A stretch of DNA of 64,000 bases. Origin: Pseudoalteromonas sp. Scap06. Lineage in GTDB: Bacteria; Pseudomonadota; Gammaproteobacteria; Enterobacterales; Alteromonadaceae. Shown in pieces: positions 1 through 64,000 of the stretch; position 1 is the first letter of the stretch, and every line of letters begins with the position of its first letter. The notes beneath the pieces are model-generated. The model saw nothing but the letters and a program-made list of their open reading frames with translations, was not told where the DNA came from and did not search any database. The DNA lies in assembly GCF_013394165.1 (NCBI RefSeq), contig NZ_CP041330.1:930001-994000 (forward strand). Reading direction: 5' to 3'. The position numbers and the translations under genes are program-made.

Positions 1-1
1 T

Positions 2-568
2 GGTATAGATAAGCTGGTCCTTAACGAGCAAGGCTTAGCAAAAACGATGGCTGATTTAGAATTGTCGTTTTCAGCTACAGCAAAAGGCTATGGTATTGAT
101 AAAGTGGCTGAGCTATTACAAAGCAAAGGCATTACAGATTACATGGTTGAGATTGGCGGGGAGTTACGTATTGCTGGTACAAAACCAGACAATCAAGCAT
201 GGCGAATAGCAATTGAACAACCTGATGCTAACCCAGGTGAGCGAAAAGTACACCGTGTACTTGCACCAGGTAATAACGGTATTGCCACCTCGGGTGATTA
301 TCGAATCTTTTATACAATGGATGGCGAAACCTATACTCACCTTATTGATCCTATGACAGGGATGCCAATTAAGCATGACTTAGTTTCTGTTACAGTTTTA
401 CACCCTAGCGCTATGACGGCCGACGGTTTAGCGACTGCTTTAACGGTTATGGGAATGGAAAAAGCACAACGTTATGCGCAGCAGCATGATTTACCAGTGT
501 ATTTAATTGCTAAATCGCCTGATGGTTTAGTCACTTATTCAAGTCCTGCGTTTAAGCCTTATTTATAG
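2..568 (+). CDS. apbE: FAD:protein FMN transferase ApbE, C-terminal part (start outside window)
   Basis: Flavin transferase that attaches FMN through a phosphoester bond to threonines of NqrB and NqrC in the periplasm. The reading frame is open to the left edge, so only the last ~188 residues are visible. Family landmarks seen are SATAKGYGID near the start of the fragment, VEIGGELR, the ATSGDYR turn, HLIDPMTG and the late MTADGLATAL segment that carries the Mg2+/flavin-binding acidic residue. The nqrM gene directly downstream supports the view that this is the end of a nqrABCDEF-apbE-nqrM locus. Family assignment is firm; the substrate is inferred from context. Confidence 0.93.
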   Translation, partial: GIDKLVLNEQGLAKTMADLELSFSATAKGYGIDKVAELLQSKGITDYMVEIGGELRIAGTKPDNQAWRIAIEQPDANPGERKVHRVLAPGNNGIATSGDYRIFYTMDGETYTHLIDPMTGMPIKHDLVSVTVLHPSAMTADGLATALTVMGMEKAQRYAQQHDLPVYLIAKSPDGLVTYSSPAFKPYL

Positions 569-610
569 TCTTTAGGTTTATATCCTTAGCATGAGGGTAT
601 ATAATGTAAG

Positions 611-641
611 GAGCTCAAATACGCTATTTGAGCTCATTTTA
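611..641 (+). terminator. hairpin after apbE
   Basis: Perfect 11-bp stem (GAGCTCAAATA / TATTTGAGCTC) with a 3-nt loop, followed by TTTTATT. It probably terminates or attenuates transcription from apbE before nqrM. Confidence 0.75.
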
Positions 642-665
642 TTGCTGAACAATAGGGGCTAAGCA

Positions 666-878
666 ATGTCACTTTTTTTTCTAACCTTTGGCTTACTTAT
701 TTTAATTGTCGCTGCGATGGCGATAGGCATGATAGTTCAAAGAAAATCGATGGCGAGTAGCTGCGGAGGCTTAGGCTCTGTAGGTATTGATAAAGCATGT
801 GATTGCGATGATCCATGCGATAAACGCAAAAAGCGTCTAGCCAAAGAGCAAGTATGGAAAGAAAACCAAATTCTTTAA
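666..878 (+). CDS. nqrM: Na+-NQR maturation protein NqrM
   Basis: Small protein (70 aa) needed for assembly of the sodium-pumping NADH:quinone reductase, thought to deliver iron to the NqrD/NqrE site. Residues 1-24 form one membrane helix. They are followed by the family's conserved cysteines in SSCGGLGS and KACDCDDPC and then a charged tail. Length and Cys pattern match the DUF539/NqrM family. It sits 97 bp after apbE, the usual neighbour, with a hairpin between them and a strong terminator behind. Confidence 0.93.
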   Translation: MSLFFLTFGLLILIVAAMAIGMIVQRKSMASSCGGLGSVGIDKACDCDDPCDKRKKRLAKEQVWKENQIL

Positions 879-900
879 ATAGATTTATTTCTGTTTAAAC

Positions 901-936
901 AAAAAACCTCTCGTAGCTCACTACGGGAGGTTTTTT
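901..936 (+). terminator. rho-independent terminator after nqrM
   Basis: A-rich 5' arm and T-rich 3' arm around a GC-rich stem (CCTCTCGTAG / CTACGGGAGG, one G-T wobble) with a CTCA loop and a run of six T. It is symmetrical enough to work on both strands. Confidence 0.9.
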
Positions 937-1162
937 ATTTATATCGCCATAAATAAATCATCAGCTGATAAAATAATCGTGTTTTTATCTTGAACAGAAA
1001 ACTCTCTTTGTTATACTCATGCCCGAACTTTCAGTAAGTTTTGAAAGTTCTATTGATGCTGATCAAAACTAGCTTAGCCAAATAGTGCTAATGCGTTGAG
1101 ACTGTATTTCATGTCACTGTATAAGGCTTTACGGCTGCAACCTGTTTTTGTTGCCACGGTGT

Positions 1163-1633
1163 ATGCCAAATTTTGTTATTAGTCATTTTAATAGGTTAAT
1201 GTTTTTGAACTCATTTTTTTTGTTTCATACCAGCGCTTTGCTTACCTTAGATAAGTCAGTGTTGCATGAGCGCTTTAATAAAGCGAAAAGAGGCGTGAGT
1301 GTGGCTATAACATTATTAGTTTTTAATGCCGTTATGTTGCTTAGTGGCGCTATTGAGGATGCCTTTAGGCTTGAAGCATTGATCAGTGATGGCTTTTTTA
1401 TAGAGCCATTATTACTGACTATTGCCGAATTCTTAGCTCATCCTATCTTATCGTGTCAGTTACTTATTGGCCTTTGTTGGCTATTGTTCCACATGTTTCC
1501 AGCGCGTCGTGCTGGAATAATCCTCCGTAAAGCAGCCTTTGCTTTTAGCGAGGCTAAAGTTCAGCAACCCGTGCAAGCTGCACATGGTTGTCGTGCTCCA
1601 CCTAGCTTTACAGGTTGTCTGTTTACCCATTAA
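1163..1633 (+). CDS. small predicted membrane protein, unknown
   Basis: I do not recognise this ORF (157 aa from the ATG; a TTG start five codons earlier is also possible). It has hydrophobic stretches at about residues 12-28, 45-65 and 90-112, so two or three membrane helices are likely. The C-terminal third is Ala/Arg-rich and ends in a Cys/Pro-rich tail. No convincing ribosome-binding site precedes either start. It lies alone between the nqrM terminator and the cyo operon on the same strand. Its codon use does not look foreign, but the coding assignment rests on ORF length only. Confidence 0.4.
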   Translation: MPNFVISHFNRLMFLNSFFLFHTSALLTLDKSVLHERFNKAKRGVSVAITLLVFNAVMLLSGAIEDAFRLEALISDGFFIEPLLLTIAEFLAHPILSCQLLIGLCWLLFHMFPARRAGIILRKAAFAFSEAKVQQPVQAAHGCRAPPSFTGCLFTH

Positions 1634-1961
1634 TTTTTATGGGTATAGGTTACACCTGTGGTATCTAATTATTTATTCTTGCTGTAAATAACGATTACTT
1701 TCAATGTAGCTTAGTGTTTTACTCACTCTCAGCCAACCACACCTCACCCAAGTTAATTTTTATTGCGTTATATTAATGTGTTTAAAAAAGCTGGGTTGGT
1801 TCTGCTAGGTGTTTTTTATTAAGCCAGTGGTCAATACTTTATGCTTGCATGCGCTCTGCATTATTTGTAATTCAATTTTAATTAACTTGGGTTTTTATCA
1901 AATATCGTTGCTAACTATTTTTGGCAGCTAATAAAAACTCTTTAGGTTTTAGGATAGTCCC
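1634..1961. other. intergenic region upstream of cyoA
   Basis: AT-rich stretch of about 330 bp with no ORF or RNA motif that I recognise. It must contain the promoter of the cyo operon. I could not pick a single convincing -35/-10 pair, nor a clear ArcA, FNR or Fur site by eye. Confidence 0.4.
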
Positions 1962-2915
1962 TTGTTAATTCGTAACCTTTTTAATATTGCTTTAGCTAGT
2001 ATGGCGCTGATTTTATCAGGCTGTAATGGCGGGGTACTCGACCCAAAAGGGCAGATAGGTATTGATGAGAAAAATCTGATCATCATCGCCACTGTGCTTA
2101 TGTTGTTAGTTGTGATCCCCGTTATTGTGATGACTTTATATTTTGCTTGGAAATACAGAGACACACAAAACCATGAAATTTACGCACCAAAATGGGCTCA
2201 CTCTAATAAGATTGAGGCTGTTGTATGGGCGGTTCCTATTGTTATTGTTGTTATTTTAGGTGTGATCACCTGGCAGTCAACTCAAGAGCTTGACCCTTAT
2301 AAACCGATAGAGGGTAAAGGTGAACACTTAACTGTTGAAGTGGTGTCACTTAATTGGAAATGGTTATTTATTTACCCTAAACAAGGTATTGCCACGGTAA
2401 ACGAATTGGTATTTCCTGCTAATGTTCCGGTTGAATACAAAATCACGTCAGAAAGTACCATGAACTCGTTTTTCATTCCCCAGTTAGGTAGTCAAATTTA
2501 CTCAATGGCGGGCATGGAAACTAAGCTGCATTTAATCGCTAATGAGCCAGGCACGTTTAAAGGCTTTTCGGCTAATTACAGTGGTGCGGGTTTTACTGGT
2601 ATGAAATTTAATGCCATCGCAACGCCAACAAAAGCTGACTTTAACCAGTGGGTTGAACAGGTTAAAACCAACGCTAATAGCCTTACTCATGCCAATTATG
2701 TTGAGCTTGCCAAAGCGAGTGAAAACAATCCTGTCGCTTATTATGGCAAGGTTGATGACGGTTTATTCCATACCATAGTGATGAAATACATGCAGGCGCA
2801 TGGCGATATGAACAAAAAACACCACTCGATGGGTAAACATCAGCAGATGAGTAATGAGCATCAGGCAATGGGTAATCATACAATGCCATCATCACACAGC
2901 CAGGGCGAGGAATAA
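1962..2915 (+). CDS. cyoA: cytochrome bo3 ubiquinol oxidase subunit II CyoA
   Basis: Subunit II of the quinol-oxidising terminal oxidase in the inner membrane. The start is a TTG preceded by AGGA at good spacing. An N-terminal lipoprotein signal ends in LSGC (lipidated Cys at residue 21). Two membrane helices follow (about 40-62 and 84-104), then the periplasmic cupredoxin fold. The CuA-site cysteines are absent, as expected for a quinol rather than cytochrome c oxidase. Unusually, the last ~40 residues are rich in His and Met (repeats such as HHSMGKH and EHQAMGNH). It is the first gene of cyoABCDE, 2 bp before cyoB. Confidence 0.95.
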
Positions 2916-2917
2916 TC

Positions 2918-4906
2918 ATGTCGTTTTTAGGTAAATTATCTATAGATGCAATTCCGTTTCATGAACCTATTATCATGGTGACCATGGCGGTGATTGCTAT
3001 AGTCGGGCTTATTATAGCTGGATTAATAACAAAATATAAAAAATGGGGTGTGCTTTGGCGCGACTGGATCACCTCGGTTGATCATAAACGCTTAGGCGTT
3101 ATGTACATTCTATTAGCGCTAATAATGCTGTTTCGTGGTTTTTCTGATGCTATTATGATGCGTGCGCAGTTAGCGCTTGCTACCAGTGGCGCGCCAGGTT
3201 ATCTGCCACCAGAACATTACGACCAAATATTCACCGCTCATGGCGTTATTATGATCATATTTATGGCGATGCCATTTATGATTGGTTTAATGAATATTGT
3301 TGTACCACTGCAAATTGGTGCTCGCGATGTGGCTTTTCCATTTTTAAATAATTTAAGTTTTTGGTTTACTGCCAGTGGCGCCATTTTAATAAATTTATCA
3401 CTTATATTTGGTGAGTTTGCTAAAACAGGCTGGGTTGCTTACCCACCGTTGTCGGAGTTGACCTTTAGCCCTGGGGTGGGGGTCGATTATTATATTTGGG
3501 CCTTGCAAATATCGGGGCTCGGTACGCTATTAACCGCTGTTAACTTCCTAGTGACAGTATTTAAAATGCGTGCCCCTGGTATGACACTGATGAAAATGCC
3601 AATTTTCACATGGGCATGTACATGGGCAAATATCTTAATTGCAGCATCATTTCCAATTTTAACCGCAGTGCTGGCCATGCTAACGCTAGACCGTTATTTA
3701 GATTTCCACTTCTTCACTAATGAAGCCGGCGGTAACGCCATGATGTATATCAACCTGTTTTGGGCATGGGGTCACCCAGAGGTATACATTTTAGTATTAC
3801 CAGCTTTTGGTATCTTCTCTGAAATAGTGTCGACCTTCACTGGTAAACGTTTATTTGGTTATAAATCGATGGTATATGCCAGCGGTGCCATTTCTATTCT
3901 TGGTTTTATTGTATGGTTACATCACTTCTTTACTATGGGCTCAAGCGCTAATGTAAATGCTTTCTTTGGGGTGATGACCATGGTCATAGCTGTGCCTACT
4001 GGGGTTAAGTTATTTAGTTGGTTGTTTACTATTTACCGTGGCCGTTTGCGCATTACTGTTCCCGTACTGTGGACGCTTGGTTTTATGGTTACCTTTAGTA
4101 TTGGTGGTATGACGGGAGTATTACTGGCAATCCCTGGTGCCGATTATGTATTGCATAACAGCTTATTTTTAATCGCTCATTTCCATAACACCATCATTGG
4201 TGGCGCAGTATTTGGCTACTTAGCCGGGTTTGTTTTTTGGTTTCCAAAAGCAATGGGCTTTAAGCTTGATGAGCGTTGGGGTAAAGCGTCATTTTGGTGT
4301 TGGTTAATCGGTTTCTTCGTAGCCTTTATGCCATTGTACGTACTCGGCTTTTTAGGCATGACGCGTCGCTTAAACCACTCTAATAATCCTGATTGGAATA
4401 TCTGGCTTTATATTGCTGCGGTGGGTGCCGTGATTATTATGTTCGGTATTATTTGCCAAGTTATTCAGCTATATGTGAGCTTTAAAAACCGCGAAGCGCT
4501 TGATGATACCACTGGCGATCCTTGGAACGGTCACACCCTTGAATGGTCAACGTCATCACCACCGCAGTACTATAACTTTGCTGAAATCCCGCATGTTGAT
4601 GATATTGATACATGGACTGACATGAAAGAAAAAGGCCTAGCTTATCAAGGTAAATCTAGCTATAGCCCAATTCATATACCAAAAAATACCGCATCGGGTG
4701 TGTTTATTGCTGCGAGTTTAACGGCGTTTTGTTTTGCCATGATCTGGCATATTTGGTGGCTAGCAGGGCTTGGTTTTATTGGCGCGATTGCGCTGTTTAT
4801 TAACCGTGCTTACACCAGTGATGTAGATTACTACGTGCAAAACGATGAAATATTACAAATTGAAGGCGCGCATATTGCCAGTAACACGAAGGAGGTAAGC
4901 GCATGA
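2918..4906 (+). CDS. cyoB: cytochrome bo3 ubiquinol oxidase subunit I CyoB
   Basis: Catalytic heme-copper oxidase subunit (662 aa, the length of E. coli CyoB) with about 15 membrane helices. Visible landmarks are the low-spin heme ligand in FTAHGVIM (His108), the CuB/proton-channel motif WGHPEVYI around residue 285, the CuB histidine pair in WLHHFF near 334 and the heme-binding histidines in [11 protein letters not shown]. It reduces O2 to water and pumps protons. Its stop codon overlaps the cyoC start by four bases. Confidence 0.97.
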
Positions 4907-5535
4907 GTACGTTATCTGCAACTCAAGGCCATGTAAATTTAGAGCCTCATAGCGTAAGTCATACGCATGAACATCACGATACCTCAGGCGATACAATCTT
5001 TGGCTTTTGGCTTTATTTAATGACCGATTGCCTTTTATTTGCCTCATTTTTTGCAACCTACGCAGTGCTTTATATGAACACCGCAGGCGGTGTATCGGGC
5101 AAAGATATTTTTGAGCTTGATTTTGTTGCCGTTGAAACTGCGGCGCTACTTATAAGTAGTATTACTTTTGGTTTTGCCATGATTGCCGCTCAAGGGCAAA
5201 AAAAGGCGCTGACGCTTGGTTGGCTCGCGGTCACTTTTTGTTTAGGCGCGGTGTTTATTGGTATGGAAATTTATGAGTTTCATCATTTAATTGTTCATGG
5301 CAATGGCCCACAGCAAAGTGCTTTTTTAACATCGTTTTTCTCATTAGTGGGCTTGCATGGTTTACATGTAACTGCAGGCCTTATCTGGATGAGCATAATG
5401 ATGATTGAGGTGATTAAGCGCGGTTTAGGTAAACAAACCGTCACGCGCTTAAGTTGCTTAAGCTTATTTTGGCACTTTTTAGATATTGTGTGGATTTGTG
5501 TATTTACCGTTGTTTATTTAATGGGGGCAATGTAA
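4903..5535 (+). CDS. cyoC: cytochrome bo3 ubiquinol oxidase subunit III CyoC
   Basis: Subunit III (210 aa) with five membrane helices, typical of quinol oxidases. The signature [13 protein letters not shown] lies in the fourth helix. The N-terminal 28 residues before the first helix contain a His-rich run ([11 protein letters not shown]). Translation is coupled by ATGA overlap with cyoB upstream and by a one-base TAATG overlap with cyoD downstream. A strong GGAGG lies before the start. Confidence 0.96.
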
Positions 5536-5891
5536 TGAGCCATAGCGAAACACATGCTTTAGAGCAAATGCAAAGCCAACATCATGATCAGTCACATGGT
5601 AGTGTTAAAACATACCTGATTGGCTTTGTCTTATCTGTGATTTTAACGGCCATTCCATTTTGGATGGTGATGGAGGGCGACTTTTCAAAGGTCACCACAC
5701 TCTGGAGTATCGTTACTTTAGCAATCGTGCAAATTTGGGTGCATTTAAAATACTTTTTACACCTTAATTTCACCACTGATGAAGGTAAAGCAAATACCTT
5801 TACCTTCTTGTTTAGCGCGTTGATCATCGTCATGGTGGTTGGACTGTCTGTTTGGATCATTTATGAATCAAACGCAATGATGATGTATTAG
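5535..5891 (+). CDS. cyoD: cytochrome bo3 ubiquinol oxidase subunit IV CyoD
   Basis: Small assembly and stability subunit (118 aa) with three membrane helices, carrying the family stretch VQIWVHLKYFLHL in the second helix. The chosen start is the ATG that overlaps the cyoC stop (TAATG). A longer in-frame start inside cyoC is less likely, because the first 25 residues after this ATG already match a normal CyoD N-terminus. That N-terminus is also His-rich (HALEQMQSQHHDQSHG). Confidence 0.94.
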   Translation: MSHSETHALEQMQSQHHDQSHGSVKTYLIGFVLSVILTAIPFWMVMEGDFSKVTTLWSIVTLAIVQIWVHLKYFLHLNFTTDEGKANTFTFLFSALIIVMVVGLSVWIIYESNAMMMY

Positions 5892-5900
5892 AGGTTTCAG

Positions 5901-6785
5901 ATGTTTCGTCGTTATTTAGCTGTTACTAAGCCAGGTATTATTATGGGGAATTTGATCAGCGTTGCCGGTGGTTTTTTACTCGCCGCCCGCGGTGATATAG
6001 ACCCATGGTTAATGTTGGTTACCTTGGTTGGTTTATCGCTTGTTGTTGCATCGGGATGTGCCATAAACAATGTTATTGATAGAGACATTGATGTTGCCAT
6101 GGCGCGTACTCGCTCACGTGTGACTGTAACGGGCGAAATGTCTGCAAAAGCCGCTTTAAGCCATGGCGTGTTATTAGGGCTAATTGGCTTTGGCTTATTA
6201 ATTGCCTTTACCACTCAAGCGGCGGTATTTTTTGCCGTCTTTGGCTATGTCATCTATGTAGGGGTTTACAGCCTCTACATGAAACGCAACTCTGTTTACG
6301 GTACCTTTATTGGTAGTCTGTCGGGCGCAGTTCCACCTGTTGTTGGCTATTGCGCCGTTACGGGTGTGTTCGATATGGGCGCATTAATACTGCTGGTGAT
6401 GTTTAGTTTGTGGCAAATGCCGCACTCATATGCAATTGCTATTTTTCGCTTTAAAGATTACCAAGCCGCTAATATTCCAGTATTGCCCGTGGCACAAGGT
6501 GTTAATAAAGCTAAGCGCCATATTGTGCTTTATATTGCCGTATATGCTTTAGTGGTGATGCTATTGCCAATTAGTGGTTATACCGGTGCTGCCTTTATGG
6601 CCGTTGCCTGTATCACCAGTTTTTGGTGGTTACTTATGGCACTTAGAGGGTATCGCTACAACATAGACACCACCCGTTGGGCACGCCAAGTGTTTGCGTT
6701 TTCAATTATTAATATTACCGCTTTGAGTATTGCCATGGCGGTAGACTATCAAACAATTGCGCCACAGTTAGTGGCGCTAAACTGA
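5901..6785 (+). CDS. cyoE: protoheme IX farnesyltransferase (heme O synthase)
   Basis: UbiA-family prenyltransferase (294 aa, seven or more helices) that adds the farnesyl group to heme b to make the heme O used by the bo3 oxidase. The prenyl-diphosphate/Mg2+ motif NNVIDRDID lies around residue 55, and the second conserved loop ([16 protein letters not shown]) is near residue 185. Last gene of the cyo operon, 9 bp after cyoD with a GAGG ribosome-binding site, and followed by a terminator. Confidence 0.96.
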
Positions 6786-6827
6786 TCTAAAACGATCAAT
6801 GAACCGAGTTAATTCCCAAAGTTAACC

Positions 6828-6859
6828 AAAGGCTCTGAGCATTGCGAGGAGCCTTTTTT
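6828..6859 (+). terminator. terminator of the cyo operon
   Basis: Stem AAAGGCTC / GAGCCTTT around a 13-nt loop, followed by six T. It sits between the convergent cyoE and paiB-like genes. Confidence 0.8.
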
Positions 6860-6864
6860 CATTC

Positions 6865-7452
6865 CTAAAATAAGGCCGCTATTGAGTGCTTATTGGCATC
6901 TACCAGACTTTGTTTTATTTTATTTCTTATAGCGGCTGATTTATTTTGACTGAGTTTGAAGTTACCTTGCCAGTGAGTTGGCGTAAGCTCTATAAAACTC
7001 AGGTGTTGATACATTGTATTGCGATGCTGCTCAGGCACTTCATCAATTTTCCACTCAGGCTCAAATGTTTTCTCAAAATGACTAGTAAGGGTTCGCATTA
7101 CGAGATCTTTTTTTAGCTCATCTTTAATAATATGTACTTTTGCAGTCACTAACACCGATGCGTAAAGCCAGCTAGGCAATGTTTGATTATCCGCATAGGA
7201 GGGTGATAAATAGCAATTGTCACTATTAAAGAGTAAATTCACCTGTTTATTATCAAGCTTTGATAGTGGATTATGCTTTGCTACATGTGCAATAAACATA
7301 TTTTCTAAAGAGTTGAATAACATAGGTACATGACAAATGTTATTTAATTGACTATTTGAGCAGGGCATAAAAATTGTTGCTAATGGAAAATTATTAATAA
7401 GCGCATGCAATTGCTCGGTATTTTTTTGCATAAAGTGCTCGGGTGGGTACAT
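6865..7452 (-). CDS. PaiB-family FMN-binding split-barrel protein
   Basis: Protein of 195 aa with the PaiB signature: the N-terminal MYPPEHF, the HVPML strand, the ASVLVTAKVHI segment and the late ELTPTHWQGNFKLSQNK motif. The fold is that of pyridoxamine-phosphate-oxidase-like flavin-binding barrels. In Bacillus, PaiB represses sporulation and protease genes; here the role is unknown. Its start overlaps the stop of the upstream acetyltransferase by one base (TAATG), so the two are co-translated, recalling the Bacillus paiAB pair. Confidence 0.8.
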   Translation of the reverse strand: MYPPEHFMQKNTEQLHALINNFPLATIFMPCSNSQLNNICHVPMLFNSLENMFIAHVAKHNPLSKLDNKQVNLLFNSDNCYLSPSYADNQTLPSWLYASVLVTAKVHIIKDELKKDLVMRTLTSHFEKTFEPEWKIDEVPEQHRNTMYQHLSFIELTPTHWQGNFKLSQNKSAAIRNKIKQSLVDANKHSIAALF

Positions 7453-8027
7453 TATAATAGCTCCTCAAGTCGTAACTTTATAGCTGGCCATTGCTCGTCA
7501 ATAATGCTGAATTTTGCGGTGTTGCGATATGAACCATCTTCTAGACGTCGGTCTTTTTGGGCTATTCCTTCATACTTAGCGCCTAAACGGGCAATGGCAT
7601 TGCGTGATTGTTGATTGTGCTCATGGGTATTAAAACTAATCCGTACTAAATTAAGTTGATTAAATGCATATCTCAGAAGTAAATATTTTGCATGCGTATT
7701 TACGTATGTTCGCTGTGCAGTGAAGCTAATAAAAGTATGGCCAATTTCAGCGCTTAAGTTGTTACTGTCTAACCTAAATAAACGGGTTGTGCCAACAACT
7801 TGCTGTGAATGTTTATCAATAATGGCAAAAACCACTTGCTCGTTTTGATTAAACTGCGCGCTATGTGTAAACCATTGCTCCAACTTAACTTGGGTTTGTG
7901 TGTAATTACTTAATACCCACTGCCAAACTTGTGGGTGTTTACCTGCTTGATATAGACCCTCGAGATGTTTGAGTTTAAGTGGCTCTAAGGCAACCTTGTT
8001 GGTTTGATGAATTTGCGTTGTGAACAT
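7452..8027 (-). CDS. GNAT N-acetyltransferase (RimJ/RimL type)
   Basis: Acetyl-CoA dependent acetyltransferase, about 191 aa. Seen: the N-terminal beta-strand LEPLKLKHLEGL, the EIGHTFI strand, an acetyl-CoA binding region around QRTYVNTHAKYLLL, and the C-terminal SRNAIARLGAKYEGI typical of RimJ/RimL relatives. The substrate cannot be read from the sequence. I chose the second ATG because a GGGG lies 7-8 bases before it; an ATG four codons earlier has no such site. First gene of a two-gene unit with the PaiB-like protein, divergent from a MocR regulator. Confidence 0.85.
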   Translation of the reverse strand: MFTTQIHQTNKVALEPLKLKHLEGLYQAGKHPQVWQWVLSNYTQTQVKLEQWFTHSAQFNQNEQVVFAIIDKHSQQVVGTTRLFRLDSNNLSAEIGHTFISFTAQRTYVNTHAKYLLLRYAFNQLNLVRISFNTHEHNQQSRNAIARLGAKYEGIAQKDRRLEDGSYRNTAKFSIIDEQWPAIKLRLEELL

Positions 8028-8133
8028 TATAAGCCCCATATTTTGCTATTTATTCATAACAAATGTACGCTTTATTGGTTTGTTAAAAACAACCAAAATT
8101 TAATTTTTACCTATACCAGTTTGGAAGGTGTTT

Positions 8134-9597
8134 ATGCAGCCACTTAATATAAAGCTCACTAGCCAGAGTAAAGCTAAATACCTGCAAATAGCAGATGCAC
8201 TTAGGGAGTCGATTATAAAAGGGGACATTCTCGCTGGCAGCAAACTCAGCTCTGCACGCGATATGGCACAAGCGTACGGATTAAACCGTCATACAATAAT
8301 GAATGCCCTACAACTTCTTGTCGCAGAAGGATGGTTGGAATCCTATGAACGATCAGGCTACAGCGTTACCAATACATTGCCTATTCAAAACAGTATAAAC
8401 ACTGCCCAGTCTCAAGCATTGGCTCCTAAGCCGTATCGATTTGCTACCACGCTTACGGTGTCAGAACCTACAATGGACTTAAATCACTATGCTTATAACT
8501 TTGCTGGAGGCTTACCCGATTTAACACGCTTTCCCTATAAAGAATTTAAACGCTCTGTAAGTCATGTGTTTAATCATTTAGATACCAGCCAATTTCACTA
8601 TGGCAATGTGGCTGGGGAGCCTAATTTAAAATTGCAAATTAGTCATTATTTACACAAAGCACGAAACCTAAAAACAGCCGACATTCTTATGTGTAATGGC
8701 TCTCAAGAAGCGCTTTTTTTAGTATCAAAAGCCTTTATTAATAAAGGCGATTATGTTGCAACCGAAACCTTAGGTTACCCGCCTGCTCGTAAAGCATTTG
8801 CAGCATGTCGCGCGCAGCTTATAGATATAAAACAAGATGATGAAGGGTTGTGTGTTGATGATTTTAAAACTCAGCTTGAACGCTATCCCATTAAACTTCT
8901 GTATTTAACGCCACTGCATCAATACCCAACGACGGTGACCTTATCACCCACCCGGCGCTTACAAATTTATCAGCTGTGTTATGCCCATAATGTGATGATT
9001 ATTGAAGATGACTACGACCATGAATTTCACTACCGTTGCCAGCCTTTGCAACCCATGGCTGCCGATGACCCCGCAGGCATTGTGATATATCTATCAACGT
9101 TTTCAAAAATTATGTTTTCAGCAGCAAGGATTGGCTATATCTGTGCAGCGCCTGGGGTAATCGCACAATTAACCGCATGGAAGCAGCTAACGAACCATAA
9201 AAATGATGTGGTTATGCAATTAGCTGTCGCACACTGGATGAAAGAAGGTGGTTTTGAACGCCATTTAAAGCGTATGACAAAGCTCTATAAGCAGCGCTAT
9301 GAAGCGATGGGTGATTATCTAACGCAGCTGCAATTATCAGGCTATCCAATTGAATATATAAAACCCGACGGTGGCATGGCGATGTGGGTTAATTTAAATA
9401 AACCGGTGGACCAATTAAAGCAAGTACTGCAAAGTAAAGGCGTGTATGTACAGGTTGAGCCTGAATTTTACTTTAAAGACTCAGAACGTAGCTTAATACC
9501 TAAGCAACACAGTTATGTACGTTTAGGATTTGCTGGGCAATCAACTTTGGCGATGCAAGCTGGACTTGAATTGATTGCTGAACACGTTTTCAAATAA
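8134..9597 (+). CDS. MocR/GntR-type transcriptional regulator with aminotransferase domain
   Basis: Protein of 487 aa. A GntR winged helix-turn-helix occupies residues ~8-75 (LSSARDMAQAYGLNRHTIMN). A linker and a class-I aminotransferase-like domain follow. The PLP-binding lysine lies in TFSKIMFSAARIG and the ring-binding Asp in IIEDDYDHEFHY. Such proteins sense PLP or PLP adducts and usually control a divergent target. The ATG was preferred over the GTG two codons earlier because GGAAGG lies five bases upstream of it. The divergent GNAT-PaiB pair is the obvious candidate target. Confidence 0.9.
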   Translation: MQPLNIKLTSQSKAKYLQIADALRESIIKGDILAGSKLSSARDMAQAYGLNRHTIMNALQLLVAEGWLESYERSGYSVTNTLPIQNSINTAQSQALAPKPYRFATTLTVSEPTMDLNHYAYNFAGGLPDLTRFPYKEFKRSVSHVFNHLDTSQFHYGNVAGEPNLKLQISHYLHKARNLKTADILMCNGSQEALFLVSKAFINKGDYVATETLGYPPARKAFAACRAQLIDIKQDDEGLCVDDFKTQLERYPIKLLYLTPLHQYPTTVTLSPTRRLQIYQLCYAHNVMIIEDDYDHEFHYRCQPLQPMAADDPAGIVIYLSTFSKIMFSAARIGYICAAPGVIAQLTAWKQLTNHKNDVVMQLAVAHWMKEGGFERHLKRMTKLYKQRYEAMGDYLTQLQLSGYPIEYIKPDGGMAMWVNLNKPVDQLKQVLQSKGVYVQVEPEFYFKDSERSLIPKQHSYVRLGFAGQSTLAMQAGLELIAEHVFK

Positions 9598-9617
9598 AGC
9601 TTATTTGCTTAAGCTTT
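9596..9617. terminator. short palindrome between convergent genes, possible bidirectional terminator
   Basis: Perfect 8-bp arms AAAGCTTA / TAAGCTTT with a 6-nt loop. It overlaps the last bases of both convergent genes. The stem is AT-rich and the T-run is short, so termination strength is doubtful. Confidence 0.4.
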
Positions 9618-10278
9618 CAGCATCATAAAACATCGGTTTCAATGTGCCACAATTTATAAACTTATAATTGAGCTCACCAGCAGAGGGCACTTCAGTTGAG
9701 GTGCGAAACTTTTGTAAACAGGCACCACTTAAATCAACAAACATAATATGATGATAGCTTGGTGGCTGAGTTATTTGGTGAATGTAAATGCGCTCGTTAT
9801 TTTTTAGCGTAACCATGTCGTACTGTTGCCATTTCGAGGCTGGACTTAAATCAGTTAGCTCACGAGTAAATAACTGCTCGCTAAGCTCTATTAATTTATC
9901 ACTGTAAACTAAGCTACCTCCTTGTCTATAATCTCCAAGATACACATCTGCGGTAATTGCGACTTCTTCGCCTCGCATTAAGCGTTGAATATTAAACGGC
10001 TTTGATTTTACGGTAACTAACTCAGCATCACGTACTAAATCTAAAAATGGAATATCAGATACATCTACCTTGTACATAACATGCATATCAAAGGGAAGCT
10101 CAAAGCTTGGAATGTTAATGGCGTATACACTTGAACCTTTATTAACCAATACCATGGCATGCTCTGCTTCATATTTGGGGTTTAATGGCGGAAGTTCTGG
10201 TGGCTCTTCGGCACTAGCAAGCGAGCTGGTACAAAATACAATGCTGATAAATAAAGATACGAAGTAGGGTAGCCGCAT
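9601..10278 (-). CDS. predicted periplasmic protein, unknown
   Basis: I do not recognise this 225-aa protein. A typical Sec signal peptide covers about residues 1-23 (hydrophobic core followed by LASAEEPP), then a Pro-rich stretch. The rest looks like a soluble beta-rich domain with two cysteines near the C-terminus (GACLQKF and INCGTLK), which could form a disulphide. The start used has GAGG seven bases upstream; an in-frame start 14 codons earlier would put extra residues before the signal peptide. It follows the phytase locus on the same strand, but a large hairpin separates them, so it may be a separate unit. Confidence 0.75.
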   Translation of the reverse strand: MRLPYFVSLFISIVFCTSSLASAEEPPELPPLNPKYEAEHAMVLVNKGSSVYAINIPSFELPFDMHVMYKVDVSDIPFLDLVRDAELVTVKSKPFNIQRLMRGEEVAITADVYLGDYRQGGSLVYSDKLIELSEQLFTRELTDLSPASKWQQYDMVTLKNNERIYIHQITQPPSYHHIMFVDLSGACLQKFRTSTEVPSAGELNYKFINCGTLKPMFYDAESLSK

Positions 10279-10365
10279 AATAACCTCAATTAATTTATAG
10301 ATATAAAGTGTAGTATACATTTATAAAAAATTATCTTTAGTTAAATTTTAGTAAGGCTTAAACGT

Positions 10366-10393
10366 GATACACACTAAAACTTTAGTGTGTATC
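10366..10393 (-). terminator. long perfect hairpin downstream of the phytase gene
   Basis: Perfect 13-nt inverted repeat (GATACACACTAAA / TTTAGTGTGTATC) with almost no loop, 21 bp beyond the phytase stop. No proper T-run follows on the minus strand. It is probably a terminator or a 3'-end stabilising stem. Confidence 0.5.
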
Positions 10394-10413
10394 AGTATAT
10401 TTAGAGTTAGCTA

Positions 10414-12366
10414 TTATTTAATTGCTTTTTTCACTTCGCGCCAGTCAATAACTTTAAAGTTTTGTGGTTGTAATGGCATGCGGTTGTAGCCGTCTTGCAC
10501 TATAAGCATGCCCTCAGGGTAACCTGGTAAAGCTTTTGCTGTAACGGTTAAGCCGTCCGTTTCACCTACGCCATCAATGCCTTTATCTAGGTTAGCAATT
10601 ACATTAAATTTACCTGCAAAGCTTAGATTAGGCTGTGTGTCATCTGATATGTTGTAAAGCACATAGCTATTATCGCCTTGGCTTGAGACTACTAAATAGC
10701 GCCCATCATTAGCATGATAAATTTCCATACCTTCTACATCTGCCACCAGTTGCTCATTAACACTTTGTAGCTTTACTGCTTTGTTACCAGCGGTAGGCTC
10801 TGCACCGATATACCAAATACCTGCATCTTCTTCACCTGCAAATAATTGGCCTAGTTTATCATCAGCACTACAGCCTTCAGGTTGGCTTGGTAGGGTAAAC
10901 TCTCTAACCAGTTCACCGCTTAGGTTATCTTGATCACCAGTGAGTTTATACTGCTGGAATAAACCTGATTTATCATTAACAAACACGTAATGGCCAGAAT
11001 CAGACGAATACATACACATACCGTAAATCTCAGGTAGGTTAGTGGCTATTTCTGTTACATGGTTTACTTTGTTTTCTCCATCAACAGTAAATACGCTAAT
11101 ACTGTTAAGCGTACGGTTGCTGGCAGTGATCCACGTATGGGTTTCGTTGTTTATACCTTGATGTTGGCGCACATCAACATTATTTAAACGCCCTATATTG
11201 AGCGACTGTACTTTGTTGCCAGCAAGGTTATAAACCATCAAGCCGCGGCGTTTATCTGTGCCTAAAATTAAGCTGTTTTTAGCATCTTGCTCATTTATCC
11301 AAATTGCTGGGTCATCTGCTGCATCACCAAACGCTGCAACCGGTGTGGTTTGTGCGCTGGCATGGAGATGAGTCATAGCAACTTTGCTATTTGAGACAGA
11401 AGTTTGCGCTGCGTAGTTAACGTTTGCTTGAATGTAAGCGCCTGTTTCATCATCAATTAATACCAGCTGGGCTTGACTGTCATTGATAAAGCTCGCTGCA
11501 ACAGACTCAATAGTGTGCTCACCTGCCAGTGACCATTGGCTAAGCGTGTCTGTTTGAGCTTGGTAAGCATAAACCACATTACCATCAGTGGCACTCAGCC
11601 ATAAAGTACCATCTTGTGATACTGATAGGGCACCAATCTCACTGTTTAATTCGCCGTATGGCTGTACTAAAGCCACAGGCTGCTTATTGGCATCTGATTC
11701 TGCATCAGCATTAATGGCCCACACTCCGAGCTCTGCCTCACCCACATACAGGGTTTTTGTGTCATCATTAACAGCACAGCCTGAAGCCTCAGTGACCGCA
11801 GAGAATTCACGTACTGCGATATTTTTAGCTTGGTTAGTGGCTAAATCATATATAACCGTTTCGCTGATCAAGCCGCGAACATCTGGCACAAACGCTGATA
11901 CAGTCTCGGTATTGCTGTTTTTAAATAAACACACAGCATCAGGTTGAGCTTGAGGCGGACTAATACGAGTGAGTTCATTTAGCTGCCAAGTTTGGCCATT
12001 TTTTGTAAGCTTAAAAATGGCTACGTTGTCTTGGCTTTTATCAAGGCTGGCGAGTAAAAACTGCTGCGCTGATAATTGCTTTAGTGAAATTGACTCAAAG
12101 TTACCGGCTAACAACACACTGCTTTTCTCGTTATCGGTAAGTAATAAGCCCTGGCTTTCGCTCGCCATTAGCCATTGATTATTACCTAGCGCTGCTGCTT
12201 GTGAGCCTTGCATGTTTTGTTGTGGGCCAAATAACTTAGCCTCAACAGCCAGCTTTGCTATTTCTGTCGTGTTTTGGTTATCGTCATTACTTGTACAACC
12301 GCTAAGCGCAGTTACAAGCACAGCACTTGATAGTACCGCTGAAATTGTATTTAGTTTAAAGTTCAT
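10414..12366 (-). CDS. two-domain beta-propeller phytase, lipoprotein
   Basis: Secreted 3-phytase-type enzyme releasing phosphate from phytate, Ca2+ dependent. A lipoprotein signal ends in LSGC (Cys24). The C-terminal propeller (about 335-650) carries the family blocks DDPAIWI, LGTDKRRGLMVYNL, EGCSADD, GEEDAGIWYIG, DVEGMEIY and VVSSQGDNSYVLY. The N-terminal half (30-330) is a diverged repeat of the same fold, with SGCAVNDDTKTLYVGEAELGVW matching the C-terminal block. Tandem-domain phytases are known, and in those the N-terminal domain is the weaker partner. It lies 11 bp after the acid phosphatase gene. Confidence 0.92.
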   Translation of the reverse strand: MNFKLNTISAVLSSAVLVTALSGCTSNDDNQNTTEIAKLAVEAKLFGPQQNMQGSQAAALGNNQWLMASESQGLLLTDNEKSSVLLAGNFESISLKQLSAQQFLLASLDKSQDNVAIFKLTKNGQTWQLNELTRISPPQAQPDAVCLFKNSNTETVSAFVPDVRGLISETVIYDLATNQAKNIAVREFSAVTEASGCAVNDDTKTLYVGEAELGVWAINADAESDANKQPVALVQPYGELNSEIGALSVSQDGTLWLSATDGNVVYAYQAQTDTLSQWSLAGEHTIESVAASFINDSQAQLVLIDDETGAYIQANVNYAAQTSVSNSKVAMTHLHASAQTTPVAAFGDAADDPAIWINEQDAKNSLILGTDKRRGLMVYNLAGNKVQSLNIGRLNNVDVRQHQGINNETHTWITASNRTLNSISVFTVDGENKVNHVTEIATNLPEIYGMCMYSSDSGHYVFVNDKSGLFQQYKLTGDQDNLSGELVREFTLPSQPEGCSADDKLGQLFAGEEDAGIWYIGAEPTAGNKAVKLQSVNEQLVADVEGMEIYHANDGRYLVVSSQGDNSYVLYNISDDTQPNLSFAGKFNVIANLDKGIDGVGETDGLTVTAKALPGYPEGMLIVQDGYNRMPLQPQNFKVIDWREVKKAIK

Positions 12367-12377
12367 TATTTTATCCT

Positions 12378-13352
12378 TTACTTATCTATGTGCTTTTCAG
12401 TGTTAAAACGTACTTCACCAAGGTGATTAATCGCGCTTACACTGAGAGTTTCGCCATTGATAGAGATACTTAAAAAACCAGGTGTTGCTTCTGCGTAGCG
12501 GGTAAATTCACGTTGTTTTACAAACCGCGCTTCGCTGCCACCACCAGAGACAAAGTGAGCCACCTTGCTATTTTTTGGTTGGTTGTATTGCAAGTCGTGC
12601 TCGTGCCCTGCGATATAAGCGTGCACGTTATGACGCTCCAAAATAGGTTCTAAAATGTCGCGAAGCCCTTGGTTGCGGCCAAAGCGTTTACCACTTGAAT
12701 AAAGCGGGTGATGGCCTACCACAATTTTCCATTTTGCGTTACTGCCAGCAAGTTGGGTTTCAAGCCAAGTAAGTTGGGTTTTATAGTCTTGTCCTTGGGT
12801 TGAACGGTATTTATCACGGTCTTTATATTCAGGCTGAATTGGGTTGGTATCTAAAAACACCATTAACACTTGCTCGTTGTTTTCAAGCGAAAATGTTTTA
12901 CTGTAGTACCTTGCAGGTAACTGCCAACGTTGACTTTTTTCGGTGTAGTCAATTTGTGCTTGGGCATTACCCAAGTAATCGTGATTACCTAAAACAACAT
13001 ACCAATCTTCAAATGTGTGCGGGCCATGGTATATGTTCTCAAAGGCTGATTGCCAAAGAGGATCGTTCACACTTGCCACGCCATTTGGGTAAAAGTTATC
13101 GCCAGTCGAGACAATAAAATCGGCATCGGTTTGATACATAGCAATTTCTAGCTGATGAGCGACTTCTTTTTGGTAAAAGTGGCCGTTGTGTCCCCAATCA
13201 CCAATAACCATAAAGTTAAGGCTATTAGGCAACGTAGTTAACTTAGCTATTTTTTGTTGTTGGTATAGCGCATCTTTATAAACAACAGGCTCGTCTGCAC
13301 TAAGCGCTGATGAGCACAGTATCGCGGCCATTATGAAAGACAATTTAAACAT
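12378..13352 (-). CDS. purple acid phosphatase-like metallophosphoesterase, secreted
   Basis: Binuclear-metal phosphatase of the tartrate-resistant acid phosphatase type (324 aa). A signal peptide covers about residues 1-18. The metal-ligand blocks are all present in order: GDWGHNG, STGDNFYPNG, VLGNHDY, VVGHHPLYSSG and AGHEHDLQY. It probably removes phosphate from lower inositol phosphates or other organic esters made available by the neighbouring phytase. GGAG lies just before the start. It sits between the TonB receptor and the phytase on the same strand. Confidence 0.9.
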   Translation of the reverse strand: MFKLSFIMAAILCSSALSADEPVVYKDALYQQQKIAKLTTLPNSLNFMVIGDWGHNGHFYQKEVAHQLEIAMYQTDADFIVSTGDNFYPNGVASVNDPLWQSAFENIYHGPHTFEDWYVVLGNHDYLGNAQAQIDYTEKSQRWQLPARYYSKTFSLENNEQVLMVFLDTNPIQPEYKDRDKYRSTQGQDYKTQLTWLETQLAGSNAKWKIVVGHHPLYSSGKRFGRNQGLRDILEPILERHNVHAYIAGHEHDLQYNQPKNSKVAHFVSGGGSEARFVKQREFTRYAEATPGFLSISINGETLSVSAINHLGEVRFNTEKHIDK

Positions 13353-13363
13353 GTTTTAACTCC

Positions 13364-13397
13364 AAAAAAGCACGCGATGGTTTGCCATTACGTGCTT
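13364..13397 (-). terminator. terminator-like hairpin between receptor and phosphatase genes
   Basis: On the minus strand, AAGCACG and ATGG pair with their complements across a four-base loop with a 2-nt internal mismatch. TTTTTT follows at once. It lies between the TonB receptor stop and the phosphatase start, so it should cut expression of the downstream enzymes relative to the receptor. Confidence 0.7.
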
Positions 13398-13416
13398 AAA
13401 ATGACAATACGTGTGA

Positions 13417-15723
13417 TTAGAATGCGTAACGCAGCATTACTTGAATCACAGGGCCTGCTTCTTCCGATTCAAGCTCGTACTCATCAAAGGCGCGATTGTT
13501 TTGATCATCAAGCGAGTCAAACTTATTGAAAACTTCGTCTTTGCTGGCATCCAGTAAGTTTGAACCGACAAGGCGTAGAGTGATGTCATCCCAGCGCTTT
13601 TCAACGAAAAGCTCTAAATCAGCACCGTAAGAGGTTGTCACTTCTTCACCCACGAAGCGTCCGTATGCATCACCTTGGTTACGATACGTTGCCCCAAATG
13701 ATGCGCGTAGTGTTGGTAAATCTTGGATAAAGCCAACGTTATAAACATAATCCGATTGGTCATTAAATTTGCGCTTACCAAAACTGTCTTCAACTTCACT
13801 GTCGAGCCAAGAGTAATTTAAGAAGATACCTGTGTTAGGCATGTTTAAGGCGCTCAGTGGGGTTGATAAATCAAATTCAACACCTTGTACTGTGCCATCA
13901 CCAGTATTTTGTGGTTGCAGTACAAATGTGCCTTCGCCTTCTGAGCCTTCAACACCTGTACTGGCAATTTCAATAAGGTCGCTAACGTCACGGTAAAATA
14001 CGTTTACACCGACAACGCCACTTTTACCTAAACGGTATTCGTAACCTAAATCGATACCCCAAGATGATTCTGGTTTAAGGCTTGGGTTGCCTAAAAAGTC
14101 ATTATCAGCGAGCTCTTCTTCAAGTAGGGCGGGTGTCATGTAGTCAAAGTCAGGGCGACGTAAGCTGCGAGCAACAGAGGCGCTGACTCGTCCGTTATCA
14201 CTGACGCTGTAACGAAAGTGAGCCGACGGTAAGAAAAAGTCATAATCGTTTTCGGCAGTAACGCCTTCATTTGTATCGGTAATGCTTGAGTCAGTTGACT
14301 CCCAGCGCACACCCATCTCCCACGAGAACACATCCGCTTCGTGTTTGATTAGCGCAAATAAATCAAAACGGTCTTCTTCAAGTTTATTAACCCCGCCGTC
14401 TACTGGTTCAAATTCGTTATTAAAACCGGCAAGAGTCAGTGGATTCTGAGAGAATTGATCCCAATTGGTAAAGTCTTTTTCCAGCTCATCTTCAGCGACA
14501 AAAATGGCGGTATCGCGCTCTTTACCTTGCACAAAAGCACCAAACTGAACTTCTTTCGAGTCACCTACCAGTAAGCTGTGCTGCCATTGTAATGACCACT
14601 CTTTATCATCAATATCAACGGTTTCTTCAGCTTCTTCAAACACCATTGGGAGCTCTGACGTATCAAGTTCAACCTCTTGCTCATACACTGATTCTTCAAA
14701 GCTGGCATAACCTAACTTAAATTTGCTGGTACCGCCCAGTAGTGGTAATTCATAGCCAGAATTAATGTTGTAGTTGGTTTGATCAATAAACGAAACGTTT
14801 GCGTTATCTGAGATTAAATTACCACCCTCAACGACAGAGCCTGAGGTTGCAGATGCGTCGTCGTATTCAAAAGAGCGCTCATCTTCGGTACGGTCGGTAT
14901 CAACCCACATGGCGCTAATATCAAACTTGCCACCGTTATCAAACACCTTTTCAAAGCTGGCATTTAAAGAGGTGTCATCGCCATCACGGATATCAGATTG
15001 ATCTTCACGGTTATCAAAATCGTCTGTAGCGTAATTAGGGTTATTTTCAGGGCTATCGCCATAACGTCTGCTTGATTTTTGTTTTGGGTTATAACGACCT
15101 TGTAAATTGGCACCTACGAGTAAACGGCCACCTGCAAATTCAGTACCGTAAACGCCCGCAAAGCTTTCTTTTAGTTCGCCGTCATCGTAACGTAAGCCAC
15201 CAGCGCGAATATAACCACCGTCTAAGCTGTAGCCATCGCGAAGTACAATATTAAGTGTGCCTGCTATGGCATCGGCAGAGCGGTTGGCACTAGATGAACG
15301 AATAATTTCTACACGCTCAATTAATTCTGCTGGGATACGGTCCACAAAAAATGAACGGTCAGCACCGGCACCCGGAACTTCTTCGCCATTAATAAGTACT
15401 TTTGTGTAAGCAGGGCTTAAGCCGCGCATACGAGCGCCGTCTGATTCAAGTACGTCAGATAAAAAAGTAACACTAGGAACACGCTTTAGTGCATCACCGG
15501 CGGTGAGTGGTTCAAAACGTTGAAAGTATTCTTGTGAATATTCAAGCGTTGGCGCTAGTTCTTGCGAGCGGTTGCGATAACCAATCTCACCATAGACCAC
15601 AAGTTCTTCAGAAACCTTTACTTCAGGTTCTCTTGGTGGTGTTTGTTCTTGTGCATTCACGATAATACTAAATTGGCTCAGTGCTAATGCCGCCACAACA
15701 GCATTTAACTTAAATTGTTTCAT
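13417..15723 (-). CDS. TonB-dependent outer-membrane receptor, probably for phytate or another phosphate ester
   Basis: Outer-membrane active transporter (768 aa). A signal peptide ends near residue 24 (IIVNAQEQ). The plug domain at about 55-165 has GDALKRVPSVTFL, GARMRGLSP and IEIIRSSSANRSADAIAG-like features, and a 22-strand barrel ends in the terminal Phe (MLRYAF). TonB receptors of this plug type often carry phytate or carbohydrates. The substrate is inferred from the adjacent phosphatase and phytase and from the Pho-box-like site upstream. Confidence 0.93.
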   Translation of the reverse strand: MKQFKLNAVVAALALSQFSIIVNAQEQTPPREPEVKVSEELVVYGEIGYRNRSQELAPTLEYSQEYFQRFEPLTAGDALKRVPSVTFLSDVLESDGARMRGLSPAYTKVLINGEEVPGAGADRSFFVDRIPAELIERVEIIRSSSANRSADAIAGTLNIVLRDGYSLDGGYIRAGGLRYDDGELKESFAGVYGTEFAGGRLLVGANLQGRYNPKQKSSRRYGDSPENNPNYATDDFDNREDQSDIRDGDDTSLNASFEKVFDNGGKFDISAMWVDTDRTEDERSFEYDDASATSGSVVEGGNLISDNANVSFIDQTNYNINSGYELPLLGGTSKFKLGYASFEESVYEQEVELDTSELPMVFEEAEETVDIDDKEWSLQWQHSLLVGDSKEVQFGAFVQGKERDTAIFVAEDELEKDFTNWDQFSQNPLTLAGFNNEFEPVDGGVNKLEEDRFDLFALIKHEADVFSWEMGVRWESTDSSITDTNEGVTAENDYDFFLPSAHFRYSVSDNGRVSASVARSLRRPDFDYMTPALLEEELADNDFLGNPSLKPESSWGIDLGYEYRLGKSGVVGVNVFYRDVSDLIEIASTGVEGSEGEGTFVLQPQNTGDGTVQGVEFDLSTPLSALNMPNTGIFLNYSWLDSEVEDSFGKRKFNDQSDYVYNVGFIQDLPTLRASFGATYRNQGDAYGRFVGEEVTTSYGADLELFVEKRWDDITLRLVGSNLLDASKDEVFNKFDSLDDQNNRAFDEYELESEEAGPVIQVMLRYAF

Positions 15724-15772
15724 TGATTTGCTCCGGTTGTCCTTGGTTTGGTGAGCAAACTAAAAAAAGTTA

Positions 15773-15790
15773 ATGACGCTAATGTGACAG
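15773..15790 (-). promoter_or_regulatory. candidate Pho box (PhoB site)
   Basis: On the minus strand, CTGTCAC, four bases, then GCGTCAT: two 7-bp units at the 11-bp period of PhoB sites, matching CTGTCAT in 6 and 5 positions. A further CTGT half-unit lies just upstream. The site ends 50 bp before the receptor ATG, with a possible -10 (TAGTTT) about 11 bp downstream. Position and neighbouring phosphatases support it; no binding data. Confidence 0.6.
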
Positions 15791-15830
15791 TTTTACAGTT
15801 AATTCCTGACAAAACGCCAACTTAGCGCTT

Positions 15831-15857
15831 TTTAAACAGACATTTGAGCTGTTTAAA
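15831..15857. repeat. inverted repeat in the receptor/GGDEF divergent region
   Basis: Perfect 9-bp arms TTTAAACAG / CTGTTTAAA separated by nine bases. It could be an operator for the divergent GGDEF gene. It has no T-run and lies between two divergent starts, so a terminator is unlikely. Confidence 0.4.
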
Positions 15858-16009
15858 CACGGCTCCAGCGCACTAAAAATGGTTATTACTAGGTTAAATA
15901 CCTAAAAACTTTAATCTCAATGTCATATCAATGAGCCAAAATGACTCTGCCTAATAAATCAGTACCGCGCTAGCATACGTAATAGTGTAAATCTTAGAAG
16001 ACTTAAACA

Positions 16010-16918
16010 ATGCGATATAACCCATTTACCAGCCATGCAAAATTAACCAACACCATAATTTTATTATTGGTTATTGCTGTAGCAATATGCGCTTACTTTG
16101 GCGAACTTAAGCAATGGCAAGAAATTGCGTGGCTCGATATTGTTGGTGAGGGCGGTATAGTGTTGATGACCCTCAGCTGGATAGTTGCGTTACTAATTTC
16201 ACGCCCGTCAGGCAAAGTAACTACCTTATTAGTATTAGGTTTAGGTTTGTTTATGTTCTCAGCCACACTCGATTTACTTGATGAGTGGTTAAAACAACCT
16301 TCACAATTATGGCTCACCTGGTTTGAGTCACTACCAGCGCCGTTTGGTATGTCGCTTACCAGCGCAGGGCTTTATTATTGGCATCAAGAGCAATTTGTTT
16401 TAAATCGTCAATTGCGTCGTCGTGAAGCGCATCTTCGAGAGCATGAAAAAGTCTGTCCGGTAACAGGGTTATACCGAGTTAACTACTTACATTCACTCAT
16501 GCAGCAACAACAAACAGAGCAACAAGGCGGCACTTTAGGTGTTATTGATATTCGTGATTTTGCAAAGTTTAATGCGCAGTTTGGTTTTAGTGAAGGTGAT
16601 AGGTTACTAAGAGAGATTAGTGATTTATTAGTAATGAATTGCCGGTTAAATGATGTGCTTTGTCGCTATGCTGGCGATTGCTTTATTGTGCTTATGCCGA
16701 ATACCAGCCAAAGCCAAGCCAAAGAATTACTAGCGCAAATGAAAGCGGCGCTTAACCATTGTGCGTTTAAAGTCGCAAAAAGCAAAGGCGCACAGTTTCA
16801 GCATATTTTAACCGCCACCATGGCAATGGATTTAGCGCAAGATCCAGTGCAGCAAACCAGCCTGTTACATCAACAATTACAACAAGAAAAGGCGCTTGTA
16901 GGTGCAGCAGTATATTAG
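16010..16918 (+). CDS. membrane GGDEF-domain protein with degenerate active site
   Basis: Protein of 302 aa with about four N-terminal membrane helices (residues ~15-125) and a C-terminal GGDEF fold (~145-300). The metal-binding strand is recognisable (VIDIRDFAKFNAQFG), but the signature loop reads RYAGDCF instead of RYGGDEF. Loss of the first Gly and the Glu suggests no diguanylate cyclase activity; it may act as a sensor or GTP/c-di-GMP-binding relic. It overlaps the following AraC gene by 17 bp. Confidence 0.85.
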   Translation: MRYNPFTSHAKLTNTIILLLVIAVAICAYFGELKQWQEIAWLDIVGEGGIVLMTLSWIVALLISRPSGKVTTLLVLGLGLFMFSATLDLLDEWLKQPSQLWLTWFESLPAPFGMSLTSAGLYYWHQEQFVLNRQLRRREAHLREHEKVCPVTGLYRVNYLHSLMQQQQTEQQGGTLGVIDIRDFAKFNAQFGFSEGDRLLREISDLLVMNCRLNDVLCRYAGDCFIVLMPNTSQSQAKELLAQMKAALNHCAFKVAKSKGAQFQHILTATMAMDLAQDPVQQTSLLHQQLQQEKALVGAAVY

Positions 16919-17900
16919 CCTAGATGATAAATACCTCAGCGCGGAGGGAATGATCACTGCGCTGGTGGAACTTGCTCAAGGGCGAGGGATCCCGCTGCAT
17001 AAATTGCTGCGTGGTACGGGTATTTTTGAGCAAGATTTATATGATCTATCACAGCGCTTTAGTTTATCGCAGTTATTGGCTTTAATTAGCCAGTTTAAAG
17101 CCTTAATGAAGAGTAATGATAGTGGCTTTTTACTGGGTCATCAATTGGTTAATGACGTTAGCCCAGCAGTGCAAAGTGTGCGTTTAAGCCCCAGTTTAGG
17201 TATGGCTTTGAAGCAATTACAACAAATTAGTACCGTTATTGCCCCTTTATTATTTACCCGTAGGCATATATTTAAAGACGATTTATATCTGTACTTGCAA
17301 CCGAGTATCGGTATTGACGAGTCATTAAAAAATTATTGTTTTGAAATATACAGCGCTGCGTTAATGAGCTTACTAAAACGAGTATGTAATGTGTATCCAC
17401 ATTGTTATTTTGACTTTACCTGTAAACGCCCTCGGCATATTCAAGAATATGAGCAGCACTTAGGCTTACGAATACGGTTTGAACAACCCTATACCCGTTG
17501 GCATTTTAATAAACAACTACTTAAGTGCACAAACCCAGAGGCTAGTCAGCTTAGGTGGCTGCAGTGCATAGCGCAAAGTGAGTTACATAAGAATGTATCA
17601 CAGTCTTTTGTTGAGGCTGTGTGCCAGCGCATTTACCGTGATAAAAACAACAGCCTTGCTAACAGTGCTGAGCATTTTGCCATGAGCTCTGCTACGTTTA
17701 AACGTAAGTTAAAACAACACGGTGTCAGTTACTCTCAATTACAAGATGAGCAAAATAAACTTAAAGCTCTGCATTTACTGGGGGTGTGCCAGCAAGGTAA
17801 TGAACGAGTGGCTGATCGGCTTGCATTTTATGATATTCCTAACTTTCGCCGAGCATTTAAGCGTTGGACCGGCATTACGCCAAGTCAGTTAAAAATATAA
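16902..17900 (+). CDS. AraC-family transcriptional regulator
   Basis: Regulator of 332 aa. The N-terminal two thirds match the OruR/ArgR-like ligand-binding domain (GRGIPLHKLLRGTGI, and SLGMALKQLQQ near residue 105). The C-terminal ~90 residues are an AraC helix-turn-helix pair (SSATFKRKLKQHGVSYSQL and IPNFRRAFKRWTGITPSQ). The start is uncertain: a GTG inside the GGDEF gene, or an in-frame ATG at 16950 that has GGAGG only two bases away. It is cotranscribed with the GGDEF gene and abuts a convergent gene with no spacer. Confidence 0.88.
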   Translation: MQQYISLDDKYLSAEGMITALVELAQGRGIPLHKLLRGTGIFEQDLYDLSQRFSLSQLLALISQFKALMKSNDSGFLLGHQLVNDVSPAVQSVRLSPSLGMALKQLQQISTVIAPLLFTRRHIFKDDLYLYLQPSIGIDESLKNYCFEIYSAALMSLLKRVCNVYPHCYFDFTCKRPRHIQEYEQHLGLRIRFEQPYTRWHFNKQLLKCTNPEASQLRWLQCIAQSELHKNVSQSFVEAVCQRIYRDKNNSLANSAEHFAMSSATFKRKLKQHGVSYSQLQDEQNKLKALHLLGVCQQGNERVADRLAFYDIPNFRRAFKRWTGITPSQLKI

Positions 17901-18809
17901 TTAAAAACTAGCCGCTTGCTCTATAACAATGCCATGGCGCTTTGCTAGGCGCTGATGATCTCTGTCATAGCCTCCACCAATCACAGTGGCAACAGGAGTA
18001 TTATTTGCAAGGCAGCGTTTAAGCACTAAGTGATCGCGCTTTTCTATCCCTTGCCAACTAATATCCAGTTTGCCTAAGCCATCCTCTTGCCAAATATCAA
18101 CGCCAGCATCGTATAAAACAAGATCCGGGTTAAGCTCGTTTAATAAAAATTGCAGTGTATCGTCAACAATACCTAAATATTCAGCGTCTTGCATATTATT
18201 AGCTAAACCAATATCTAAATCGCTAGGGGACTTTCTAAATGGGAAGTTTTTTTCACAGTGTATTGAACAGGTAAACGCATATGGTTGATGAGCCAGCATA
18301 GCTGCGGTGCCATCGCCTTGGTGAACATCTAAATCAAAAATCAGTACGTTGGTAACTTCCCGGTTTTGAATTAACGTTTGTGCGGTAAAAGCTAAATCGT
18401 TAACCATACAAAAACCCGAGCCAAAATCACTGTGGGCATGATGAGTGCCGCCTGCTAAGTGGCACGCAAGTCCAGTTTCAAGTGCTAAACGCGCGGTTTG
18501 CAGTGTTCCCAACGGAGCGGTAAATGTGCGGTTCATTAGTGCTTGTGACCAAGGCAAGCCAATACGGCGCATGGCTTTTTCATCTAGGCGGTTATGCCAT
18601 AAATCGTGAATGTAGTTTTCACAATGTACTATTTCTAGCTCTTCTACACTACCATGTGGTGGTTCTGTGATATTACTGCCAGCAAGTCCAAGGGTTTTAA
18701 CATGCTGGTGTAGCTGAGCAAATTTACTCATTACAAAGCGATGCTTGGGATCAAAACTAAACGAGTAGTTAGGATGATAAACTAAAGGTAGATTGGGGTT
18801 CAAACTCAT
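17901..18809 (-). CDS. histone-deacetylase-family hydrolase
   Basis: Zn-dependent deacetylase-type enzyme (302 aa). Active-site blocks are visible: GGTHHAHSDFGSGFC (catalytic His pair), DLDVHQGDGT (Zn-binding Asp and His), YDAGVDIW (second Zn Asp) and the glycine-rich VIGGGYD near the end. Bacterial members act on acetylpolyamines, acetylated proteins or acetoin-pathway targets; the substrate here is unknown. Its stop codon lies directly against that of the convergent AraC gene, with no visible terminator. Confidence 0.9.
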   Translation of the reverse strand: MSLNPNLPLVYHPNYSFSFDPKHRFVMSKFAQLHQHVKTLGLAGSNITEPPHGSVEELEIVHCENYIHDLWHNRLDEKAMRRIGLPWSQALMNRTFTAPLGTLQTARLALETGLACHLAGGTHHAHSDFGSGFCMVNDLAFTAQTLIQNREVTNVLIFDLDVHQGDGTAAMLAHQPYAFTCSIHCEKNFPFRKSPSDLDIGLANNMQDAEYLGIVDDTLQFLLNELNPDLVLYDAGVDIWQEDGLGKLDISWQGIEKRDHLVLKRCLANNTPVATVIGGGYDRDHQRLAKRHGIVIEQAASF

Positions 18810-18866
18810 ATCTGCGTCGTTTAATTATTTTTGGTTATGGTAATCAACTTCACGCAGTGCGTCTAT

Positions 18867-19229
18867 TTATGTTTGGTGAATAAGCGTTTCAAGCTCGCGG
18901 TGTAATAATGTTTCATCGGCAAGGTTTAGCTCAACTAAACGCTTTAAATGCGTGATACTGTCTATATCAATACTGTGGCATTTAAGACCAATATGATTTT
19001 CTTCTATGTGACGAATAACCACCGGCATTTTTATTTCAATATCGCTTTGTGGCAAAGTAAAACGTAGTACTGCTTCGTCATTTTTGTTCCCAGTAAATGT
19101 ATCGCTTTTAGTAATAAGCGCACCATGTAAAGAGATATCTAATAGAGTGCATTCATACTGGCTGCTAGCCATAACTAATTGCGCTGCAGTAGAGAACATA
19201 ATACGAGAAAATTGCCGACGGTTTTGCAT
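18867..19229 (-). CDS. PilZ-domain protein (cyclic-di-GMP effector)
   Basis: Single-domain protein of 120 aa. The c-di-GMP-binding residues are present: RRQFSR near the N-terminus (RxxxR) and LDISLHGA (D/NxSxxG) about 25 residues later. Strands VVIRHIEENHIGLK complete the barrel and a helical tail follows. The partner is unknown. It stands alone on the minus strand near a GGDEF-fold protein. Confidence 0.88.
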   Translation of the reverse strand: MQNRRQFSRIMFSTAAQLVMASSQYECTLLDISLHGALITKSDTFTGNKNDEAVLRFTLPQSDIEIKMPVVIRHIEENHIGLKCHSIDIDSITHLKRLVELNLADETLLHRELETLIHQT

Positions 19230-19316
19230 AATAATCTTATAAAGCTGTTATTTATAATAAGCATAGCTGGTAATGCCCAACACGCCAATTTGCTTAAAGA
19301 TAAAAATAGCTCGTAT

Positions 19317-19347
19317 AAAAAAGCCCCGCATTAAATGCAGGGCTTTT
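19317..19347 (-). terminator. terminator of ettA
   Basis: Stem AAAAGCCCCGCAT / ATGCAGGGCTTTT (one mismatch) with a TAA loop. On the minus strand it ends in a run of six T, 20 bp after the ettA stop. Confidence 0.9.
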
Positions 19348-19366
19348 AACTTATTCACTGTGGCTG

Positions 19367-21040
19367 TTAGCCAATTTTTTTATACTTTATGCGCTTAGGC
19401 TGTGCAGCTTCTGCTCCAAGAGTCTTTTTAAGCCACTCTTCGTATTCAGTGTAGTTACCATCAAAGAAGTTAATTTGGCCTTCGTCGCGGTAATCTAAAA
19501 TGTGTGTAGCAATACGGTCAAGGAACCAACGGTCATGCGATATACACATTACACAACCTGGGAATTCTAAAATAGCATTCTCAAGAGCACGTAATGTTTC
19601 AACGTCCAAGTCATTAGTTGGCTCATCCAGAAGCACTACGTTGCCGCCTGCTTTTAACAGTTTAGCTAGGTGTAAACGGTTGCGCTCACCACCAGATAAG
19701 TCTTTAACAAACTTTTGCTGATCGTTGCCTTTAAAGTTAAAACGGCTAACGTAAGCACGGCTTGGGAACTCAAAGTTACCAATTTTTAGTACATCTTGGC
19801 CGTCAGAGATTTCTTGGAATACTGTTTTGCTTTCGTCCATGTTGCCACGGAACTGATCAACTGTTGCCAGTTCCACTGTTTCACCAATGCTGATATTACC
19901 GCTATCTGGCTGTTCTTCACCGCTTAACATTTTAAATAGCGTTGATTTACCTGCACCATTGGCACCAATAATACCCACAATAGCGCCCTTAGGCATGCTA
20001 AAGCTTAAGTCATCAATTAAAACGCGGTCGCCAAAGCTTTTATGTAAGTTGTTTACTTCTAATACTTGGTCACCTAAACGAGGCCCAGGTGGAATAAATA
20101 ATTCGTTGGTTTCGTTACGTTTTTGGTAATCAGACTGTTGTAGCTCGCTAAACTGCGCCATACGTGCTTTTGACTTAGCTTGACGACCTTTAGGGTTTGA
20201 ACGCACCCACTCAAGTTCTTGTGCAATTGATTTTTGACGTGCTTTTTCAGATTTTTGCTCTTGTTGTAAGCGGGCATCTTTTTGCTCAAGCCAAGAAGAG
20301 TAGTTACCTTCCCACGGAATACCTTCACCACGGTCAAGCTCTAAAATCCAACCTGCTACATTATCAAGGAAGTAACGGTCATGCGTTACTGCCACAACAG
20401 TGCCTTCGTAGTCATGTAAGAAGCGCTCTAACCATGCAACCGACTCAGCATCTAAGTGGTTAGTTGGTTCATCGAGAATCAGCATGTCTGGTTTTTCAAG
20501 TAACAAACGACAAATAGCAACACGACGGCGCTCACCACCCGATAGGTGCTCAATTTTAGCATCCCACTCAGGTAAACGAAGTGCATCGGCAGCACGCTCT
20601 AAAACGTTATCGATATTATGACCATCGTGGGCTTGAATAACCGCTTCTAATTCACCTTGCTCTTTAGCCAGTGCGTCAAAGTCAGCACCTTCCATTGCGT
20701 ATTCGTTATACACTTCGTCAAGGCGGTTAAGGGCATGTTTTACTTCACCTACAGCTTCTTCAACAATTTCACGAACTGTTTTGCTTTCGTCTAAAACAGG
20801 CTCTTGCGGTAAGTAACCAATTTTAGTGCCTGGTTGAGGGCGAGCTTCACCTTCAAACTCTTCATCAACACCCGCCATAATGCGAAGTAGTGATGATTTA
20901 CCAGAACCATTTAAACCTAGCACACCAATTTTTGCGCCTGGGAAAAAATGCAACGAAATATCTTTTAAGATAGTGCGTTTTGGTGGCACAACCTTAGATA
21001 CTCGACTCATCGAGAATATAAACTTATCAGGTAAAACCAT
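19367..21040 (-). CDS. ettA: energy-dependent translational throttle protein EttA (ABC-F)
   Basis: Ribosome-associated ABC-F ATPase that gates translation according to the ATP/ADP ratio. Two ABC domains are visible: Walker A GLNGSGKSS with signature LSGGERRR, and Walker A GANGAGKST with signature LSGGERNR. The EttA arm insertion (~95-140) lies in the first domain, and an inter-domain linker runs around 240-310. Length is 557 aa, like E. coli EttA (555). The ATG was chosen over a TTG five codons upstream because GAAGG lies eight bases before it and the protein then starts like known EttA. Confidence 0.96.
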   Translation of the reverse strand: MVLPDKFIFSMSRVSKVVPPKRTILKDISLHFFPGAKIGVLGLNGSGKSSLLRIMAGVDEEFEGEARPQPGTKIGYLPQEPVLDESKTVREIVEEAVGEVKHALNRLDEVYNEYAMEGADFDALAKEQGELEAVIQAHDGHNIDNVLERAADALRLPEWDAKIEHLSGGERRRVAICRLLLEKPDMLILDEPTNHLDAESVAWLERFLHDYEGTVVAVTHDRYFLDNVAGWILELDRGEGIPWEGNYSSWLEQKDARLQQEQKSEKARQKSIAQELEWVRSNPKGRQAKSKARMAQFSELQQSDYQKRNETNELFIPPGPRLGDQVLEVNNLHKSFGDRVLIDDLSFSMPKGAIVGIIGANGAGKSTLFKMLSGEEQPDSGNISIGETVELATVDQFRGNMDESKTVFQEISDGQDVLKIGNFEFPSRAYVSRFNFKGNDQQKFVKDLSGGERNRLHLAKLLKAGGNVVLLDEPTNDLDVETLRALENAILEFPGCVMCISHDRWFLDRIATHILDYRDEGQINFFDGNYTEYEEWLKKTLGAEAAQPKRIKYKKIG

Positions 21041-21417
21041 GGAAGAAGCCTTCAAATAATAATAAAAATTTCAATGCTGTATTGTAGTGGCTCACAGGTG
21101 AAACAGTCAACGAATGGCGTAGCTTTTCAAAAATAAGTAGGCTGTAAGAAAGTGTAGTAAATTGTTTTATATTGTATTGATCAATTGTATGGGTATTTAA
21201 ATAACTGCATAGTGTTAACAGTTGTTTAGAAGAAAAATATAATGAATAAGTTTAAGTCTAACTTGATTTGCGTTTTCTTAAAAGCGCACATCTTAATTTT
21301 AGAGCTGTAATTTGGTTTCACTTTTGTCGTAACACAACTTGAATTTTTATATTGAGCGTTTAGGCGTTTATAAAAGGTATTTAAAACATCACCAGATACT
21401 AAACTAAAGGAATAATT
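21041..21417. other. divergent intergenic region between ettA and the barrel protein gene
   Basis: About 375 bp, AT-rich, without ORF or structured RNA that I recognise. It must hold the ettA promoter (minus) and the promoter of the outer-membrane protein gene (plus). No operator stands out. Confidence 0.4.
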
Positions 21418-22068
21418 ATGAAATTAAAATGGCTTGTATCCCTAAGCGCAATAATTTTGGGAGGGTACTCAGTTGCGAGTAACGCTGAGATAATGCGAGT
21501 GAATGGACCTTATCAAGGGTTCGGCTTAGGCTCTACCGAATTCGATGTTTATGAAGGGGATAGCCTGCAGTTTACAACGTTTTATACTCAAGTAGGTTAT
21601 CAGTTTTCACCATATTTTGCACTAGAAGGGCGTTTGGGTATTGGTTTAAATGAGGAGCCAACGCCATTAAATGGGGATGTTTATACTCAAGAACCATTGA
21701 CAGGAAAAATTACTTCCGAACCTGTACATACTCAAGTTGGTTCCGGCTTACAATTACAAACAAGCATATTTTTAAAAGCTAATTACCCAGTTTCTTCCCG
21801 AGTTGGTGTATTTTTATTTGCGGGATACGCTAGAAATAAGTTGAGCTATAACGATGACTACAGCCGTTTTGCAAAAGAAGTTATTGGCTCAAACACAAAT
21901 CAGTTTCTCATTACAGAGGAAAATTACGATAAGGATGGCAAAACATTTGGGGCGGGGGTTGATTACATGTTAAGCCAACGCTGGCAGGCAATTGCAGAAT
22001 ACCAGTATTTTGATGCAATTCAAGGTAATATCTATGCTCTTAACTTTTCTATAAATTATCGTTTTTAA
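21418..22068 (+). CDS. outer-membrane beta-barrel protein (OmpA-like/OMP_b-brl type)
   Basis: Protein of 216 aa with a Sec signal peptide (about 1-23, ending NAEIM). Alternating strands follow, such as FYTQVGYQFSPYFALEGRLG, AGYARNKLSY and WQAIAEYQYF, ending in the barrel-terminal INYRF. This predicts an eight-stranded barrel like OmpX/OmpW relatives; no peptidoglycan-binding domain is attached. Ligand and role are unknown. AAAGGA lies before the start. Confidence 0.8.
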   Translation: MKLKWLVSLSAIILGGYSVASNAEIMRVNGPYQGFGLGSTEFDVYEGDSLQFTTFYTQVGYQFSPYFALEGRLGIGLNEEPTPLNGDVYTQEPLTGKITSEPVHTQVGSGLQLQTSIFLKANYPVSSRVGVFLFAGYARNKLSYNDDYSRFAKEVIGSNTNQFLITEENYDKDGKTFGAGVDYMLSQRWQAIAEYQYFDAIQGNIYALNFSINYRF

Positions 22069-22168
22069 AACCGCATGCGCTACTGACTCTGGTAGCGCAA
22101 CTCAAAAAATATTACTTAATAATTCTAAGTGCTTCTATAAATTTCGTTTACTATCCTAAATTTCATTT

Positions 22169-22217
22169 AGACATCCATACATCTAGAGGTTGATATTTTT
22201 GGCATTCTGTTCATAAT
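22169..22217 (+). promoter_or_regulatory. metA promoter with MetJ-like boxes
   Basis: Tandem 8-mers AGACATCC, ATACATCT and AGAGGTTG (22169-22192) resemble the MetJ box AGACGTCT in 6, 6 and about 4 positions. They run directly into a promoter-like TTGATA, 16 bp, CATAAT (22190-22217). A repressor bound here would cover the -35. Methionine/SAM repression of metA-metH is therefore likely. Confidence 0.6.
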
Positions 22218-22261
22218 GAGAGCGTATTAACTCTCGGTTTTTATGAGCAGGAGCTTTAAGA

Positions 22262-23209
22262 ATGCCAATTACAGTAGAAGACGAATTGCCAGCTATTGCA
22301 CGTTTACGTCATGAAAACGTGTTTGTAATGCCAAAAACGCGTGCAAAAACCCAAGAAATACGCCCTATGCGTTTGGCTATTCTTAATCTGATGCCTAATA
22401 AAGTAGAAACCGAAGTACAGTTTATTCGCTTGTTGGCTAACTCTCCGCTGCAAGTAAATGTTGAGCTATTGCGCCTTGATACGCACCGCAGTAGTAGCAA
22501 CTCAGAGCAACACTTAGATACTTTTTATCGTTATTTCTCAGAAGTAAAAAACAACAACTACGATGCACTGTTAATTACCGGTGCACCGCTCGCACATCTA
22601 GAGTATGAAGAAGTAGCGTATTGGGAAGAGCTCAAAGTAATTATTGATTGGGCCGAGCAACATGTAACTTCTACCTTGTTTTCGTGCTGGGCTGCCCACG
22701 CGGCCTTATACCACCGTTATAATTTAAAGCGCGATTTAAAAGACAATAAACTCTGCGGGGTGTTTACCCATCAATGTTACTTTGCCCATGGTGCACTTAC
22801 CCGCGGCTTTGACGATACCTTTTTAGTACCCCACTCACGCTATGGCCACATAGATATTAATAAAATAAACGCCTGTGAAGAGCTGGTGGTATTAGCGGGC
22901 TCTGAACGAGTAGGGGCGTATTTGCTTAAAAATAAATCGGGCAGCCAAGTGTTTATTACCGGCCACCCCGAATACGATGCCGACAGTTTAAAAGCCGAAT
23001 ATGAGCGCGATTTACAAAAAAGTCCCGATGCGCCAAAGCCTGAAAACTATTTTCCTGATGACGATGCCAGCAAACAACCGTCTAAAACATGGCAAAGCCA
23101 CGCGTTTTTACTGTTTTCAAACTGGTTAAATTATTACGTTTACCAAACCACACCCTATGATATTAACTTAGTTAGCCAAGACGTAAGGACTAACAACTAT
23201 GCCGAATAA
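22262..23209 (+). CDS. metA: homoserine O-acyltransferase MetA
   Basis: Activates homoserine by O-succinylation (some MetA proteins use acetyl-CoA) at the first step of methionine synthesis. The 315-aa protein has the standard N-terminus [12 protein letters not shown], the catalytic Cys in [12 protein letters not shown], the ITGHPEYD His/Glu segment and the conserved PHSRYG. A GAGC/AGGAG region lies upstream. The last 11 bp overlap the next gene, so translation is coupled to the methionine synthase genes. Confidence 0.96.
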
Positions 23210-24269
23210 TCCTCAAAACAATAAGCATGAACAGCTAAGCGCTGCGCTCAAACAGCGTATTTTAATTTTAGATGGTGCAATGGGAACCATGATCCAAGCG
23301 CATAAGCTTGAAGAGCAAGACTACCGTGGTGAACGTTTTAAAGATTGGCACGTGCTTATTAAAGGTAATAACGATTTATTAAGCCTAACCAAGCCTGAAA
23401 TAATTACTGATATACACCGCAGCTTTTTAGCCGCCGGTGCCGATATTATCGAAACCAACACCTTTAACTCGACCACTATTTCGATGGAAGATTACGACAT
23501 GGCGAGCATAAGCCGTGAAGTTAATTTAGAGTCAGCTAAGTTAGCCCGTACTGTATGTGATGAATTTAGCGCTAAAACCCCAGAAAAACCGCGCTATGTA
23601 GCGGGTGTGTTAGGGCCAACATCTAAAACCTGTTCGTTATCGCCGGATGTAAACGACCCTGGCTATCGTAATATCACCTTTGATAAGTTAGTGACTGCGT
23701 ATGTGGAGTCTACTCTTGCATTAATGGAAGGCGGCGCTGATTTAATACTTATCGAAACCATATTTGACACCCTAAATGCAAAAGCCGCCTCATTCGCGGT
23801 AGAAGAGGCGTTTGAACAAGCAGGGCGTACATTACCAGTGATGATATCAGGCACTATCACCGACGCCTCAGGCCGCACGCTTTCAGGGCAAACCACCGAA
23901 GCATTTTATAACTCTATTCGCCATATTAAGCCGCTTTCAATTGGCTTAAATTGCGCTCTTGGGCCAGATTTACTGCGCCAATACGTTGAAGAGCTATCAC
24001 GCGTGTGCGAAACCTTTGTCTCTGTTCACCCTAATGCGGGCTTACCTAATGAGTTTGGAGAATACGATTTAGAAGCAGATGACATGGCAAAAGAGATTAT
24101 AGATTGGGGTAAATCGGGCTTTATTAATATTGTTGGCGGTTGCTGCGGCACTACGCCTGCGCACATTCGTGCCTTTGCCAAAGGGCTTGAAGGCGCAGCA
24201 CCACGAAAATTACCAGAGCTTGAAGTGCGCATGCGTCTGTCAGGCCTAGAAGCCTGTAACTTAAATTAA
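23199..24269 (+). CDS. metH: methionine synthase, homocysteine-binding half (split MetH)
   Basis: This 356-aa protein equals the first domain of cobalamin-dependent methionine synthase. Seen: DGAMGTMIQ at the N-terminus, GLNCALGP with the first zinc Cys near residue 250, and [11 protein letters not shown] with the Cys pair near 315. It ends, where the linker to the pterin domain would begin, with a TAA. After ten bases, which include a new GGAG, a second ORF continues with the remaining domains. A strong ribosome-binding site and lack of frame overlap argue for a real two-gene enzyme rather than a sequencing frameshift. Confidence 0.93.
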
Positions 24270-24279
24270 GGAGCCGCCA

Positions 24280-26910
24280 ATGACCCAACAAATTGCAGTA
24301 TTTACCAATGTCGGCGAGCGTACTAACGTAACTGGCTCGGCCATGTTTAAACGTTTGATCATGGAAGAAGACTACGAGACCGCCCTTAATGTGGCCCGCG
24401 AACAAGTAGAAAATGGCGCCCAGGTTATTGATATCAACATGGACGAAGCCATGCTGGACTCAAAAGCGGCCATGGTGAAGTTTTTAAACTTAATTGCCTC
24501 AGAGCCTGATATTTCTAAAGTACCTATTATGGTCGACTCCTCAAAGTGGGAAGTCATCGAAGCAGGCTTAAAGTGTATTCAAGGCAAGGCCATTGTTAAC
24601 TCCATTTCACTTAAAGAGGGTGAAGAGCCGTTTATTCGCCAAGCTAAAATTATAAAACGCTTTGGCGCCGCCGCTGTTGTGATGGCGTTTGATACCGACG
24701 GCCAAGCCGATACCGCCGATCGTAAGTTTGAAATTTGTGAGCGCAGCTACCGTATTTTGGTTGACGAAATTGGTTTTCCGCCAGAAGACATTATATTCGA
24801 CCCCAACATATTTGCCGTTGCCACCGGCATAGAAGAGCACGACAATTACGCCGTAGAATTTATTGAAGGCACCCGCCGTATTAAGCAAAATTTACCGCAC
24901 TGTAAAGTGTCGGGTGGGGTGTCAAACGTATCGTTCTCGTTTAGAGGTAATAACCCAGTACGTGAAGCGATTCACTCGGTATTTTTATACCATGCGATAA
25001 AAGCGGGTATGGATATGGGCATAGTAAACGCAGGGCAACTTGCGGTTTACGACGACATCCCCGAAGAACTTCGTAAAGCCGTAGAAGACGTAATTCTTAA
25101 CACCGACCCAGGTGCAGGTGAGCGCCTTGTTGAACTTGCACCTAAATATTCAGGCATGGCGCAAGCTGAGCGCGTAGAAGATTTAGAATGGCGCACTTGG
25201 TCGGTTGAAAAACGCCTAGAGCATGCCCTAGTAAAAGGCATAACCACCTTTATAGATGAAGACACAGAAGAGTGCCGTGCTGGCGCAGATAAACCTATTC
25301 ACGTCATTGAAGGGCCACTTATGGACGGCATGAACGTGGTTGGGGATTTATTTGGCGCGGGTAAAATGTTTTTACCCCAAGTGGTTAAGTCGGCTCGGGT
25401 AATGAAACGCGCGGTCGCTTACCTTGACCCATTCATTGAAGCCGAAAAAGAAGAGGGCGCGACCAACGGTAAAATTGTTATGGCTACCGTAAAAGGTGAC
25501 GTGCACGATATAGGTAAAAACATTGTAGGCGTAGTACTGCAATGTAATAACTACGAAGTAATCGACTTAGGCGTAATGGTACCTGCCGATAAAATACTGC
25601 AAACAGCAATTGACGAAAAAGCCGATATTATAGGCCTTTCGGGCTTAATTACCCCATCGCTTGATGAAATGGTACATGTTGCCAAAGAAATGAAGCGTCG
25701 TGGCTTTGAGCTGCCGCTAATGATTGGCGGGGCAACCACCTCAAAAGCGCATACCGCAGTAAAAATAGAGCCGCAGTACGACAAAGGCGTGGTGTATGTA
25801 AATAATGCCAGCCGCGCCGTGGGTGTGGTGTCTAATTTATTATCAAAAGAGCATAAAGCAGAGTTTTTAGCTAAAACCAGCGCCGAGTACGACAAAGTAC
25901 GCGAACAACAAGCACGCAAAAAGCCGCGCTCAAAACCAGTTACCATACAGCGCGCCCGCGATAATGCTGCAAAACTCGATTGGGATAACTATACGCCACC
26001 CGTGCCTAAAAAGCTGGGCGTGACTGAGTTTAAAAATGTATCAATCGCGACTTTACGCAAATACATAGACTGGACGCCGTACTTTATGACCTGGTCAATC
26101 GCCGGTAAATATCCGCGCATAATAACCGACGAAGTAGTGGGCGAACAAGCACAAAGTCTATTTAAAGACGCCAACGATATGCTCGATGAGCTTGAAAAGT
26201 CAGGCACTTTGCAACCATTAGGTGTTATTGGTTTATTCCCAGCAAACCGTGTGGGCGATGATATAGAAATTTACACCGACGAAACCCGCAAAGAGCTATT
26301 AACTACCTCATGTCATTTACGCCAGCAAACCGAAAAGACCGACTTTGCTAACTACTGCCTAGCCGATTACATTGCGCCAAAAGGCACACCCGATTACTTT
26401 GGTGCGTTTGCGGTAACAGGCGGTTTAGAAGAAGACGACCTCGCCAATGCGTTCGATGCCAAGCAAGATGACTATAATAAAATAATGGTAAAAGCGGTTG
26501 CTGATAGGCTTGCCGAGGCCTTTGCTGAATACTTGCACGAGCAGGTGCGTAAAGAGTATTGGGGTTATGCACCGGATGAAAACCTAGGTAACGATGAGCT
26601 AATACGCGAAAACTACCAAGGTATTCGCCCAGCGCCTGGTTACCCAGCGTGCCCTGAGCACACCGAGAAAAAGAAAATTTGGCAACTACTCGATACTGAA
26701 AAACGCATTGGTATGCAGCTCACCAGCTCGTACGCCATGTGGCCAGGTGCTGCGGTGTCGGGTTGGTACTTCTCACACCCACAAGCGAAATACTACGCTG
26801 TAGCGGCTGTGCAAAAGGATCAGGTAGAAGACTACGCTAAGCGAACTAATATGACGATCGCAGAGGCTGAAAGGTGGTTATCGCCTAACTTGGGGTATGA
26901 GCCAGAGTAA
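24280..26910 (+). CDS. metH: methionine synthase, folate/B12/reactivation part (split MetH)
   Basis: This 876-aa protein carries the other three MetH modules. The pterin-binding domain begins [13 protein letters not shown]. The cobalamin cap and Rossmann domain have [10 protein letters not shown] (His ligand of B12), [11 protein letters not shown] and [15 protein letters not shown] around residues 400-500. The C-terminal SAM-dependent reactivation domain shows [12 protein letters not shown]. Together with the upstream gene it should transfer the methyl group from methyltetrahydrofolate to homocysteine. Last gene of the metA unit. Confidence 0.95.
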
Positions 26911-26969
26911 AAGAGCAGCGGTCAAAAGTTGAAGCGGTCAGTTTTTAGCTGTCAGCTATCAGTAAAACA

Positions 26970-26997
26970 AAAACGAGCCGATTTAGGCTCGTTTTTT
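26970..26997 (+). terminator. terminator of the metA-metH unit
   Basis: Stem AAAACGAGCC / GGCTCGTTTT with a six-base loop and six T. It also faces the convergent membrane protein gene. Confidence 0.9.
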
Positions 26998-27017
26998 AAA
27001 TTACACATAAAAAATCT

Positions 27018-27566
27018 TTAAGGGTTATTGGCGAGTAGCTCATCTACTTTTTTTATAACATCTTCTGGTGTTGGTTCTGTCGTTTGTTGTTTTAACCAAT
27101 CTGTTATTTCTTCGCTGACTCTGTAACCTTTTTCAATGCAGTAGTGTTGAGAGGTAACCCAAATATCTGCCCTCCTAGAAGTGCTATACGAATTACAAAC
27201 CGTATAGCCTTCACTTTTAATTTTACTTTCAATAAAGTAAGTATAAGTAGGAACTGAAATTAATAGTAAAATTAAAGTAATCCCACAGAGCTTATACCAT
27301 TTAATTAGAAGCTCTGGTTTTATTTCAATATTTCTTACTTTTAAGAATATCATTCGAGTAAGCATTGCAAATGCTGGCGTATATAAAATTAAACACGCAC
27401 TAAAACTTTTCTCATTAAAAATCAGCGGGTGCTTATTTAACGCCTCAAAGACAAATACTAATTCATTATATGACGCAATCGGTAAAACTATGGTGATGAT
27501 AAAGAATAAAACAAATAAAAATACACTCTTTATATTTTCACTTAACGTTATTCTTTCGTGTTTCAT
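27018..27566 (-). CDS. DUF1240-like membrane protein
   Basis: Protein of 182 aa with three predicted membrane helices (about 14-37, 57-80 and 92-112) and a soluble C-terminal part. That part contains CNSYSTSRRADIWVTSQHYC, which resembles what I remember of the DUF1240 family of small membrane proteins of unknown function. The ATG was chosen because AAAGGGAA lies before it; another start seven codons upstream lacks one. Low GC, like the rest of this accessory stretch. Confidence 0.65.
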   Translation of the reverse strand: MKHERITLSENIKSVFLFVLFFIITIVLPIASYNELVFVFEALNKHPLIFNEKSFSACLILYTPAFAMLTRMIFLKVRNIEIKPELLIKWYKLCGITLILLLISVPTYTYFIESKIKSEGYTVCNSYSTSRRADIWVTSQHYCIEKGYRVSEEITDWLKQQTTEPTPEDVIKKVDELLANNP

Positions 27567-27911
27567 TAAATTCCCTTTAATCAACATTTAAATAAGGCAT
27601 ACAATTAAATTACGATTAAACTTTATACGGTTTTCGTCATATGCATTATTAGCAATTCTTAGACTAGCTATAATTTTTTAGTTATCCTATTGGTATAAAT
27701 TAAACACATAGCTGTTCCTCTAACAAGAGTGCCTACAAGAATAAATAAACTAGACTCCACTTTAAGTCTTTCACTGTGAAAAACGAAGTAGCAGGCTTTG
27801 TTTAGGTTAAAAAAGTAAGGTGTCTTATGTCAATTTTACAAAAGCATAAAGCAGGTTTAGTTCATATAAAAATATTATCATCGTATCAATTTTTAAGAGT
27901 AGAAAAACTAA
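27567..27911. other. AT-rich intergenic region
   Basis: About 345 bp between divergent genes. It contains a possible 35-codon ORF (27827-27934, AAGGTG before its ATG) that runs into the next gene. Nothing else is recognisable; I do not call the short ORF a gene. Confidence 0.35.
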
Positions 27912-28277
27912 ATGCAAGGATCGCGGACTATTAAAACTTATGAAGTTAGCTTCTTAAAACGTACTTTAAATTTAGTTTTACTATTTACCCATATAATTTT
28001 TTTATTTGCAGTAGCTGCCATAGCATTCGATCGTGAGAGTTTTGAGGCGATAAGTAACGCAAGATATGGCAATAGCGCTCCCTTAATGCAATCTAAATTA
28101 GCAGATATATTTGTATCCTCTTGGTTTGCTTATTTGTGCTTAGCTTTGATCCCCATAACTTTAATAAAAGAGCGCTTTATGAAAAGCTATAACGTTCGAA
28201 TTTATTCAAATGTACTAGCTTCGTTTATATGCGGATTAATAATCTATATATTCATTAATAAACTGTATAGTTTATAA
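27912..28277 (+). CDS. small predicted membrane protein, unknown
   Basis: A 121-aa protein with three likely membrane helices (about 18-40, 70-88 and 98-118) and a short polar loop. No family recognised. No good ribosome-binding site precedes the ATG. A 35-codon ORF upstream overlaps the start and could couple translation. Base composition is AT-rich like its neighbours. Confidence 0.5.
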   Translation: MQGSRTIKTYEVSFLKRTLNLVLLFTHIIFLFAVAAIAFDRESFEAISNARYGNSAPLMQSKLADIFVSSWFAYLCLALIPITLIKERFMKSYNVRIYSNVLASFICGLIIYIFINKLYSL

Positions 28278-28344
28278 GGTTTATTTAATGTGACTTTTAG
28301 CTTCTTTAATCGGAAATTTATAACTTAAAAGGAAAAAATATCTA

Positions 28345-28725
28345 ATGGAAAATATTTTTTGTGGGTATTATGATGAGGAAACGGAGCAGGATGTTCCATT
28401 ACAACCAAACATTAGTGAAGCTATAACCTTTTTCAAAAGTTTTATTTGGGAGAATGAGAATTCAGAATCCGCCATGAAAATTTTATTTTTTCAAGCTTTA
28501 GGGGATAATGAGGCTTCATTACAAATAAGTTGCCTAGAAAAAAGTTTATGGTGCATTTCTACCAGTGTTTCCATCCGAAGGCGCTTTCTTGGACCTTTTT
28601 TTAAGCGTAACACCTTCAAAATCTTTATAGATAAAAATGAAGATGAAACAGAAAGTATAATACGTTTATTTTATGATAGTTCGCCTCACAAATTTGCTGC
28701 CTTTTTAAAAAATAGTAAAGGCTAA
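28345..28725 (+). CDS. hypothetical cytoplasmic protein
   Basis: A 126-aa soluble protein without signal or membrane segment. It is acidic at the N-terminus (CGYYDEETEQD) and basic in the middle (SIRRRFLGPFFKRN). No family recognised. AAAAGGAAA lies upstream of the ATG. Size and context among other small unknown genes recall immunity-type or cargo genes, but nothing in the sequence proves that. Confidence 0.55.
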   Translation: MENIFCGYYDEETEQDVPLQPNISEAITFFKSFIWENENSESAMKILFFQALGDNEASLQISCLEKSLWCISTSVSIRRRFLGPFFKRNTFKIFIDKNEDETESIIRLFYDSSPHKFAAFLKNSKG

Positions 28726-28794
28726 GCCTTAAGAGGAGTTACACATTTAATCTCTTTATAAATCTATTCTATTACTTTGAATAAAGGACTATCA

Positions 28795-29550
28795 ATGAAG
28801 TATCTAAATTACATATTACTTTGCCTATCTCTATTTTTCACATCGAACACATTTGCGCTTGAGCAAAAGTATCACGAGAGTGTTTTACCTGTTATTGCTG
28901 CTTTTAAAACGCATGATAAAACTGCGATTGCTGCGCATATTCGCTACCCTCTAAAAAGGCAGTATCCACTTCCTGATATTAAAAATGAAGCTGAGTTTAT
29001 TAACCGCTTTGATGAAGTGTTTGATGAGGAACTTGTTGCCGTTATTGGCAGCTCTAATATCAATACCGATTGGGATAACGTAGGTTGGCGCGGCATTATG
29101 CTAAATAACGGCGTAATGTGGGTAGACACAGACGGCAAAGTTATTGCTGTGAATACACAAAATACCACTGAGCAAGCACATGCAGAAAAGTTAATCGCTC
29201 AAGATAAACAATCACTCCATTCAAGTATTAAAACCTTTCAAAAACCAATACTTGATTGGAAAACAGCTAACTATCGTGTTCGCATTGATGATTTAGGCGA
29301 TGGAAACTTCCGCTATGCGTCGTGGAGCATTGATAAAAGCCCAAGCGACAAGCCTGATATCGTTTTAATTAATGGTGATATTACCTTTGAGGGTAGTGGC
29401 GGCAATCATCACTATACGTTTAAAAATGGACGTTACAGTTACGTGTTACATGTCACTATTATTGGTTGCGATACATCTTCACTTGGTTGGCTTGAAGTAT
29501 ATAAAAACGATAAGCAATTGTTATTTGAAGGCGCTGTAAGTAAAGGTTAA
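28795..29550 (+). CDS. predicted periplasmic protein, unknown
   Basis: A 251-aa protein with a clear signal peptide (residues 1-20, ending NTFALEQ). The N-terminal half (VLPVIAAFKTHDKTAIAAHI) looks like a helical nutrient- or stress-related domain. The C-terminal half is beta-rich (GGNHHYTFKNGRYSYVLHV and similar). I do not recognise the family. AAAGG seven bases before the ATG decides against a TTG six codons upstream. Confidence 0.65.
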   Translation: MKYLNYILLCLSLFFTSNTFALEQKYHESVLPVIAAFKTHDKTAIAAHIRYPLKRQYPLPDIKNEAEFINRFDEVFDEELVAVIGSSNINTDWDNVGWRGIMLNNGVMWVDTDGKVIAVNTQNTTEQAHAEKLIAQDKQSLHSSIKTFQKPILDWKTANYRVRIDDLGDGNFRYASWSIDKSPSDKPDIVLINGDITFEGSGGNHHYTFKNGRYSYVLHVTIIGCDTSSLGWLEVYKNDKQLLFEGAVSKG

Positions 29551-29607
29551 TACAGTAGCGAAAAGAGTACATAGTTACTAATGATTAAACAGAATTAGAT
29601 ATAAAAT

Positions 29608-30051
29608 ATGAAAATAGAAGATATAAAACTTAAAATTGAAAGATCTGAATTTTATAAAAACTATAATGTTAAACAGTTGATTAAACTGGTTATTGATTTA
29701 TATGAAAGCTACCGAATTGAAAATACTAATTTAGAGTATGACGGCGATATGCTTCTTTTTCAGTGCAGGGAAGATAGCCTTAGTAAAGACTACTTTATTG
29801 TTGATATTACACGCCAAATTATTCCTGATTTAGACGACATAGATGAAGCTACAGATGCTATGCAGCAACTTAGTACGACTTTTAAATTTTTACCAAGCGA
29901 GGCTGCATTTGCGCTTTCAACAACGAGTCAGTGGTGTTCTGCGTTAAATGAGGTTGATAGTCTTAGGGCGTTTATTGAAAATAGTGAAGCTTTTCAATGG
30001 GCTATTAAAAATGATGTGGTAAAAGTAGATATTGAATTATCTTATATATAA
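29608..30051 (+). CDS. hypothetical cytoplasmic protein
   Basis: A 147-aa acidic, helix-rich protein; no signal peptide, no membrane segment, no recognised motif. It starts MKIEDIKLKIERSEF with a weak ribosome-binding site. Gene order and composition place it with the other small unknown genes around it. Confidence 0.55.
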   Translation: MKIEDIKLKIERSEFYKNYNVKQLIKLVIDLYESYRIENTNLEYDGDMLLFQCREDSLSKDYFIVDITRQIIPDLDDIDEATDAMQQLSTTFKFLPSEAAFALSTTSQWCSALNEVDSLRAFIENSEAFQWAIKNDVVKVDIELSYI

Positions 30052-30166
30052 ATATTAAAACAATAACTGTAGTCGCATGAGTTGCATCTTACTTCTTTGC
30101 TTACTGTCAATGTAAAAAATTATTTAGCAATTTGCTGCTCTTAACCACTTTAAACAAGGCAATTTT

Positions 30167-30862
30167 ATGAAAACGATTGGCATGCTCGGAGGTATGAGTT
30201 GGGAGTCTACAACCAGCTATTACAAAGCCTTAAACGAAGGCGTTAAAAACTCATTGGGTGGACTACATTCAGCCAAAATTTGTATGGTGAGCGTCGATTT
30301 TGCAAAAATTGAAGCACTACAGCATCAAGGCGATTGGCAACAAACAGCTAAGTTACTCACCAAGGCGGCTAAATCTGTTGAGGCTGGTGGTGCCGACTTT
30401 TTACTTATTTGTACCAACACTATGCATAAAGTGGCCGATGAGATTGCCAGTAATATTACCATTCCTATTTTGCACATAGCCGATGCCACCGCCGAGCAAC
30501 TAAAGCACGATAACATTACGCGAGTAGGGTTGTTGGGAACGCAATTTACAATGGAGCAAAACTTTTACAAAGAGCGTTTAACCGATAAGCATAACATTGA
30601 GGTATTAATACCTGAGCCTAATGAGCGAAAGCGTGTGCACGAGGTTATTTATTCGCAGTTATGCCAAGGGATTATTGATGACGATTCGCGAGCCGATTAT
30701 GTGCGTATTATAGAGCGATTATTTGAGCAAGGCGCGCAGGCCATCATTTTAGGCTGTACTGAAATCGCCTTGTTGGTAAAGCCACAACATACGCAGGTTC
30801 CGCTTTACGATACTACCAAAATACATGCCGAAGCAGCAGTAAAACTAGCGCTGGCAAAATAA
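30167..30862 (+). CDS. aspartate/glutamate racemase family protein
   Basis: Cofactor-independent racemase (231 aa) of the aspartate racemase/YgeA type. The two catalytic cysteines are in CTNTMH (~residue 85) and GCTEIALL (~195), each at the family position. The N-terminus KTIGMLGGMSWEST is the characteristic substrate-binding strand-loop. The likely substrate is an L-amino acid such as aspartate or homoserine; this cannot be settled here. AAGG lies before the start. It appears to be a lone gene. Confidence 0.88.
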   Translation: MKTIGMLGGMSWESTTSYYKALNEGVKNSLGGLHSAKICMVSVDFAKIEALQHQGDWQQTAKLLTKAAKSVEAGGADFLLICTNTMHKVADEIASNITIPILHIADATAEQLKHDNITRVGLLGTQFTMEQNFYKERLTDKHNIEVLIPEPNERKRVHEVIYSQLCQGIIDDDSRADYVRIIERLFEQGAQAIILGCTEIALLVKPQHTQVPLYDTTKIHAEAAVKLALAK

Positions 30863-30937
30863 ATAAGGTTGAGCTTAATTCTGTAAATAATTACTTCGTT
30901 ATGCTTGCATACACTGATGCTAATAGTTAAGGAATCT

Positions 30938-30947
30938 GGGGGGGGGG
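30938..30947 (+). repeat. homopolymer of ten G at a gene start
   Basis: Ten consecutive G, followed by AGGTG, directly before or at the start of the ankyrin-repeat gene. Such long G-runs are otherwise absent from this AT-rich region. Slippage here would alter either the reading frame or the ribosome-binding spacing. Confidence 0.9.
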
Positions 30948-30949
30948 AG

Positions 30950-31480
30950 GTGAAAAAGCTTACTATTTATTTGTTACTTTTATTATCTGTTGGATATTCT
31001 ACAGTTGCTTTATATTCGCTCATCAATAGTGATATTGAAGATGTTATTATTTGCAGCACTGATGAGAATACTCATTACATCCCAAGTGATGCTTGTGAAT
31101 ATTACTTACTTAATTATAGAGCCGATAAGAGTGATATTGAATCACTTGAATCAGGCGCTGGTCTAGCATTTTTATTTGAGATTAAAGATATAGATAAGCG
31201 CGATGCTTATATCGAATACTTTATTTCTAAAGGAATCAAAGTAAATACGTTAAGTGACATAGATGGTTTATCACCTCTACACTCGGCTATTTTGCTTAAT
31301 GACTTTGGTTTAGTGCAACTTTTAATTGATAAAGGCGCGAGTATTACTATTAAAGAAAAATCACATGGGCTTATACCTTTAGAGTTTATTCATAAACTGA
31401 GTGAAAGAAATGCTCAGATAGATAGGCAGCTGATATCTGAACTTTTGACGTCGATTTCAAATAATAAACAGGCTGGTTAA
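30950..31480 (+). CDS. membrane-anchored ankyrin-repeat protein
   Basis: About 176 aa. The N-terminus is a signal/anchor helix (LTIYLLLLLSVGYSTVAL). It is followed by a linker with two or three Cys and then ankyrin-type repeats, best seen as DGLSPLHSAILLNDFGLVQL and LIDKGASI. Start choice: the GTG right after the G-run, where the Gs can pair with the anti-Shine-Dalgarno sequence at normal spacing. An in-frame ATG at 30917 would translate through the G-run as Gly-Gly-Gly. Ankyrin proteins mediate protein contacts; the partner is unknown. Confidence 0.65.
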   Translation: MKKLTIYLLLLLSVGYSTVALYSLINSDIEDVIICSTDENTHYIPSDACEYYLLNYRADKSDIESLESGAGLAFLFEIKDIDKRDAYIEYFISKGIKVNTLSDIDGLSPLHSAILLNDFGLVQLLIDKGASITIKEKSHGLIPLEFIHKLSERNAQIDRQLISELLTSISNNKQAG

Positions 31481-31531
31481 TTCAAAGAATTACCGAATAT
31501 GTTAAATCTAGTGATTTTATTATTTACCAAC

Positions 31532-31558
31532 AAAAAAACCGCCAATTGGCGGTTTTTT
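31532..31558. terminator. bidirectional terminator between ankyrin and csbD genes
   Basis: Perfect stem AAAAAACCGCC / GGCGGTTTTTT with a four-base AATT loop. It has T-runs on both strands and lies between convergent genes. Confidence 0.93.
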
Positions 31559-31590
31559 ATTAGCAAGTAAAGCTGTTAACACGCTTTATA

Positions 31591-31788
31591 TTAATGACCT
31601 TTCTCAAAGTCATTTACTTCGCGCTCGGCCTCATCTTTGGATTTACCGTATTTTTGCTGAATTTTACCAACAAGCTCGGTACGGCTACCTTCAATTTTAT
31701 CTAAATCATCGTTGGTAAGATCGCCCCATTTTTGTTGCGCTTTACCTTTAAGTTCTTTCCAATTTCCTTCGATACGATCGCTATTCAT
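31591..31788 (-). CDS. CsbD-family stress-response protein
   Basis: A 65-aa hydrophilic protein with the family N-terminus (MNSDRIEGNWKELKGKAQQ) and a second related half (LVGKIQQKYGKSKDEAE). CsbD-like proteins are general-stress induced in many bacteria, and the biochemical role is unknown. GGAG lies five bases before the ATG. Single gene with its own terminator. Confidence 0.92.
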   Translation of the reverse strand: MNSDRIEGNWKELKGKAQQKWGDLTNDDLDKIEGSRTELVGKIQQKYGKSKDEAEREVNDFEKGH

Positions 31789-32109
31789 AATTAGCTCCTT
31801 ATTAAGAGTGATGATTTTTCATTTTAAAAGCGTTACTAATAAAATGATTTTTAACGTTCACTCATAAAGGTGCAAAGCCTATACCAGAAAGTGAAATGTT
31901 AAGTTTTTAATATATATCAATTGGTTATGGTTTTTTGATGCGTAAGGTTTTTTTCTGGTGGCGAGCTTTATAAAAATTCTGCAGGGTGGCTTGTAATTAT
32001 TTCAGGGACTGTCACTTCAGGGGTTATTATTGCAGGAACACTGTGCTGGTTTTTTATAAGTACAAAAAAAGCAAGCTATTAAAGCTCGCTTTGCTGTTTA
32101 ATAAAGGAA
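31789..32109. other. intergenic region between csbD and the DUF3360 gene
   Basis: About 320 bp. It carries the csbD promoter at its left end and the terminator of the next minus-strand gene at its right end. No ORF or RNA motif recognised. Confidence 0.4.
32064..32092 (-). terminator. terminator of the DUF3360 gene
   Basis: On the minus strand, stem AAGCGAGC / GCTTGCTT (one G-T wobble) with a seven-base loop, followed by TTTTT, about 20 bp after the stop codon. Confidence 0.75.
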
Positions 32110-33627
32110 TTAATGTCTAAAGCTTGGCATTAGCGCAGGAATGCCTGGCAGCATACCTACCAGTGCCATTACACCGGTTAATAACACAAACATTATAAGT
32201 GGGATGACCCAGCGACTCATTCGCGATAAATCAGCACTTCTTTCTTTACAGCCAATAAGGCCCAAGTTATCAAGTAGCATAGTTAATGACCAACCAAATG
32301 CAGGGTTTACTAGGCTTGATGCAAACACCACAATGGCGGCTGATTGGGTGGTTTTACCTTCACGGGTCATTTCCATACCCGCTTCAAGTAGTGGAATGAA
32401 CACCCCTACAATTAATGCAACACACAATACTGGCTGCCAAATAGCTAAGTCCATTGGATAGCCCCAAACACCCGCGATAATACAAAATAACGCAGTTAAA
32501 ATTGCGCCTGCAGGAATAGGGCGTTTTGCAATAGCAGCAGGAACAATGTAAGTGCCCCAAGATGACGCAAAGTTAGCACCGCCTAAAAGCGAGCCAAAGG
32601 TTTGTCTTGTTGATGCGCTAAGCATGGTATCGTCAATATTCATTTGTACTTTTTCAGTACGCTCAGGGTAACTAATTTTTTGAAATACTTGATGGCCTAA
32701 AAAGTCAGGAGACCACATAGCAACCGCTAAAACTGCAAAAGGAAGTACAACTACAAAGCTTTCAGCTGTTGGTAAGCCAAGCATCCAGCCGGTGTTTTCG
32801 CCCCACCAGTACATAGGGTTCATGTTTGGTAAGCCCGGTGCAGTATGAAACTCAAACGGTGCACCCAATGCAAAAGCAGTAAAACCACCAATTAAACAGC
32901 TCAGTGGCACGGCTAACCAGCGTTTTTTGTAATGCTCCAATAAAGCATAAAGTAAAATTGTGGCTAAGATTACGATAAAGGCAATATGGGTCATTTGAAT
33001 TTCTTCAGCCCATGCAAACAGCTTTTTAACTTGTGAAATGGTACCCACAAAGCCCAAATAAAGAAGTAGGCCACCACACACTCCTTTACTGGTGAGCTTG
33101 GCCATGAGACTGCCGCCTTTACTAAATGCTAATATCAATCCAAAGGCTCCTATGAGCAAACCAAAGGCCATAGGGTGTCCGCCTGCGGCAACCACAATAG
33201 GAATTAATGGAATGAGTGGGCCATGAGTACCCGCTAAGTTAGCGGTCGGTAAAATAAAGCCAGAAAATAGTAAAATAAATAGCGAAACAATTAAAAGTTC
33301 GTAGCGTACGTTTTCAAGTACAAAGCCATCACTTAAACCCAAAGGGCCTGCAAACGTGGCAGCAATGGCTGCTACCATTACTACTTTACCTATAGTAGCG
33401 GCCATTGCTGGAATGGTGTCTTCAAATTCAAAGCGATAATCTCTAAACGGTAAATTTGGACGCCAGCGTTTTGGCTGCATAATTTGCAGTTCGTGCTCTA
33501 GATAAGCGTCGCGGCTTTCAAACTCAGAGCTGGGTTTATGAAGATTTTCATAGCTATCGGACACGGTTTGAGTATCCGCTCCTGGTATAGCATCAGATGA
33601 ATTATCATCTAGCGGCTTGGTGGTCAT
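32110..33627 (-). CDS. DUF3360 multi-pass membrane protein (SLC26/NCS2-like)
   Basis: A 505-aa protein with about 12-13 membrane helices after a 70-residue polar N-terminus. The helices and re-entrant features (LAGTHGPLIPLIPIVVAAGGHP, NPAFGW) resemble the DUF3360 family of marine gammaproteobacteria and, more distantly, sulfate/purine transporters of the UraA/SLC26 fold. Substrate unknown. A purine-rich AGGAGAAGT lies before the start. Apparently a single-gene unit. Confidence 0.8.
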   Translation of the reverse strand: MTTKPLDDNSSDAIPGADTQTVSDSYENLHKPSSEFESRDAYLEHELQIMQPKRWRPNLPFRDYRFEFEDTIPAMAATIGKVVMVAAIAATFAGPLGLSDGFVLENVRYELLIVSLFILLFSGFILPTANLAGTHGPLIPLIPIVVAAGGHPMAFGLLIGAFGLILAFSKGGSLMAKLTSKGVCGGLLLYLGFVGTISQVKKLFAWAEEIQMTHIAFIVILATILLYALLEHYKKRWLAVPLSCLIGGFTAFALGAPFEFHTAPGLPNMNPMYWWGENTGWMLGLPTAESFVVVLPFAVLAVAMWSPDFLGHQVFQKISYPERTEKVQMNIDDTMLSASTRQTFGSLLGGANFASSWGTYIVPAAIAKRPIPAGAILTALFCIIAGVWGYPMDLAIWQPVLCVALIVGVFIPLLEAGMEMTREGKTTQSAAIVVFASSLVNPAFGWSLTMLLDNLGLIGCKERSADLSRMSRWVIPLIMFVLLTGVMALVGMLPGIPALMPSFRH

Positions 33628-34134
33628 GACTTCTCCTGCAACTTTGTTGCTAACTCAAAATAAAAATACAGCTTTTACAAAGCAAATGAACGTTGAGTGC
33701 GCAGGGTAAAACAGCTTGCTACAGATTGTAATTAGGCAAAAGGTCGTGCATAGCCCAGTTTAACGCTTTGTAAGTGTTAACAAAAATAGCAAAGGGATGT
33801 GTTGTAACTGGCTTGTTAAATTTAAAAGATCTTTAAATTCAGTGGTTTATTGTTCTGTTTTTACAGTGTGATCTTGTCATGCAGAATAGCGAAAAGGTCA
33901 TAAAATCAGCAGATTCAGCAGCAATCATTCTTTAGTCTAATAAAGGTGACGTTAGCCGCTATTTGCTTATTATAAATACAATTAGCCGCAAAGTTGCACA
34001 AAAGCTAATAATACTTAGTTTTAGCGGAATAACTATTTTTGGACTCAAGATAGGGTTTTAAAAGGTAATAATAGGAGTAAAGTAAAAACATAGCGCAAAG
34101 TGACTAAACAAGAAAATGCCTTTATGTAACGTAT
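33628..34134. other. 500-bp intergenic region before the flagellar cluster
   Basis: Separates the DUF3360 gene from flgN. It contains an 8-bp inverted repeat (AATTTAAA / TTTAAATT, 33819-33839), the DUF3360 promoter, and at its right end the flgN terminator. No ORF of useful length, tRNA or attachment-site-like repeat was seen. Confidence 0.4.
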
Positions 34135-34148
34135 TTATAAAGGCATTT
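34113..34148 (-). terminator. terminator of flgAMN
   Basis: Stem AAAATGCCTTTA / TAAAGGCATTT flanking a 13-nt loop that contains the flgN stop codon; it runs into a T-rich end on the minus strand. Confidence 0.7.
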
Positions 34149-34557
34149 CTGGGTAAGCTTGTTTGTTTTCACCGCCAGTTAAACGCTGTAACAACCGACG
34201 CTGGCTTGAGAGTAATTGCCCTGAGCGTTCATTCATTATTTTGCAGGTTTTAGTTTTTAGCTCAAGCTGATGCAATAGCTTAGTAGTAAGGGTGTTTATA
34301 TCAACAGGTAGAAGCGCGGTTAATTGTGCTAAACCTTCTTTGCCACCTTGTAAGCCTAAACTCACCAAAAAGCCATCGCGCTGGTTGTGCGATTCATTTA
34401 AGCTTTCTAAAAAGCCGAGCATTTTTTTATTATGTGTTTCTAGCTGCACATTACGTTGGCTTAGCAATTCGTATTGCGTTTCAAGTAATTCAATTAACGC
34501 GCCTAGCTTAGTAATGTCTTGTTGCAGACTTACAATATACTCTTTTACAGTTTTCAT
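34135..34557 (-). CDS. flgN: flagellar chaperone FlgN, lateral type
   Basis: Export chaperone for the hook-associated proteins FlgK and FlgL. A 140-aa, almost entirely helical protein with the FlgN-family coiled-coil (LGALIELLETQYELLSQRN) and the C-terminal amphipathic stretch. Its ATG overlaps the flgM stop by four bases. The order flgA-flgM-flgN, divergent from flgB, is as in lateral flagellar clusters. Confidence 0.85.
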   Translation of the reverse strand: MKTVKEYIVSLQQDITKLGALIELLETQYELLSQRNVQLETHNKKMLGFLESLNESHNQRDGFLVSLGLQGGKEGLAQLTALLPVDINTLTTKLLHQLELKTKTCKIMNERSGQLLSSQRRLLQRLTGGENKQAYPEMPL

Positions 34558-34844
34558 TTTTTATGAAGTTCAACCATAGCGTTAACGGTTTCATCAATAT
34601 TAATTTTAAATTCACCACTGGCAATTGCCGCTTTCATCATGGCTACTTTATCCATATCAACGTCTGGCTTTGCAGCTAAATCTTGAAATGTTGAGTCTAT
34701 TGATTTACTTAATGCACTCACTGAGTTTGCTTGCTCTTGTTTAGTCGCTACAGGTTGTTGTTCTGGTTTTGCATCCAGTGAAGAACGCTGGTTTGTTTTT
34801 TGGCTTTGATCAACCGCAGTGGTTGTTATTGCACTTATATTCAT
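34554..34844 (-). CDS. flgM: anti-sigma-28 factor FlgM, lateral type
   Basis: Holds the flagellar sigma factor (LafS here) inactive until the hook is finished and FlgM is exported. The 96-aa protein has a disordered polar N-terminus and the sigma-binding C-terminal helices, including VDMDKVAMMKAAIASGEFKI, the hallmark of FlgM. It has its own promoter-like motif 50 bp upstream, shared with the flagellin genes. Confidence 0.92.
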   Translation of the reverse strand: MNISAITTTAVDQSQKTNQRSSLDAKPEQQPVATKQEQANSVSALSKSIDSTFQDLAAKPDVDMDKVAMMKAAIASGEFKINIDETVNAMVELHKK

Positions 34845-34889
34845 TGTTTATTACCTAATTCGTTTATCGAATTTATATTGCTTAGTTTA

Positions 34890-34918
34890 TATCAGCGACC
34901 AAGTACAAGCATTACTTA
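34890..34918 (-). promoter_or_regulatory. candidate LafS (sigma-28) promoter of flgM
   Basis: Minus strand: TAAG, 15 bp, GTCGCTGATA, preceded by TG. The TGGTCGCT core and the 15-bp spacing to a TAA-type -35 are the same as before all three flagellin genes, which is the set expected for class-3 promoters. Confidence 0.6.
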
Positions 34919-34937
34919 ACTTTTATTTCGACATTTT

Positions 34938-35699
34938 TTAAAATGTCGCCTCTGCCACGCCTTGCGCAATTACTCTACCTTGAACTACTTTTTTTGATGA
35001 TAAATTTTTTACATTAATAACCTCACCAAGCTGGCCATCTTCAAGAGCAATGGCTTTAACATTGGCTGAGAAAGTTGCGGTATTTATTTGCAGTGAAATA
35101 TGCTCATTTTTATTGATTAAATACTGCTTTTCTAGGTATCGGGTGGAGATCACCGTGCCTTTATCAATCTCGCGTTTAACGGTAAGTCCAACTAGCTGGT
35201 CAATACCGGTTTCGCCTTGGTGGCGGTGCTTACCTAAATCCACGCTTTTATATTCTAAGTCTTGCTTATTAAGCACTTTACCTCGGTTTAAAGTGTGCTT
35301 GGCAGCTACTAGGTTTATCCACACACTTACTTTGGCACTGGCTCTAAAACGCCAAGCAGGCGATGGGCAAGATACAGAAATACTCACCCTGCCTGCAGGT
35401 GGCGTGTGATTTTGTGAGCGAGTGATTTGCAATTCATCACAGCTTAAATTTTCGCTGCCTTTAGGAATAAATAATTCTATATCTTGTCGCTGACTTTGCG
35501 AATTAACTGAGCGCAAATAGCTCTTAATTTCACTGTGCAAAAACTGCCGAATTTCTTTATCAAAATTAATGGGGATGGCCATAGCATGAGCTGGCAGAAG
35601 TCCAATAGTTAAAAGTAAGCGGAAAAACCAACGCTTCCCTTGGGGAAGTTTAGCTTCCGTGTGCTGGGCTGTTTTTTGCTCTTTTTTTATGTAAGTCAT
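34938..35699 (-). CDS. flgA: flagellar P-ring assembly chaperone FlgA, lateral type
   Basis: Periplasmic chaperone for FlgI. A 253-aa protein. Hydrophobic segment ~29-41 (FFRLLLTIGLLPAHAMA) follows an unusually long, basic N-terminus, so the true start could be later. The C-terminal SAF/ChapFlgA domain shows NRGKVLNKQDLEYKSVDLG, VISTRYLEK and the final VQGRVIAQGVAEATF. Divergent from flgB; its 5' region contains the 26-bp element that may serve the flgB promoter. Confidence 0.9.
   Translation of the reverse strand: MTYIKKEQKTAQHTEAKLPQGKRWFFRLLLTIGLLPAHAMAIPINFDKEIRQFLHSEIKSYLRSVNSQSQRQDIELFIPKGSENLSCDELQITRSQNHTPPAGRVSISVSCPSPAWRFRASAKVSVWINLVAAKHTLNRGKVLNKQDLEYKSVDLGKHRHQGETGIDQLVGLTVKREIDKGTVISTRYLEKQYLINKNEHISLQINTATFSANVKAIALEDGQLGEVINVKNLSSKKVVQGRVIAQGVAEATF
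35634..35659 (+). promoter_or_regulatory. candidate LafK enhancer (copy A)
   Basis: 26-bp element of the form CTTCC-N5-GGAAGTT-N2-GCTTCCG, identical in 21 of 26 positions to a second copy at 51126. It is centred about 103 bp upstream of the predicted start of the flgB sigma-54 promoter and lies inside the flgA coding region. Confidence 0.6.
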
Positions 35700-35721
35700 T
35701 GAAAAAGTATACTTTTAAAAG

Positions 35722-35738
35722 TTGGCATAAAGGTTGTT
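35722..35738 (+). promoter_or_regulatory. candidate sigma-54 promoter of flgB
   Basis: TTGGCAT, five bases, TTGTT: the -24 GG is conserved and the -12 has GT instead of GC. Transcription would start near 35749, 55 bp before the flgB ATG. A weaker alternative (CTGG ... TTGCT) at 35664-35680 lies too close to the enhancer-like element. Confidence 0.55.
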
Positions 35739-35803
35739 ATACACAAGGTAGAAAGTGTATGCGAAGCGCGAAAGCATACAAGAAACAAAAATTAGAGGCA
35801 ACA

Positions 35804-36178
35804 ATGGAACTATTTGATAAAGCGTTAGGTGTTCACCCTTTTTCAATGAAATTAAGGTTAGACAGAGCAGAAGTCATTGCCAGTAACTTGGCTAATGTTG
35901 ACACGCCTGGGTTTAAATCTCGAGATGTAGATTACCGTCAAATTATGCAAAGTGTCTCATCCAGTTTTTCGCAAAACAGAGATGTTGATTTTGCTGGTGT
36001 ACAAACGGATGAACTTAAATATCGCGTTCCTTATCAACCATCAAGTGATGGCAACACTGTTGAGTTAAATATTGAGCAAGCAAAATTTGCCAGCAACAGT
36101 ATGGATTTTCAAACCAGTTTGACCTTTTTAAATATGAAAATAAATGGCTTACATAAAGTTATTTCAGGGAAATCATAA
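35804..36178 (+). CDS. flgB: flagellar proximal rod protein FlgB, lateral type
   Basis: Rod subunit at the base of the flagellar axis (124 aa). N-terminal axial motif VIASNLANVDTPGFKSRD and C-terminal helix FLNMKINGLHKVISGK are typical. The ATG is preceded by GAGG; the frame stays open upstream, but that part contains the promoter. Its stop overlaps the flgC start by one base. Confidence 0.94.
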   Translation: MELFDKALGVHPFSMKLRLDRAEVIASNLANVDTPGFKSRDVDYRQIMQSVSSSFSQNRDVDFAGVQTDELKYRVPYQPSSDGNTVELNIEQAKFASNSMDFQTSLTFLNMKINGLHKVISGKS

Positions 36179-36594
36179 TGTCTTTTAATTCAATTTATGA
36201 CGCTAGCGGCAGCGCCATGCGCGCTCAAGTTATTCGCCTCGACACCATTGCATCTAACCTAGCCAATGCCGATACCGCAGCCGGTTCAGAAGCCGACGCT
36301 TACAAGGCACTTAAACCAGTATTTTCTGCTTTGTACAAACAAACACAAGACAGCCAATCAATTTCAGCCTCGGTTGATGTATTAGGGATCACTGAGTCAA
36401 ACCGTGCGGTAGAGCAGCGCTACGAGCCAAATAACCCAATTGCTAACAACGATGGTTATGTATTTTACTCCAACGTAAATGCACTTGAAGAAATGGCAGA
36501 TATGATGTCTGCAAGTCGCAGCTACCAAACATCTGTTGAAGTTATGGGGCGTGTAAATAGCATGCAGCAAAGTATTCTTAAGTTAGGACAATAA
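36178..36594 (+). CDS. flgC: flagellar proximal rod protein FlgC, lateral type
   Basis: Rod subunit (138 aa). N-terminus FNSIYDASGSAMRAQ with the DTIASNLANADT axial motif, middle segment VEQRYEPNNPIANNDGYV, and C-terminal helix ASRSYQTSVEVM are family features. Translation is coupled to flgB (TAATG). Confidence 0.95.
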   Translation: MSFNSIYDASGSAMRAQVIRLDTIASNLANADTAAGSEADAYKALKPVFSALYKQTQDSQSISASVDVLGITESNRAVEQRYEPNNPIANNDGYVFYSNVNALEEMADMMSASRSYQTSVEVMGRVNSMQQSILKLGQ

Positions 36595-36598
36595 TATT

Positions 36599-37252
36599 AT
36601 GCAAGTTAATTCAGCCGTTCCAAGCGCAGCCGACGGGGCAAAAAACACCACGAATATTGCCGGTAATAGTTCAGCAGATGAAATGTCGACCATGTTTTTA
36701 GAGTTACTTGTTGCGCAAATTAGTAATCAAAATCCATTACAACCTATGGACGGCACTCAATATGTGAGCCAGCTTGCGGAGTTTTCTAATGTTGAGTCGT
36801 TACAAAGCATTCGCCAAAACACCGCCGATGGTTTGGATTATGTGAGCAGCTTAGCGGTGCTTGAAGCCACTAATATGGTTGGCCAAACGGTTGATGTACA
36901 AGCAAGCAGTATTGCCCTTGAACAAGATGGCAGTGTCTCTGGCATGGTTAATTTAGGGGAAGCCGCAGACTCTGTCACTGTGCAACTTTATAACCAAGAA
37001 GGTGAGCTAGTTGAAGAAAAACAACTGCCTTATTCTGGAGTCGGTTCGCTGCGTTTTGAATTTGAAAACCAAGAAGCCGGTGCGTATGCAGTGAGAGCGT
37101 ATGCCACTACAGCAGAGGTACCAAAGCAGCTTGATACTTGGCTAAGCGGTGAGGTTGAGCGTGTTTCTGTAGGTAAATCGTTAGAAGATATTTTATTACA
37201 AGTCGATGGTTTGGGTAATTTTGGTATCACTGAAATTAATCAAGTGGCATAA
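36599..37252 (+). CDS. flgD: flagellar hook scaffold FlgD, lateral type
   Basis: Hook cap that directs FlgE assembly and is later discarded (217 aa). The exported N-terminal segment MFLELLVAQISNQNPLQP with GTQYVSQLAEFSNVESL is diagnostic. A FlgD Ig-like/tudor domain follows (LYNQEGELVEEKQLPYSGVG). Short spacing to flgC and flgE. Confidence 0.94.
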   Translation: MQVNSAVPSAADGAKNTTNIAGNSSADEMSTMFLELLVAQISNQNPLQPMDGTQYVSQLAEFSNVESLQSIRQNTADGLDYVSSLAVLEATNMVGQTVDVQASSIALEQDGSVSGMVNLGEAADSVTVQLYNQEGELVEEKQLPYSGVGSLRFEFENQEAGAYAVRAYATTAEVPKQLDTWLSGEVERVSVGKSLEDILLQVDGLGNFGITEINQVA

Positions 37253-37270
37253 ATAAGAGGAATAAATAAT

Positions 37271-38599
37271 ATGTCTATGTTCAATATAGGATTAAGTGGT
37301 CTTAAAAGTACCCAAACAGGATTAGAAGTAACCAGTAATAATATTGCTAACTCGGGTACTGCTGGTTATAAAAATAACACCGCAGAATTTGCCGCAGTGT
37401 ATAACGGCAGTCAACGCGGCGGCGTTAAAGTTGCCAATGTTAAAGAAGATTTTGTCACCGGTGGTGAAATTGTGCGCACCGGTAATGCGCTGGATATTGC
37501 TATTGATGGCCAAGGTTTTTTTGCCATATCAGAAAACGGCCGAACAGCTTACACCCAAGCAGGCCAGTTTCAGTTAGATAACGACTTAAATATTGTTAAT
37601 GCCAACGGCGGCAAACTGCAAGGTTTTGGCGTGTCTCAGGTTGATGGTGGTGATCCGACAATTGTACCAGGTGTATTAACCGATTTAAAAATTGAAGCCT
37701 CAAACATAGAAGCACAAGCCAGTACCAATATTAACTTTAACGGTAACTTAAGTTCTTCTAGCGACGTGATTGCTTATCCAACAGCTCCTGCGGTATTTGA
37801 TCCTAAAGATGGTAGTCAATATAACTTTTCTCAATCTACCGAAGTATTCGACTCCTTAGGTAACAGCCATGTAATGACCCAGTATTTTAACCATACGGGT
37901 AGCAACGAATGGCAAGCGATGTTTTTCTTAGATGGTAAACCCCTTACTCAAGCTCAGCTTTCAGCGCTTGGTTCGACGACAGGTACTCAAGCTATTGATG
38001 ATGGTGCGAGTGGTTCAATTAACGCCGGTACCATTACACTTAACTTTGATACCGATGGCCAAATGGTGCCGTTTTCAGGCGACTTAACGTCGGTTGATTT
38101 AGAGGTGCCTATTACTTCAACGCCAGGTAATGCAGAAATAACCAGTGGCGCAGCAGCATTAAATATCGCGCTTAAATTCGATGGTACAACGCAGTTTGGT
38201 TCAAGTTTCAGTGTTAACGAAAACGATGCCAACGGCTATACCTCAGGGGCGTTTTCTGGTGTAAAAGTTGAAGACGACGGCCGTGTATTTGCAACATTTA
38301 CTAACGGTGAATCTAAATTACAAGGTCAGGTTGTACTTGCCTCGTTTGCGAATGTTGATGGTTTAGAGCAAGGCAGTAATACCGTGTGGTATCAAACTGA
38401 AGAGTCAGGCTCTGCACTTTATGGCGAGCCAGAAAGTGGCTCACTGGGTAAATTACTGTCGGGTTCATTTATGGGCTCAAATGTTGATATTAGTGAACAG
38501 CTGGTTGGCTTAATGTCATTTCAACAAAATTACCAAGCCAATGCTAAAACCATCAGCAGTGCTGATGAAATGATGCAAATTTTATTTAGTAACACCTAA
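37271..38599 (+). CDS. flgE: flagellar hook protein FlgE, lateral type
   Basis: Major hook subunit (442 aa). N-terminal axial region GLEVTSNNIANSGTAGYKNN, central D1/D2 domains (GQGFFAISENGRTAYTQAG), and C-terminal axial helix LMSFQQNYQANAKTISSADE. GAGG lies before the ATG. Confidence 0.96.
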   Translation: MSMFNIGLSGLKSTQTGLEVTSNNIANSGTAGYKNNTAEFAAVYNGSQRGGVKVANVKEDFVTGGEIVRTGNALDIAIDGQGFFAISENGRTAYTQAGQFQLDNDLNIVNANGGKLQGFGVSQVDGGDPTIVPGVLTDLKIEASNIEAQASTNINFNGNLSSSSDVIAYPTAPAVFDPKDGSQYNFSQSTEVFDSLGNSHVMTQYFNHTGSNEWQAMFFLDGKPLTQAQLSALGSTTGTQAIDDGASGSINAGTITLNFDTDGQMVPFSGDLTSVDLEVPITSTPGNAEITSGAAALNIALKFDGTTQFGSSFSVNENDANGYTSGAFSGVKVEDDGRVFATFTNGESKLQGQVVLASFANVDGLEQGSNTVWYQTEESGSALYGEPESGSLGKLLSGSFMGSNVDISEQLVGLMSFQQNYQANAKTISSADEMMQILFSNT

Positions 38600-38610
38600 G
38601 GAAGCTGAGC

Positions 38611-39342
38611 GTGGAAAAGTTAATTTATACCGCCGTTTCGGGTGCTGAACTTAATAATACCGCCTTACGCGTTGCTGCAAATAACTTAGCAAATGTTAGC
38701 ACCGTAGGCTTTAAGGCCGACTTAGAGCAAGCGCAATCTATGATGGTACAAGGCGAGGGCTTTCGTACTCGTTACCACGCGCAACTAACACCAGTAACTA
38801 CTGACTTATCGTCAGGGCCAATCATGGATACTGGCCGTAATCTTGATTTAGCACTGAGCAATGGCGGTTATCTAGAGGTGATGGATGACAATGGCGAACC
38901 GGCTTATACCCGTGCGGGTAATTTAGTGGTTGATGCCGACGGCTTTATTACTGTTAATGGCCGACGTGTGCAAGGTGACGGTGGCGATATTCAACTTCCT
39001 GAGTTTGGTGATATTGAAATTGGCTCAAACGGCATGATCAACCTCACCCCCATTGGCGGCGGTGTAATTGCAGAAGATGCGCAAATTAAATTAGCCAGTA
39101 CCGATGCAAACTTAATTAAAGGTGCTGATGGCTTACTCAGAGCTAACGATTTACAGCCGCTTGAAGCCGACGAAACAATTACAGTAAGAACCGGTGCTTT
39201 AGAAGGTTCTAATGTGAATGCCGTGGCTGAAATGATCAAAACCATGAATATTAGCCGCCAATTTGAGATGAATGTAAAAATGATGAAGTCTGCTGACGAA
39301 TTAGCGACCAGCGGTAATAAACTCATCAGCGGACGTGGATAA
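38611..39342 (+). CDS. flgF: flagellar rod protein FlgF, lateral type
   Basis: Proximal rod subunit (243 aa). Starts MEKLIYTAVSGAELN with LRVAANNLANVSTVGFKAD; C-terminal helix AEMIKTMNISRQFEMNVKM. The start codon is GTG with GGAAGC upstream. Shorter than FlgE and without its extra domains, in the usual place between flgE and flgG. Confidence 0.95.
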   Translation: MEKLIYTAVSGAELNNTALRVAANNLANVSTVGFKADLEQAQSMMVQGEGFRTRYHAQLTPVTTDLSSGPIMDTGRNLDLALSNGGYLEVMDDNGEPAYTRAGNLVVDADGFITVNGRRVQGDGGDIQLPEFGDIEIGSNGMINLTPIGGGVIAEDAQIKLASTDANLIKGADGLLRANDLQPLEADETITVRTGALEGSNVNAVAEMIKTMNISRQFEMNVKMMKSADELATSGNKLISGRG

Positions 39343-39356
39343 ACAGGAAGCCAAAC

Positions 39357-40142
39357 ATGAATTCAGCATTATGGGTGAGTAAAACCGGTCTTGCAGCGCA
39401 AGATTTAAGAATGACAACAATATCTAATAACCTAGCGAACGTAAGCACTGCCGGTTTTAAAAAGGACAGAGCGGTATTTGAAGATTTATTTTACCAAGTA
39501 CAAAAACAGCCTGGCGCGCAGGTAGATGAGCTTAATCAGCTGCCATCTGGGATTCAGGTCGGAACCGGTGTTCGTATTAACGGTACGCAAAAGCAATTTA
39601 CCGAAGGTAGCTTTGAAACAACCAGCAATCAATTAGATGTAGCCATTGCTGGGCAAGGTTTCTTTCAAATTGAAAGTCCTGATGGCGAGTTATTGTTTAC
39701 TCGTAACGGCCAGTTTCAGCTTAACTCTGAGTCATTACTGGTAAACAGCAACGGCTTACCTTTGGCGCAAAATATTGCGCTACCAGAGGGCACCACTAAA
39801 GTGAGTATTGGCACCGACGGCACCGTTACTGCGGTAGTAGGTAAGGATGCGCAAGCGGTTGAGTTAGGTCAAATGTTAACGGTTAACTTTGCAAATCCTG
39901 CAGGCCTACAAAGCTTAGGTGGCAATTTGTACCGCGAAACAGCAGCATCCGGTGAACCTGTTGAGGGGATCCCCGGTGAAGATGCTTTTGGTGGCTTGCA
40001 ACAATTTACTATTGAAGGCTCAAACGTGAGCGTTGTTGATGAAATGGTCAGCATGATTGCCGTACAGCGCGCTTACGAGATGAACGCTAAAGTGGTCTCT
40101 GCAGCAGATGAAATGCTGCGCTTTATAAATCAAAACGTATGA
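39357..40142 (+). CDS. flgG: flagellar distal rod protein FlgG, lateral type
   Basis: Distal rod subunit (261 aa, the normal FlgG length). MNSALWVSKTGLAAQD, the SNNLANVSTAGFKKDRAVF axial motif and the FlgG-specific LFYQVQKQPGAQ segment are present. The C-terminus IAVQRAYEMNAKVVSAADEM is typical. Its stop overlaps the flgH start by four bases. Confidence 0.97.
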   Translation: MNSALWVSKTGLAAQDLRMTTISNNLANVSTAGFKKDRAVFEDLFYQVQKQPGAQVDELNQLPSGIQVGTGVRINGTQKQFTEGSFETTSNQLDVAIAGQGFFQIESPDGELLFTRNGQFQLNSESLLVNSNGLPLAQNIALPEGTTKVSIGTDGTVTAVVGKDAQAVELGQMLTVNFANPAGLQSLGGNLYRETAASGEPVEGIPGEDAFGGLQQFTIEGSNVSVVDEMVSMIAVQRAYEMNAKVVSAADEMLRFINQNV

Positions 40143-40867
40143 TTATGATGAATAAGTTAACATTATTTTTGCTGCTTTTGGGTGTTGCTGGCTGTAGCAA
40201 TACCCCGTCAAAAACCCAAATGGTGGAATGCGAAGTGGTGTATGGGGAAGTTAAATGTCCGCAAAACACCACTCAAAAATCAGTTCAAGACTATGAAATA
40301 AGCCAAGATGCCTATGCACAGGGTTTGAATCAGCAAGATGGGAGCTTATTTCAAGATAACTATATGTTTTCTTTGTATGCAGATAAACGTGCTTACCGAG
40401 TTGGCGATATTTTAACTGTGGTGCTTAACGAGCGCACGCAATCAAGTAAAAGTGCCGATTCGAGTTTAGATAAAAGCACCGACTTTGATGTTGCTGTGCC
40501 AGTTGCTGGTGCACTCAATGTAGCTGATTTTAATTTGGGTATAGGCTCGAGTGCCAAGTTTGACGGTGAAAGCAGCGCCAGCCAACAAAACTTCCTGAGT
40601 GGCGCTATTACCGTGCGGGTGAATCATGTTTTATCTAATGGGTCGCTGGTTATTAAAGGGCGTAAGCAAATTAAACTTAACCAAGGCGATGAATACATTG
40701 AAATTGAAGGGCTAGTTCGCCCTGGCGATATTGATGTAAGTAACCGTGTTTCGTCGCTTCGTATTGCTGAAGCGCAAATAAGCTATACCGGCAAAGGCAC
40801 ATTGGCTGATGCGAATCGTCCAGGTTGGTTTACCACTTTATTTACCCGATTCTTAAACCCGTTCTAA
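40139..40867 (+). CDS. flgH: flagellar L-ring lipoprotein FlgH, lateral type
   Basis: Outer-membrane L-ring subunit (242 aa from the first ATG; three ATG codons lie within ten bases). The lipobox GVAGC is at about residue 19. Mature blocks YMFSLYADKRAYRVGDILTV, LNERTQSSKSADSS and GLVRPGDIDVSNRVSS are FlgH signatures. Couples to flgG by the ATGA overlap. Confidence 0.95.
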   Translation: MIMMNKLTLFLLLLGVAGCSNTPSKTQMVECEVVYGEVKCPQNTTQKSVQDYEISQDAYAQGLNQQDGSLFQDNYMFSLYADKRAYRVGDILTVVLNERTQSSKSADSSLDKSTDFDVAVPVAGALNVADFNLGIGSSAKFDGESSASQQNFLSGAITVRVNHVLSNGSLVIKGRKQIKLNQGDEYIEIEGLVRPGDIDVSNRVSSLRIAEAQISYTGKGTLADANRPGWFTTLFTRFLNPF

Positions 40868-40885
40868 GGGATTACTGAGGTTTTA

Positions 40886-41995
40886 ATGAAATATTTACTA
40901 TTAATGCTAGTGTGCTTTTTTAGCCTATTAGCGCCTGCAACTGTGACCGCCAAAGCACGTCCATTATTAGATATTGTTGATGTGCTAGGCGTGCGAGAAA
41001 ACCAACTCGTGGGTTACGGTTTAGTAGTGGGCTTGCCGGGGTCTGGTGATAAAGCCCAAGTAAAATTTGCCGGCCAATCGCTAAGTAATATGCTAAAGCA
41101 ATTTGGTGTCTCTGTAGATGAAGAGCGATTACCAAAATCAAAAAATATAGCGGCTGTTGCTGTCCATGCTACGTTGCCGCCTATGGGAAGCCCAGGCCAA
41201 GCGATTGATGTAACTGTGAACTCATTGGGTGATGCAAAAAGCTTACATGGTGGCAGCTTAATGTTGACCCCGTTAAAAGGGGTTGATGGCAAAGTGTATG
41301 CGCTAGCACAAGGTAATTTAGTGGTGGGCGGCATTAATGCTAGCGGTAAAAGTGGCTCCTCGGTGACTGTTAATGTGCCTACTTCAGGGCTTATTCCTAA
41401 TGGTGCAATTATTGAGCGCAGTGTTATGGCTATGTATGAAAGTCAAAGCGATGTAATTCTTAATTTAAAAGATCCAAATTATCAAACTGCCCGCAATGTT
41501 GTACGTGCTATCAATAAAGTATTTGGGCCTGATGTAGCTACTGCTGAAAACTGGGCGCGCTTAGTGGTTAGTGCGCCAAGCGATGCCAATAGTCGCAACA
41601 CGTTTATGTCGATGCTACAAGATATTACTGTAGAGCAAGGTTCTGAGCGCCCAAAAATTGTATTTAATAGCCGCACAGGTACTGTCGTAATGAACAATAC
41701 AGTGCGAGTTAATCAGGCTGCGGTTAACCATGGCAATTTAACCATTACCATAAGTGAACAAGAGCAAGTGTCGCAACCAGGGCCGTTTTCAAATGGCCAA
41801 ACTACGACCACGCAATCAAGTGATATCACGGTAGATCAACAACAAAAAAATATGCTGTTGTGGCCTGAAGGCACCTCATTAGATGAAATTGTAAAAGCGG
41901 TAAATGCACTTGGCGCAACGCCAGCCGAGCTTATGTCGATATTAATTGCACTTGATAATGCTGGGGCTCTAGAAGCCGAGCTATTAGTTATTTAA
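40886..41995 (+). CDS. flgI: flagellar P-ring protein FlgI, lateral type
   Basis: Periplasmic ring subunit around the rod (369 aa). A signal peptide ends near residue 22 (ATVTAKA). Then DVLGVRENQLVGYGLVVGLPG, NIAAVAVHATLPP, GGINASGKSGSSVTVNVPT and the late LWPEGTSLDEIVKAVNALG, all highly conserved. Confidence 0.97.
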   Translation: MKYLLLMLVCFFSLLAPATVTAKARPLLDIVDVLGVRENQLVGYGLVVGLPGSGDKAQVKFAGQSLSNMLKQFGVSVDEERLPKSKNIAAVAVHATLPPMGSPGQAIDVTVNSLGDAKSLHGGSLMLTPLKGVDGKVYALAQGNLVVGGINASGKSGSSVTVNVPTSGLIPNGAIIERSVMAMYESQSDVILNLKDPNYQTARNVVRAINKVFGPDVATAENWARLVVSAPSDANSRNTFMSMLQDITVEQGSERPKIVFNSRTGTVVMNNTVRVNQAAVNHGNLTITISEQEQVSQPGPFSNGQTTTTQSSDITVDQQQKNMLLWPEGTSLDEIVKAVNALGATPAELMSILIALDNAGALEAELLVI

Positions 41996-42006
41996 AGGAA
42001 ATAGCC

Positions 42007-42468
42007 ATGAAAATAGAGTCATCAACCCAATTATCTCAGTCATTAGCGATAGACCCCACTCATCTAGAAAATATTACCGGCAACAGTGAAGCTGGCGTTA
42101 AACAGGCAGCAGAGCAGTTTGAAGCCATTTTTTTACAGCTGGTATTAAAAAGTATGGATAGCACCACCAAAACTATGGCCGGTGACAATGGTTTTTTTAA
42201 TAGTAACGAGCAAGCGCAATTTAGAGATATGCATAATGCTCAAACCGCGCAGCATTTAGCGTCAACTCATCAACTGGGTCTAGCCGAAGCGATTGTTAAG
42301 CAGTTTGATGAGAAAATTGCCCCCATAGAAAATACATTTAAGAATAGCCAAAGCTTGGTCGCTAATGATCAACATAAAGGTGCTGAAAGCGTTGAGCCAA
42401 CCCAAAGCTATGATATTTATGCGGGGTCGGCATTTGTTCAGCCATTGAATGCTAATACGATTAGGTAG
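42007..42468 (+). CDS. flgJ: rod-binding protein FlgJ without muramidase domain, lateral type
   Basis: 153 aa: only the N-terminal rod-cap/scaffold domain is present (AAEQFEAIFLQLVLKSMDST, TMAGDNGFFNSNEQAQFRDM, HQLGLAEAIVKQF). The C-terminal glucosaminidase found in FlgJ of Salmonella is missing; the last ~45 residues are low-complexity. Peptidoglycan hydrolysis would have to come from another enzyme. AAAGGA lies before the ATG. Confidence 0.92.
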   Translation: MKIESSTQLSQSLAIDPTHLENITGNSEAGVKQAAEQFEAIFLQLVLKSMDSTTKTMAGDNGFFNSNEQAQFRDMHNAQTAQHLASTHQLGLAEAIVKQFDEKIAPIENTFKNSQSLVANDQHKGAESVEPTQSYDIYAGSAFVQPLNANTIR

Positions 42469-42474
42469 TTAATT

Positions 42475-43782
42475 ATGTCTATGTTAAATAACGCGTTAAG
42501 CGGTCTCAATGCGGCTAATATTGCGCTGACTGTGTCAGGGCAAAATGTGGCGAATGCAGCCGTTGAAGGTTACTCGCGTCAGCAAGCTCAATTTAAAACC
42601 TCTAATGTATATTTAGGTGGGGTTGAGGTGGCATCGGTTGATCGGGTTGTTGACGCCTTTTTAAATGACGATATTTGGCGTACTAATTCCGATACCAATT
42701 TTTATGAAAACAAACAGTCATACCTAGGCTTTATTGAGCAAATAATTGGTACCGACTCGTTAAACTTAAATAACTCCCTTGCAAGCCTTACCAATGCATT
42801 AAATGCAGCGACGACCAAGCCAGACTCACAGGCTTTTAGACAGCAGTTTTTGTCCTCAGTTGAAGGGCTTATGCAAGATTTTGCGCAGATTAATGGCGCA
42901 CTGGCTGGCCAAGAAACTAAACTCAATGCGCAAATGAGCAATGTGGCACTAAGTGTGTCATCGATTACGAAACAGATAGCCGAAATCAACAGCAGTATTG
43001 GGGTAGCAACAGCGAATAATCAATCAACCGCAGAGCAAAAAGACAATCGCGAGCGCTTAGTAAACCAGTTATCAGGGCATATTGGTGTATCTATTGTTGA
43101 ACGAAATAATGGCTTTATTGATATTAGTACCTCAAGTGGTGCCCCGTTAGTAGTAGGCAGTAAAGCTGCATCAATCTCGGTCAGTGGTACAACAGTCACC
43201 AGTGAATTTATTGGCCAGAAATTTACTCTTGATAAAAATGTTGGTGGCCAATTTGGTGGCTTAATAAGCGTTGATAATGATGTAATAAAACCAACTCTTG
43301 CAACCTTAAACAGCTTAGTTTCCGACCTTGCTGATGATATGAATGGTGCATTACAAAGCGGTTTTGATTTAAATAACGACCCTGGTGAAGCATTGTTTAC
43401 TTACAACCCATTAAACCCATTAGGGACGATCGAGATAAACCCTGTTATCACTTCCGATAAGCTTGGTTTTAAAGACAGTAGTACTTCCGGGCCTGGTGAT
43501 AATTCAAACATTGCTAATATCGTTACCTCAATGGCAGGAAAAGGCGATAAATTTACGTTATTAGTGGGTGAACTGGCAATTACTAGTAAGCAAAATTTAA
43601 GTAGTATCTCTACCGCTACGAGTTTAAGTGAAAATGCCATCGCAGCGCGTGATAGCTTTAGTGGTGTAAACCTTGATGAAGAGGCGGCAAGCTTAATGCA
43701 TTTTCAGCAAATGTATAGTGCCAATGCCAAAGTGATCAGCACTGCCGATCAAATGTTTAAATCTTTACTGCAAATGTTTTAA
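42475..43782 (+). CDS. flgK: hook-filament junction protein FlgK (HAP1), lateral type
   Basis: 435 aa, shorter than the ~550 of Salmonella. N-terminal axial helix LSGLNAANIALTVSGQNVAN with the AVEGYSRQQ motif; C-terminal GVNLDEEAASLMHFQQMYSA and VISTADQMFKSLLQMF. The reduced length comes from smaller surface domains. A substrate of FlgN. Confidence 0.95.
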   Translation: MSMLNNALSGLNAANIALTVSGQNVANAAVEGYSRQQAQFKTSNVYLGGVEVASVDRVVDAFLNDDIWRTNSDTNFYENKQSYLGFIEQIIGTDSLNLNNSLASLTNALNAATTKPDSQAFRQQFLSSVEGLMQDFAQINGALAGQETKLNAQMSNVALSVSSITKQIAEINSSIGVATANNQSTAEQKDNRERLVNQLSGHIGVSIVERNNGFIDISTSSGAPLVVGSKAASISVSGTTVTSEFIGQKFTLDKNVGGQFGGLISVDNDVIKPTLATLNSLVSDLADDMNGALQSGFDLNNDPGEALFTYNPLNPLGTIEINPVITSDKLGFKDSSTSGPGDNSNIANIVTSMAGKGDKFTLLVGELAITSKQNLSSISTATSLSENAIAARDSFSGVNLDEEAASLMHFQQMYSANAKVISTADQMFKSLLQMF

Positions 43783-43793
43783 GGGGCAATGTT

Positions 43794-44690
43794 ATGCGAG
43801 TAAGTAGTCATCAGCTTCATTTAAATTCAATAAAAAACATCCAAATTAATACTGAAAATTTTAACGAAAAGTCGACTCAATTAGCAACCAATAAGCGTAT
43901 TCTTAAGCCGTCTGATGATCCACTTGGCACTGTGATGATTATGAATTTAGGTTCAGAAATTAAATCGCTAGAGCAATACAAAACCAATATGGACGCAGTT
44001 AACTTTTCACTGGGTCAACAAGAAGTACAATTGACTGGTATTGTTAACCAAATATATTCCTTACAGAGTTTACTTACTACCGCAGCTGATGATTCGATGG
44101 GTGAGGCAGAAATTAAAGCGCTTGGTCAAGAAATGAGAGTGGCTTTTCCTGCGATTGTTGATTTACTTAATGCAACAGATAGCGACGGAAAGTATTACTT
44201 TTCGGGCAGCAAAACGGATGAACAACCATTTCAAATCGATGCCACGGGTAATTACGTTTATACCGGTGACGATATTGTCAGAGAAGTTGCTGTATCTGAT
44301 GACTCAAGTGTAAAAAATAATATTGTGGGTGATGATTTAGACCCAGGTGCCGGCTTTTTAAATGCCATGCAAGACTATCTTGTTGATGTAAATAATCCAC
44401 CGGCAGGTGGCGTTGGCAATCAATCACGGGTGATGATAGATAAATTAGCAGACTTTCTAGGTACTATTAGTAGCCAAGTGACTACAATTGGTTCTACTAT
44501 GGCGTCGCTTGATTCTATTACTACCAGTAATCAAGATATCACTACGTTTACGGTGAATTTACAGGATGATTTAAGTGCTGTAGATTACCCTGAAGCGTTT
44601 ATCTCGATGAAAGAGTCAATGGCGGCGTATGAGTCATCGATGCAGGTTTACTCAACAGTAAGCAAACTTTCATTGTTTTCATACATTTAA
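43794..44690 (+). CDS. flgL: hook-filament junction protein FlgL (HAP3), lateral type
   Basis: 298 aa. N-terminus MRVSSHQLHLNSIKNIQ and ATNKRILKPSDDPLGTV, the central DSDGKYYFSGSKTDEQPF block, and the C-terminal helix MKESMAAYESSMQVYSTVSK. GGGGC lies before the ATG. Last recognisable HAP gene before the unknown gene and the flagellins. Confidence 0.95.
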   Translation: MRVSSHQLHLNSIKNIQINTENFNEKSTQLATNKRILKPSDDPLGTVMIMNLGSEIKSLEQYKTNMDAVNFSLGQQEVQLTGIVNQIYSLQSLLTTAADDSMGEAEIKALGQEMRVAFPAIVDLLNATDSDGKYYFSGSKTDEQPFQIDATGNYVYTGDDIVREVAVSDDSSVKNNIVGDDLDPGAGFLNAMQDYLVDVNNPPAGGVGNQSRVMIDKLADFLGTISSQVTTIGSTMASLDSITTSNQDITTFTVNLQDDLSAVDYPEAFISMKESMAAYESSMQVYSTVSKLSLFSYI

Positions 44691-44717
44691 AAATTATAAT
44701 ATTTTCAGGAACTAACT

Positions 44718-45743
44718 ATGCTGGTTAAAAGTAGCGAAAAGGCACAAGCAATTGACTTGGTTAATACCAATAAATCGGATGCACTCGTTACATCAACAAA
44801 AGATTCTGCTAACAATTTGTGGAAAAACAAAATTGTTGCCAGAGAGGAGCAAGTTAAAGTACTGACTGATTGGGCACAGCGTGGGGCGCTTAGTCAAGCC
44901 TTGGCTAGAGCCGAGCAAAGTGAAAGCACAATACGAAATTTGTATATGGGACTTGAAAAGTTAGCACAACAATTAAACACTCAGGCAGCTAACTCTCAGC
45001 CACAACCTATGCAACAACAAAAGATTAAAGTTCAAATAGCGTCATTACAAAATGTCGCAAGTAAAAAAGGCTCAGGGCTTGATTCTCAACTAAAAATAAC
45101 CGACCCAAATCGTGCTATTAGCAAACAGCTTAATGCCAATATAGACCTGCTTAGCGCGCGTCCACATGAAGAAAGTATCCAGTTAGTAATGGGGCGTTCG
45201 GGTAAATCATTAAGTTTAAAACTACCTGCCTATCAAGACGAAAAAACCAATTTAACTGCTATTCAAAATGCGTTTGCACCACATCATATAAACGTTGAGC
45301 TCAACCGTGAAAACCGCCTGCTTTTTAGTGCGCAAAAAGATAATGCGGCTCCACTTTTAGAACCTTGGGTAATGAGTGGTCAAGGTGTACGTGTTGCGGC
45401 GGGTAACCCGATTTCGTTGCAGCTTAATGATTTAGATAATCCACTAAATGAACTTGCTAAAGTAGCAGACAAAAATGCCAGTATTGCACAGCACCGCGAA
45501 CAAATTCAAAGTGCACAGCGCCATTTAAAGGCCAACTTAATAAAAATTCAGGCACAAAAGCAACAGTTGCAAAGCCAGCTAGATCAACTCGATGCTGCTC
45601 GTACCTTAGCCAATACAGATGAATTGCTTGCTGTAAGTTTAGGGGTTAAACAGCACATGCAAAGCCCAGGGGTAAATAGTGTGGCTGCAATTATGTCACA
45701 AGCAAACATAACTCGTAACATGGTGCAATACTCACTAAATTAA
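44718..45743 (+). CDS. unrecognised protein in the flagellar axial-protein block
   Basis: 341 aa, no signal peptide or membrane segment. Visible parts: a polar N-terminus, helix ~45-90 (LTDWAQRGALSQALARAEQS), a beta-type middle (155-210) whose SIQLVMGRSGKSLSLKLPAY and NLTAIQNAFAPHHINVELN resemble a flagellin IN-type hairpin, and a long Gln-rich coiled coil (~250-300). The last 16 residues (IMSQANITRNMVQYSL) resemble the C-terminal helix of flagellins. A T3SS-exported axial or filament-associated protein is my inference. AGGAA lies upstream; it follows flgL by 27 bp. Confidence 0.8.
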   Translation: MLVKSSEKAQAIDLVNTNKSDALVTSTKDSANNLWKNKIVAREEQVKVLTDWAQRGALSQALARAEQSESTIRNLYMGLEKLAQQLNTQAANSQPQPMQQQKIKVQIASLQNVASKKGSGLDSQLKITDPNRAISKQLNANIDLLSARPHEESIQLVMGRSGKSLSLKLPAYQDEKTNLTAIQNAFAPHHINVELNRENRLLFSAQKDNAAPLLEPWVMSGQGVRVAAGNPISLQLNDLDNPLNELAKVADKNASIAQHREQIQSAQRHLKANLIKIQAQKQQLQSQLDQLDAARTLANTDELLAVSLGVKQHMQSPGVNSVAAIMSQANITRNMVQYSLN

Positions 45744-45825
45744 CGGTCAGTTAATTTAAATTTAATGTCATCTTTTTCATTATCGCCTGTAATTTAAGGG
45801 CTAACTTTAATAATTAGAAAAATGT

Positions 45826-45854
45826 TTATCTTTTCTCATAATTGGTCGCTCTTA
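45826..45854 (+). promoter_or_regulatory. candidate LafS promoter of flagellin 1
   Basis: TTAT, 15 bp, GTCGCTCTTA, preceded by TG. The TGGTCGCTCTTA block ends 64 bp before the ATG, the same distance as in the other two flagellin genes, although the surrounding sequence here differs. Confidence 0.6.
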
Positions 45855-45918
45855 GTTATTAGAAAGTGATTTAGCTCCACTAATTACTTTAACTACAACT
45901 TCAAAGAGGAAACTAAAC

Positions 45919-46836
45919 ATGGCTCTATCAATTCAATCGAATATGGCTTCAATGTCAATTCAAAACCAGCTTGGTCGCAGCAACAACGATTTATCAACAG
46001 CGCTTGAGCGTTTAGGTTCTGGTTTTAAAATTAACTCTGCAAAAGATGACGCAGCGGGTCTGCAAATCGCATCACGCTTAAACGCACAAGTACGCGGCCA
46101 AGAAGCAGCACTTTATAATTCAAACAATGCCATGTCGATGATGCAAACAGCGGAAGGCGCGTTTGATGAAATGACTAATATTGCTTACCGCATGAAAGAG
46201 CTAGCAACACAGGCTGCCAATGGTACAAATGGTGATGATGAATATACAGCGATAAGTTCTGAGTATGTTGCTTTGACTGCTGAATTAAATAGTATTATGG
46301 ATAATACGTCATTTGGTGGAACAGCATTATTTAATGCAGACGCAGCATTGGCAGCAGATAAAGGTAAATTTGCTACAGCAGTTACGTTTCAAGTAGGTTC
46401 AAGTACAGCAGAAACATTGTCAGTTGATATCGGTGCTACTTTGTATGTTGATGGTACGGCTACAGATAAATCAGTTCAAGGAACTATTAATCAGTTGGGG
46501 GCTAGGGCCTCAACAGGAGCTACGCCATCAGGTAATGGTCGTATTGATAACCAAGCAGATGCAAAGGCTCAGCTTGATTTTGTTGATACGTTAGTTGATT
46601 CAATTGGCACGGCCCGCTCAGCCCTAGGTGCATCAATGAATCGTCTTGATCATACCATGAATAACGTAACGAACATGAAAGAAAATACTCAAGCGGCAGC
46701 GTCTACACTGATGGATGCTGATTTTGCTGCTGAAACATCTAATATGACTAAGCAACAGTTGCTTATGAACTCAGGTATTTCTGTACTTAGTACTGCTAAC
46801 AGCACAACACAAATGATTGGTTCACTTCTTCGTTAA
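45919..46836 (+). CDS. lafA: lateral flagellin 1
   Basis: Filament subunit (305 aa). The D0/D1 N-terminus (SMSIQNQLGRSNNDLSTALE, LGSGFKINSAKDDAAGLQIA) and C-terminus (ARSALGASMNRLDHTMNN, SNMTKQQLLMNSGISVLSTA) are nearly identical in all three copies. The central ~100 residues, the exposed part, differ. GAGGAAA lies before the ATG. Exported with the FliS chaperone and polymerised under the FliD cap. Confidence 0.97.
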   Translation: MALSIQSNMASMSIQNQLGRSNNDLSTALERLGSGFKINSAKDDAAGLQIASRLNAQVRGQEAALYNSNNAMSMMQTAEGAFDEMTNIAYRMKELATQAANGTNGDDEYTAISSEYVALTAELNSIMDNTSFGGTALFNADAALAADKGKFATAVTFQVGSSTAETLSVDIGATLYVDGTATDKSVQGTINQLGARASTGATPSGNGRIDNQADAKAQLDFVDTLVDSIGTARSALGASMNRLDHTMNNVTNMKENTQAAASTLMDADFAAETSNMTKQQLLMNSGISVLSTANSTTQMIGSLLR

Positions 46837-46884
46837 TAGCTTAACGATAGGTTACATAAACCGAGTAATCGATTAAAAAATACC

Positions 46885-46964
46885 AAAACAGCTGCATCTT
46901 TGATGCGGCTGTTTTTGTTTAGATAGAGCTCGGATAAAAATAAAAAAGGTTACTCAGCCTTTTT
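46885..46964 (+). terminator. tandem terminators after flagellin 1
   Basis: First hairpin: AAAACAGCTGCATC / GATGCGGCTGTTTT, TTT loop, T-run. A second weaker one follows at 46943-46964 (AAAAAGGTT / AGCCTTTTT). Both recur after flagellin 2. Confidence 0.85.
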
Positions 46965-47034
46965 AAAAGCTGCATCTAGTTTGGTAGCTATGTAATTATT
47001 TCGGCTGTATTAATAAATAAAATCAAAATAAAGT

Positions 47035-47063
47035 TTAGTTTTTTCTTAATGTGGTCGCTCTTA
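47035..47063 (+). promoter_or_regulatory. candidate LafS promoter of flagellin 2
   Basis: TTAG, 15 bp, GTCGCTCTTA, preceded by TG; the block ends 64 bp before the ATG. Shared with flagellins 1 and 3 and, in core, with flgM. Confidence 0.6.
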
Positions 47064-47127
47064 ATGATTAGTCACTTCTATTTATACTTTGTGTGTAAAT
47101 AGGTTTAAAACATAAAGGAAATTAAGC

Positions 47128-47976
47128 ATGGCTTTATCAATTCAATCAAATATGGCTTCAATGTCAATTCAAAACCAGCTTGGTCGTAGCAACAACGATT
47201 TATCAACAGCGCTTGAGCGTTTAGGGTCTGGTTTTAAAATTAACTCTGCAAAAGATGACGCAGCGGGTCTACAAATCGCATCACGCTTAAACGCACAAGT
47301 ACGCGGCCAAGAAGCAGCGCTTTATAATTCAAATAATGCAATGTCTATGCTGCAAACAGCGGAAGGTGCGTTTGATGAAATGACTAACATTGCTTACCGC
47401 ATGAAAGAGTTAGCGACCCAAGGTGCCAATGGTACAAATGGTGCGGATGAGTACACAGCAATGAAGTCTGAGTTTGTTGCTTTAGAAGCTGAGCTTAAAA
47501 GTATTATGGACAACACTAGCTTTGGTGGTACTAAATTACTAGATGCTACTGCAGGTAAATTTGATGTTGGCGCTGTATCGTTCCAAGTAGGTTCATCAAC
47601 AGCTGAAACACTTTCAGTTGATGTTAGTACAGCAGTACAGGATATTAACACAAGTGTTGCTACTGCAGGCACCATCGGTGACCTAGATGATGCGACGAAT
47701 TCATCAGCAGCAATTACTGGTATTGATACTTTTATTAAAAATATTGGTACTGCGCGCTCAGCACTAGGTGCATCAATGAACCGCCTTGAACATACTATGA
47801 ACAACGTAACCAACATGAAAGAAAACACCCAAGCAGCGGCTTCTACACTGATGGATGCTGATTTTGCTGCTGAAACATCTAATATGACTAAGCAACAGTT
47901 GCTTATGAACTCAGGTATTTCTGTACTTAGTACTGCTAACAGCACAACACAAATGATTGGTTCACTTCTTCGTTAA
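47128..47976 (+). CDS. lafA: lateral flagellin 2
   Basis: Filament subunit (282 aa, the shortest of the three). The conserved ends are as in flagellin 1. The central part (about residues 135-205) is shorter and distinct (LLDATAGKFDVGAVSF, TAVQDINTSVATAG). AAAGGAAA lies before the ATG. The 5' half is almost identical in DNA to flagellin 3 and the 3' end to flagellin 1, a sign of recent duplication or gene conversion. Confidence 0.97.
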   Translation: MALSIQSNMASMSIQNQLGRSNNDLSTALERLGSGFKINSAKDDAAGLQIASRLNAQVRGQEAALYNSNNAMSMLQTAEGAFDEMTNIAYRMKELATQGANGTNGADEYTAMKSEFVALEAELKSIMDNTSFGGTKLLDATAGKFDVGAVSFQVGSSTAETLSVDVSTAVQDINTSVATAGTIGDLDDATNSSAAITGIDTFIKNIGTARSALGASMNRLEHTMNNVTNMKENTQAAASTLMDADFAAETSNMTKQQLLMNSGISVLSTANSTTQMIGSLLR

Positions 47977-48024
47977 TAGCTTAACGATAGGTTACATAAA
48001 CCGAGTAATCGATTAAAAAATACC

Positions 48025-48106
48025 AAAACAGCTGCATCTTTGATGCGGCTGTTTTTGTTTAGATAGAGCTCGGATAAAAATAAAAAAGGTTACTCAGCCT
48101 TTTTTT
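48025..48106 (+). terminator. tandem terminators after flagellin 2
   Basis: Same two hairpins as after flagellin 1, part of the duplicated spacer, with one extra T in the second T-run. Confidence 0.85.
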
Positions 48107-48175
48107 AAAGCTGCATCTAGTTTGGTAGCTATGTAATTATTTCGGCTGTATTAATAAATAAAATCAAAATAAAGT

Positions 48176-48204
48176 TTAGTTTTTTTTAGGCATGGTCGCT
48201 CTTA
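48176..48204 (+). promoter_or_regulatory. candidate LafS promoter of flagellin 3
   Basis: TTAG, 15 bp, GTCGCTCTTA, preceded by TG. The 15 bp between the elements differ from copy 2 while both elements are kept, which supports their function. Confidence 0.6.
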
Positions 48205-48268
48205 ATGATTAGTCACTTCTATTTATACTTTGTGTGTAAATAGGTTTAAAACATAAAGGAAATTAAGC

Positions 48269-49195
48269 ATGGCTTTATCAATTCAATCAAATATGGCTTC
48301 AATGTCAATTCAAAACCAGCTTGGTCGTAGCAACAACGATTTATCAACAGCGCTTGAGCGTTTAGGGTCTGGTTTTAAAATTAACTCTGCAAAAGATGAC
48401 GCAGCGGGTCTGCAAATCGCATCACGCTTAAACGCACAAGTACGTGGCCAAGAAGCAGCGCTTTATAACTCAAATAATGCAATGTCGATGATGCAAACAG
48501 CGGAAGGCGCGTTTGATGAAATGACTAACATTGCCTACCGCATGAAAGAGCTAGCAACACAAGCTGCCAATGGTACAAATGGTGCGGATGAATTTACAGC
48601 TATGAATTCGGAATATGTAGCACTAGGTGATGAGCTTGCGAGTATTATGCAAAACACCAGCTTTGGTGGGACTGCTTTATTCGCAATCGCTGCTACTGCA
48701 AATGATGGTACAGCAGCCGATAAACGTGTTACCGCAGAGGTTATTGCCGCTGATACAGGGAAATTTGAAGCCGCAGCAGGCGTAACTTTTCAAGTGGGCT
48801 CGTCAACTGCTGAAACGTTAAGTGTCGGTATTGCAACAGAAATTGCAAGTTTGCATGCATCTGTTGGTACTGCTGCTGCAGATCAGACGGCTCTAGGTGT
48901 ACTTGATACTCAGGCAAATGCCCTGTTAGCTATGGCTGAAGTGGATACACTTGTTGAAAATATCGGCACAGCACGTTCAGCACTAGGTGCGTCAATGAAT
49001 CGTCTTGACCATACTATGAATAACGTAACCAACATGAAAGAAAATACTCAAGCGGCAGCGTCTACACTGATGGATGCTGATTTTGCGGCAGAAACGTCTA
49101 ACATGACTAAGCAACAGTTACTTATGAACTCAGGTATTTCCGTATTGAGTACTGCTAACAGTACAACACAAATGATTGGTTCACTACTTCGTTAA
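48269..49195 (+). CDS. lafA: lateral flagellin 3
   Basis: Filament subunit (308 aa). Conserved ends as in the other copies. The central segment is Ala-rich and unique (IAATANDGTAADKRVTAEV, ASLHASVGTAAADQTALG). AAAGGAAA lies before the ATG. Last of the array; followed by a hairpin and fliD. Confidence 0.97.
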   Translation: MALSIQSNMASMSIQNQLGRSNNDLSTALERLGSGFKINSAKDDAAGLQIASRLNAQVRGQEAALYNSNNAMSMMQTAEGAFDEMTNIAYRMKELATQAANGTNGADEFTAMNSEYVALGDELASIMQNTSFGGTALFAIAATANDGTAADKRVTAEVIAADTGKFEAAAGVTFQVGSSTAETLSVGIATEIASLHASVGTAAADQTALGVLDTQANALLAMAEVDTLVENIGTARSALGASMNRLDHTMNNVTNMKENTQAAASTLMDADFAAETSNMTKQQLLMNSGISVLSTANSTTQMIGSLLR

Positions 49196-49219
49196 TAGTG
49201 ATAGATCAATTAAGTATGC

Positions 49220-49250
49220 ATAGCTACATCTAAGATGTAGCTATTATTGT
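49220..49250 (+). terminator. hairpin after flagellin 3
   Basis: Perfect 11-bp stem ATAGCTACATC / GATGTAGCTAT, TAA loop, then TATTGTTT. The T-run is interrupted, so readthrough into fliD is possible. Confidence 0.6.
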
Positions 49251-49318
49251 TTATAGTCATAAGTAAAAATGTTTAACCTAGATTTTTTTGCTTATAACTA
49301 AAATGCCTGGAGAATAAA

Positions 49319-50617
49319 ATGAGTGCTGCATTAGGGATTAATCCTGGTCAACTAGCTAGTCAATATACGCAAATTGAGCGAGCTTCAAAAGATCAGCTTT
49401 TAAATACTAAAAATGCTGATTTCACTAACAAAATAAAAGCGTTAGATGGGCTAAAAAGCAGTATAACTAGCTTTCACAGTGATTTAAAAGCGAGTTTAAA
49501 ATCAGAAACGAGTTTGTTTACTAACAGTACTGCCGTTAGTGATGAAACAACATTGAATGTAGTCGCAAATGGTGATGCTGCTAGCGGAAATTATGATATT
49601 TTTGTTGAGCAGCTAGCACAAGCGCATCAAGTTGCACTCAGTTTCGATCCTACAAAAGCATTGAGCACTGATGGCGAATTAAATATTGATTTAGCTGGAG
49701 AGTCCTTTTCGGTTGATTTATCTACTTTAGACGCAGATGCTAAACTCAGTGATTTAGCCAATGCCATTAATAGCCATGCAGATAATAGTGGTGTAAAAGC
49801 AACATTAATGCGCTCTGGTAGTGAAACATTTTTAGTCATGACGAGTGAAGATTCAGGTGTTGCAAATCAGATATCGTTAAATTATATGCCTGGCTTAGAT
49901 GCTAATGGTACAGATATAACAAATGCTATAGCTAACCAAACAGAGCTAACTAATGGCCAAGACTCAATTATTAAGCTTGGTGCAAGTTCAGCTTTAACGA
50001 TTACCTCTACAACGAACACGCTTGAGGATGTTATTGATGGAGTAACATTAACATTGACAAAGGCGCAAAATATTGGGGATACACCGATTCGTGTTGGGGT
50101 TGCACAAGATCAGGAAGCAAGTAAGTCTAATATTCAGGGTTTTGTAGATAAGTTTAATAGTTTAGTCAATGGCATTACTTCTAACGATAATTTAAAGCGC
50201 GATAGCTTAGCAAGTGGGCTTGCTCGCTCAATGCGAAACGACTTTCAAGGCACCTTTGAGGGAAAGACGCTCTATTCTGTTGGAATTGAGTTTGATCGTA
50301 ACGGTAGCTTAAAAATTAATAGCGAACGTTTAGAAGCAGCAATGACCAATGATCCTGAAAAATTAACTAGAATGTTAACAGGTGAAGATGGGTTAATGGC
50401 TAAATTAGAAAAACGAGTAGAGCCATACACAAAAAGCTATGGCTTAATGAGCGATAAAAAAGATACATTACAATCAAGCTTGGATATTATTGTTAGGCAG
50501 CAAAAAAACCATGAAGTGTCTATGGAGCAAGTGTATCAACGTTACTTGTCGCAGTTTACACAAATGCAACAGACTATTGCGCAATTAGAATCTACAATGG
50601 GTCAATTTGGGAGCTAA
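49319..50617 (+). CDS. fliD: flagellar filament cap FliD (HAP2, LafB)
   Basis: Cap that folds flagellin at the filament tip (432 aa). The N-terminus NPGQLASQYTQIERASKDQL, the DIFVEQLAQAHQVAL block, a flagellin-IN-like TLTKAQNIGDTPIRV, and the C-terminal helices (RQQKNHEVSMEQVYQRYLSQ, FTQMQQTIAQLESTMGQF) are FliD features. GGAG lies before the start. Six bases before fliS. Confidence 0.94.
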   Translation: MSAALGINPGQLASQYTQIERASKDQLLNTKNADFTNKIKALDGLKSSITSFHSDLKASLKSETSLFTNSTAVSDETTLNVVANGDAASGNYDIFVEQLAQAHQVALSFDPTKALSTDGELNIDLAGESFSVDLSTLDADAKLSDLANAINSHADNSGVKATLMRSGSETFLVMTSEDSGVANQISLNYMPGLDANGTDITNAIANQTELTNGQDSIIKLGASSALTITSTTNTLEDVIDGVTLTLTKAQNIGDTPIRVGVAQDQEASKSNIQGFVDKFNSLVNGITSNDNLKRDSLASGLARSMRNDFQGTFEGKTLYSVGIEFDRNGSLKINSERLEAAMTNDPEKLTRMLTGEDGLMAKLEKRVEPYTKSYGLMSDKKDTLQSSLDIIVRQQKNHEVSMEQVYQRYLSQFTQMQQTIAQLESTMGQFGS

Positions 50618-50623
50618 ACATAG

Positions 50624-51010
50624 ATGTTAGATTTAAATGATGGCTTTTCAGCCTATAAAAGTACATCAGTAGATGCAAAAGCGGCCAGTGCCGATATTCA
50701 TAAATTAGTTTTGATGTTATTTGATGGTTTTTCAGATGAGCTTGAAAAAGTCACTGGCCACATAAAACAAAAAAGATACGATAAAAAAGCAGAAAGTATT
50801 GAAAAGCTGATGCGTATTTTAGGCGGGCTTGAGGCCTCATTGGATCTTGAAAAGGGCGGTGAGGTAGCGCAAAACATGCAAAACCTTTATCAGCATTGTG
50901 GGCAAGCATTATTACAAGCCAGTATGAAGAATGACTTGAGCTATATTGACTCCACCCGTGTAGTGATGACCAACTTGCAAGAAGGGTGGCAAGGCTTAGG
51001 CACACAGTAA
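50624..51010 (+). CDS. fliS: flagellin chaperone FliS (LafC)
   Basis: Cytoplasmic chaperone that stops flagellin polymerising before export (128 aa). It has the family pattern of a Tyr-containing N-terminus (GFSAYKST), HKLVLMLFDGFSDELEK, and IEKLMRILGGLEASLD; it is all-helical. Forms a unit with fliD and ends at a strong terminator. Confidence 0.92.
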   Translation: MLDLNDGFSAYKSTSVDAKAASADIHKLVLMLFDGFSDELEKVTGHIKQKRYDKKAESIEKLMRILGGLEASLDLEKGGEVAQNMQNLYQHCGQALLQASMKNDLSYIDSTRVVMTNLQEGWQGLGTQ

Positions 51011-51016
51011 ACGTTT

Positions 51017-51046
51017 AAAAGCCAGCTACCCATAGCTGGCTTTTTT
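51017..51046 (+). terminator. terminator after fliS
   Basis: Stem AAAAGCCAGCTA / TAGCTGGCTTTT with a four-base loop and six T. It ends the fliDS unit; the next unit has its own sigma-54 promoter. Confidence 0.92.
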
Positions 51047-51125
51047 ATTTTAAATTCAGCTGCTTTTTAAACTTCCTCTATTACCTAAGTGACCATCCTA
51101 CTGCTAATTCATGACAGATTACTTC

Positions 51126-51151
51126 CTTCCTAGGGGGAAGTTCCGCTTCCG
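51126..51151 (+). promoter_or_regulatory. candidate LafK enhancer (copy B)
   Basis: CTTCC-N5-GGAAGTT-N2-GCTTCCG, 21 of 26 identical to copy A at 35634. It is centred about 91 bp upstream of the predicted start of the sigma-54 promoter at 51202, in a non-coding region. Confidence 0.65.
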
Positions 51152-51201
51152 CTTTTTACTGCTTTTATTTAATTTAACGTTAAAAAACAAAGGTTTAATC
51201 T

Positions 51202-51218
51202 TGGCTTGCTTTTTGCTA
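51202..51218 (+). promoter_or_regulatory. sigma-54 promoter of the lafD-flhA operon
   Basis: TTGGCTTGCTTTTTGCT keeps the -24 TTGGC and the -12 TTGCT at exact spacing; only the AC of TTGGCAC differs. Transcription would start near 51229. Confidence 0.8.
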
Positions 51219-51237
51219 AATGAAATGTGAACTTATA

Positions 51238-51573
51238 ATGAATTTAGTATTGCCAATGGAACACTCTCAAAAATACGCAGCGCAAAAAATGGAACAATTA
51301 CTTAGTGCTATGGAAAATGCTATCCATGAGAGTAATTGGTATCAAGTTAAAGCAGCCGATAAGCAGTTACTTGCACTTTACACACAGTTACAAAGCATGC
51401 CTTGGTTTAGTTCAATGGTAGCTGAACAAAATAACTTAAAAGCACGTTATGTTGACTTAATTGACCTTGTGGGCCAAAAGCAAGCGGCCATTAAAGTACA
51501 AATGCAGCGCCATCAAGAGGATAAAGAGGGCTTAATGGCTTATAAAAAAGTACAACAAGGACAGTCGTTATGA
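51238..51573 (+). CDS. lafD: FliT-type flagellar chaperone (LafD)
   Basis: Small helical protein (about 111 aa) in the position of lafD of Vibrio. It has repeated helices (QKYAAQKMEQLLSAMENAI, VKAADKQLLALYTQLQSMP, YVDLIDLVGQKQAAIKVQMQ) as in FliT. Family similarity is weak, so the name rests largely on gene order. The start is uncertain: the first ATG (51220) lies upstream of the predicted transcription start; 51238 and 51256 are possible. Overlaps fliK by four bases. Confidence 0.75.
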   Translation: MNLVLPMEHSQKYAAQKMEQLLSAMENAIHESNWYQVKAADKQLLALYTQLQSMPWFSSMVAEQNNLKARYVDLIDLVGQKQAAIKVQMQRHQEDKEGLMAYKKVQQGQSL

Positions 51574-52859
51574 GTATTCAAACAAGTACAATGGTGTCAA
51601 AGGCTGACTTTGGCAGTGTTGCTAATAAGCAAAGCATATTAAAAAGCAGCTCACCAGCAGATGCGCAAGAACAACAGAACGAGCTTGTGCCATTTTCGCT
51701 TTCTTCAAAGCAGCAGCAAGCAAAACAGCAAAAATTGCATGTTGAGCAACCTCGCGAGAGCTCAGAACAGCTAGCTCAAGAAGAAGTCACTGAAGAATTG
51801 GATGAAATAATAAATCCATACTTTTTTAGCACCGCTAATTATAACCTCGATAACAATAAAAAAAACGCGCCTGTTATGACTATACTTAACCCAAATAATA
51901 ACCTTTTAGTTGATATCGACACTGTAGTAGTGGAAACACCACCAGTACAGCTTGTTATTGATGAGCAGTTAAAGAGTAAGCCTTTAGAGACTCAGCACGA
52001 AGTCAGCATTGTAGCTCAAGAGCCCGCTAAAACTGCGCTCGCACAAAATACGACTGTGCATAGTGATGCTTTAACTGTGCCTGCTGCAGCTATAAACGTA
52101 GCGCCAGCGGATACACTCGTTAATAAAGAATTAAACACACTCGATTTAGCCAAAACACCACAAACATTGTATTCACAAGCGCTTTTGAACCGATTAAATC
52201 AACCATCAGTAATGTCGAACACTTATGGACAAGCGCAGTCAAGTAGCTTAACCAGTGAGCAAATATCCACACAACCGAGTATTGGGCTCAGTAAACTCGA
52301 GCTTGCTGCGCTGTCACAAAATCCGCAATCGAAAATATTTAATGCTGAAAGCCGTGAAGGTAGCAGTCAAAAATCAGCATTAGTGAGTGCTTTCTCATCT
52401 GCCGCCACCGCACCAGAAACCTTTGAGTGGCAAAAAGAGAAATTAAAAGAGGCACCTAGTGAATGGGGGCAGCGCTTATTACATGTACTTGGCGATAAGG
52501 TAAAATTGCAAATAGGGCAGCAGCTACAGCGGGCGCAAATTAGATTAGACCCTCCTAACCTCGGCAGTATTGAAATATCTATCAATATAGAAGGGGATAA
52601 AACTTCAGTCAGTTTAATTACGAGTAATACGCAGGTAAGAGATGCCATCGCGCAAACTTTAGAGCAGTTACGCCAGTCTTTGTCGCAAAATTCGAATACC
52701 ACAGTTGATGTTAATTTGAGTGATAAACAGCAGCAATCTCATCACCAAAATGACAATGACGACATTGCAAGTAATCACACTGAGATGCCTGTACAGGATG
52801 ATGACAGCAACACTCGCGCATCTAAGCTGCAATCAGACTCGTTAGATTTATTAGTATAA
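51570..52859 (+). CDS. fliK: flagellar hook-length control protein FliK (LafE)
   Basis: Exported ruler (429 aa). It has a long, Gln/Ser/Thr-rich, low-complexity N-terminal part (1-280). The compact C-terminal Flg_hook domain (~290-390) shows LKLQIGQQLQRAQ-type helices and LDPPNLGSIEISI with SLITSNTQVRDAIAQTLEQL. The acidic/His tail is typical. FliK switches the export gate (FlhB) when the hook is complete. Confidence 0.9.
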   Translation: MSIQTSTMVSKADFGSVANKQSILKSSSPADAQEQQNELVPFSLSSKQQQAKQQKLHVEQPRESSEQLAQEEVTEELDEIINPYFFSTANYNLDNNKKNAPVMTILNPNNNLLVDIDTVVVETPPVQLVIDEQLKSKPLETQHEVSIVAQEPAKTALAQNTTVHSDALTVPAAAINVAPADTLVNKELNTLDLAKTPQTLYSQALLNRLNQPSVMSNTYGQAQSSSLTSEQISTQPSIGLSKLELAALSQNPQSKIFNAESREGSSQKSALVSAFSSAATAPETFEWQKEKLKEAPSEWGQRLLHVLGDKVKLQIGQQLQRAQIRLDPPNLGSIEISINIEGDKTSVSLITSNTQVRDAIAQTLEQLRQSLSQNSNTTVDVNLSDKQQQSHHQNDNDDIASNHTEMPVQDDDSNTRASKLQSDSLDLLV

Positions 52860-52884
52860 CTACCTTGGATTAAGAGAGATAAAA

Positions 52885-53316
52885 GTGAAAAAAATAATAA
52901 TAGCCCTAACTGTAATTGTACTTATTGCGTCTGCATTTTTTGCGGGACAGTTTTTTAACGGCAGTGACTCATCAGAAGAAGGCCCGCAAGCCGATATAAC
53001 AAAGGTTGAATATCATCAAATGGAGCGCTTCATTATAAGCGTATCAGAAGGGTCAGTTGCGCGTTATTTAGTGCTCGACTTAGTACTTGTAACTTCGCCG
53101 TCTATTTTCAATACAGGGACAGAAGCGATGGAGCCGCTAGTGAGAAATGTACTCGTAAAACAGTTTGCTAATATGAGCCACAGCCAAGTAAAAGAAGCTT
53201 TTAAAGATATCGATGCAATTCAAAAAGATTTACTCGAGCAGTTTAATGTGGTTTTAGCAAATGCGGTTTCAGTTCGATTAGATAACGTACTCGTTACGAA
53301 CGTCTTCATTCAATAG
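52885..53316 (+). CDS. fliL: flagellar basal body protein FliL (LafF)
   Basis: Stator-associated single-pass membrane protein (143 aa). Helix ~3-23 is followed by a periplasmic domain with YHQMERFIISV, RYLVLDLVLVTS and the C-terminal VRLDNVLVTNVFIQ. AGAGAG lies before a GTG start. Precedes the sigma factor gene by 9 bp. Confidence 0.88.
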   Translation: MKKIIIALTVIVLIASAFFAGQFFNGSDSSEEGPQADITKVEYHQMERFIISVSEGSVARYLVLDLVLVTSPSIFNTGTEAMEPLVRNVLVKQFANMSHSQVKEAFKDIDAIQKDLLEQFNVVLANAVSVRLDNVLVTNVFIQ

Positions 53317-53325
53317 GTCATCGCT

Positions 53326-54048
53326 ATGATGCTGCAAGAAGAGTGGGGTGAGTTAATAACAGAACCACCAGTCACCTTTACACCACAAAAAGAGACGCAA
53401 CTATTATCGCAGTACGCTTACTTGGTTAATCGGGCGGCTGCACACATGCGCACTCAAGTGGGCATTATTGTCGATAGTGATGATATTTACCAAATAGGCA
53501 TTATTGCGCTGCTTTCGTCTATTCGTCGCTATGGCCGGGATTTAGATGAGAAATTTGCTGCATTTGCGTTTAAGCGTATTCGTGGTGCTATGTTAGATGA
53601 ATTTAGGCGTGTCGATTGGCGCCCTCGCCAGTTGCGGCAGCAGTCTCATCAGCTTCGTGATATGAGCCGTTCATTGCAAAAAAAGCTTGGTCGTGATGCA
53701 ACAGACACCGAAATGTGTGAGGCGTTAGGGATTAGCCATAAAGAGCTTATTCAGCTGCATTACAGTGAGCAAGCTGAAGCATTTGATAGCCTTGAAGCGC
53801 TATTGGAGGCTAATCCTAACTTAGCACTTACCTGTGCACATACACACGAAAAAGAAGAGACAGCAGCCACCCTCAAAGTGGCGATGAGCAAACTAAATAC
53901 CCGAGAAAAGCTGCTCTTACAATTATATTACATGCACGAAATGAATATGAAAGAAATAGCATTAACGCTCGATTTAACCGAGGCACGTGTTTGCCAACTT
54001 CATAAACAAGCACTTGAAGCGCTCACACAAACGCTTCAAAAAATCTAA
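53326..54048 (+). CDS. lafS: flagellar sigma-28 factor LafS (FliA family)
   Basis: RNA polymerase sigma factor for late lateral-flagellar genes (240 aa). Region 2 (VNRAAAHMRTQVGI ... DLDEKFAAFAFKRIRGAMLDE), region 3 (SHQLRDMSRSLQKKLGRDAT) and region 4 (LNTREKLLLQLYYMHEMNMK, LDLTEARVCQLHKQAL) are intact. Its likely antagonist is FlgM in this cluster, and its promoters are probably those before flgM and the flagellins. Confidence 0.95.
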   Translation: MMLQEEWGELITEPPVTFTPQKETQLLSQYAYLVNRAAAHMRTQVGIIVDSDDIYQIGIIALLSSIRRYGRDLDEKFAAFAFKRIRGAMLDEFRRVDWRPRQLRQQSHQLRDMSRSLQKKLGRDATDTEMCEALGISHKELIQLHYSEQAEAFDSLEALLEANPNLALTCAHTHEKEETAATLKVAMSKLNTREKLLLQLYYMHEMNMKEIALTLDLTEARVCQLHKQALEALTQTLQKI

Positions 54049-54065
54049 TACCTAAGGAATAAAGA

Positions 54066-54929
54066 ATGCAAAGAGTTATAGGTTTAATAGTAGTACTTGC
54101 AACAGTATTAGGTGGTTTTGCGTTTGCGGGCGGCAACATCGCCACTATGTGGCAGCCATACGAGTTTTTAATTATTTTTGGCGCAGGCTTAGGGGCGCTA
54201 ATTGTGGGTAATTCAAAATATGTACTGACAGAAATGTTATCGCAATTAAAGTATCAATTTATTAGTGGTAAAGGAACCGATACGTCTGAGCTTTACCATG
54301 ACTTACTACTGGTTATTTACTCTTTATTAGATTTAGCCAGAGTGAAAGGTATAAAGGGATTGGATGAGCATGTTGAAAACCCAGAAACTAGTTCTATTTT
54401 TCTTGCTTACCCAAAGGTGTATGAGTTCCCTCAGCTAGTAACTTTTATTTGCGATAACTTGCGTTTATTTAGTATGGGAAAAATCAACTCGCATGACTTT
54501 GATGCCATGTTAGAGCAAGAGATTTACACCATTGAAGAACAGCGTCTTAAGCCTTCTCATTCACTGGCTAATATAGCTGAAGCTATGCCTGGTTTTGGTA
54601 TTTTAGCAGCGGTTGGCGGCATTATTATTACTATGCAGCACCTTGATGGACCTTTAAGTGAAATTGGCTACCATGTAGCCGCGGCGTTGGTGGGTACTTT
54701 TATTGGTATTTTTGCTTGTTACTGTTTAATTGCACCGCTTGCCTCAGCGATGGAGCAGTATGTAAAAAAACAAGTGGCGATGTTTGAGTGTGTGCGTGCC
54801 ATGTTAGTGGCGCATGCTAAAGGGCATGTGCCTATTGTGGCGACTGACTCAGGCAGAAAATTAATTAATGAAGAAATTAAACCGACCTTTACCACCATGG
54901 AAGAGTGGATCACTAACAAGGCGGCTTAA
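54066..54929 (+). CDS. lafT: flagellar motor stator MotA (LafT)
   Basis: Stator ion-channel subunit (287 aa) with four membrane helices (~2-22, 33-52, 175-195 and 205-228). Cytoplasmic loop between helices 2 and 3 with rotor-interacting charges; family block NIAEAMPGFGILAAVGGII. AAGGA lies before the ATG. Two bases separate it from motB. Confidence 0.95.
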   Translation: MQRVIGLIVVLATVLGGFAFAGGNIATMWQPYEFLIIFGAGLGALIVGNSKYVLTEMLSQLKYQFISGKGTDTSELYHDLLLVIYSLLDLARVKGIKGLDEHVENPETSSIFLAYPKVYEFPQLVTFICDNLRLFSMGKINSHDFDAMLEQEIYTIEEQRLKPSHSLANIAEAMPGFGILAAVGGIIITMQHLDGPLSEIGYHVAAALVGTFIGIFACYCLIAPLASAMEQYVKKQVAMFECVRAMLVAHAKGHVPIVATDSGRKLINEEIKPTFTTMEEWITNKAA

Positions 54930-54931
54930 TA

Positions 54932-55927
54932 ATGGAAAACAAAAATCAAGAAATCATCATCAAACGCTCACGTCGAAGAGCAACCGAAAAGCCTCATGGT
55001 GGTGCTTGGAAGGTTGCCTTTGCCGATTTTACTTTGGCGATGATGGCGTTTTTTATGGTGATGTGGATTATGGCGATTACCAATGAATCAGAGCGTGAAG
55101 AAATAGCACACTACATGCGAACTCACTCAATTTTTGATGGTGGCCCCGCTATTTTTGACCCTCAAAATAGCCCATTCCCCGTTGATTTAGGGGGTTCTCC
55201 TTCAGTAATTAAACACCTAGAGTCTGGAATTACGCCTCCGGACTCTCCAAAACCTGGAATGAGTGAAGTATTACAAGTGCCCGATGGCACCGTTGAGCCT
55301 AAAGCTGGGCAAGGCGAGAAGTTAAACTCAGCGATTGATAGCCAATTTGAAGCTTCATCTGAGCTGAGCTTATTACTGGAAAGTATTGAGGAACTTAGTA
55401 AAGAAGAGTTACTAAAAAATAACTTACTAGTTGAAGAAGTGCCCCTGGGGCTAAGAGTGATCATTAGAGACGACAAGCATCATCAAATGTTTGAACGCTC
55501 AAAGTCGCAAATGACCCCATTTTTTGAAGATCTGTTTCTATACCTTGGCGGCTTAGTTAAAGACATTAACAACAAAATTATTATTTCTGGGCACAGCGAT
55601 GCCAGCTTATTTGTTGATGGCAGCTCTCGTAATTGGGACATTTCTGGCGATAGAGCGCAGCAAGCAAGAAAAGTAATGACTATGGGCGGAATGCCATCAA
55701 GTCAGGTGCTTCAAGTAAATGCGTTTTCATCAAATCGGCCAATTAATAAAGAAAATAAGAAAGCCAGCGAAAACAGACGTGTTGAACTGCTGATCTTAAC
55801 TAAAGATGCGCAGGATAAATTTAACCAATTATTTGATGATAGCAACATTAACAATCCGATAAAAAAAGCGGCTGGTGCGGCAACGGCTAACAAACCCGTG
55901 CTACGTCTTGAAGAGAATTATGAGTAA
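54932..55927 (+). CDS. lafU: flagellar motor stator MotB (LafU)
   Basis: Stator subunit (331 aa). A cytoplasmic basic N-terminus is followed by the single helix with the ion-binding Asp (KVAFADFTLAMMAFFMVMW, ~Asp32), a long linker and a C-terminal OmpA-like peptidoglycan-binding domain (ISGHSDASLFVDG, WDISGDRAQQAR, NRRVELLI). The helix resembles proton-driven MotB proteins. Its end overlaps the PilZ gene by eight bases. Confidence 0.95.
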   Translation: MENKNQEIIIKRSRRRATEKPHGGAWKVAFADFTLAMMAFFMVMWIMAITNESEREEIAHYMRTHSIFDGGPAIFDPQNSPFPVDLGGSPSVIKHLESGITPPDSPKPGMSEVLQVPDGTVEPKAGQGEKLNSAIDSQFEASSELSLLLESIEELSKEELLKNNLLVEEVPLGLRVIIRDDKHHQMFERSKSQMTPFFEDLFLYLGGLVKDINNKIIISGHSDASLFVDGSSRNWDISGDRAQQARKVMTMGGMPSSQVLQVNAFSSNRPINKENKKASENRRVELLILTKDAQDKFNQLFDDSNINNPIKKAAGAATANKPVLRLEENYE

Positions 55928-56324
55928 CCAACCAGACACTAAACGAAGTTACAAAAGATGGAACTTAAACCTCAAAGATAATTACGAGCCTGAGTCAGTT
56001 CAGCTTGGCGGAGTAGGCGTGCAGTTATTACGCCGTTGTTTTATTGATATTTCACTATGCCATGGTGTGGCAAAAGATATTAGCGTGGGCGGTGTGGGTT
56101 TATTAGTGCCTGCTGAAAAGACGATCCCCAATAAAATTATTGTGGTGTTTGATAAAACTAATCGATTGGCAGGCAAGGTGATGTATCGTCGTGCAGTGAG
56201 TGAAAAATTAATGTTTTTAGGGGTTGAGTGGATAAGCAAAAATGAGCGCTTACGCAGCGATATTGTTAATCGTTTACAGTTACAAGCCCAATTGAAAAAA
56301 GCCAAAAAGACGAGCATAAGCTGA
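55920..56324 (+). CDS. PilZ-domain protein coupled to the lateral motor genes
   Basis: 134-aa single PilZ domain. LLRRCFIDISL gives only a partial arginine motif, whereas KDISVGGVG matches D/NxSxxG. Downstream strands NRLAGKVMYRRAV and LMFLGVEWI fit the barrel. The start was chosen at the ATG overlapping the motB end, where GAAGAG lies upstream; an earlier in-frame start inside motB would add an unrelated N-terminus. Placed between the stator and switch genes, it could act like YcgR on motor function; c-di-GMP binding is a prediction. Confidence 0.85.
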   Translation: MSNQPDTKRSYKRWNLNLKDNYEPESVQLGGVGVQLLRRCFIDISLCHGVAKDISVGGVGLLVPAEKTIPNKIIVVFDKTNRLAGKVMYRRAVSEKLMFLGVEWISKNERLRSDIVNRLQLQAQLKKAKKTSIS

Positions 56325-56352
56325 ATATAAATGAATCAGGAAAAACAGTGGT

Positions 56353-57258
56353 ATGAGTAAAACGTTAAACGCTAAAACAAAGCTAATTAAAGCGAAAAAT
56401 TCTGAGCATATTACTCCATTTGCACTCACGCTTGAGCAAAGAGCATATGAACAAGCACAACAAAAAGCAGCGCACATAAACGTTAATATTCGTAAAACTT
56501 TGGAGTTAGAGCTAGCCCAATTGTTTAACGACAGCCGTTTTGATGTCGAAATTTCGCCTTGTTCGCATTCGGTTATTAACAGTTGGTTTAAAGAATCCCC
56601 AAGGATATTTCTTGCCTGTCCTTTATTTGCGCCTACTCAAGGTGAGGCCTATTTAGCGCTTGATTATCAAAGTGCATATAAAACAGCGGATTTATGCTTA
56701 GGTGGGCAATTTAATAATGTTAACAGCACAGAGCAAGTCTCTGACGAGGTGAATAACGAATTAAGCTCAACAGAAAGCCGTATTTGTGGTCGTTTACTAC
56801 AGCGCCAAGTGCAGGGCATTCAAGGCTTATTATTTAGAGAACGCTCAGCGTTATTAGGTGAGATACAAAAATCTCATACCTTACCTGAAGCATTACAATA
56901 CTTAGCCTTTAAAGTGCGGTTTATATTAGAAAACCAAGTAATAAGTTGGTTTTTATGGCTGCCAATTAGCTTTTTTTGCGCAGCTGATAGCGAGCAAGAT
57001 TTTGCAAATAGTAACACACTCAATACTGATATGTGGGCACAGTTTGCGGTGCAAGGTCAGATTGAAATGGCAAAGAAAAAAGTCACTTTAAAGCAATTAA
57101 AAGCTTGTGTGGCCGGCGGTGTATTACCCATTGAACTTAACGAAGCAGCGCTATTTAACCTAGGCCATAAACAAATATTTAAAGGCCAAGTCGTTGAGCA
57201 AGAGACTGGCTTAGCATTTCAAATTACACAATTATCAAATAATACAACGAGTAACTAA
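56353..57258 (+). CDS. fliM: flagellar motor switch protein FliM, lateral type
   Basis: C-ring component (301 aa, shorter than the usual ~330). FliM middle domain (RIFLACPLFAPTQGEAYLAL, ADLCLGGQFNN) and C-terminal SpoA domain (WAQFAVQGQIEMAKKKVTLK, LKACVAGGVLPIE, FKGQVVEQETGLAFQITQL). The N-terminal CheY-binding peptide of polar FliM proteins (LSQDEIDALL type) is not present: the protein starts with a basic, Lys-rich tail. Confidence 0.88.
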   Translation: MSKTLNAKTKLIKAKNSEHITPFALTLEQRAYEQAQQKAAHINVNIRKTLELELAQLFNDSRFDVEISPCSHSVINSWFKESPRIFLACPLFAPTQGEAYLALDYQSAYKTADLCLGGQFNNVNSTEQVSDEVNNELSSTESRICGRLLQRQVQGIQGLLFRERSALLGEIQKSHTLPEALQYLAFKVRFILENQVISWFLWLPISFFCAADSEQDFANSNTLNTDMWAQFAVQGQIEMAKKKVTLKQLKACVAGGVLPIELNEAALFNLGHKQIFKGQVVEQETGLAFQITQLSNNTTSN

Positions 57259-57261
57259 ATT

Positions 57262-57594
57262 ATGAACGAGAACCTTGATAGCGCCTTAGCGGGCTTAGAG
57301 CTTGATGCTTTTGATGGATTTGATGACAAATCTGCTGATAAAACTAATGAAGGGAATATGTCATTTTTTCAAGATGTTCCTTTACTCGTCACTCTTGAAG
57401 TAGCAAGTACTGAAATTACCTTAGGCGAGCTTAGTCAAGCCAAAGAAGGCGATGTGCTTAAGCTAGACAAAGTAGCTGGTGAAGCGCTTGATGTAAAAGT
57501 GAATGGGGTATTTTTTGCTAAAGCAGAAGTGGTAATGGTTGAAGGGCAGTATGGTTTGAAATTTGCTCAAACAGATACCGCAAAGGATCAGTAA
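57262..57594 (+). CDS. fliN: flagellar motor switch protein FliN, lateral type
   Basis: C-ring protein (110 aa). Acidic N-terminus (LDAFDGFDDKSADK), then a complete SpoA domain (DVPLLVTLEVASTEITLGEL, LDVKVNGVFFAKAEVVMVEG, YGLKF). Three bases after fliM. Confidence 0.93.
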   Translation: MNENLDSALAGLELDAFDGFDDKSADKTNEGNMSFFQDVPLLVTLEVASTEITLGELSQAKEGDVLKLDKVAGEALDVKVNGVFFAKAEVVMVEGQYGLKFAQTDTAKDQ

Positions 57595-57598
57595 ACAA

Positions 57599-58351
57599 AT
57601 GAATAAACGCGTAATTTTTAAAGTTAGCCTACTGTTAATCATGTTGTTTTTACCAAGCTGGCTAAATGCAGAAGAACTTACGCTGTTTTCTCTAAAAGAT
57701 ACGGCCGACGGACAAGACTACAGCGTTAAACTGCAAATACTCTTATTAATGACGGTATTGAGTTTATTGCCTGCGCTACTGATGGTTTTAACGTCGTTTA
57801 CCAGAATCATCATTGTATTGGCGATTTTGCGCCAAGCTATGGGGTTACAACAAAGCCCGCCGAATAAAATTTTAATTGGCATCTCACTGATGCTCACTAT
57901 GTTGATTATGCGACCAGTTTGGCAAGACATTTATCAAAACGCGTATACGCCTTTTCAGCAGCAAACCATAGGATTAGAGGAAGCTTTACTCACCGCAGAA
58001 AAGCCTTTGCGTGCTTTTATGCTCAGACAAACTCGCGAAAGTGAATTACGCCAAGTGTTATTAATAGCCAATGAGCCAACCACTCTCACCGCGCAAGAGA
58101 TTCCGTTTGAAGTGTTAATGCCTGCGTTTGTATTAAGTGAGCTCACAACGGCCTTTCAAATTGGCTTTATGTTATTTATTCCTTTTTTAATCATTGATTT
58201 AGTTGTTAGTAGTGTGCTGATGTCTATGGGTATGATGATGCTATCACCGCTGATCATCAGCTTACCGTTTAAGCTCATGGTATTTGTACTTGCCGATGGC
58301 TGGTCAATGATAGCAGGTACGCTGGCAGCAACATTTGGAATGTCACCATGA
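57599..58351 (+). CDS. fliP: flagellar export gate protein FliP, lateral type
   Basis: Core of the type III export gate (250 aa). Signal peptide 1-22 (WLNAEE), then the FliP signatures LTSFTRIIIVLAILRQAMG, QSPPNKILIG and the C-terminal FQIGFMLFIPFLIIDLVVSS. The ATG was chosen because an earlier in-frame start lies inside fliN. Overlaps fliQ by four bases. Confidence 0.95.
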   Translation: MNKRVIFKVSLLLIMLFLPSWLNAEELTLFSLKDTADGQDYSVKLQILLLMTVLSLLPALLMVLTSFTRIIIVLAILRQAMGLQQSPPNKILIGISLMLTMLIMRPVWQDIYQNAYTPFQQQTIGLEEALLTAEKPLRAFMLRQTRESELRQVLLIANEPTTLTAQEIPFEVLMPAFVLSELTTAFQIGFMLFIPFLIIDLVVSSVLMSMGMMMLSPLIISLPFKLMVFVLADGWSMIAGTLAATFGMSP

Positions 58352-58617
58352 CCCCAGAAATGTCGGTAGAGCTTATTTCAAGCGCAGTTTACACCATCAT
58401 AAAACTGATTTTAGTCTTAATTGTGCCGGGTTTAATACTTGGTATTGTGGTGGCTATTATTCAAGGTGCGACCTCTATTCAAGAGCAAACCCTAACGTTC
58501 TTACCGCGTATGTTATTAACCTTATTAATGGTGGTATTTGCGGGACATTGGATGCTACAAATTATGATTGATTGGTTTGATAAGCTCAAATTTATGTTAC
58601 CTGGGGTATTTGGTTGA
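58348..58617 (+). CDS. fliQ: flagellar export gate protein FliQ, lateral type
   Basis: 89 aa with two membrane helices (about 14-40 and 50-72). The conserved VELISSAVYTIIKLIL start and SIQEQTLTFLPRM turn between helices identify FliQ. Overlaps fliP (ATGA) and fliR (TTGA) by four bases each. Confidence 0.95.
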   Translation: MTPEMSVELISSAVYTIIKLILVLIVPGLILGIVVAIIQGATSIQEQTLTFLPRMLLTLLMVVFAGHWMLQIMIDWFDKLKFMLPGVFG

Positions 58618-59393
58618 GCTCATTACTCTCTTTAACGTCTACTGATTTAGTTAGCTGGATGGGCACGCTTTGGTGGCCATTTGTACGTTTTTCTGCACTT
58701 TTATGGTCTATGCCGGTATTTGACAATCCGGCGGTAACGCCACGCTCTCGTATTTTAGTGTCTATGATGTTGGCTTTTTTAGTTGCTCCGCAGTTACCAC
58801 TTGCACCTGCTATTGACTTGTTTTCTTTAGATGCCGCCATCTTAACCTTCGAACAAATTATTTTTGGGGTAATGATGGGGTTATCGCTGCGTATTTTGTT
58901 TGAAGTAATGGCAATGATAGGGCTGATCTTATCCATGCAGATGGGCTTATCAATGGCGCTTGTTATGGACCCCGGCAGTGGTAACCAAGTGGCATTATTG
59001 GGACAGTTATTTTGGATTATGTGTGCATTACTGTTTTTTGCCGCAGATGGTCACTTAATAACTTTGCAGGTTATGGTAGAGAGCTTTCATAGCTTTCCGA
59101 TTGGTCGCAGTATTTATGAGTTTGATATTCAGGCGATTATTATGTTGTTTGCGTGGATGTTTTCCTCTGCATTATTGCTGTCGCTACCAGGGATAGTCGC
59201 CATGTTATTGGTTAACTTAACTTTTGGTGTAGCAAGTAGGGCGGCGCCGTCATTAAATATTTTTGTATTGGGTTTCCCTATGTCGCTATTGATGGGGTTT
59301 TTCTGCGTATTTATGACCTTAGAGTACACAGGAAGTGCGTTTTCAAGGCTAACGTATCATGTGCTAACAACCTTTGCACAAGCGATGAGGTAG
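58614..59393 (+). CDS. fliR: flagellar export gate protein FliR, lateral type
   Basis: 259 aa with five or six membrane helices; SMPVFDNPAVTPRSRI, the LILSMQMGLSMALVMDPGSG block and the late SRAAPSLNIFVLGFPMSLLM are FliR family features. Starts with TTG overlapping the fliQ stop. Four bases before flhB. Confidence 0.94.
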   Translation: MSSLLSLTSTDLVSWMGTLWWPFVRFSALLWSMPVFDNPAVTPRSRILVSMMLAFLVAPQLPLAPAIDLFSLDAAILTFEQIIFGVMMGLSLRILFEVMAMIGLILSMQMGLSMALVMDPGSGNQVALLGQLFWIMCALLFFAADGHLITLQVMVESFHSFPIGRSIYEFDIQAIIMLFAWMFSSALLLSLPGIVAMLLVNLTFGVASRAAPSLNIFVLGFPMSLLMGFFCVFMTLEYTGSAFSRLTYHVLTTFAQAMR

Positions 59394-59397
59394 CGGT

Positions 59398-60528
59398 ATG
59401 TCTGAAAATAGCTCGCAAGAAAAAACAGAACAACCCACAGAGAAACGGCTAAAAAAAGCCAAAGAAGACGGCCAAGTCGCGCGCTCAAAAGAGCTCAATA
59501 CCGCTATTTTATTAATGGTTAGTATTGCTGGGTTATTGTGGTTTGCCAATTTATTTTACAGCTTATTTGTAAACTTAATGAACAGTACTATGGTGCTGGA
59601 TCACTCTATTATTAATAATAAAAAAATGATGCCCATCGCGTTGGGTGACGCCATTATGAATATGCTATCGACTCTCACGCCGTTTTTATTATTAAGCTTT
59701 TGCGCAATGTGGATCACTGGGTGTTTACCTGGTGGGTTTGTGTTTTCAAAAAAACTCGTGGCGCTAAAAATGAGCAAGCTCAACCCACTAACCGGGTTAG
59801 GCAAAATGTTTGGTAAACAGTCGTTAGTAGAGCTACTTAAATCAATACTAAAAATAACCTTACTGGCGATTTGCTTATATACCTTTTTAACTAAGCTGTG
59901 GATGCAGCTGATGGTATTACAAAACTTAGATATAAAAGTGGCGATAGGCCAAGGCATTGAGTTGTTATTTTTATCGTTAATGATCACGGTAACTTTACTA
60001 CTTTTTATTGCAGTTATTGATGTGCCTTTTCAGCAAAAACAGATTGCTGATAAAATAAAAATGACCCACCAAGAAGTAAAAGAAGAGCGTAAATCTTCAG
60101 ATGGTAGCCCTGAGATAAAAAATAAAATTCGGCAAATACAATATCAGCAATCGAATAGAAAAATTGAAGAGCGTGTTCCCACTGCTGATGTGATTGTCAC
60201 TAATCCTACTCATTATGCTGTGGCAATAAAGTACAGTGAAGAAGCGGCTAAAGCCCCTTATGTTGTCGCTAAAGGCGTAGATGAAATGGCGCTGAGAATA
60301 CGCGAAGTCGCCCGCATGAATAACAAAGAAATTATAGAGATCCCCGCATTAGCACGGGCTATTTACTTTTCGACTCGGGTCGACCAAGAAGTGCCCAACG
60401 GCTTATACAGTGCGGTTGCCTATGTACTGACCTATGTATTGCAATTAAAAGCATACAAGCAAGGGCGAGGACAAGCACCCGCCGCATTGCCTGAATTAAC
60501 AATCCCTAAAAACTTACAGAAACCTTAG
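59398..60528 (+). CDS. flhB: flagellar export switch protein FlhB, lateral type
   Basis: 376 aa. Four membrane helices in the N-terminal half, and a cytoplasmic domain with the autocleavage motif NPTH (TNPTHYAVAI, ~residue 267) that sets substrate specificity after FliK action. N-terminus EKTEQPTEKRLKKAKEDGQV is the standard FlhB start. Confidence 0.96.
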   Translation: MSENSSQEKTEQPTEKRLKKAKEDGQVARSKELNTAILLMVSIAGLLWFANLFYSLFVNLMNSTMVLDHSIINNKKMMPIALGDAIMNMLSTLTPFLLLSFCAMWITGCLPGGFVFSKKLVALKMSKLNPLTGLGKMFGKQSLVELLKSILKITLLAICLYTFLTKLWMQLMVLQNLDIKVAIGQGIELLFLSLMITVTLLLFIAVIDVPFQQKQIADKIKMTHQEVKEERKSSDGSPEIKNKIRQIQYQQSNRKIEERVPTADVIVTNPTHYAVAIKYSEEAAKAPYVVAKGVDEMALRIREVARMNNKEIIEIPALARAIYFSTRVDQEVPNGLYSAVAYVLTYVLQLKAYKQGRGQAPAALPELTIPKNLQKP

Positions 60529-60544
60529 ATGTTGGAGTTATAAT

Positions 60545-62620
60545 TTGAACTGGCGCAGTTTTACTCAACCTTATACCGCTATTCCTATTTTGCTGTTAGC
60601 TGTTTTGTCGATGGTTATTTTGCCATTACCAGGATGGTTATTAGATGCATTATTTACCTTCAACATTGTATTGTCGGTGATTGTATTGTTGGTCGCTGTG
60701 TCTACTAAAAAGCCACTCGATTTTTCTGTATTTCCGACTATTTTGTTAGTCGCTACCTTGATGCGTTTAACCCTAAATATTGCCTCAACACGTGTGGTGT
60801 TACTGCATGGCCATGAAGGCTCAGATGTGGCAGGTCGCGTTATTCAGGCCTTTGGTGAAGTGGTTATAGGCGGTAACTACGTCGTTGGTATTGTGGTGTT
60901 TGTTATTTTAATGGTGATTAACTTTGTGGTTATTACCAAAGGCGGTGAGCGTATTTCTGAGGTGGCTGCACGCTTTACTCTAGATGCCATGCCCGGTAAA
61001 CAAATGGCAATTGACGCCGATTTAAATGCCGGATTAATTGGCCCTGAGCAAGCAAAAGAGCGACGCAGTACTATAGCCCAAGAGGCCGATTTTTATGGCT
61101 CTATGGATGGCGCCTCTAAGTTTGTGCGCGGTGATGCCATTGCCGGTTTAATTATATTAGTGATCAACCTGTTGGGCGGTGTATCAATAGGTGCTTTCCA
61201 ACATGGTTTAAGTTTAGCCGAAGCGTTCCAACGTTTTGCGCTGTTAACTATAGGTGATGGCTTAGTTGCGCAAATTCCTTCGTTATTACTCGCGGTTGCT
61301 GCGGCAATTATTGTTACGCGTATGAACGATGAAGGCGATGTAAGTGAAGCAGTAGGTAAGCAGTTACTTGCCTCTCCGCGTGTTATTTTTACTGCTGCAT
61401 TAATTATGGTTACGCTTGGTATTGTGCCAGGTATGCCCACTGTCGCCTTTTTAGGGTTTGCCGCGCCATTATTTTATGTTGCTTGGCGATTACAACGCTC
61501 TCTCCCCGATAACTCTTTAATTGAAGCCGAACAAATGACCGACACCATTTTAAGTGAGCAACAGGCTAACTTAGAATGGGGAGATATTTCTCATGTTGAT
61601 AAGTTGTCGGTTGAGCTTGGCTTTCGTTTGGTTTATTTGGCCGATAAAGACAAAGGGGAAGAGCTGGTAAAAACCTTAAGAGGTGTGCGTAAAAATCTTT
61701 CTGAGCAACTTGGATTTTTATTACCGGAGATCAGAATAAAAGATAACCTAAAATTAAATCCACAAGAATACAAAGTAAACTTAGCCGGTGTGCCTGTTGC
61801 AAGTGCTAATGTAAACGCCAAAGAGTTACTCGCGTTAAATACCGGTGATGTATACGGCAGCTTAGATGGTGAATTAACCACTGATCCTGCTTATGGGCTT
61901 GAGGCCGTTTGGATAAAAGATGACAGCAAAACCCAAGCATTAAATATGGGTTACTCTGTGGTTGATTTAGGCACCATTATTGCTACTCATACCGGCAAAG
62001 TGATCAAAGAACATTTAGATGAGTTATTTAGTTATGAAGACGTACAAAAGCTAAATGAACGGCTAAAAGAAATCTCACCTAGCTTAGCCGAAACCTTCGA
62101 AAAAGCATTACCGACTAATTTACAGCTAAAAGTGATTCGTTTACTACTAAAAGAACACATAAGTATTAAAGACATAGTCACTATTGCCGGCACATTAATA
62201 GACAGCGTAGAGGTAACTAAAGATCCAATTTTGCTGGTTTCAGACGTACGCTGTGCACTGCAAAAAGTATTGGTAAAACAGGTGATGGGTAATCGTGATG
62301 AACTCAGTGCTTACAGCCTAGATGAAAAGCTAGAAAGCACTTTACAAAGCTCACTTGATCAAGCCATGCAGGCGGGCAAAGTAGTACTAGATAGTTTTGC
62401 GGTAGATCCTAATTTACTGGGGCAATTTCAACGCACCATGCCGATGATAGTCGAAGACATGAAATCAAGAGGTGTAACACCAACATTAATTGTGGTTCCA
62501 CAGCTAAGACCGCTGCTGGCACGTTATGCTAAAACTTTTACTAAAGGCAGCTTAGTCGTTCTTTCTTATAATGAAATTCCAGATACTATCCGCGTAGATA
62601 TACTCGGTTCGTTAGGATAA
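60545..62620 (+). CDS. flhA: flagellar export apparatus protein FlhA, lateral type
   Basis: 691 aa, the normal FlhA size. Eight N-terminal membrane helices; FHIPEP-family block LDFSVFPTILLVATLMRLTLN with RVVLLHG; the cytoplasmic loop RFTLDAMPGKQMAIDADLNA; the C-terminal nonameric ring domain with LRPLLARY. It starts with TTG, with GGAG nine bases upstream. Last gene before the riboswitch-controlled unit. Confidence 0.96.
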   Translation: MNWRSFTQPYTAIPILLLAVLSMVILPLPGWLLDALFTFNIVLSVIVLLVAVSTKKPLDFSVFPTILLVATLMRLTLNIASTRVVLLHGHEGSDVAGRVIQAFGEVVIGGNYVVGIVVFVILMVINFVVITKGGERISEVAARFTLDAMPGKQMAIDADLNAGLIGPEQAKERRSTIAQEADFYGSMDGASKFVRGDAIAGLIILVINLLGGVSIGAFQHGLSLAEAFQRFALLTIGDGLVAQIPSLLLAVAAAIIVTRMNDEGDVSEAVGKQLLASPRVIFTAALIMVTLGIVPGMPTVAFLGFAAPLFYVAWRLQRSLPDNSLIEAEQMTDTILSEQQANLEWGDISHVDKLSVELGFRLVYLADKDKGEELVKTLRGVRKNLSEQLGFLLPEIRIKDNLKLNPQEYKVNLAGVPVASANVNAKELLALNTGDVYGSLDGELTTDPAYGLEAVWIKDDSKTQALNMGYSVVDLGTIIATHTGKVIKEHLDELFSYEDVQKLNERLKEISPSLAETFEKALPTNLQLKVIRLLLKEHISIKDIVTIAGTLIDSVEVTKDPILLVSDVRCALQKVLVKQVMGNRDELSAYSLDEKLESTLQSSLDQAMQAGKVVLDSFAVDPNLLGQFQRTMPMIVEDMKSRGVTPTLIVVPQLRPLLARYAKTFTKGSLVVLSYNEIPDTIRVDILGSLG

Positions 62621-62756
62621 ATAGTTGTAAATGTAGTGTAAAATGAATTGACTATGAATTTTATAGAGTAATGTTTGCATTTAGTGATATTTAGCTATAG
62701 TCTACTGTTTTTATTGTACATAATTACTAGTTTTTATGTTGGTTTAAAATAATGCA
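62621..62756. other. spacer and promoter region before the riboswitch
   Basis: AT-rich. It probably contains the promoter of the riboswitch RNA; TTGCAT, 15 bp, TATAGT at 62676-62702 is a weak candidate. No LafK enhancer copy, sigma-54 site or GTCGCT motif was found here. No terminator for flhA is obvious. Confidence 0.35.
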
Positions 62757-62848
62757 TAAGTAAATTAAACGGCAAACTATGCGAAAGCATAGGACGCAAA
62801 GCTCCCAGTCTAAGGCAATCGCTACGATCGTGGGGTTACATTAACTTA
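62757..62848 (+). ncRNA. cyclic-di-GMP-I (GEMM-I) riboswitch
   Basis: All hallmark elements occur in order: GGCAAAC (62771); the P2 stem CTATGC / GCATAG closed by a GAAA tetraloop (62777-62792); GGACGCAAAGC (62792-62802); the tetraloop-receptor-like GTCTAAGG (62808-62815); and GGGGTTAC (62832-62839). Closing stem P1 is formed by TAAGT and TAA with TTAACTTA. It is followed by a 92-nt AT-rich leader to motY without a clear terminator hairpin, so control of translation is more likely than termination. Ligand binding is inferred from consensus. Confidence 0.93.
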
Positions 62849-62940
62849 GTGATATTCATTAATACTGTGTTTGTATTTGTTGTATTTCGCTATTGATTTA
62901 AAAAACTTAATTGTTCTATTTAACTTTATACGGAATATAC

Positions 62941-63813
62941 ATGAATAGATTAACTCAGCTTATTAAATTTGCATTGCCCTGTGTTGTGTTTGTGTTGCCG
63001 CAGGGGCACGCATCAGAGCAAAATCTGGTGCAAAGCTACGAAAACTCCACCTGGTCAGTCAGTAGCAACCCGTTTGCTTGCTCTCTCAAGCAGCGCTTTG
63101 ATAATTATGCGCTACTTGAAGTGAAATCAGTACCTGCACAACAGCAACAACTTGTATTTACTTGGCTTTTACAAGATAAACCGATAAAAAGTTTGCATGT
63201 TCTCTCTCGTAAAGCCGATTGGCAGCCAGCAAATACAGTTCTCACGCCGTTAAACTTTATGTCTAAAGATATTAAAGACAATGAAATACAATTTTCTGCA
63301 GATATGACCCCATTACTTCGCGTTATTAAGCAGGGCGGTTGGTTAGACAGCATTATAAACTTTGGTGATGAACAACTTCGCCTTACCTTTACTAATACCC
63401 ATAGCGATAAAATAGTTGCAGATTATCAGCAGTGTTTAGCTAGTTTATCTCCGCTTTCTTGGGAGCAAGCACGCGACCATCAATTACAGTTTGCTAGTGG
63501 GCAGCGCACAGTAACAACGGCTAAAGATCTTAAATTTTTAAAAGATTTAGTGCGTTACATCTCTTTAGACAGCCGTGTAAGTAAAGTACTGGTTGATGGC
63601 CACACGGATAATACGGGCTCGCCGCTATCAAATCGGCTGCTTTCAAAAGAAAGAGCAGATGACGTTGCTGCCAGACTCATTGAATTTGGTTTACCAAAAG
63701 ACATGTTAGAAGTAAGAGCGCATGGTCAACGTTATCCCATTATAAAAAATTCAGAGCAGGGCGCATCGTCTAATCGCCGTGTTTTAGTTCGTCTTTTCCG
63801 ACACTCAAGTTAA
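62941..63813 (+). CDS. motY: flagellar motor protein MotY, lateral type
   Basis: Periplasmic stator-associated protein (290 aa). Signal peptide ~1-25 (PQGHASEQ), N-terminal MotY domain (NSTWSVSSNPFACSLKQRFD) and C-terminal OmpA-like peptidoglycan-binding domain (KVLVDGHTDNTGSPLSNRLL, RAHGQRYPI, SNRRVLVRLF). The ATG with GGAA before it was preferred to a start ten codons earlier. First gene behind the c-di-GMP riboswitch; lafK follows 20 bp later, as in Vibrio lateral clusters. Confidence 0.9.
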   Translation: MNRLTQLIKFALPCVVFVLPQGHASEQNLVQSYENSTWSVSSNPFACSLKQRFDNYALLEVKSVPAQQQQLVFTWLLQDKPIKSLHVLSRKADWQPANTVLTPLNFMSKDIKDNEIQFSADMTPLLRVIKQGGWLDSIINFGDEQLRLTFTNTHSDKIVADYQQCLASLSPLSWEQARDHQLQFASGQRTVTTAKDLKFLKDLVRYISLDSRVSKVLVDGHTDNTGSPLSNRLLSKERADDVAARLIEFGLPKDMLEVRAHGQRYPIIKNSEQGASSNRRVLVRLFRHSS

Positions 63814-63833
63814 TTGCACCGCAAAGGAATAAT

Positions 63834-64000
63834 ATGAGTCAAAGATACCTTTTATGGATCAGTGAACAACAGCCAACGTCTGAAATTCAGCAGGTTGTAT
63901 TTGCCGAAAACTTTAAGTTTCTGCATACAAACTCCATCAGCGATGCGGTTAGTCACTGCCTTACCAGTAAGCCAGAGCTTGTGTTTGTTGATGCAGATAC
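63834..64000 (+). CDS. lafK: N-terminal fragment of LafK-like sigma-54 activator (runs off window)
   Basis: Only the first 55 residues are visible: MSQRYLLWISEQQPT, then a receiver/FleQ-type pattern ending ELVFVDAD. This fits the degenerate N-terminal receiver domain of FleQ/LafK-type activators. The AAA+ domain that would confirm it lies outside. Assignment rests on position after motY and on the presence of sigma-54 promoters in the cluster. AAAGGA lies upstream. Confidence 0.6.
   Translation, partial: MSQRYLLWISEQQPTSEIQQVVFAENFKFLHTNSISDAVSHCLTSKPELVFVDAD

Follow-up and report, generated by a model that had tools for sequence, protein, structure and literature searches.

The end of the window, by which we mean the whole 64,000-nt stretch of DNA analysed here, is a lateral-flagellar cluster, in which FlhB and FlhA score above their NCBIfam cut-offs, FliD-, FliK-, FliM- and MotB/LafU-like proteins all fall under theirs, and FliL, a sigma-70-family factor, a PilZ protein and FliN are recognized by Pfam. 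The lateral flhA gene (60545–62620, plus strand; TIGR01398 FlhA, 777 bits, cut-off 772.1) is separated by 320 nt from the motY gene of the lateral system (62941–63813, plus strand), which encodes a protein of 290 aa with the Pfam domains MotY_N (35.0 bits, cut-off 26.3) and OmpA (56.2 bits, cut-off 27.2) and reaches 69.5 bits with the NCBIfam MotY model, under the cut-off of 400. The start codon of motY is the ATG at 62941, and a GGAA begins 9 nt upstream of it. The next gene starts at 63834 on the plus strand, 20 nt after motY, and continues beyond the window end at 64000 (L002 3834–5147). Its product of 437 aa combines receiver-like, sigma-54-interaction and Fis-type HTH domains (Pfam Response_reg, Sigma54_activat with 232.7 bits, and HTH_8), so that the earlier proposal of a likely LafK activator directly 3' of the lateral motY agrees with the domain searches; we use the name as a putative one, given by domains and position. 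The fliE gene is located after this activator gene. In Vibrio parahaemolyticus, the expression of lateral-flagellar genes requires LafK, according to the accessible text of two papers (PMC5178100, PMC10304486).

Several other elements lie in or near the cluster. Three consecutive flagellin genes at 45919–49195 have LafA as their best NCBIfam model, each under its cut-off. A PilZ-domain protein (55875–56324; 24.6 bits, cut-off 22.5) adjoins the motB-like gene and is probably the counterpart of FilZ, a c-di-GMP-binding protein described in the accessible part of one paper as belonging to the lateral cluster of Pseudoalteromonas sp. SM9913 (PMC10304486); it would then be a second c-di-GMP input in the cluster. 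Beyond the window, 3' of the fliE genes and an HrpB-type helicase, a haem-NO-binding (HNOB) protein is followed by a histidine kinase (L002 13284–14799), a possible NO input near the cluster.

A possible sigma-70 promoter, TTTGCA-16-TATAGT, is present upstream of the aptamer at 62674–62701 on the plus strand, and the promoter scan that reported it stands at chance level (2 found, 1.9 expected). The transcript is predicted to start near 62708. In an alignment judged by eye, the spacing of this candidate is kept in nine of the ten leaders from the genus (TTTGCA/TTGCTT, 16 nt, TATAGT/TATAAT), G099 being the exception. No sigma-54 promoter was found before the aptamer in the flhA-motY gap. The sequence-only reading had suggested that c-di-GMP could act through LafK on every sigma-54 flagellar promoter, a claim that found no sequence support: scans with a sigma-54 consensus gave 33 matches in the window against 48.1 expected by chance, and 15 against 14.9 in a second scan.

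The gap between flhA and motY contains a class-I c-di-GMP aptamer. Positions 62761–62843 on the plus strand match RF01051 (c-di-GMP-I) over the complete model (1–87) with 71.2 bits in an Rfam covariance search, well above the gathering score of 35 bits, with E-values of 1.8e-13 in a 2-kb search and 5.8e-12 in the search of the 64-kb window. The near-consensus aptamer read earlier from the letters is thus borne out by the covariance model, and its span, 62757–62848, corresponds approximately to this match plus the P1 helix (62756–62760 with 62845–62849). The aptamer is situated in the 5' leader on the strand of motY, with 97 nt between the Rfam match and the ATG. No other Rfam match reaches the gathering thresholds in the window, and scoring 150 of the 297 first-look candidates from the two contigs of the genome (4.13 Mb) gave no second RF01051 match. 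For c-di-GMP-II, no match was obtained in the genome by a search whose controls were also silent. Among 14 distinct leaders, P2 is 98.8% paired and five of its six pairs have changed on both sides with pairing kept, while the junction pairs are invariant.

The arrangement is conserved well beyond this genome. A MotY match at E <= 1e-20 occurs in 10 of 108 genomes of the genus, and all ten have an RF01051 match on the same strand, 94–100 nt before the motY start codon; five of these leaders show no difference over 158 nt from four named Pseudoalteromonas loci. RF01051 matches are common in general, being present at least once anywhere in the genome in 124 of 196 relatives. Among 394 genomes of the order, a MotY match at E <= 1e-40 was obtained in 15 that do not belong to the genus, and within a flank of 1500 nt the aptamer precedes motY in eight of them (best model RF01051 in five, RF03167 in three) and is absent in seven. 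The three loci that fit RF03167, c-di-GMP-I-GGC, better than RF01051 are L050, L054 and L055, the last of which is identical over 158 nt to a Moritella locus (L105).

A scan of named genomes with an alignment query, where a single-protein query had found none, retrieved 107 relatives, the best 80 of which were used together with an aptamer model built from 17 aptamers. In 29 of the best 80 of 107, the aptamer lies upstream of motY on the motY strand: 13 belong to Rheinheimera, four to Pseudoalteromonas, three to Gammaproteobacteria MAGs, two each to Shewanella and Moritella, and one each to Colwellia, Aestuariibacter, Bowmanella, Thalassomonas and an uncultured Alteromonadaceae. The other 51 of these 80 gave no match with the 17-aptamer model (E <= 1) and none with Rfam at gathering thresholds; they come from Vibrio, Photobacterium, Enterovibrio, Grimontia, a Vibrionaceae MAG, Ferrimonas and Marinobacter, and two of them covered only 299 nt (L090) and 128 nt (L092) before the MotY match. 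From this distribution over the named loci, the aptamer is a clade trait, and the examined Vibrio-type systems are without it. LafK follows MotY in 78 of the best 80 of 107 named loci, the exceptions being L105, where the contig ends, and the Marinobacter locus L135. In a separate set, the same order is seen in 25 of 26 loci. FlhA is directly upstream and in line in Pseudoalteromonas-, Rheinheimera-, Colwellia-, Aestuariibacter-, Bowmanella- and Shewanella-type loci, and not directly upstream in the Moritella, Thalassomonas and L134 loci. The lateral cluster of Colwellia sp. C2M11 (L063) is as close to that of the window as those of other Pseudoalteromonas (FlhA 85% and LafK 74% identity), which may reflect transfer between genera.

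Altogether, 47 aptamer loci with 36 distinct leaders were collected, and the search for the same aptamer before motY in related genomes, which had been suggested along with the covariance check, was thereby answered positively. A decayed or fortuitous aptamer with no function has next to no probability given the score, the covariation of P2 and the same position in 36 distinct leaders. We regard the aptamer before motY as genuine and conserved, with the look of a functional element; its riboswitch class is known and its target is new.

A common platform links the aptamer to the ribosome-binding site of motY in 15 leaders, namely the ten of the genus and L063, L064, L066, L070 and L072. P1 consists of UAAG/CUUA, with one extra pair in most of these leaders; in the window, the four pairs are formed between AUAAG (62756–62760) and CUUAG (62845–62849). 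The 3' strand of P1 continues into AGYGR, here called the A strand (AGUGA, 62848–62852), which overlaps the end of P1. At 28–34 nt beyond the A strand, a T box, UUYCGCU, forms a conserved island within a variable stretch, and the GGAA of the ribosome-binding site starts 26–67 nt after the start of the T box. In the window, the T-box region is GUAUUUCGCU (62882–62891), whose UCGCU can pair with the A strand or whose GUAUUUCG can pair with the ribosome-binding-site region CGGAAUAU (62931–62938, with GGAA at 62932–62935), an 8-bp partner of 62882–62889 with a predicted pairing probability of 0.97 in the full leader. All these strands are on the plus strand. Both pairings, YCGCU with AGYGR (A:T) and UUYC with GGAA (T:SD), are canonical in 15 of 15 leaders; they are mutually exclusive, and A:T also excludes the outer end of P1.

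The degree of conservation differs between these helices. P1 is 97% paired and nearly invariant among the leaders of the shared platform, and in other clades its letters differ while the helix persists, as in GCUUA/UAAGC (L084) and ACCUUU/AAAGGU (L098). For A:T, 70 of 70 cells in 14 distinct rows are canonical, against 95.4% in shuffles and 37–73% in slid versions. One A:T pair has changed from A-U to G-C, one from C-G to U.G and one from G-C to G.U; the double change separates the sequences into two sets and may have arisen once, and neither the pairs changed on both sides nor the pair types exceed the shuffles. The T:SD pairs were read directly from the sequences and kept out of the pair counting because MAFFT put the ribosome-binding site of L063, L064 and L066 in the wrong place. 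Read in this way, the pair immediately 3' of GGAA appears as A-U, G.U, G-C or U-A, and L070 and L072 no longer have it.

Other candidate signals in the leader were tried and set aside. An intrinsic terminator as the riboswitch output was rejected, as simple scans of 62500–63100 and of L002 2600–3900 gave none, in line with the earlier remark that no terminator was obvious. Anti-SD complementarity was rejected as a stand-alone proof, with p < 0.05 in five of 33 leaders and p 0.445 in the window, and so was the double complementarity of the T box, which is matched by 112–1016 of 2000 shuffles per leader; for the window leader, 1016 of the 2000 shuffles contained a 7-mer complementary to both partners. 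At Rheinheimera-type loci (e.g., L068, L069, L075, L065), another platform hides the ribosome-binding site, for example by CCUUUUAUUU with AAAUAAAAGG; the hiding arms of L075 are CCUUUUAUUGC with GCAAUAAAAGG, and those of L065 are different again with the complementarity kept.

The balance between the two pairings was explored with thermodynamic models, which omit the tertiary contacts of the ligand. For ligand-free transcripts ending before the ribosome-binding site, A:T is favoured in 14 of 15 leaders (P 0.46–0.98; L064, 0.00), and the probability of P1 is at most 0.02. For the full-length RNA without ligand, T:SD is favoured (P >= 0.77) in eight of 15 leaders, including the window; five favour A:T (P 0.82–0.93), L072 is mixed and L064 favours neither. 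Opening the ribosome-binding site of the window is predicted to cost 1.2 kcal/mol with A:T formed, 3.9 kcal/mol unconstrained and 6.1 kcal/mol with P1 and the junction pairs formed, and the cost with P1 and junction exceeds that with A:T in 14 of 15 leaders.

The effect of P1, taken as the opening cost with P1 formed minus the unconstrained cost, was calculated for 33 of the 47 aptamer loci; ten identical loci were dropped, the identical pair L041/L042 was retained, L050, L054, L126 and L134 lay outside the set, and start codons outside the genus were picked manually as in-frame candidates with a purine-rich site. P1 raises the cost in 14 of the 15 platform leaders, the value for L063 being negative. 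When the interval was shuffled with P1 and the ribosome-binding site kept (100 shuffles per leader), the effect was reached by 0–6 shuffles in nine leaders, by 11 in the window and by 14–77 in five. All 18 leaders of other clades, whose platforms are unrelated, have a positive effect of 1.1 to 6.9 kcal/mol, which was reached by at most two of 60 shuffles in 13 leaders and by 4–11 of 60 in five. The shuffles themselves give a slightly positive effect on average in most leaders. Overall, the models predict that P1 formation makes opening of the ribosome-binding site more costly in 32 of 33 leaders.

We therefore favour, with moderate confidence, a class-I c-di-GMP riboswitch by which high c-di-GMP would turn OFF the translation of the lateral motY and so probably lower the expression of lafK and the fliE genes. 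At low c-di-GMP, the growing RNA would pair the A strand (AGUGA) with the T box (UCGCU) first, and the ribosome-binding site of motY would then emerge free. At high c-di-GMP, the bound ligand would lock P1, the A strand would be occupied and the T box released, whose GUAUUUCG could then pair with CGGAAUAU and hide the site. Such a switch is expected to operate during transcription; since the full-length hidden state is favoured without ligand in eight of 15 leaders, including the window, it would have to act by timing. The strongest argument for the OFF direction, at the level of folding models, is that the same direction is predicted in clades with unrelated platforms. Turning swarming off at a high signal is probably the purpose of the arrangement.

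The opposite sign, a ligand that exposes the ribosome-binding site of motY and so turns translation ON, is quite improbable to us: known c-di-GMP-I switches go both ways, e.g., ON for pilM and OFF for Cd1 in the accessible text of one paper (PMC9262584), and L063 is without the OFF tendency, but the direction predicted in the remaining 32 leaders is OFF. Somewhat less improbable, although still unlikely, is that the aptamer governs the length or decay of the transcript through termination by Rho or the access of RNases to the AU-rich leader, with lafK controlled together with motY. The logic of the P1, A and T strands could just as well open or close a site for Rho or an RNase, and control of the whole operon is most sensible if lafK is the target. 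Against this stand the empty scan for intrinsic terminators, the T box, which in all 15 leaders of one platform is complementary to the very ribosome-binding site, and the rise in opening cost upon P1 formation in all 18 leaders with other platforms.

How far the control reaches is the weakest step of the OFF mechanism, which lies between motY and lafK. The sequence-only reading had suggested that the riboswitch could control the motY-lafK unit as a whole; the aptamer in the leader and its position, kept over several genera, agree with this, but the predicted output contacts the ribosome-binding site of motY only. As lafK has a ribosome-binding site of its own (AAAGGAA before the ATG at 63834), an effect on it would need polarity, mRNA decay or coupling. 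Control that ends at motY, trimming a lateral motor part and hardly affecting lafK, is doubtful but has a real chance; it is compatible with the OFF switch, which needs polarity to go further. The separate site 20 nt past motY speaks for it, while the recurrence of LafK after MotY in the loci counted above and, as weak evidence, the lack of any promoter-like site seen by scan inside motY speak against it.

Cyclic di-GMP governs the choice between a swarming and a sessile way of life, and in Vibrio its influence on lateral flagella is ascribed to proteins. Position 20 of the c-di-GMP-I literature, which we take to be Rfam position 11, is a G in the window (62771) and in 33 of 36 distinct leaders, and an A (AGCAAAC) in the other three, from Colwellia sp. 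C2M11 (L063), Shewanella mangrovi (L070, the same as L046) and S. fodinae (L072). A G at this position is said to favour c-di-GMP over cGAMP in the accessible part of one paper (PMC10333796), and the window thus fits c-di-GMP as its predicted ligand, as expected. In a Geobacter aptamer, an A20G change shifted selectivity from cGAMP to c-di-GMP, according to the text available (PMC6456294), and therefore the three A-bearing leaders may sense cGAMP.

Our literature search, with subscription papers mostly outside its reach and a listing in some survey possible, found no description of a c-di-GMP riboswitch ahead of either motY or lafK, and a word search showed that "riboswitch" is absent from two SM9913 swarming papers and one Shewanella WP3 paper. 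The leader would connect c-di-GMP directly, at the RNA level, with the operon that encodes the lateral activator, an arrangement shared by loci under eight genus names, and its design is open to tests by point changes in marine species, for example in Pseudoalteromonas sp. SM9913. It would also explain how, in one clade, lateral flagella can be placed under the same second messenger by another route. As a speculation to which we give a low probability, an RNA checkpoint might sit atop the lateral-flagellar hierarchy in one marine gammaproteobacterial branch, not found in the Vibrio branch, with its output (the hidden motY ribosome-binding site) kept and its sequence reinvented between clades; in Shewanella mangrovi, S. 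fodinae and a Colwellia, the A at position 20 would mean a changed input, and swarming there may answer cGAMP instead of or besides c-di-GMP.

Among known systems, the window resembles RF01051 (GEMM-I) in its full-length covariance match, its conserved core and the G at the position-20 equivalent, and differs in its target, the leader of the lateral motY-lafK unit. The related c-di-GMP-I-GGC class (RF03167) is the best fit for L050, L054 and L055 at the same place before motY, whereas the window fits RF01051 best. With GEMM-Ib, the cGAMP class of Geobacter, the window has the fold family in common, but GEMM-Ib carries an A at position 20 in the accessible text of the sources (PMC6456294, PMC8835794) and the window a G at 62771, which places it outside that class. 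The closest likeness in logic is to Cd1, an OFF switch of Clostridioides difficile, in which, as far as the available text describes it (PMC9262584), an aptamer strand likewise competes with a downstream switching strand that the ligand frees; the second partner of that strand builds a terminator in Cd1, whereas in the window, where the scan found no terminator, it is the ribosome-binding site of motY.
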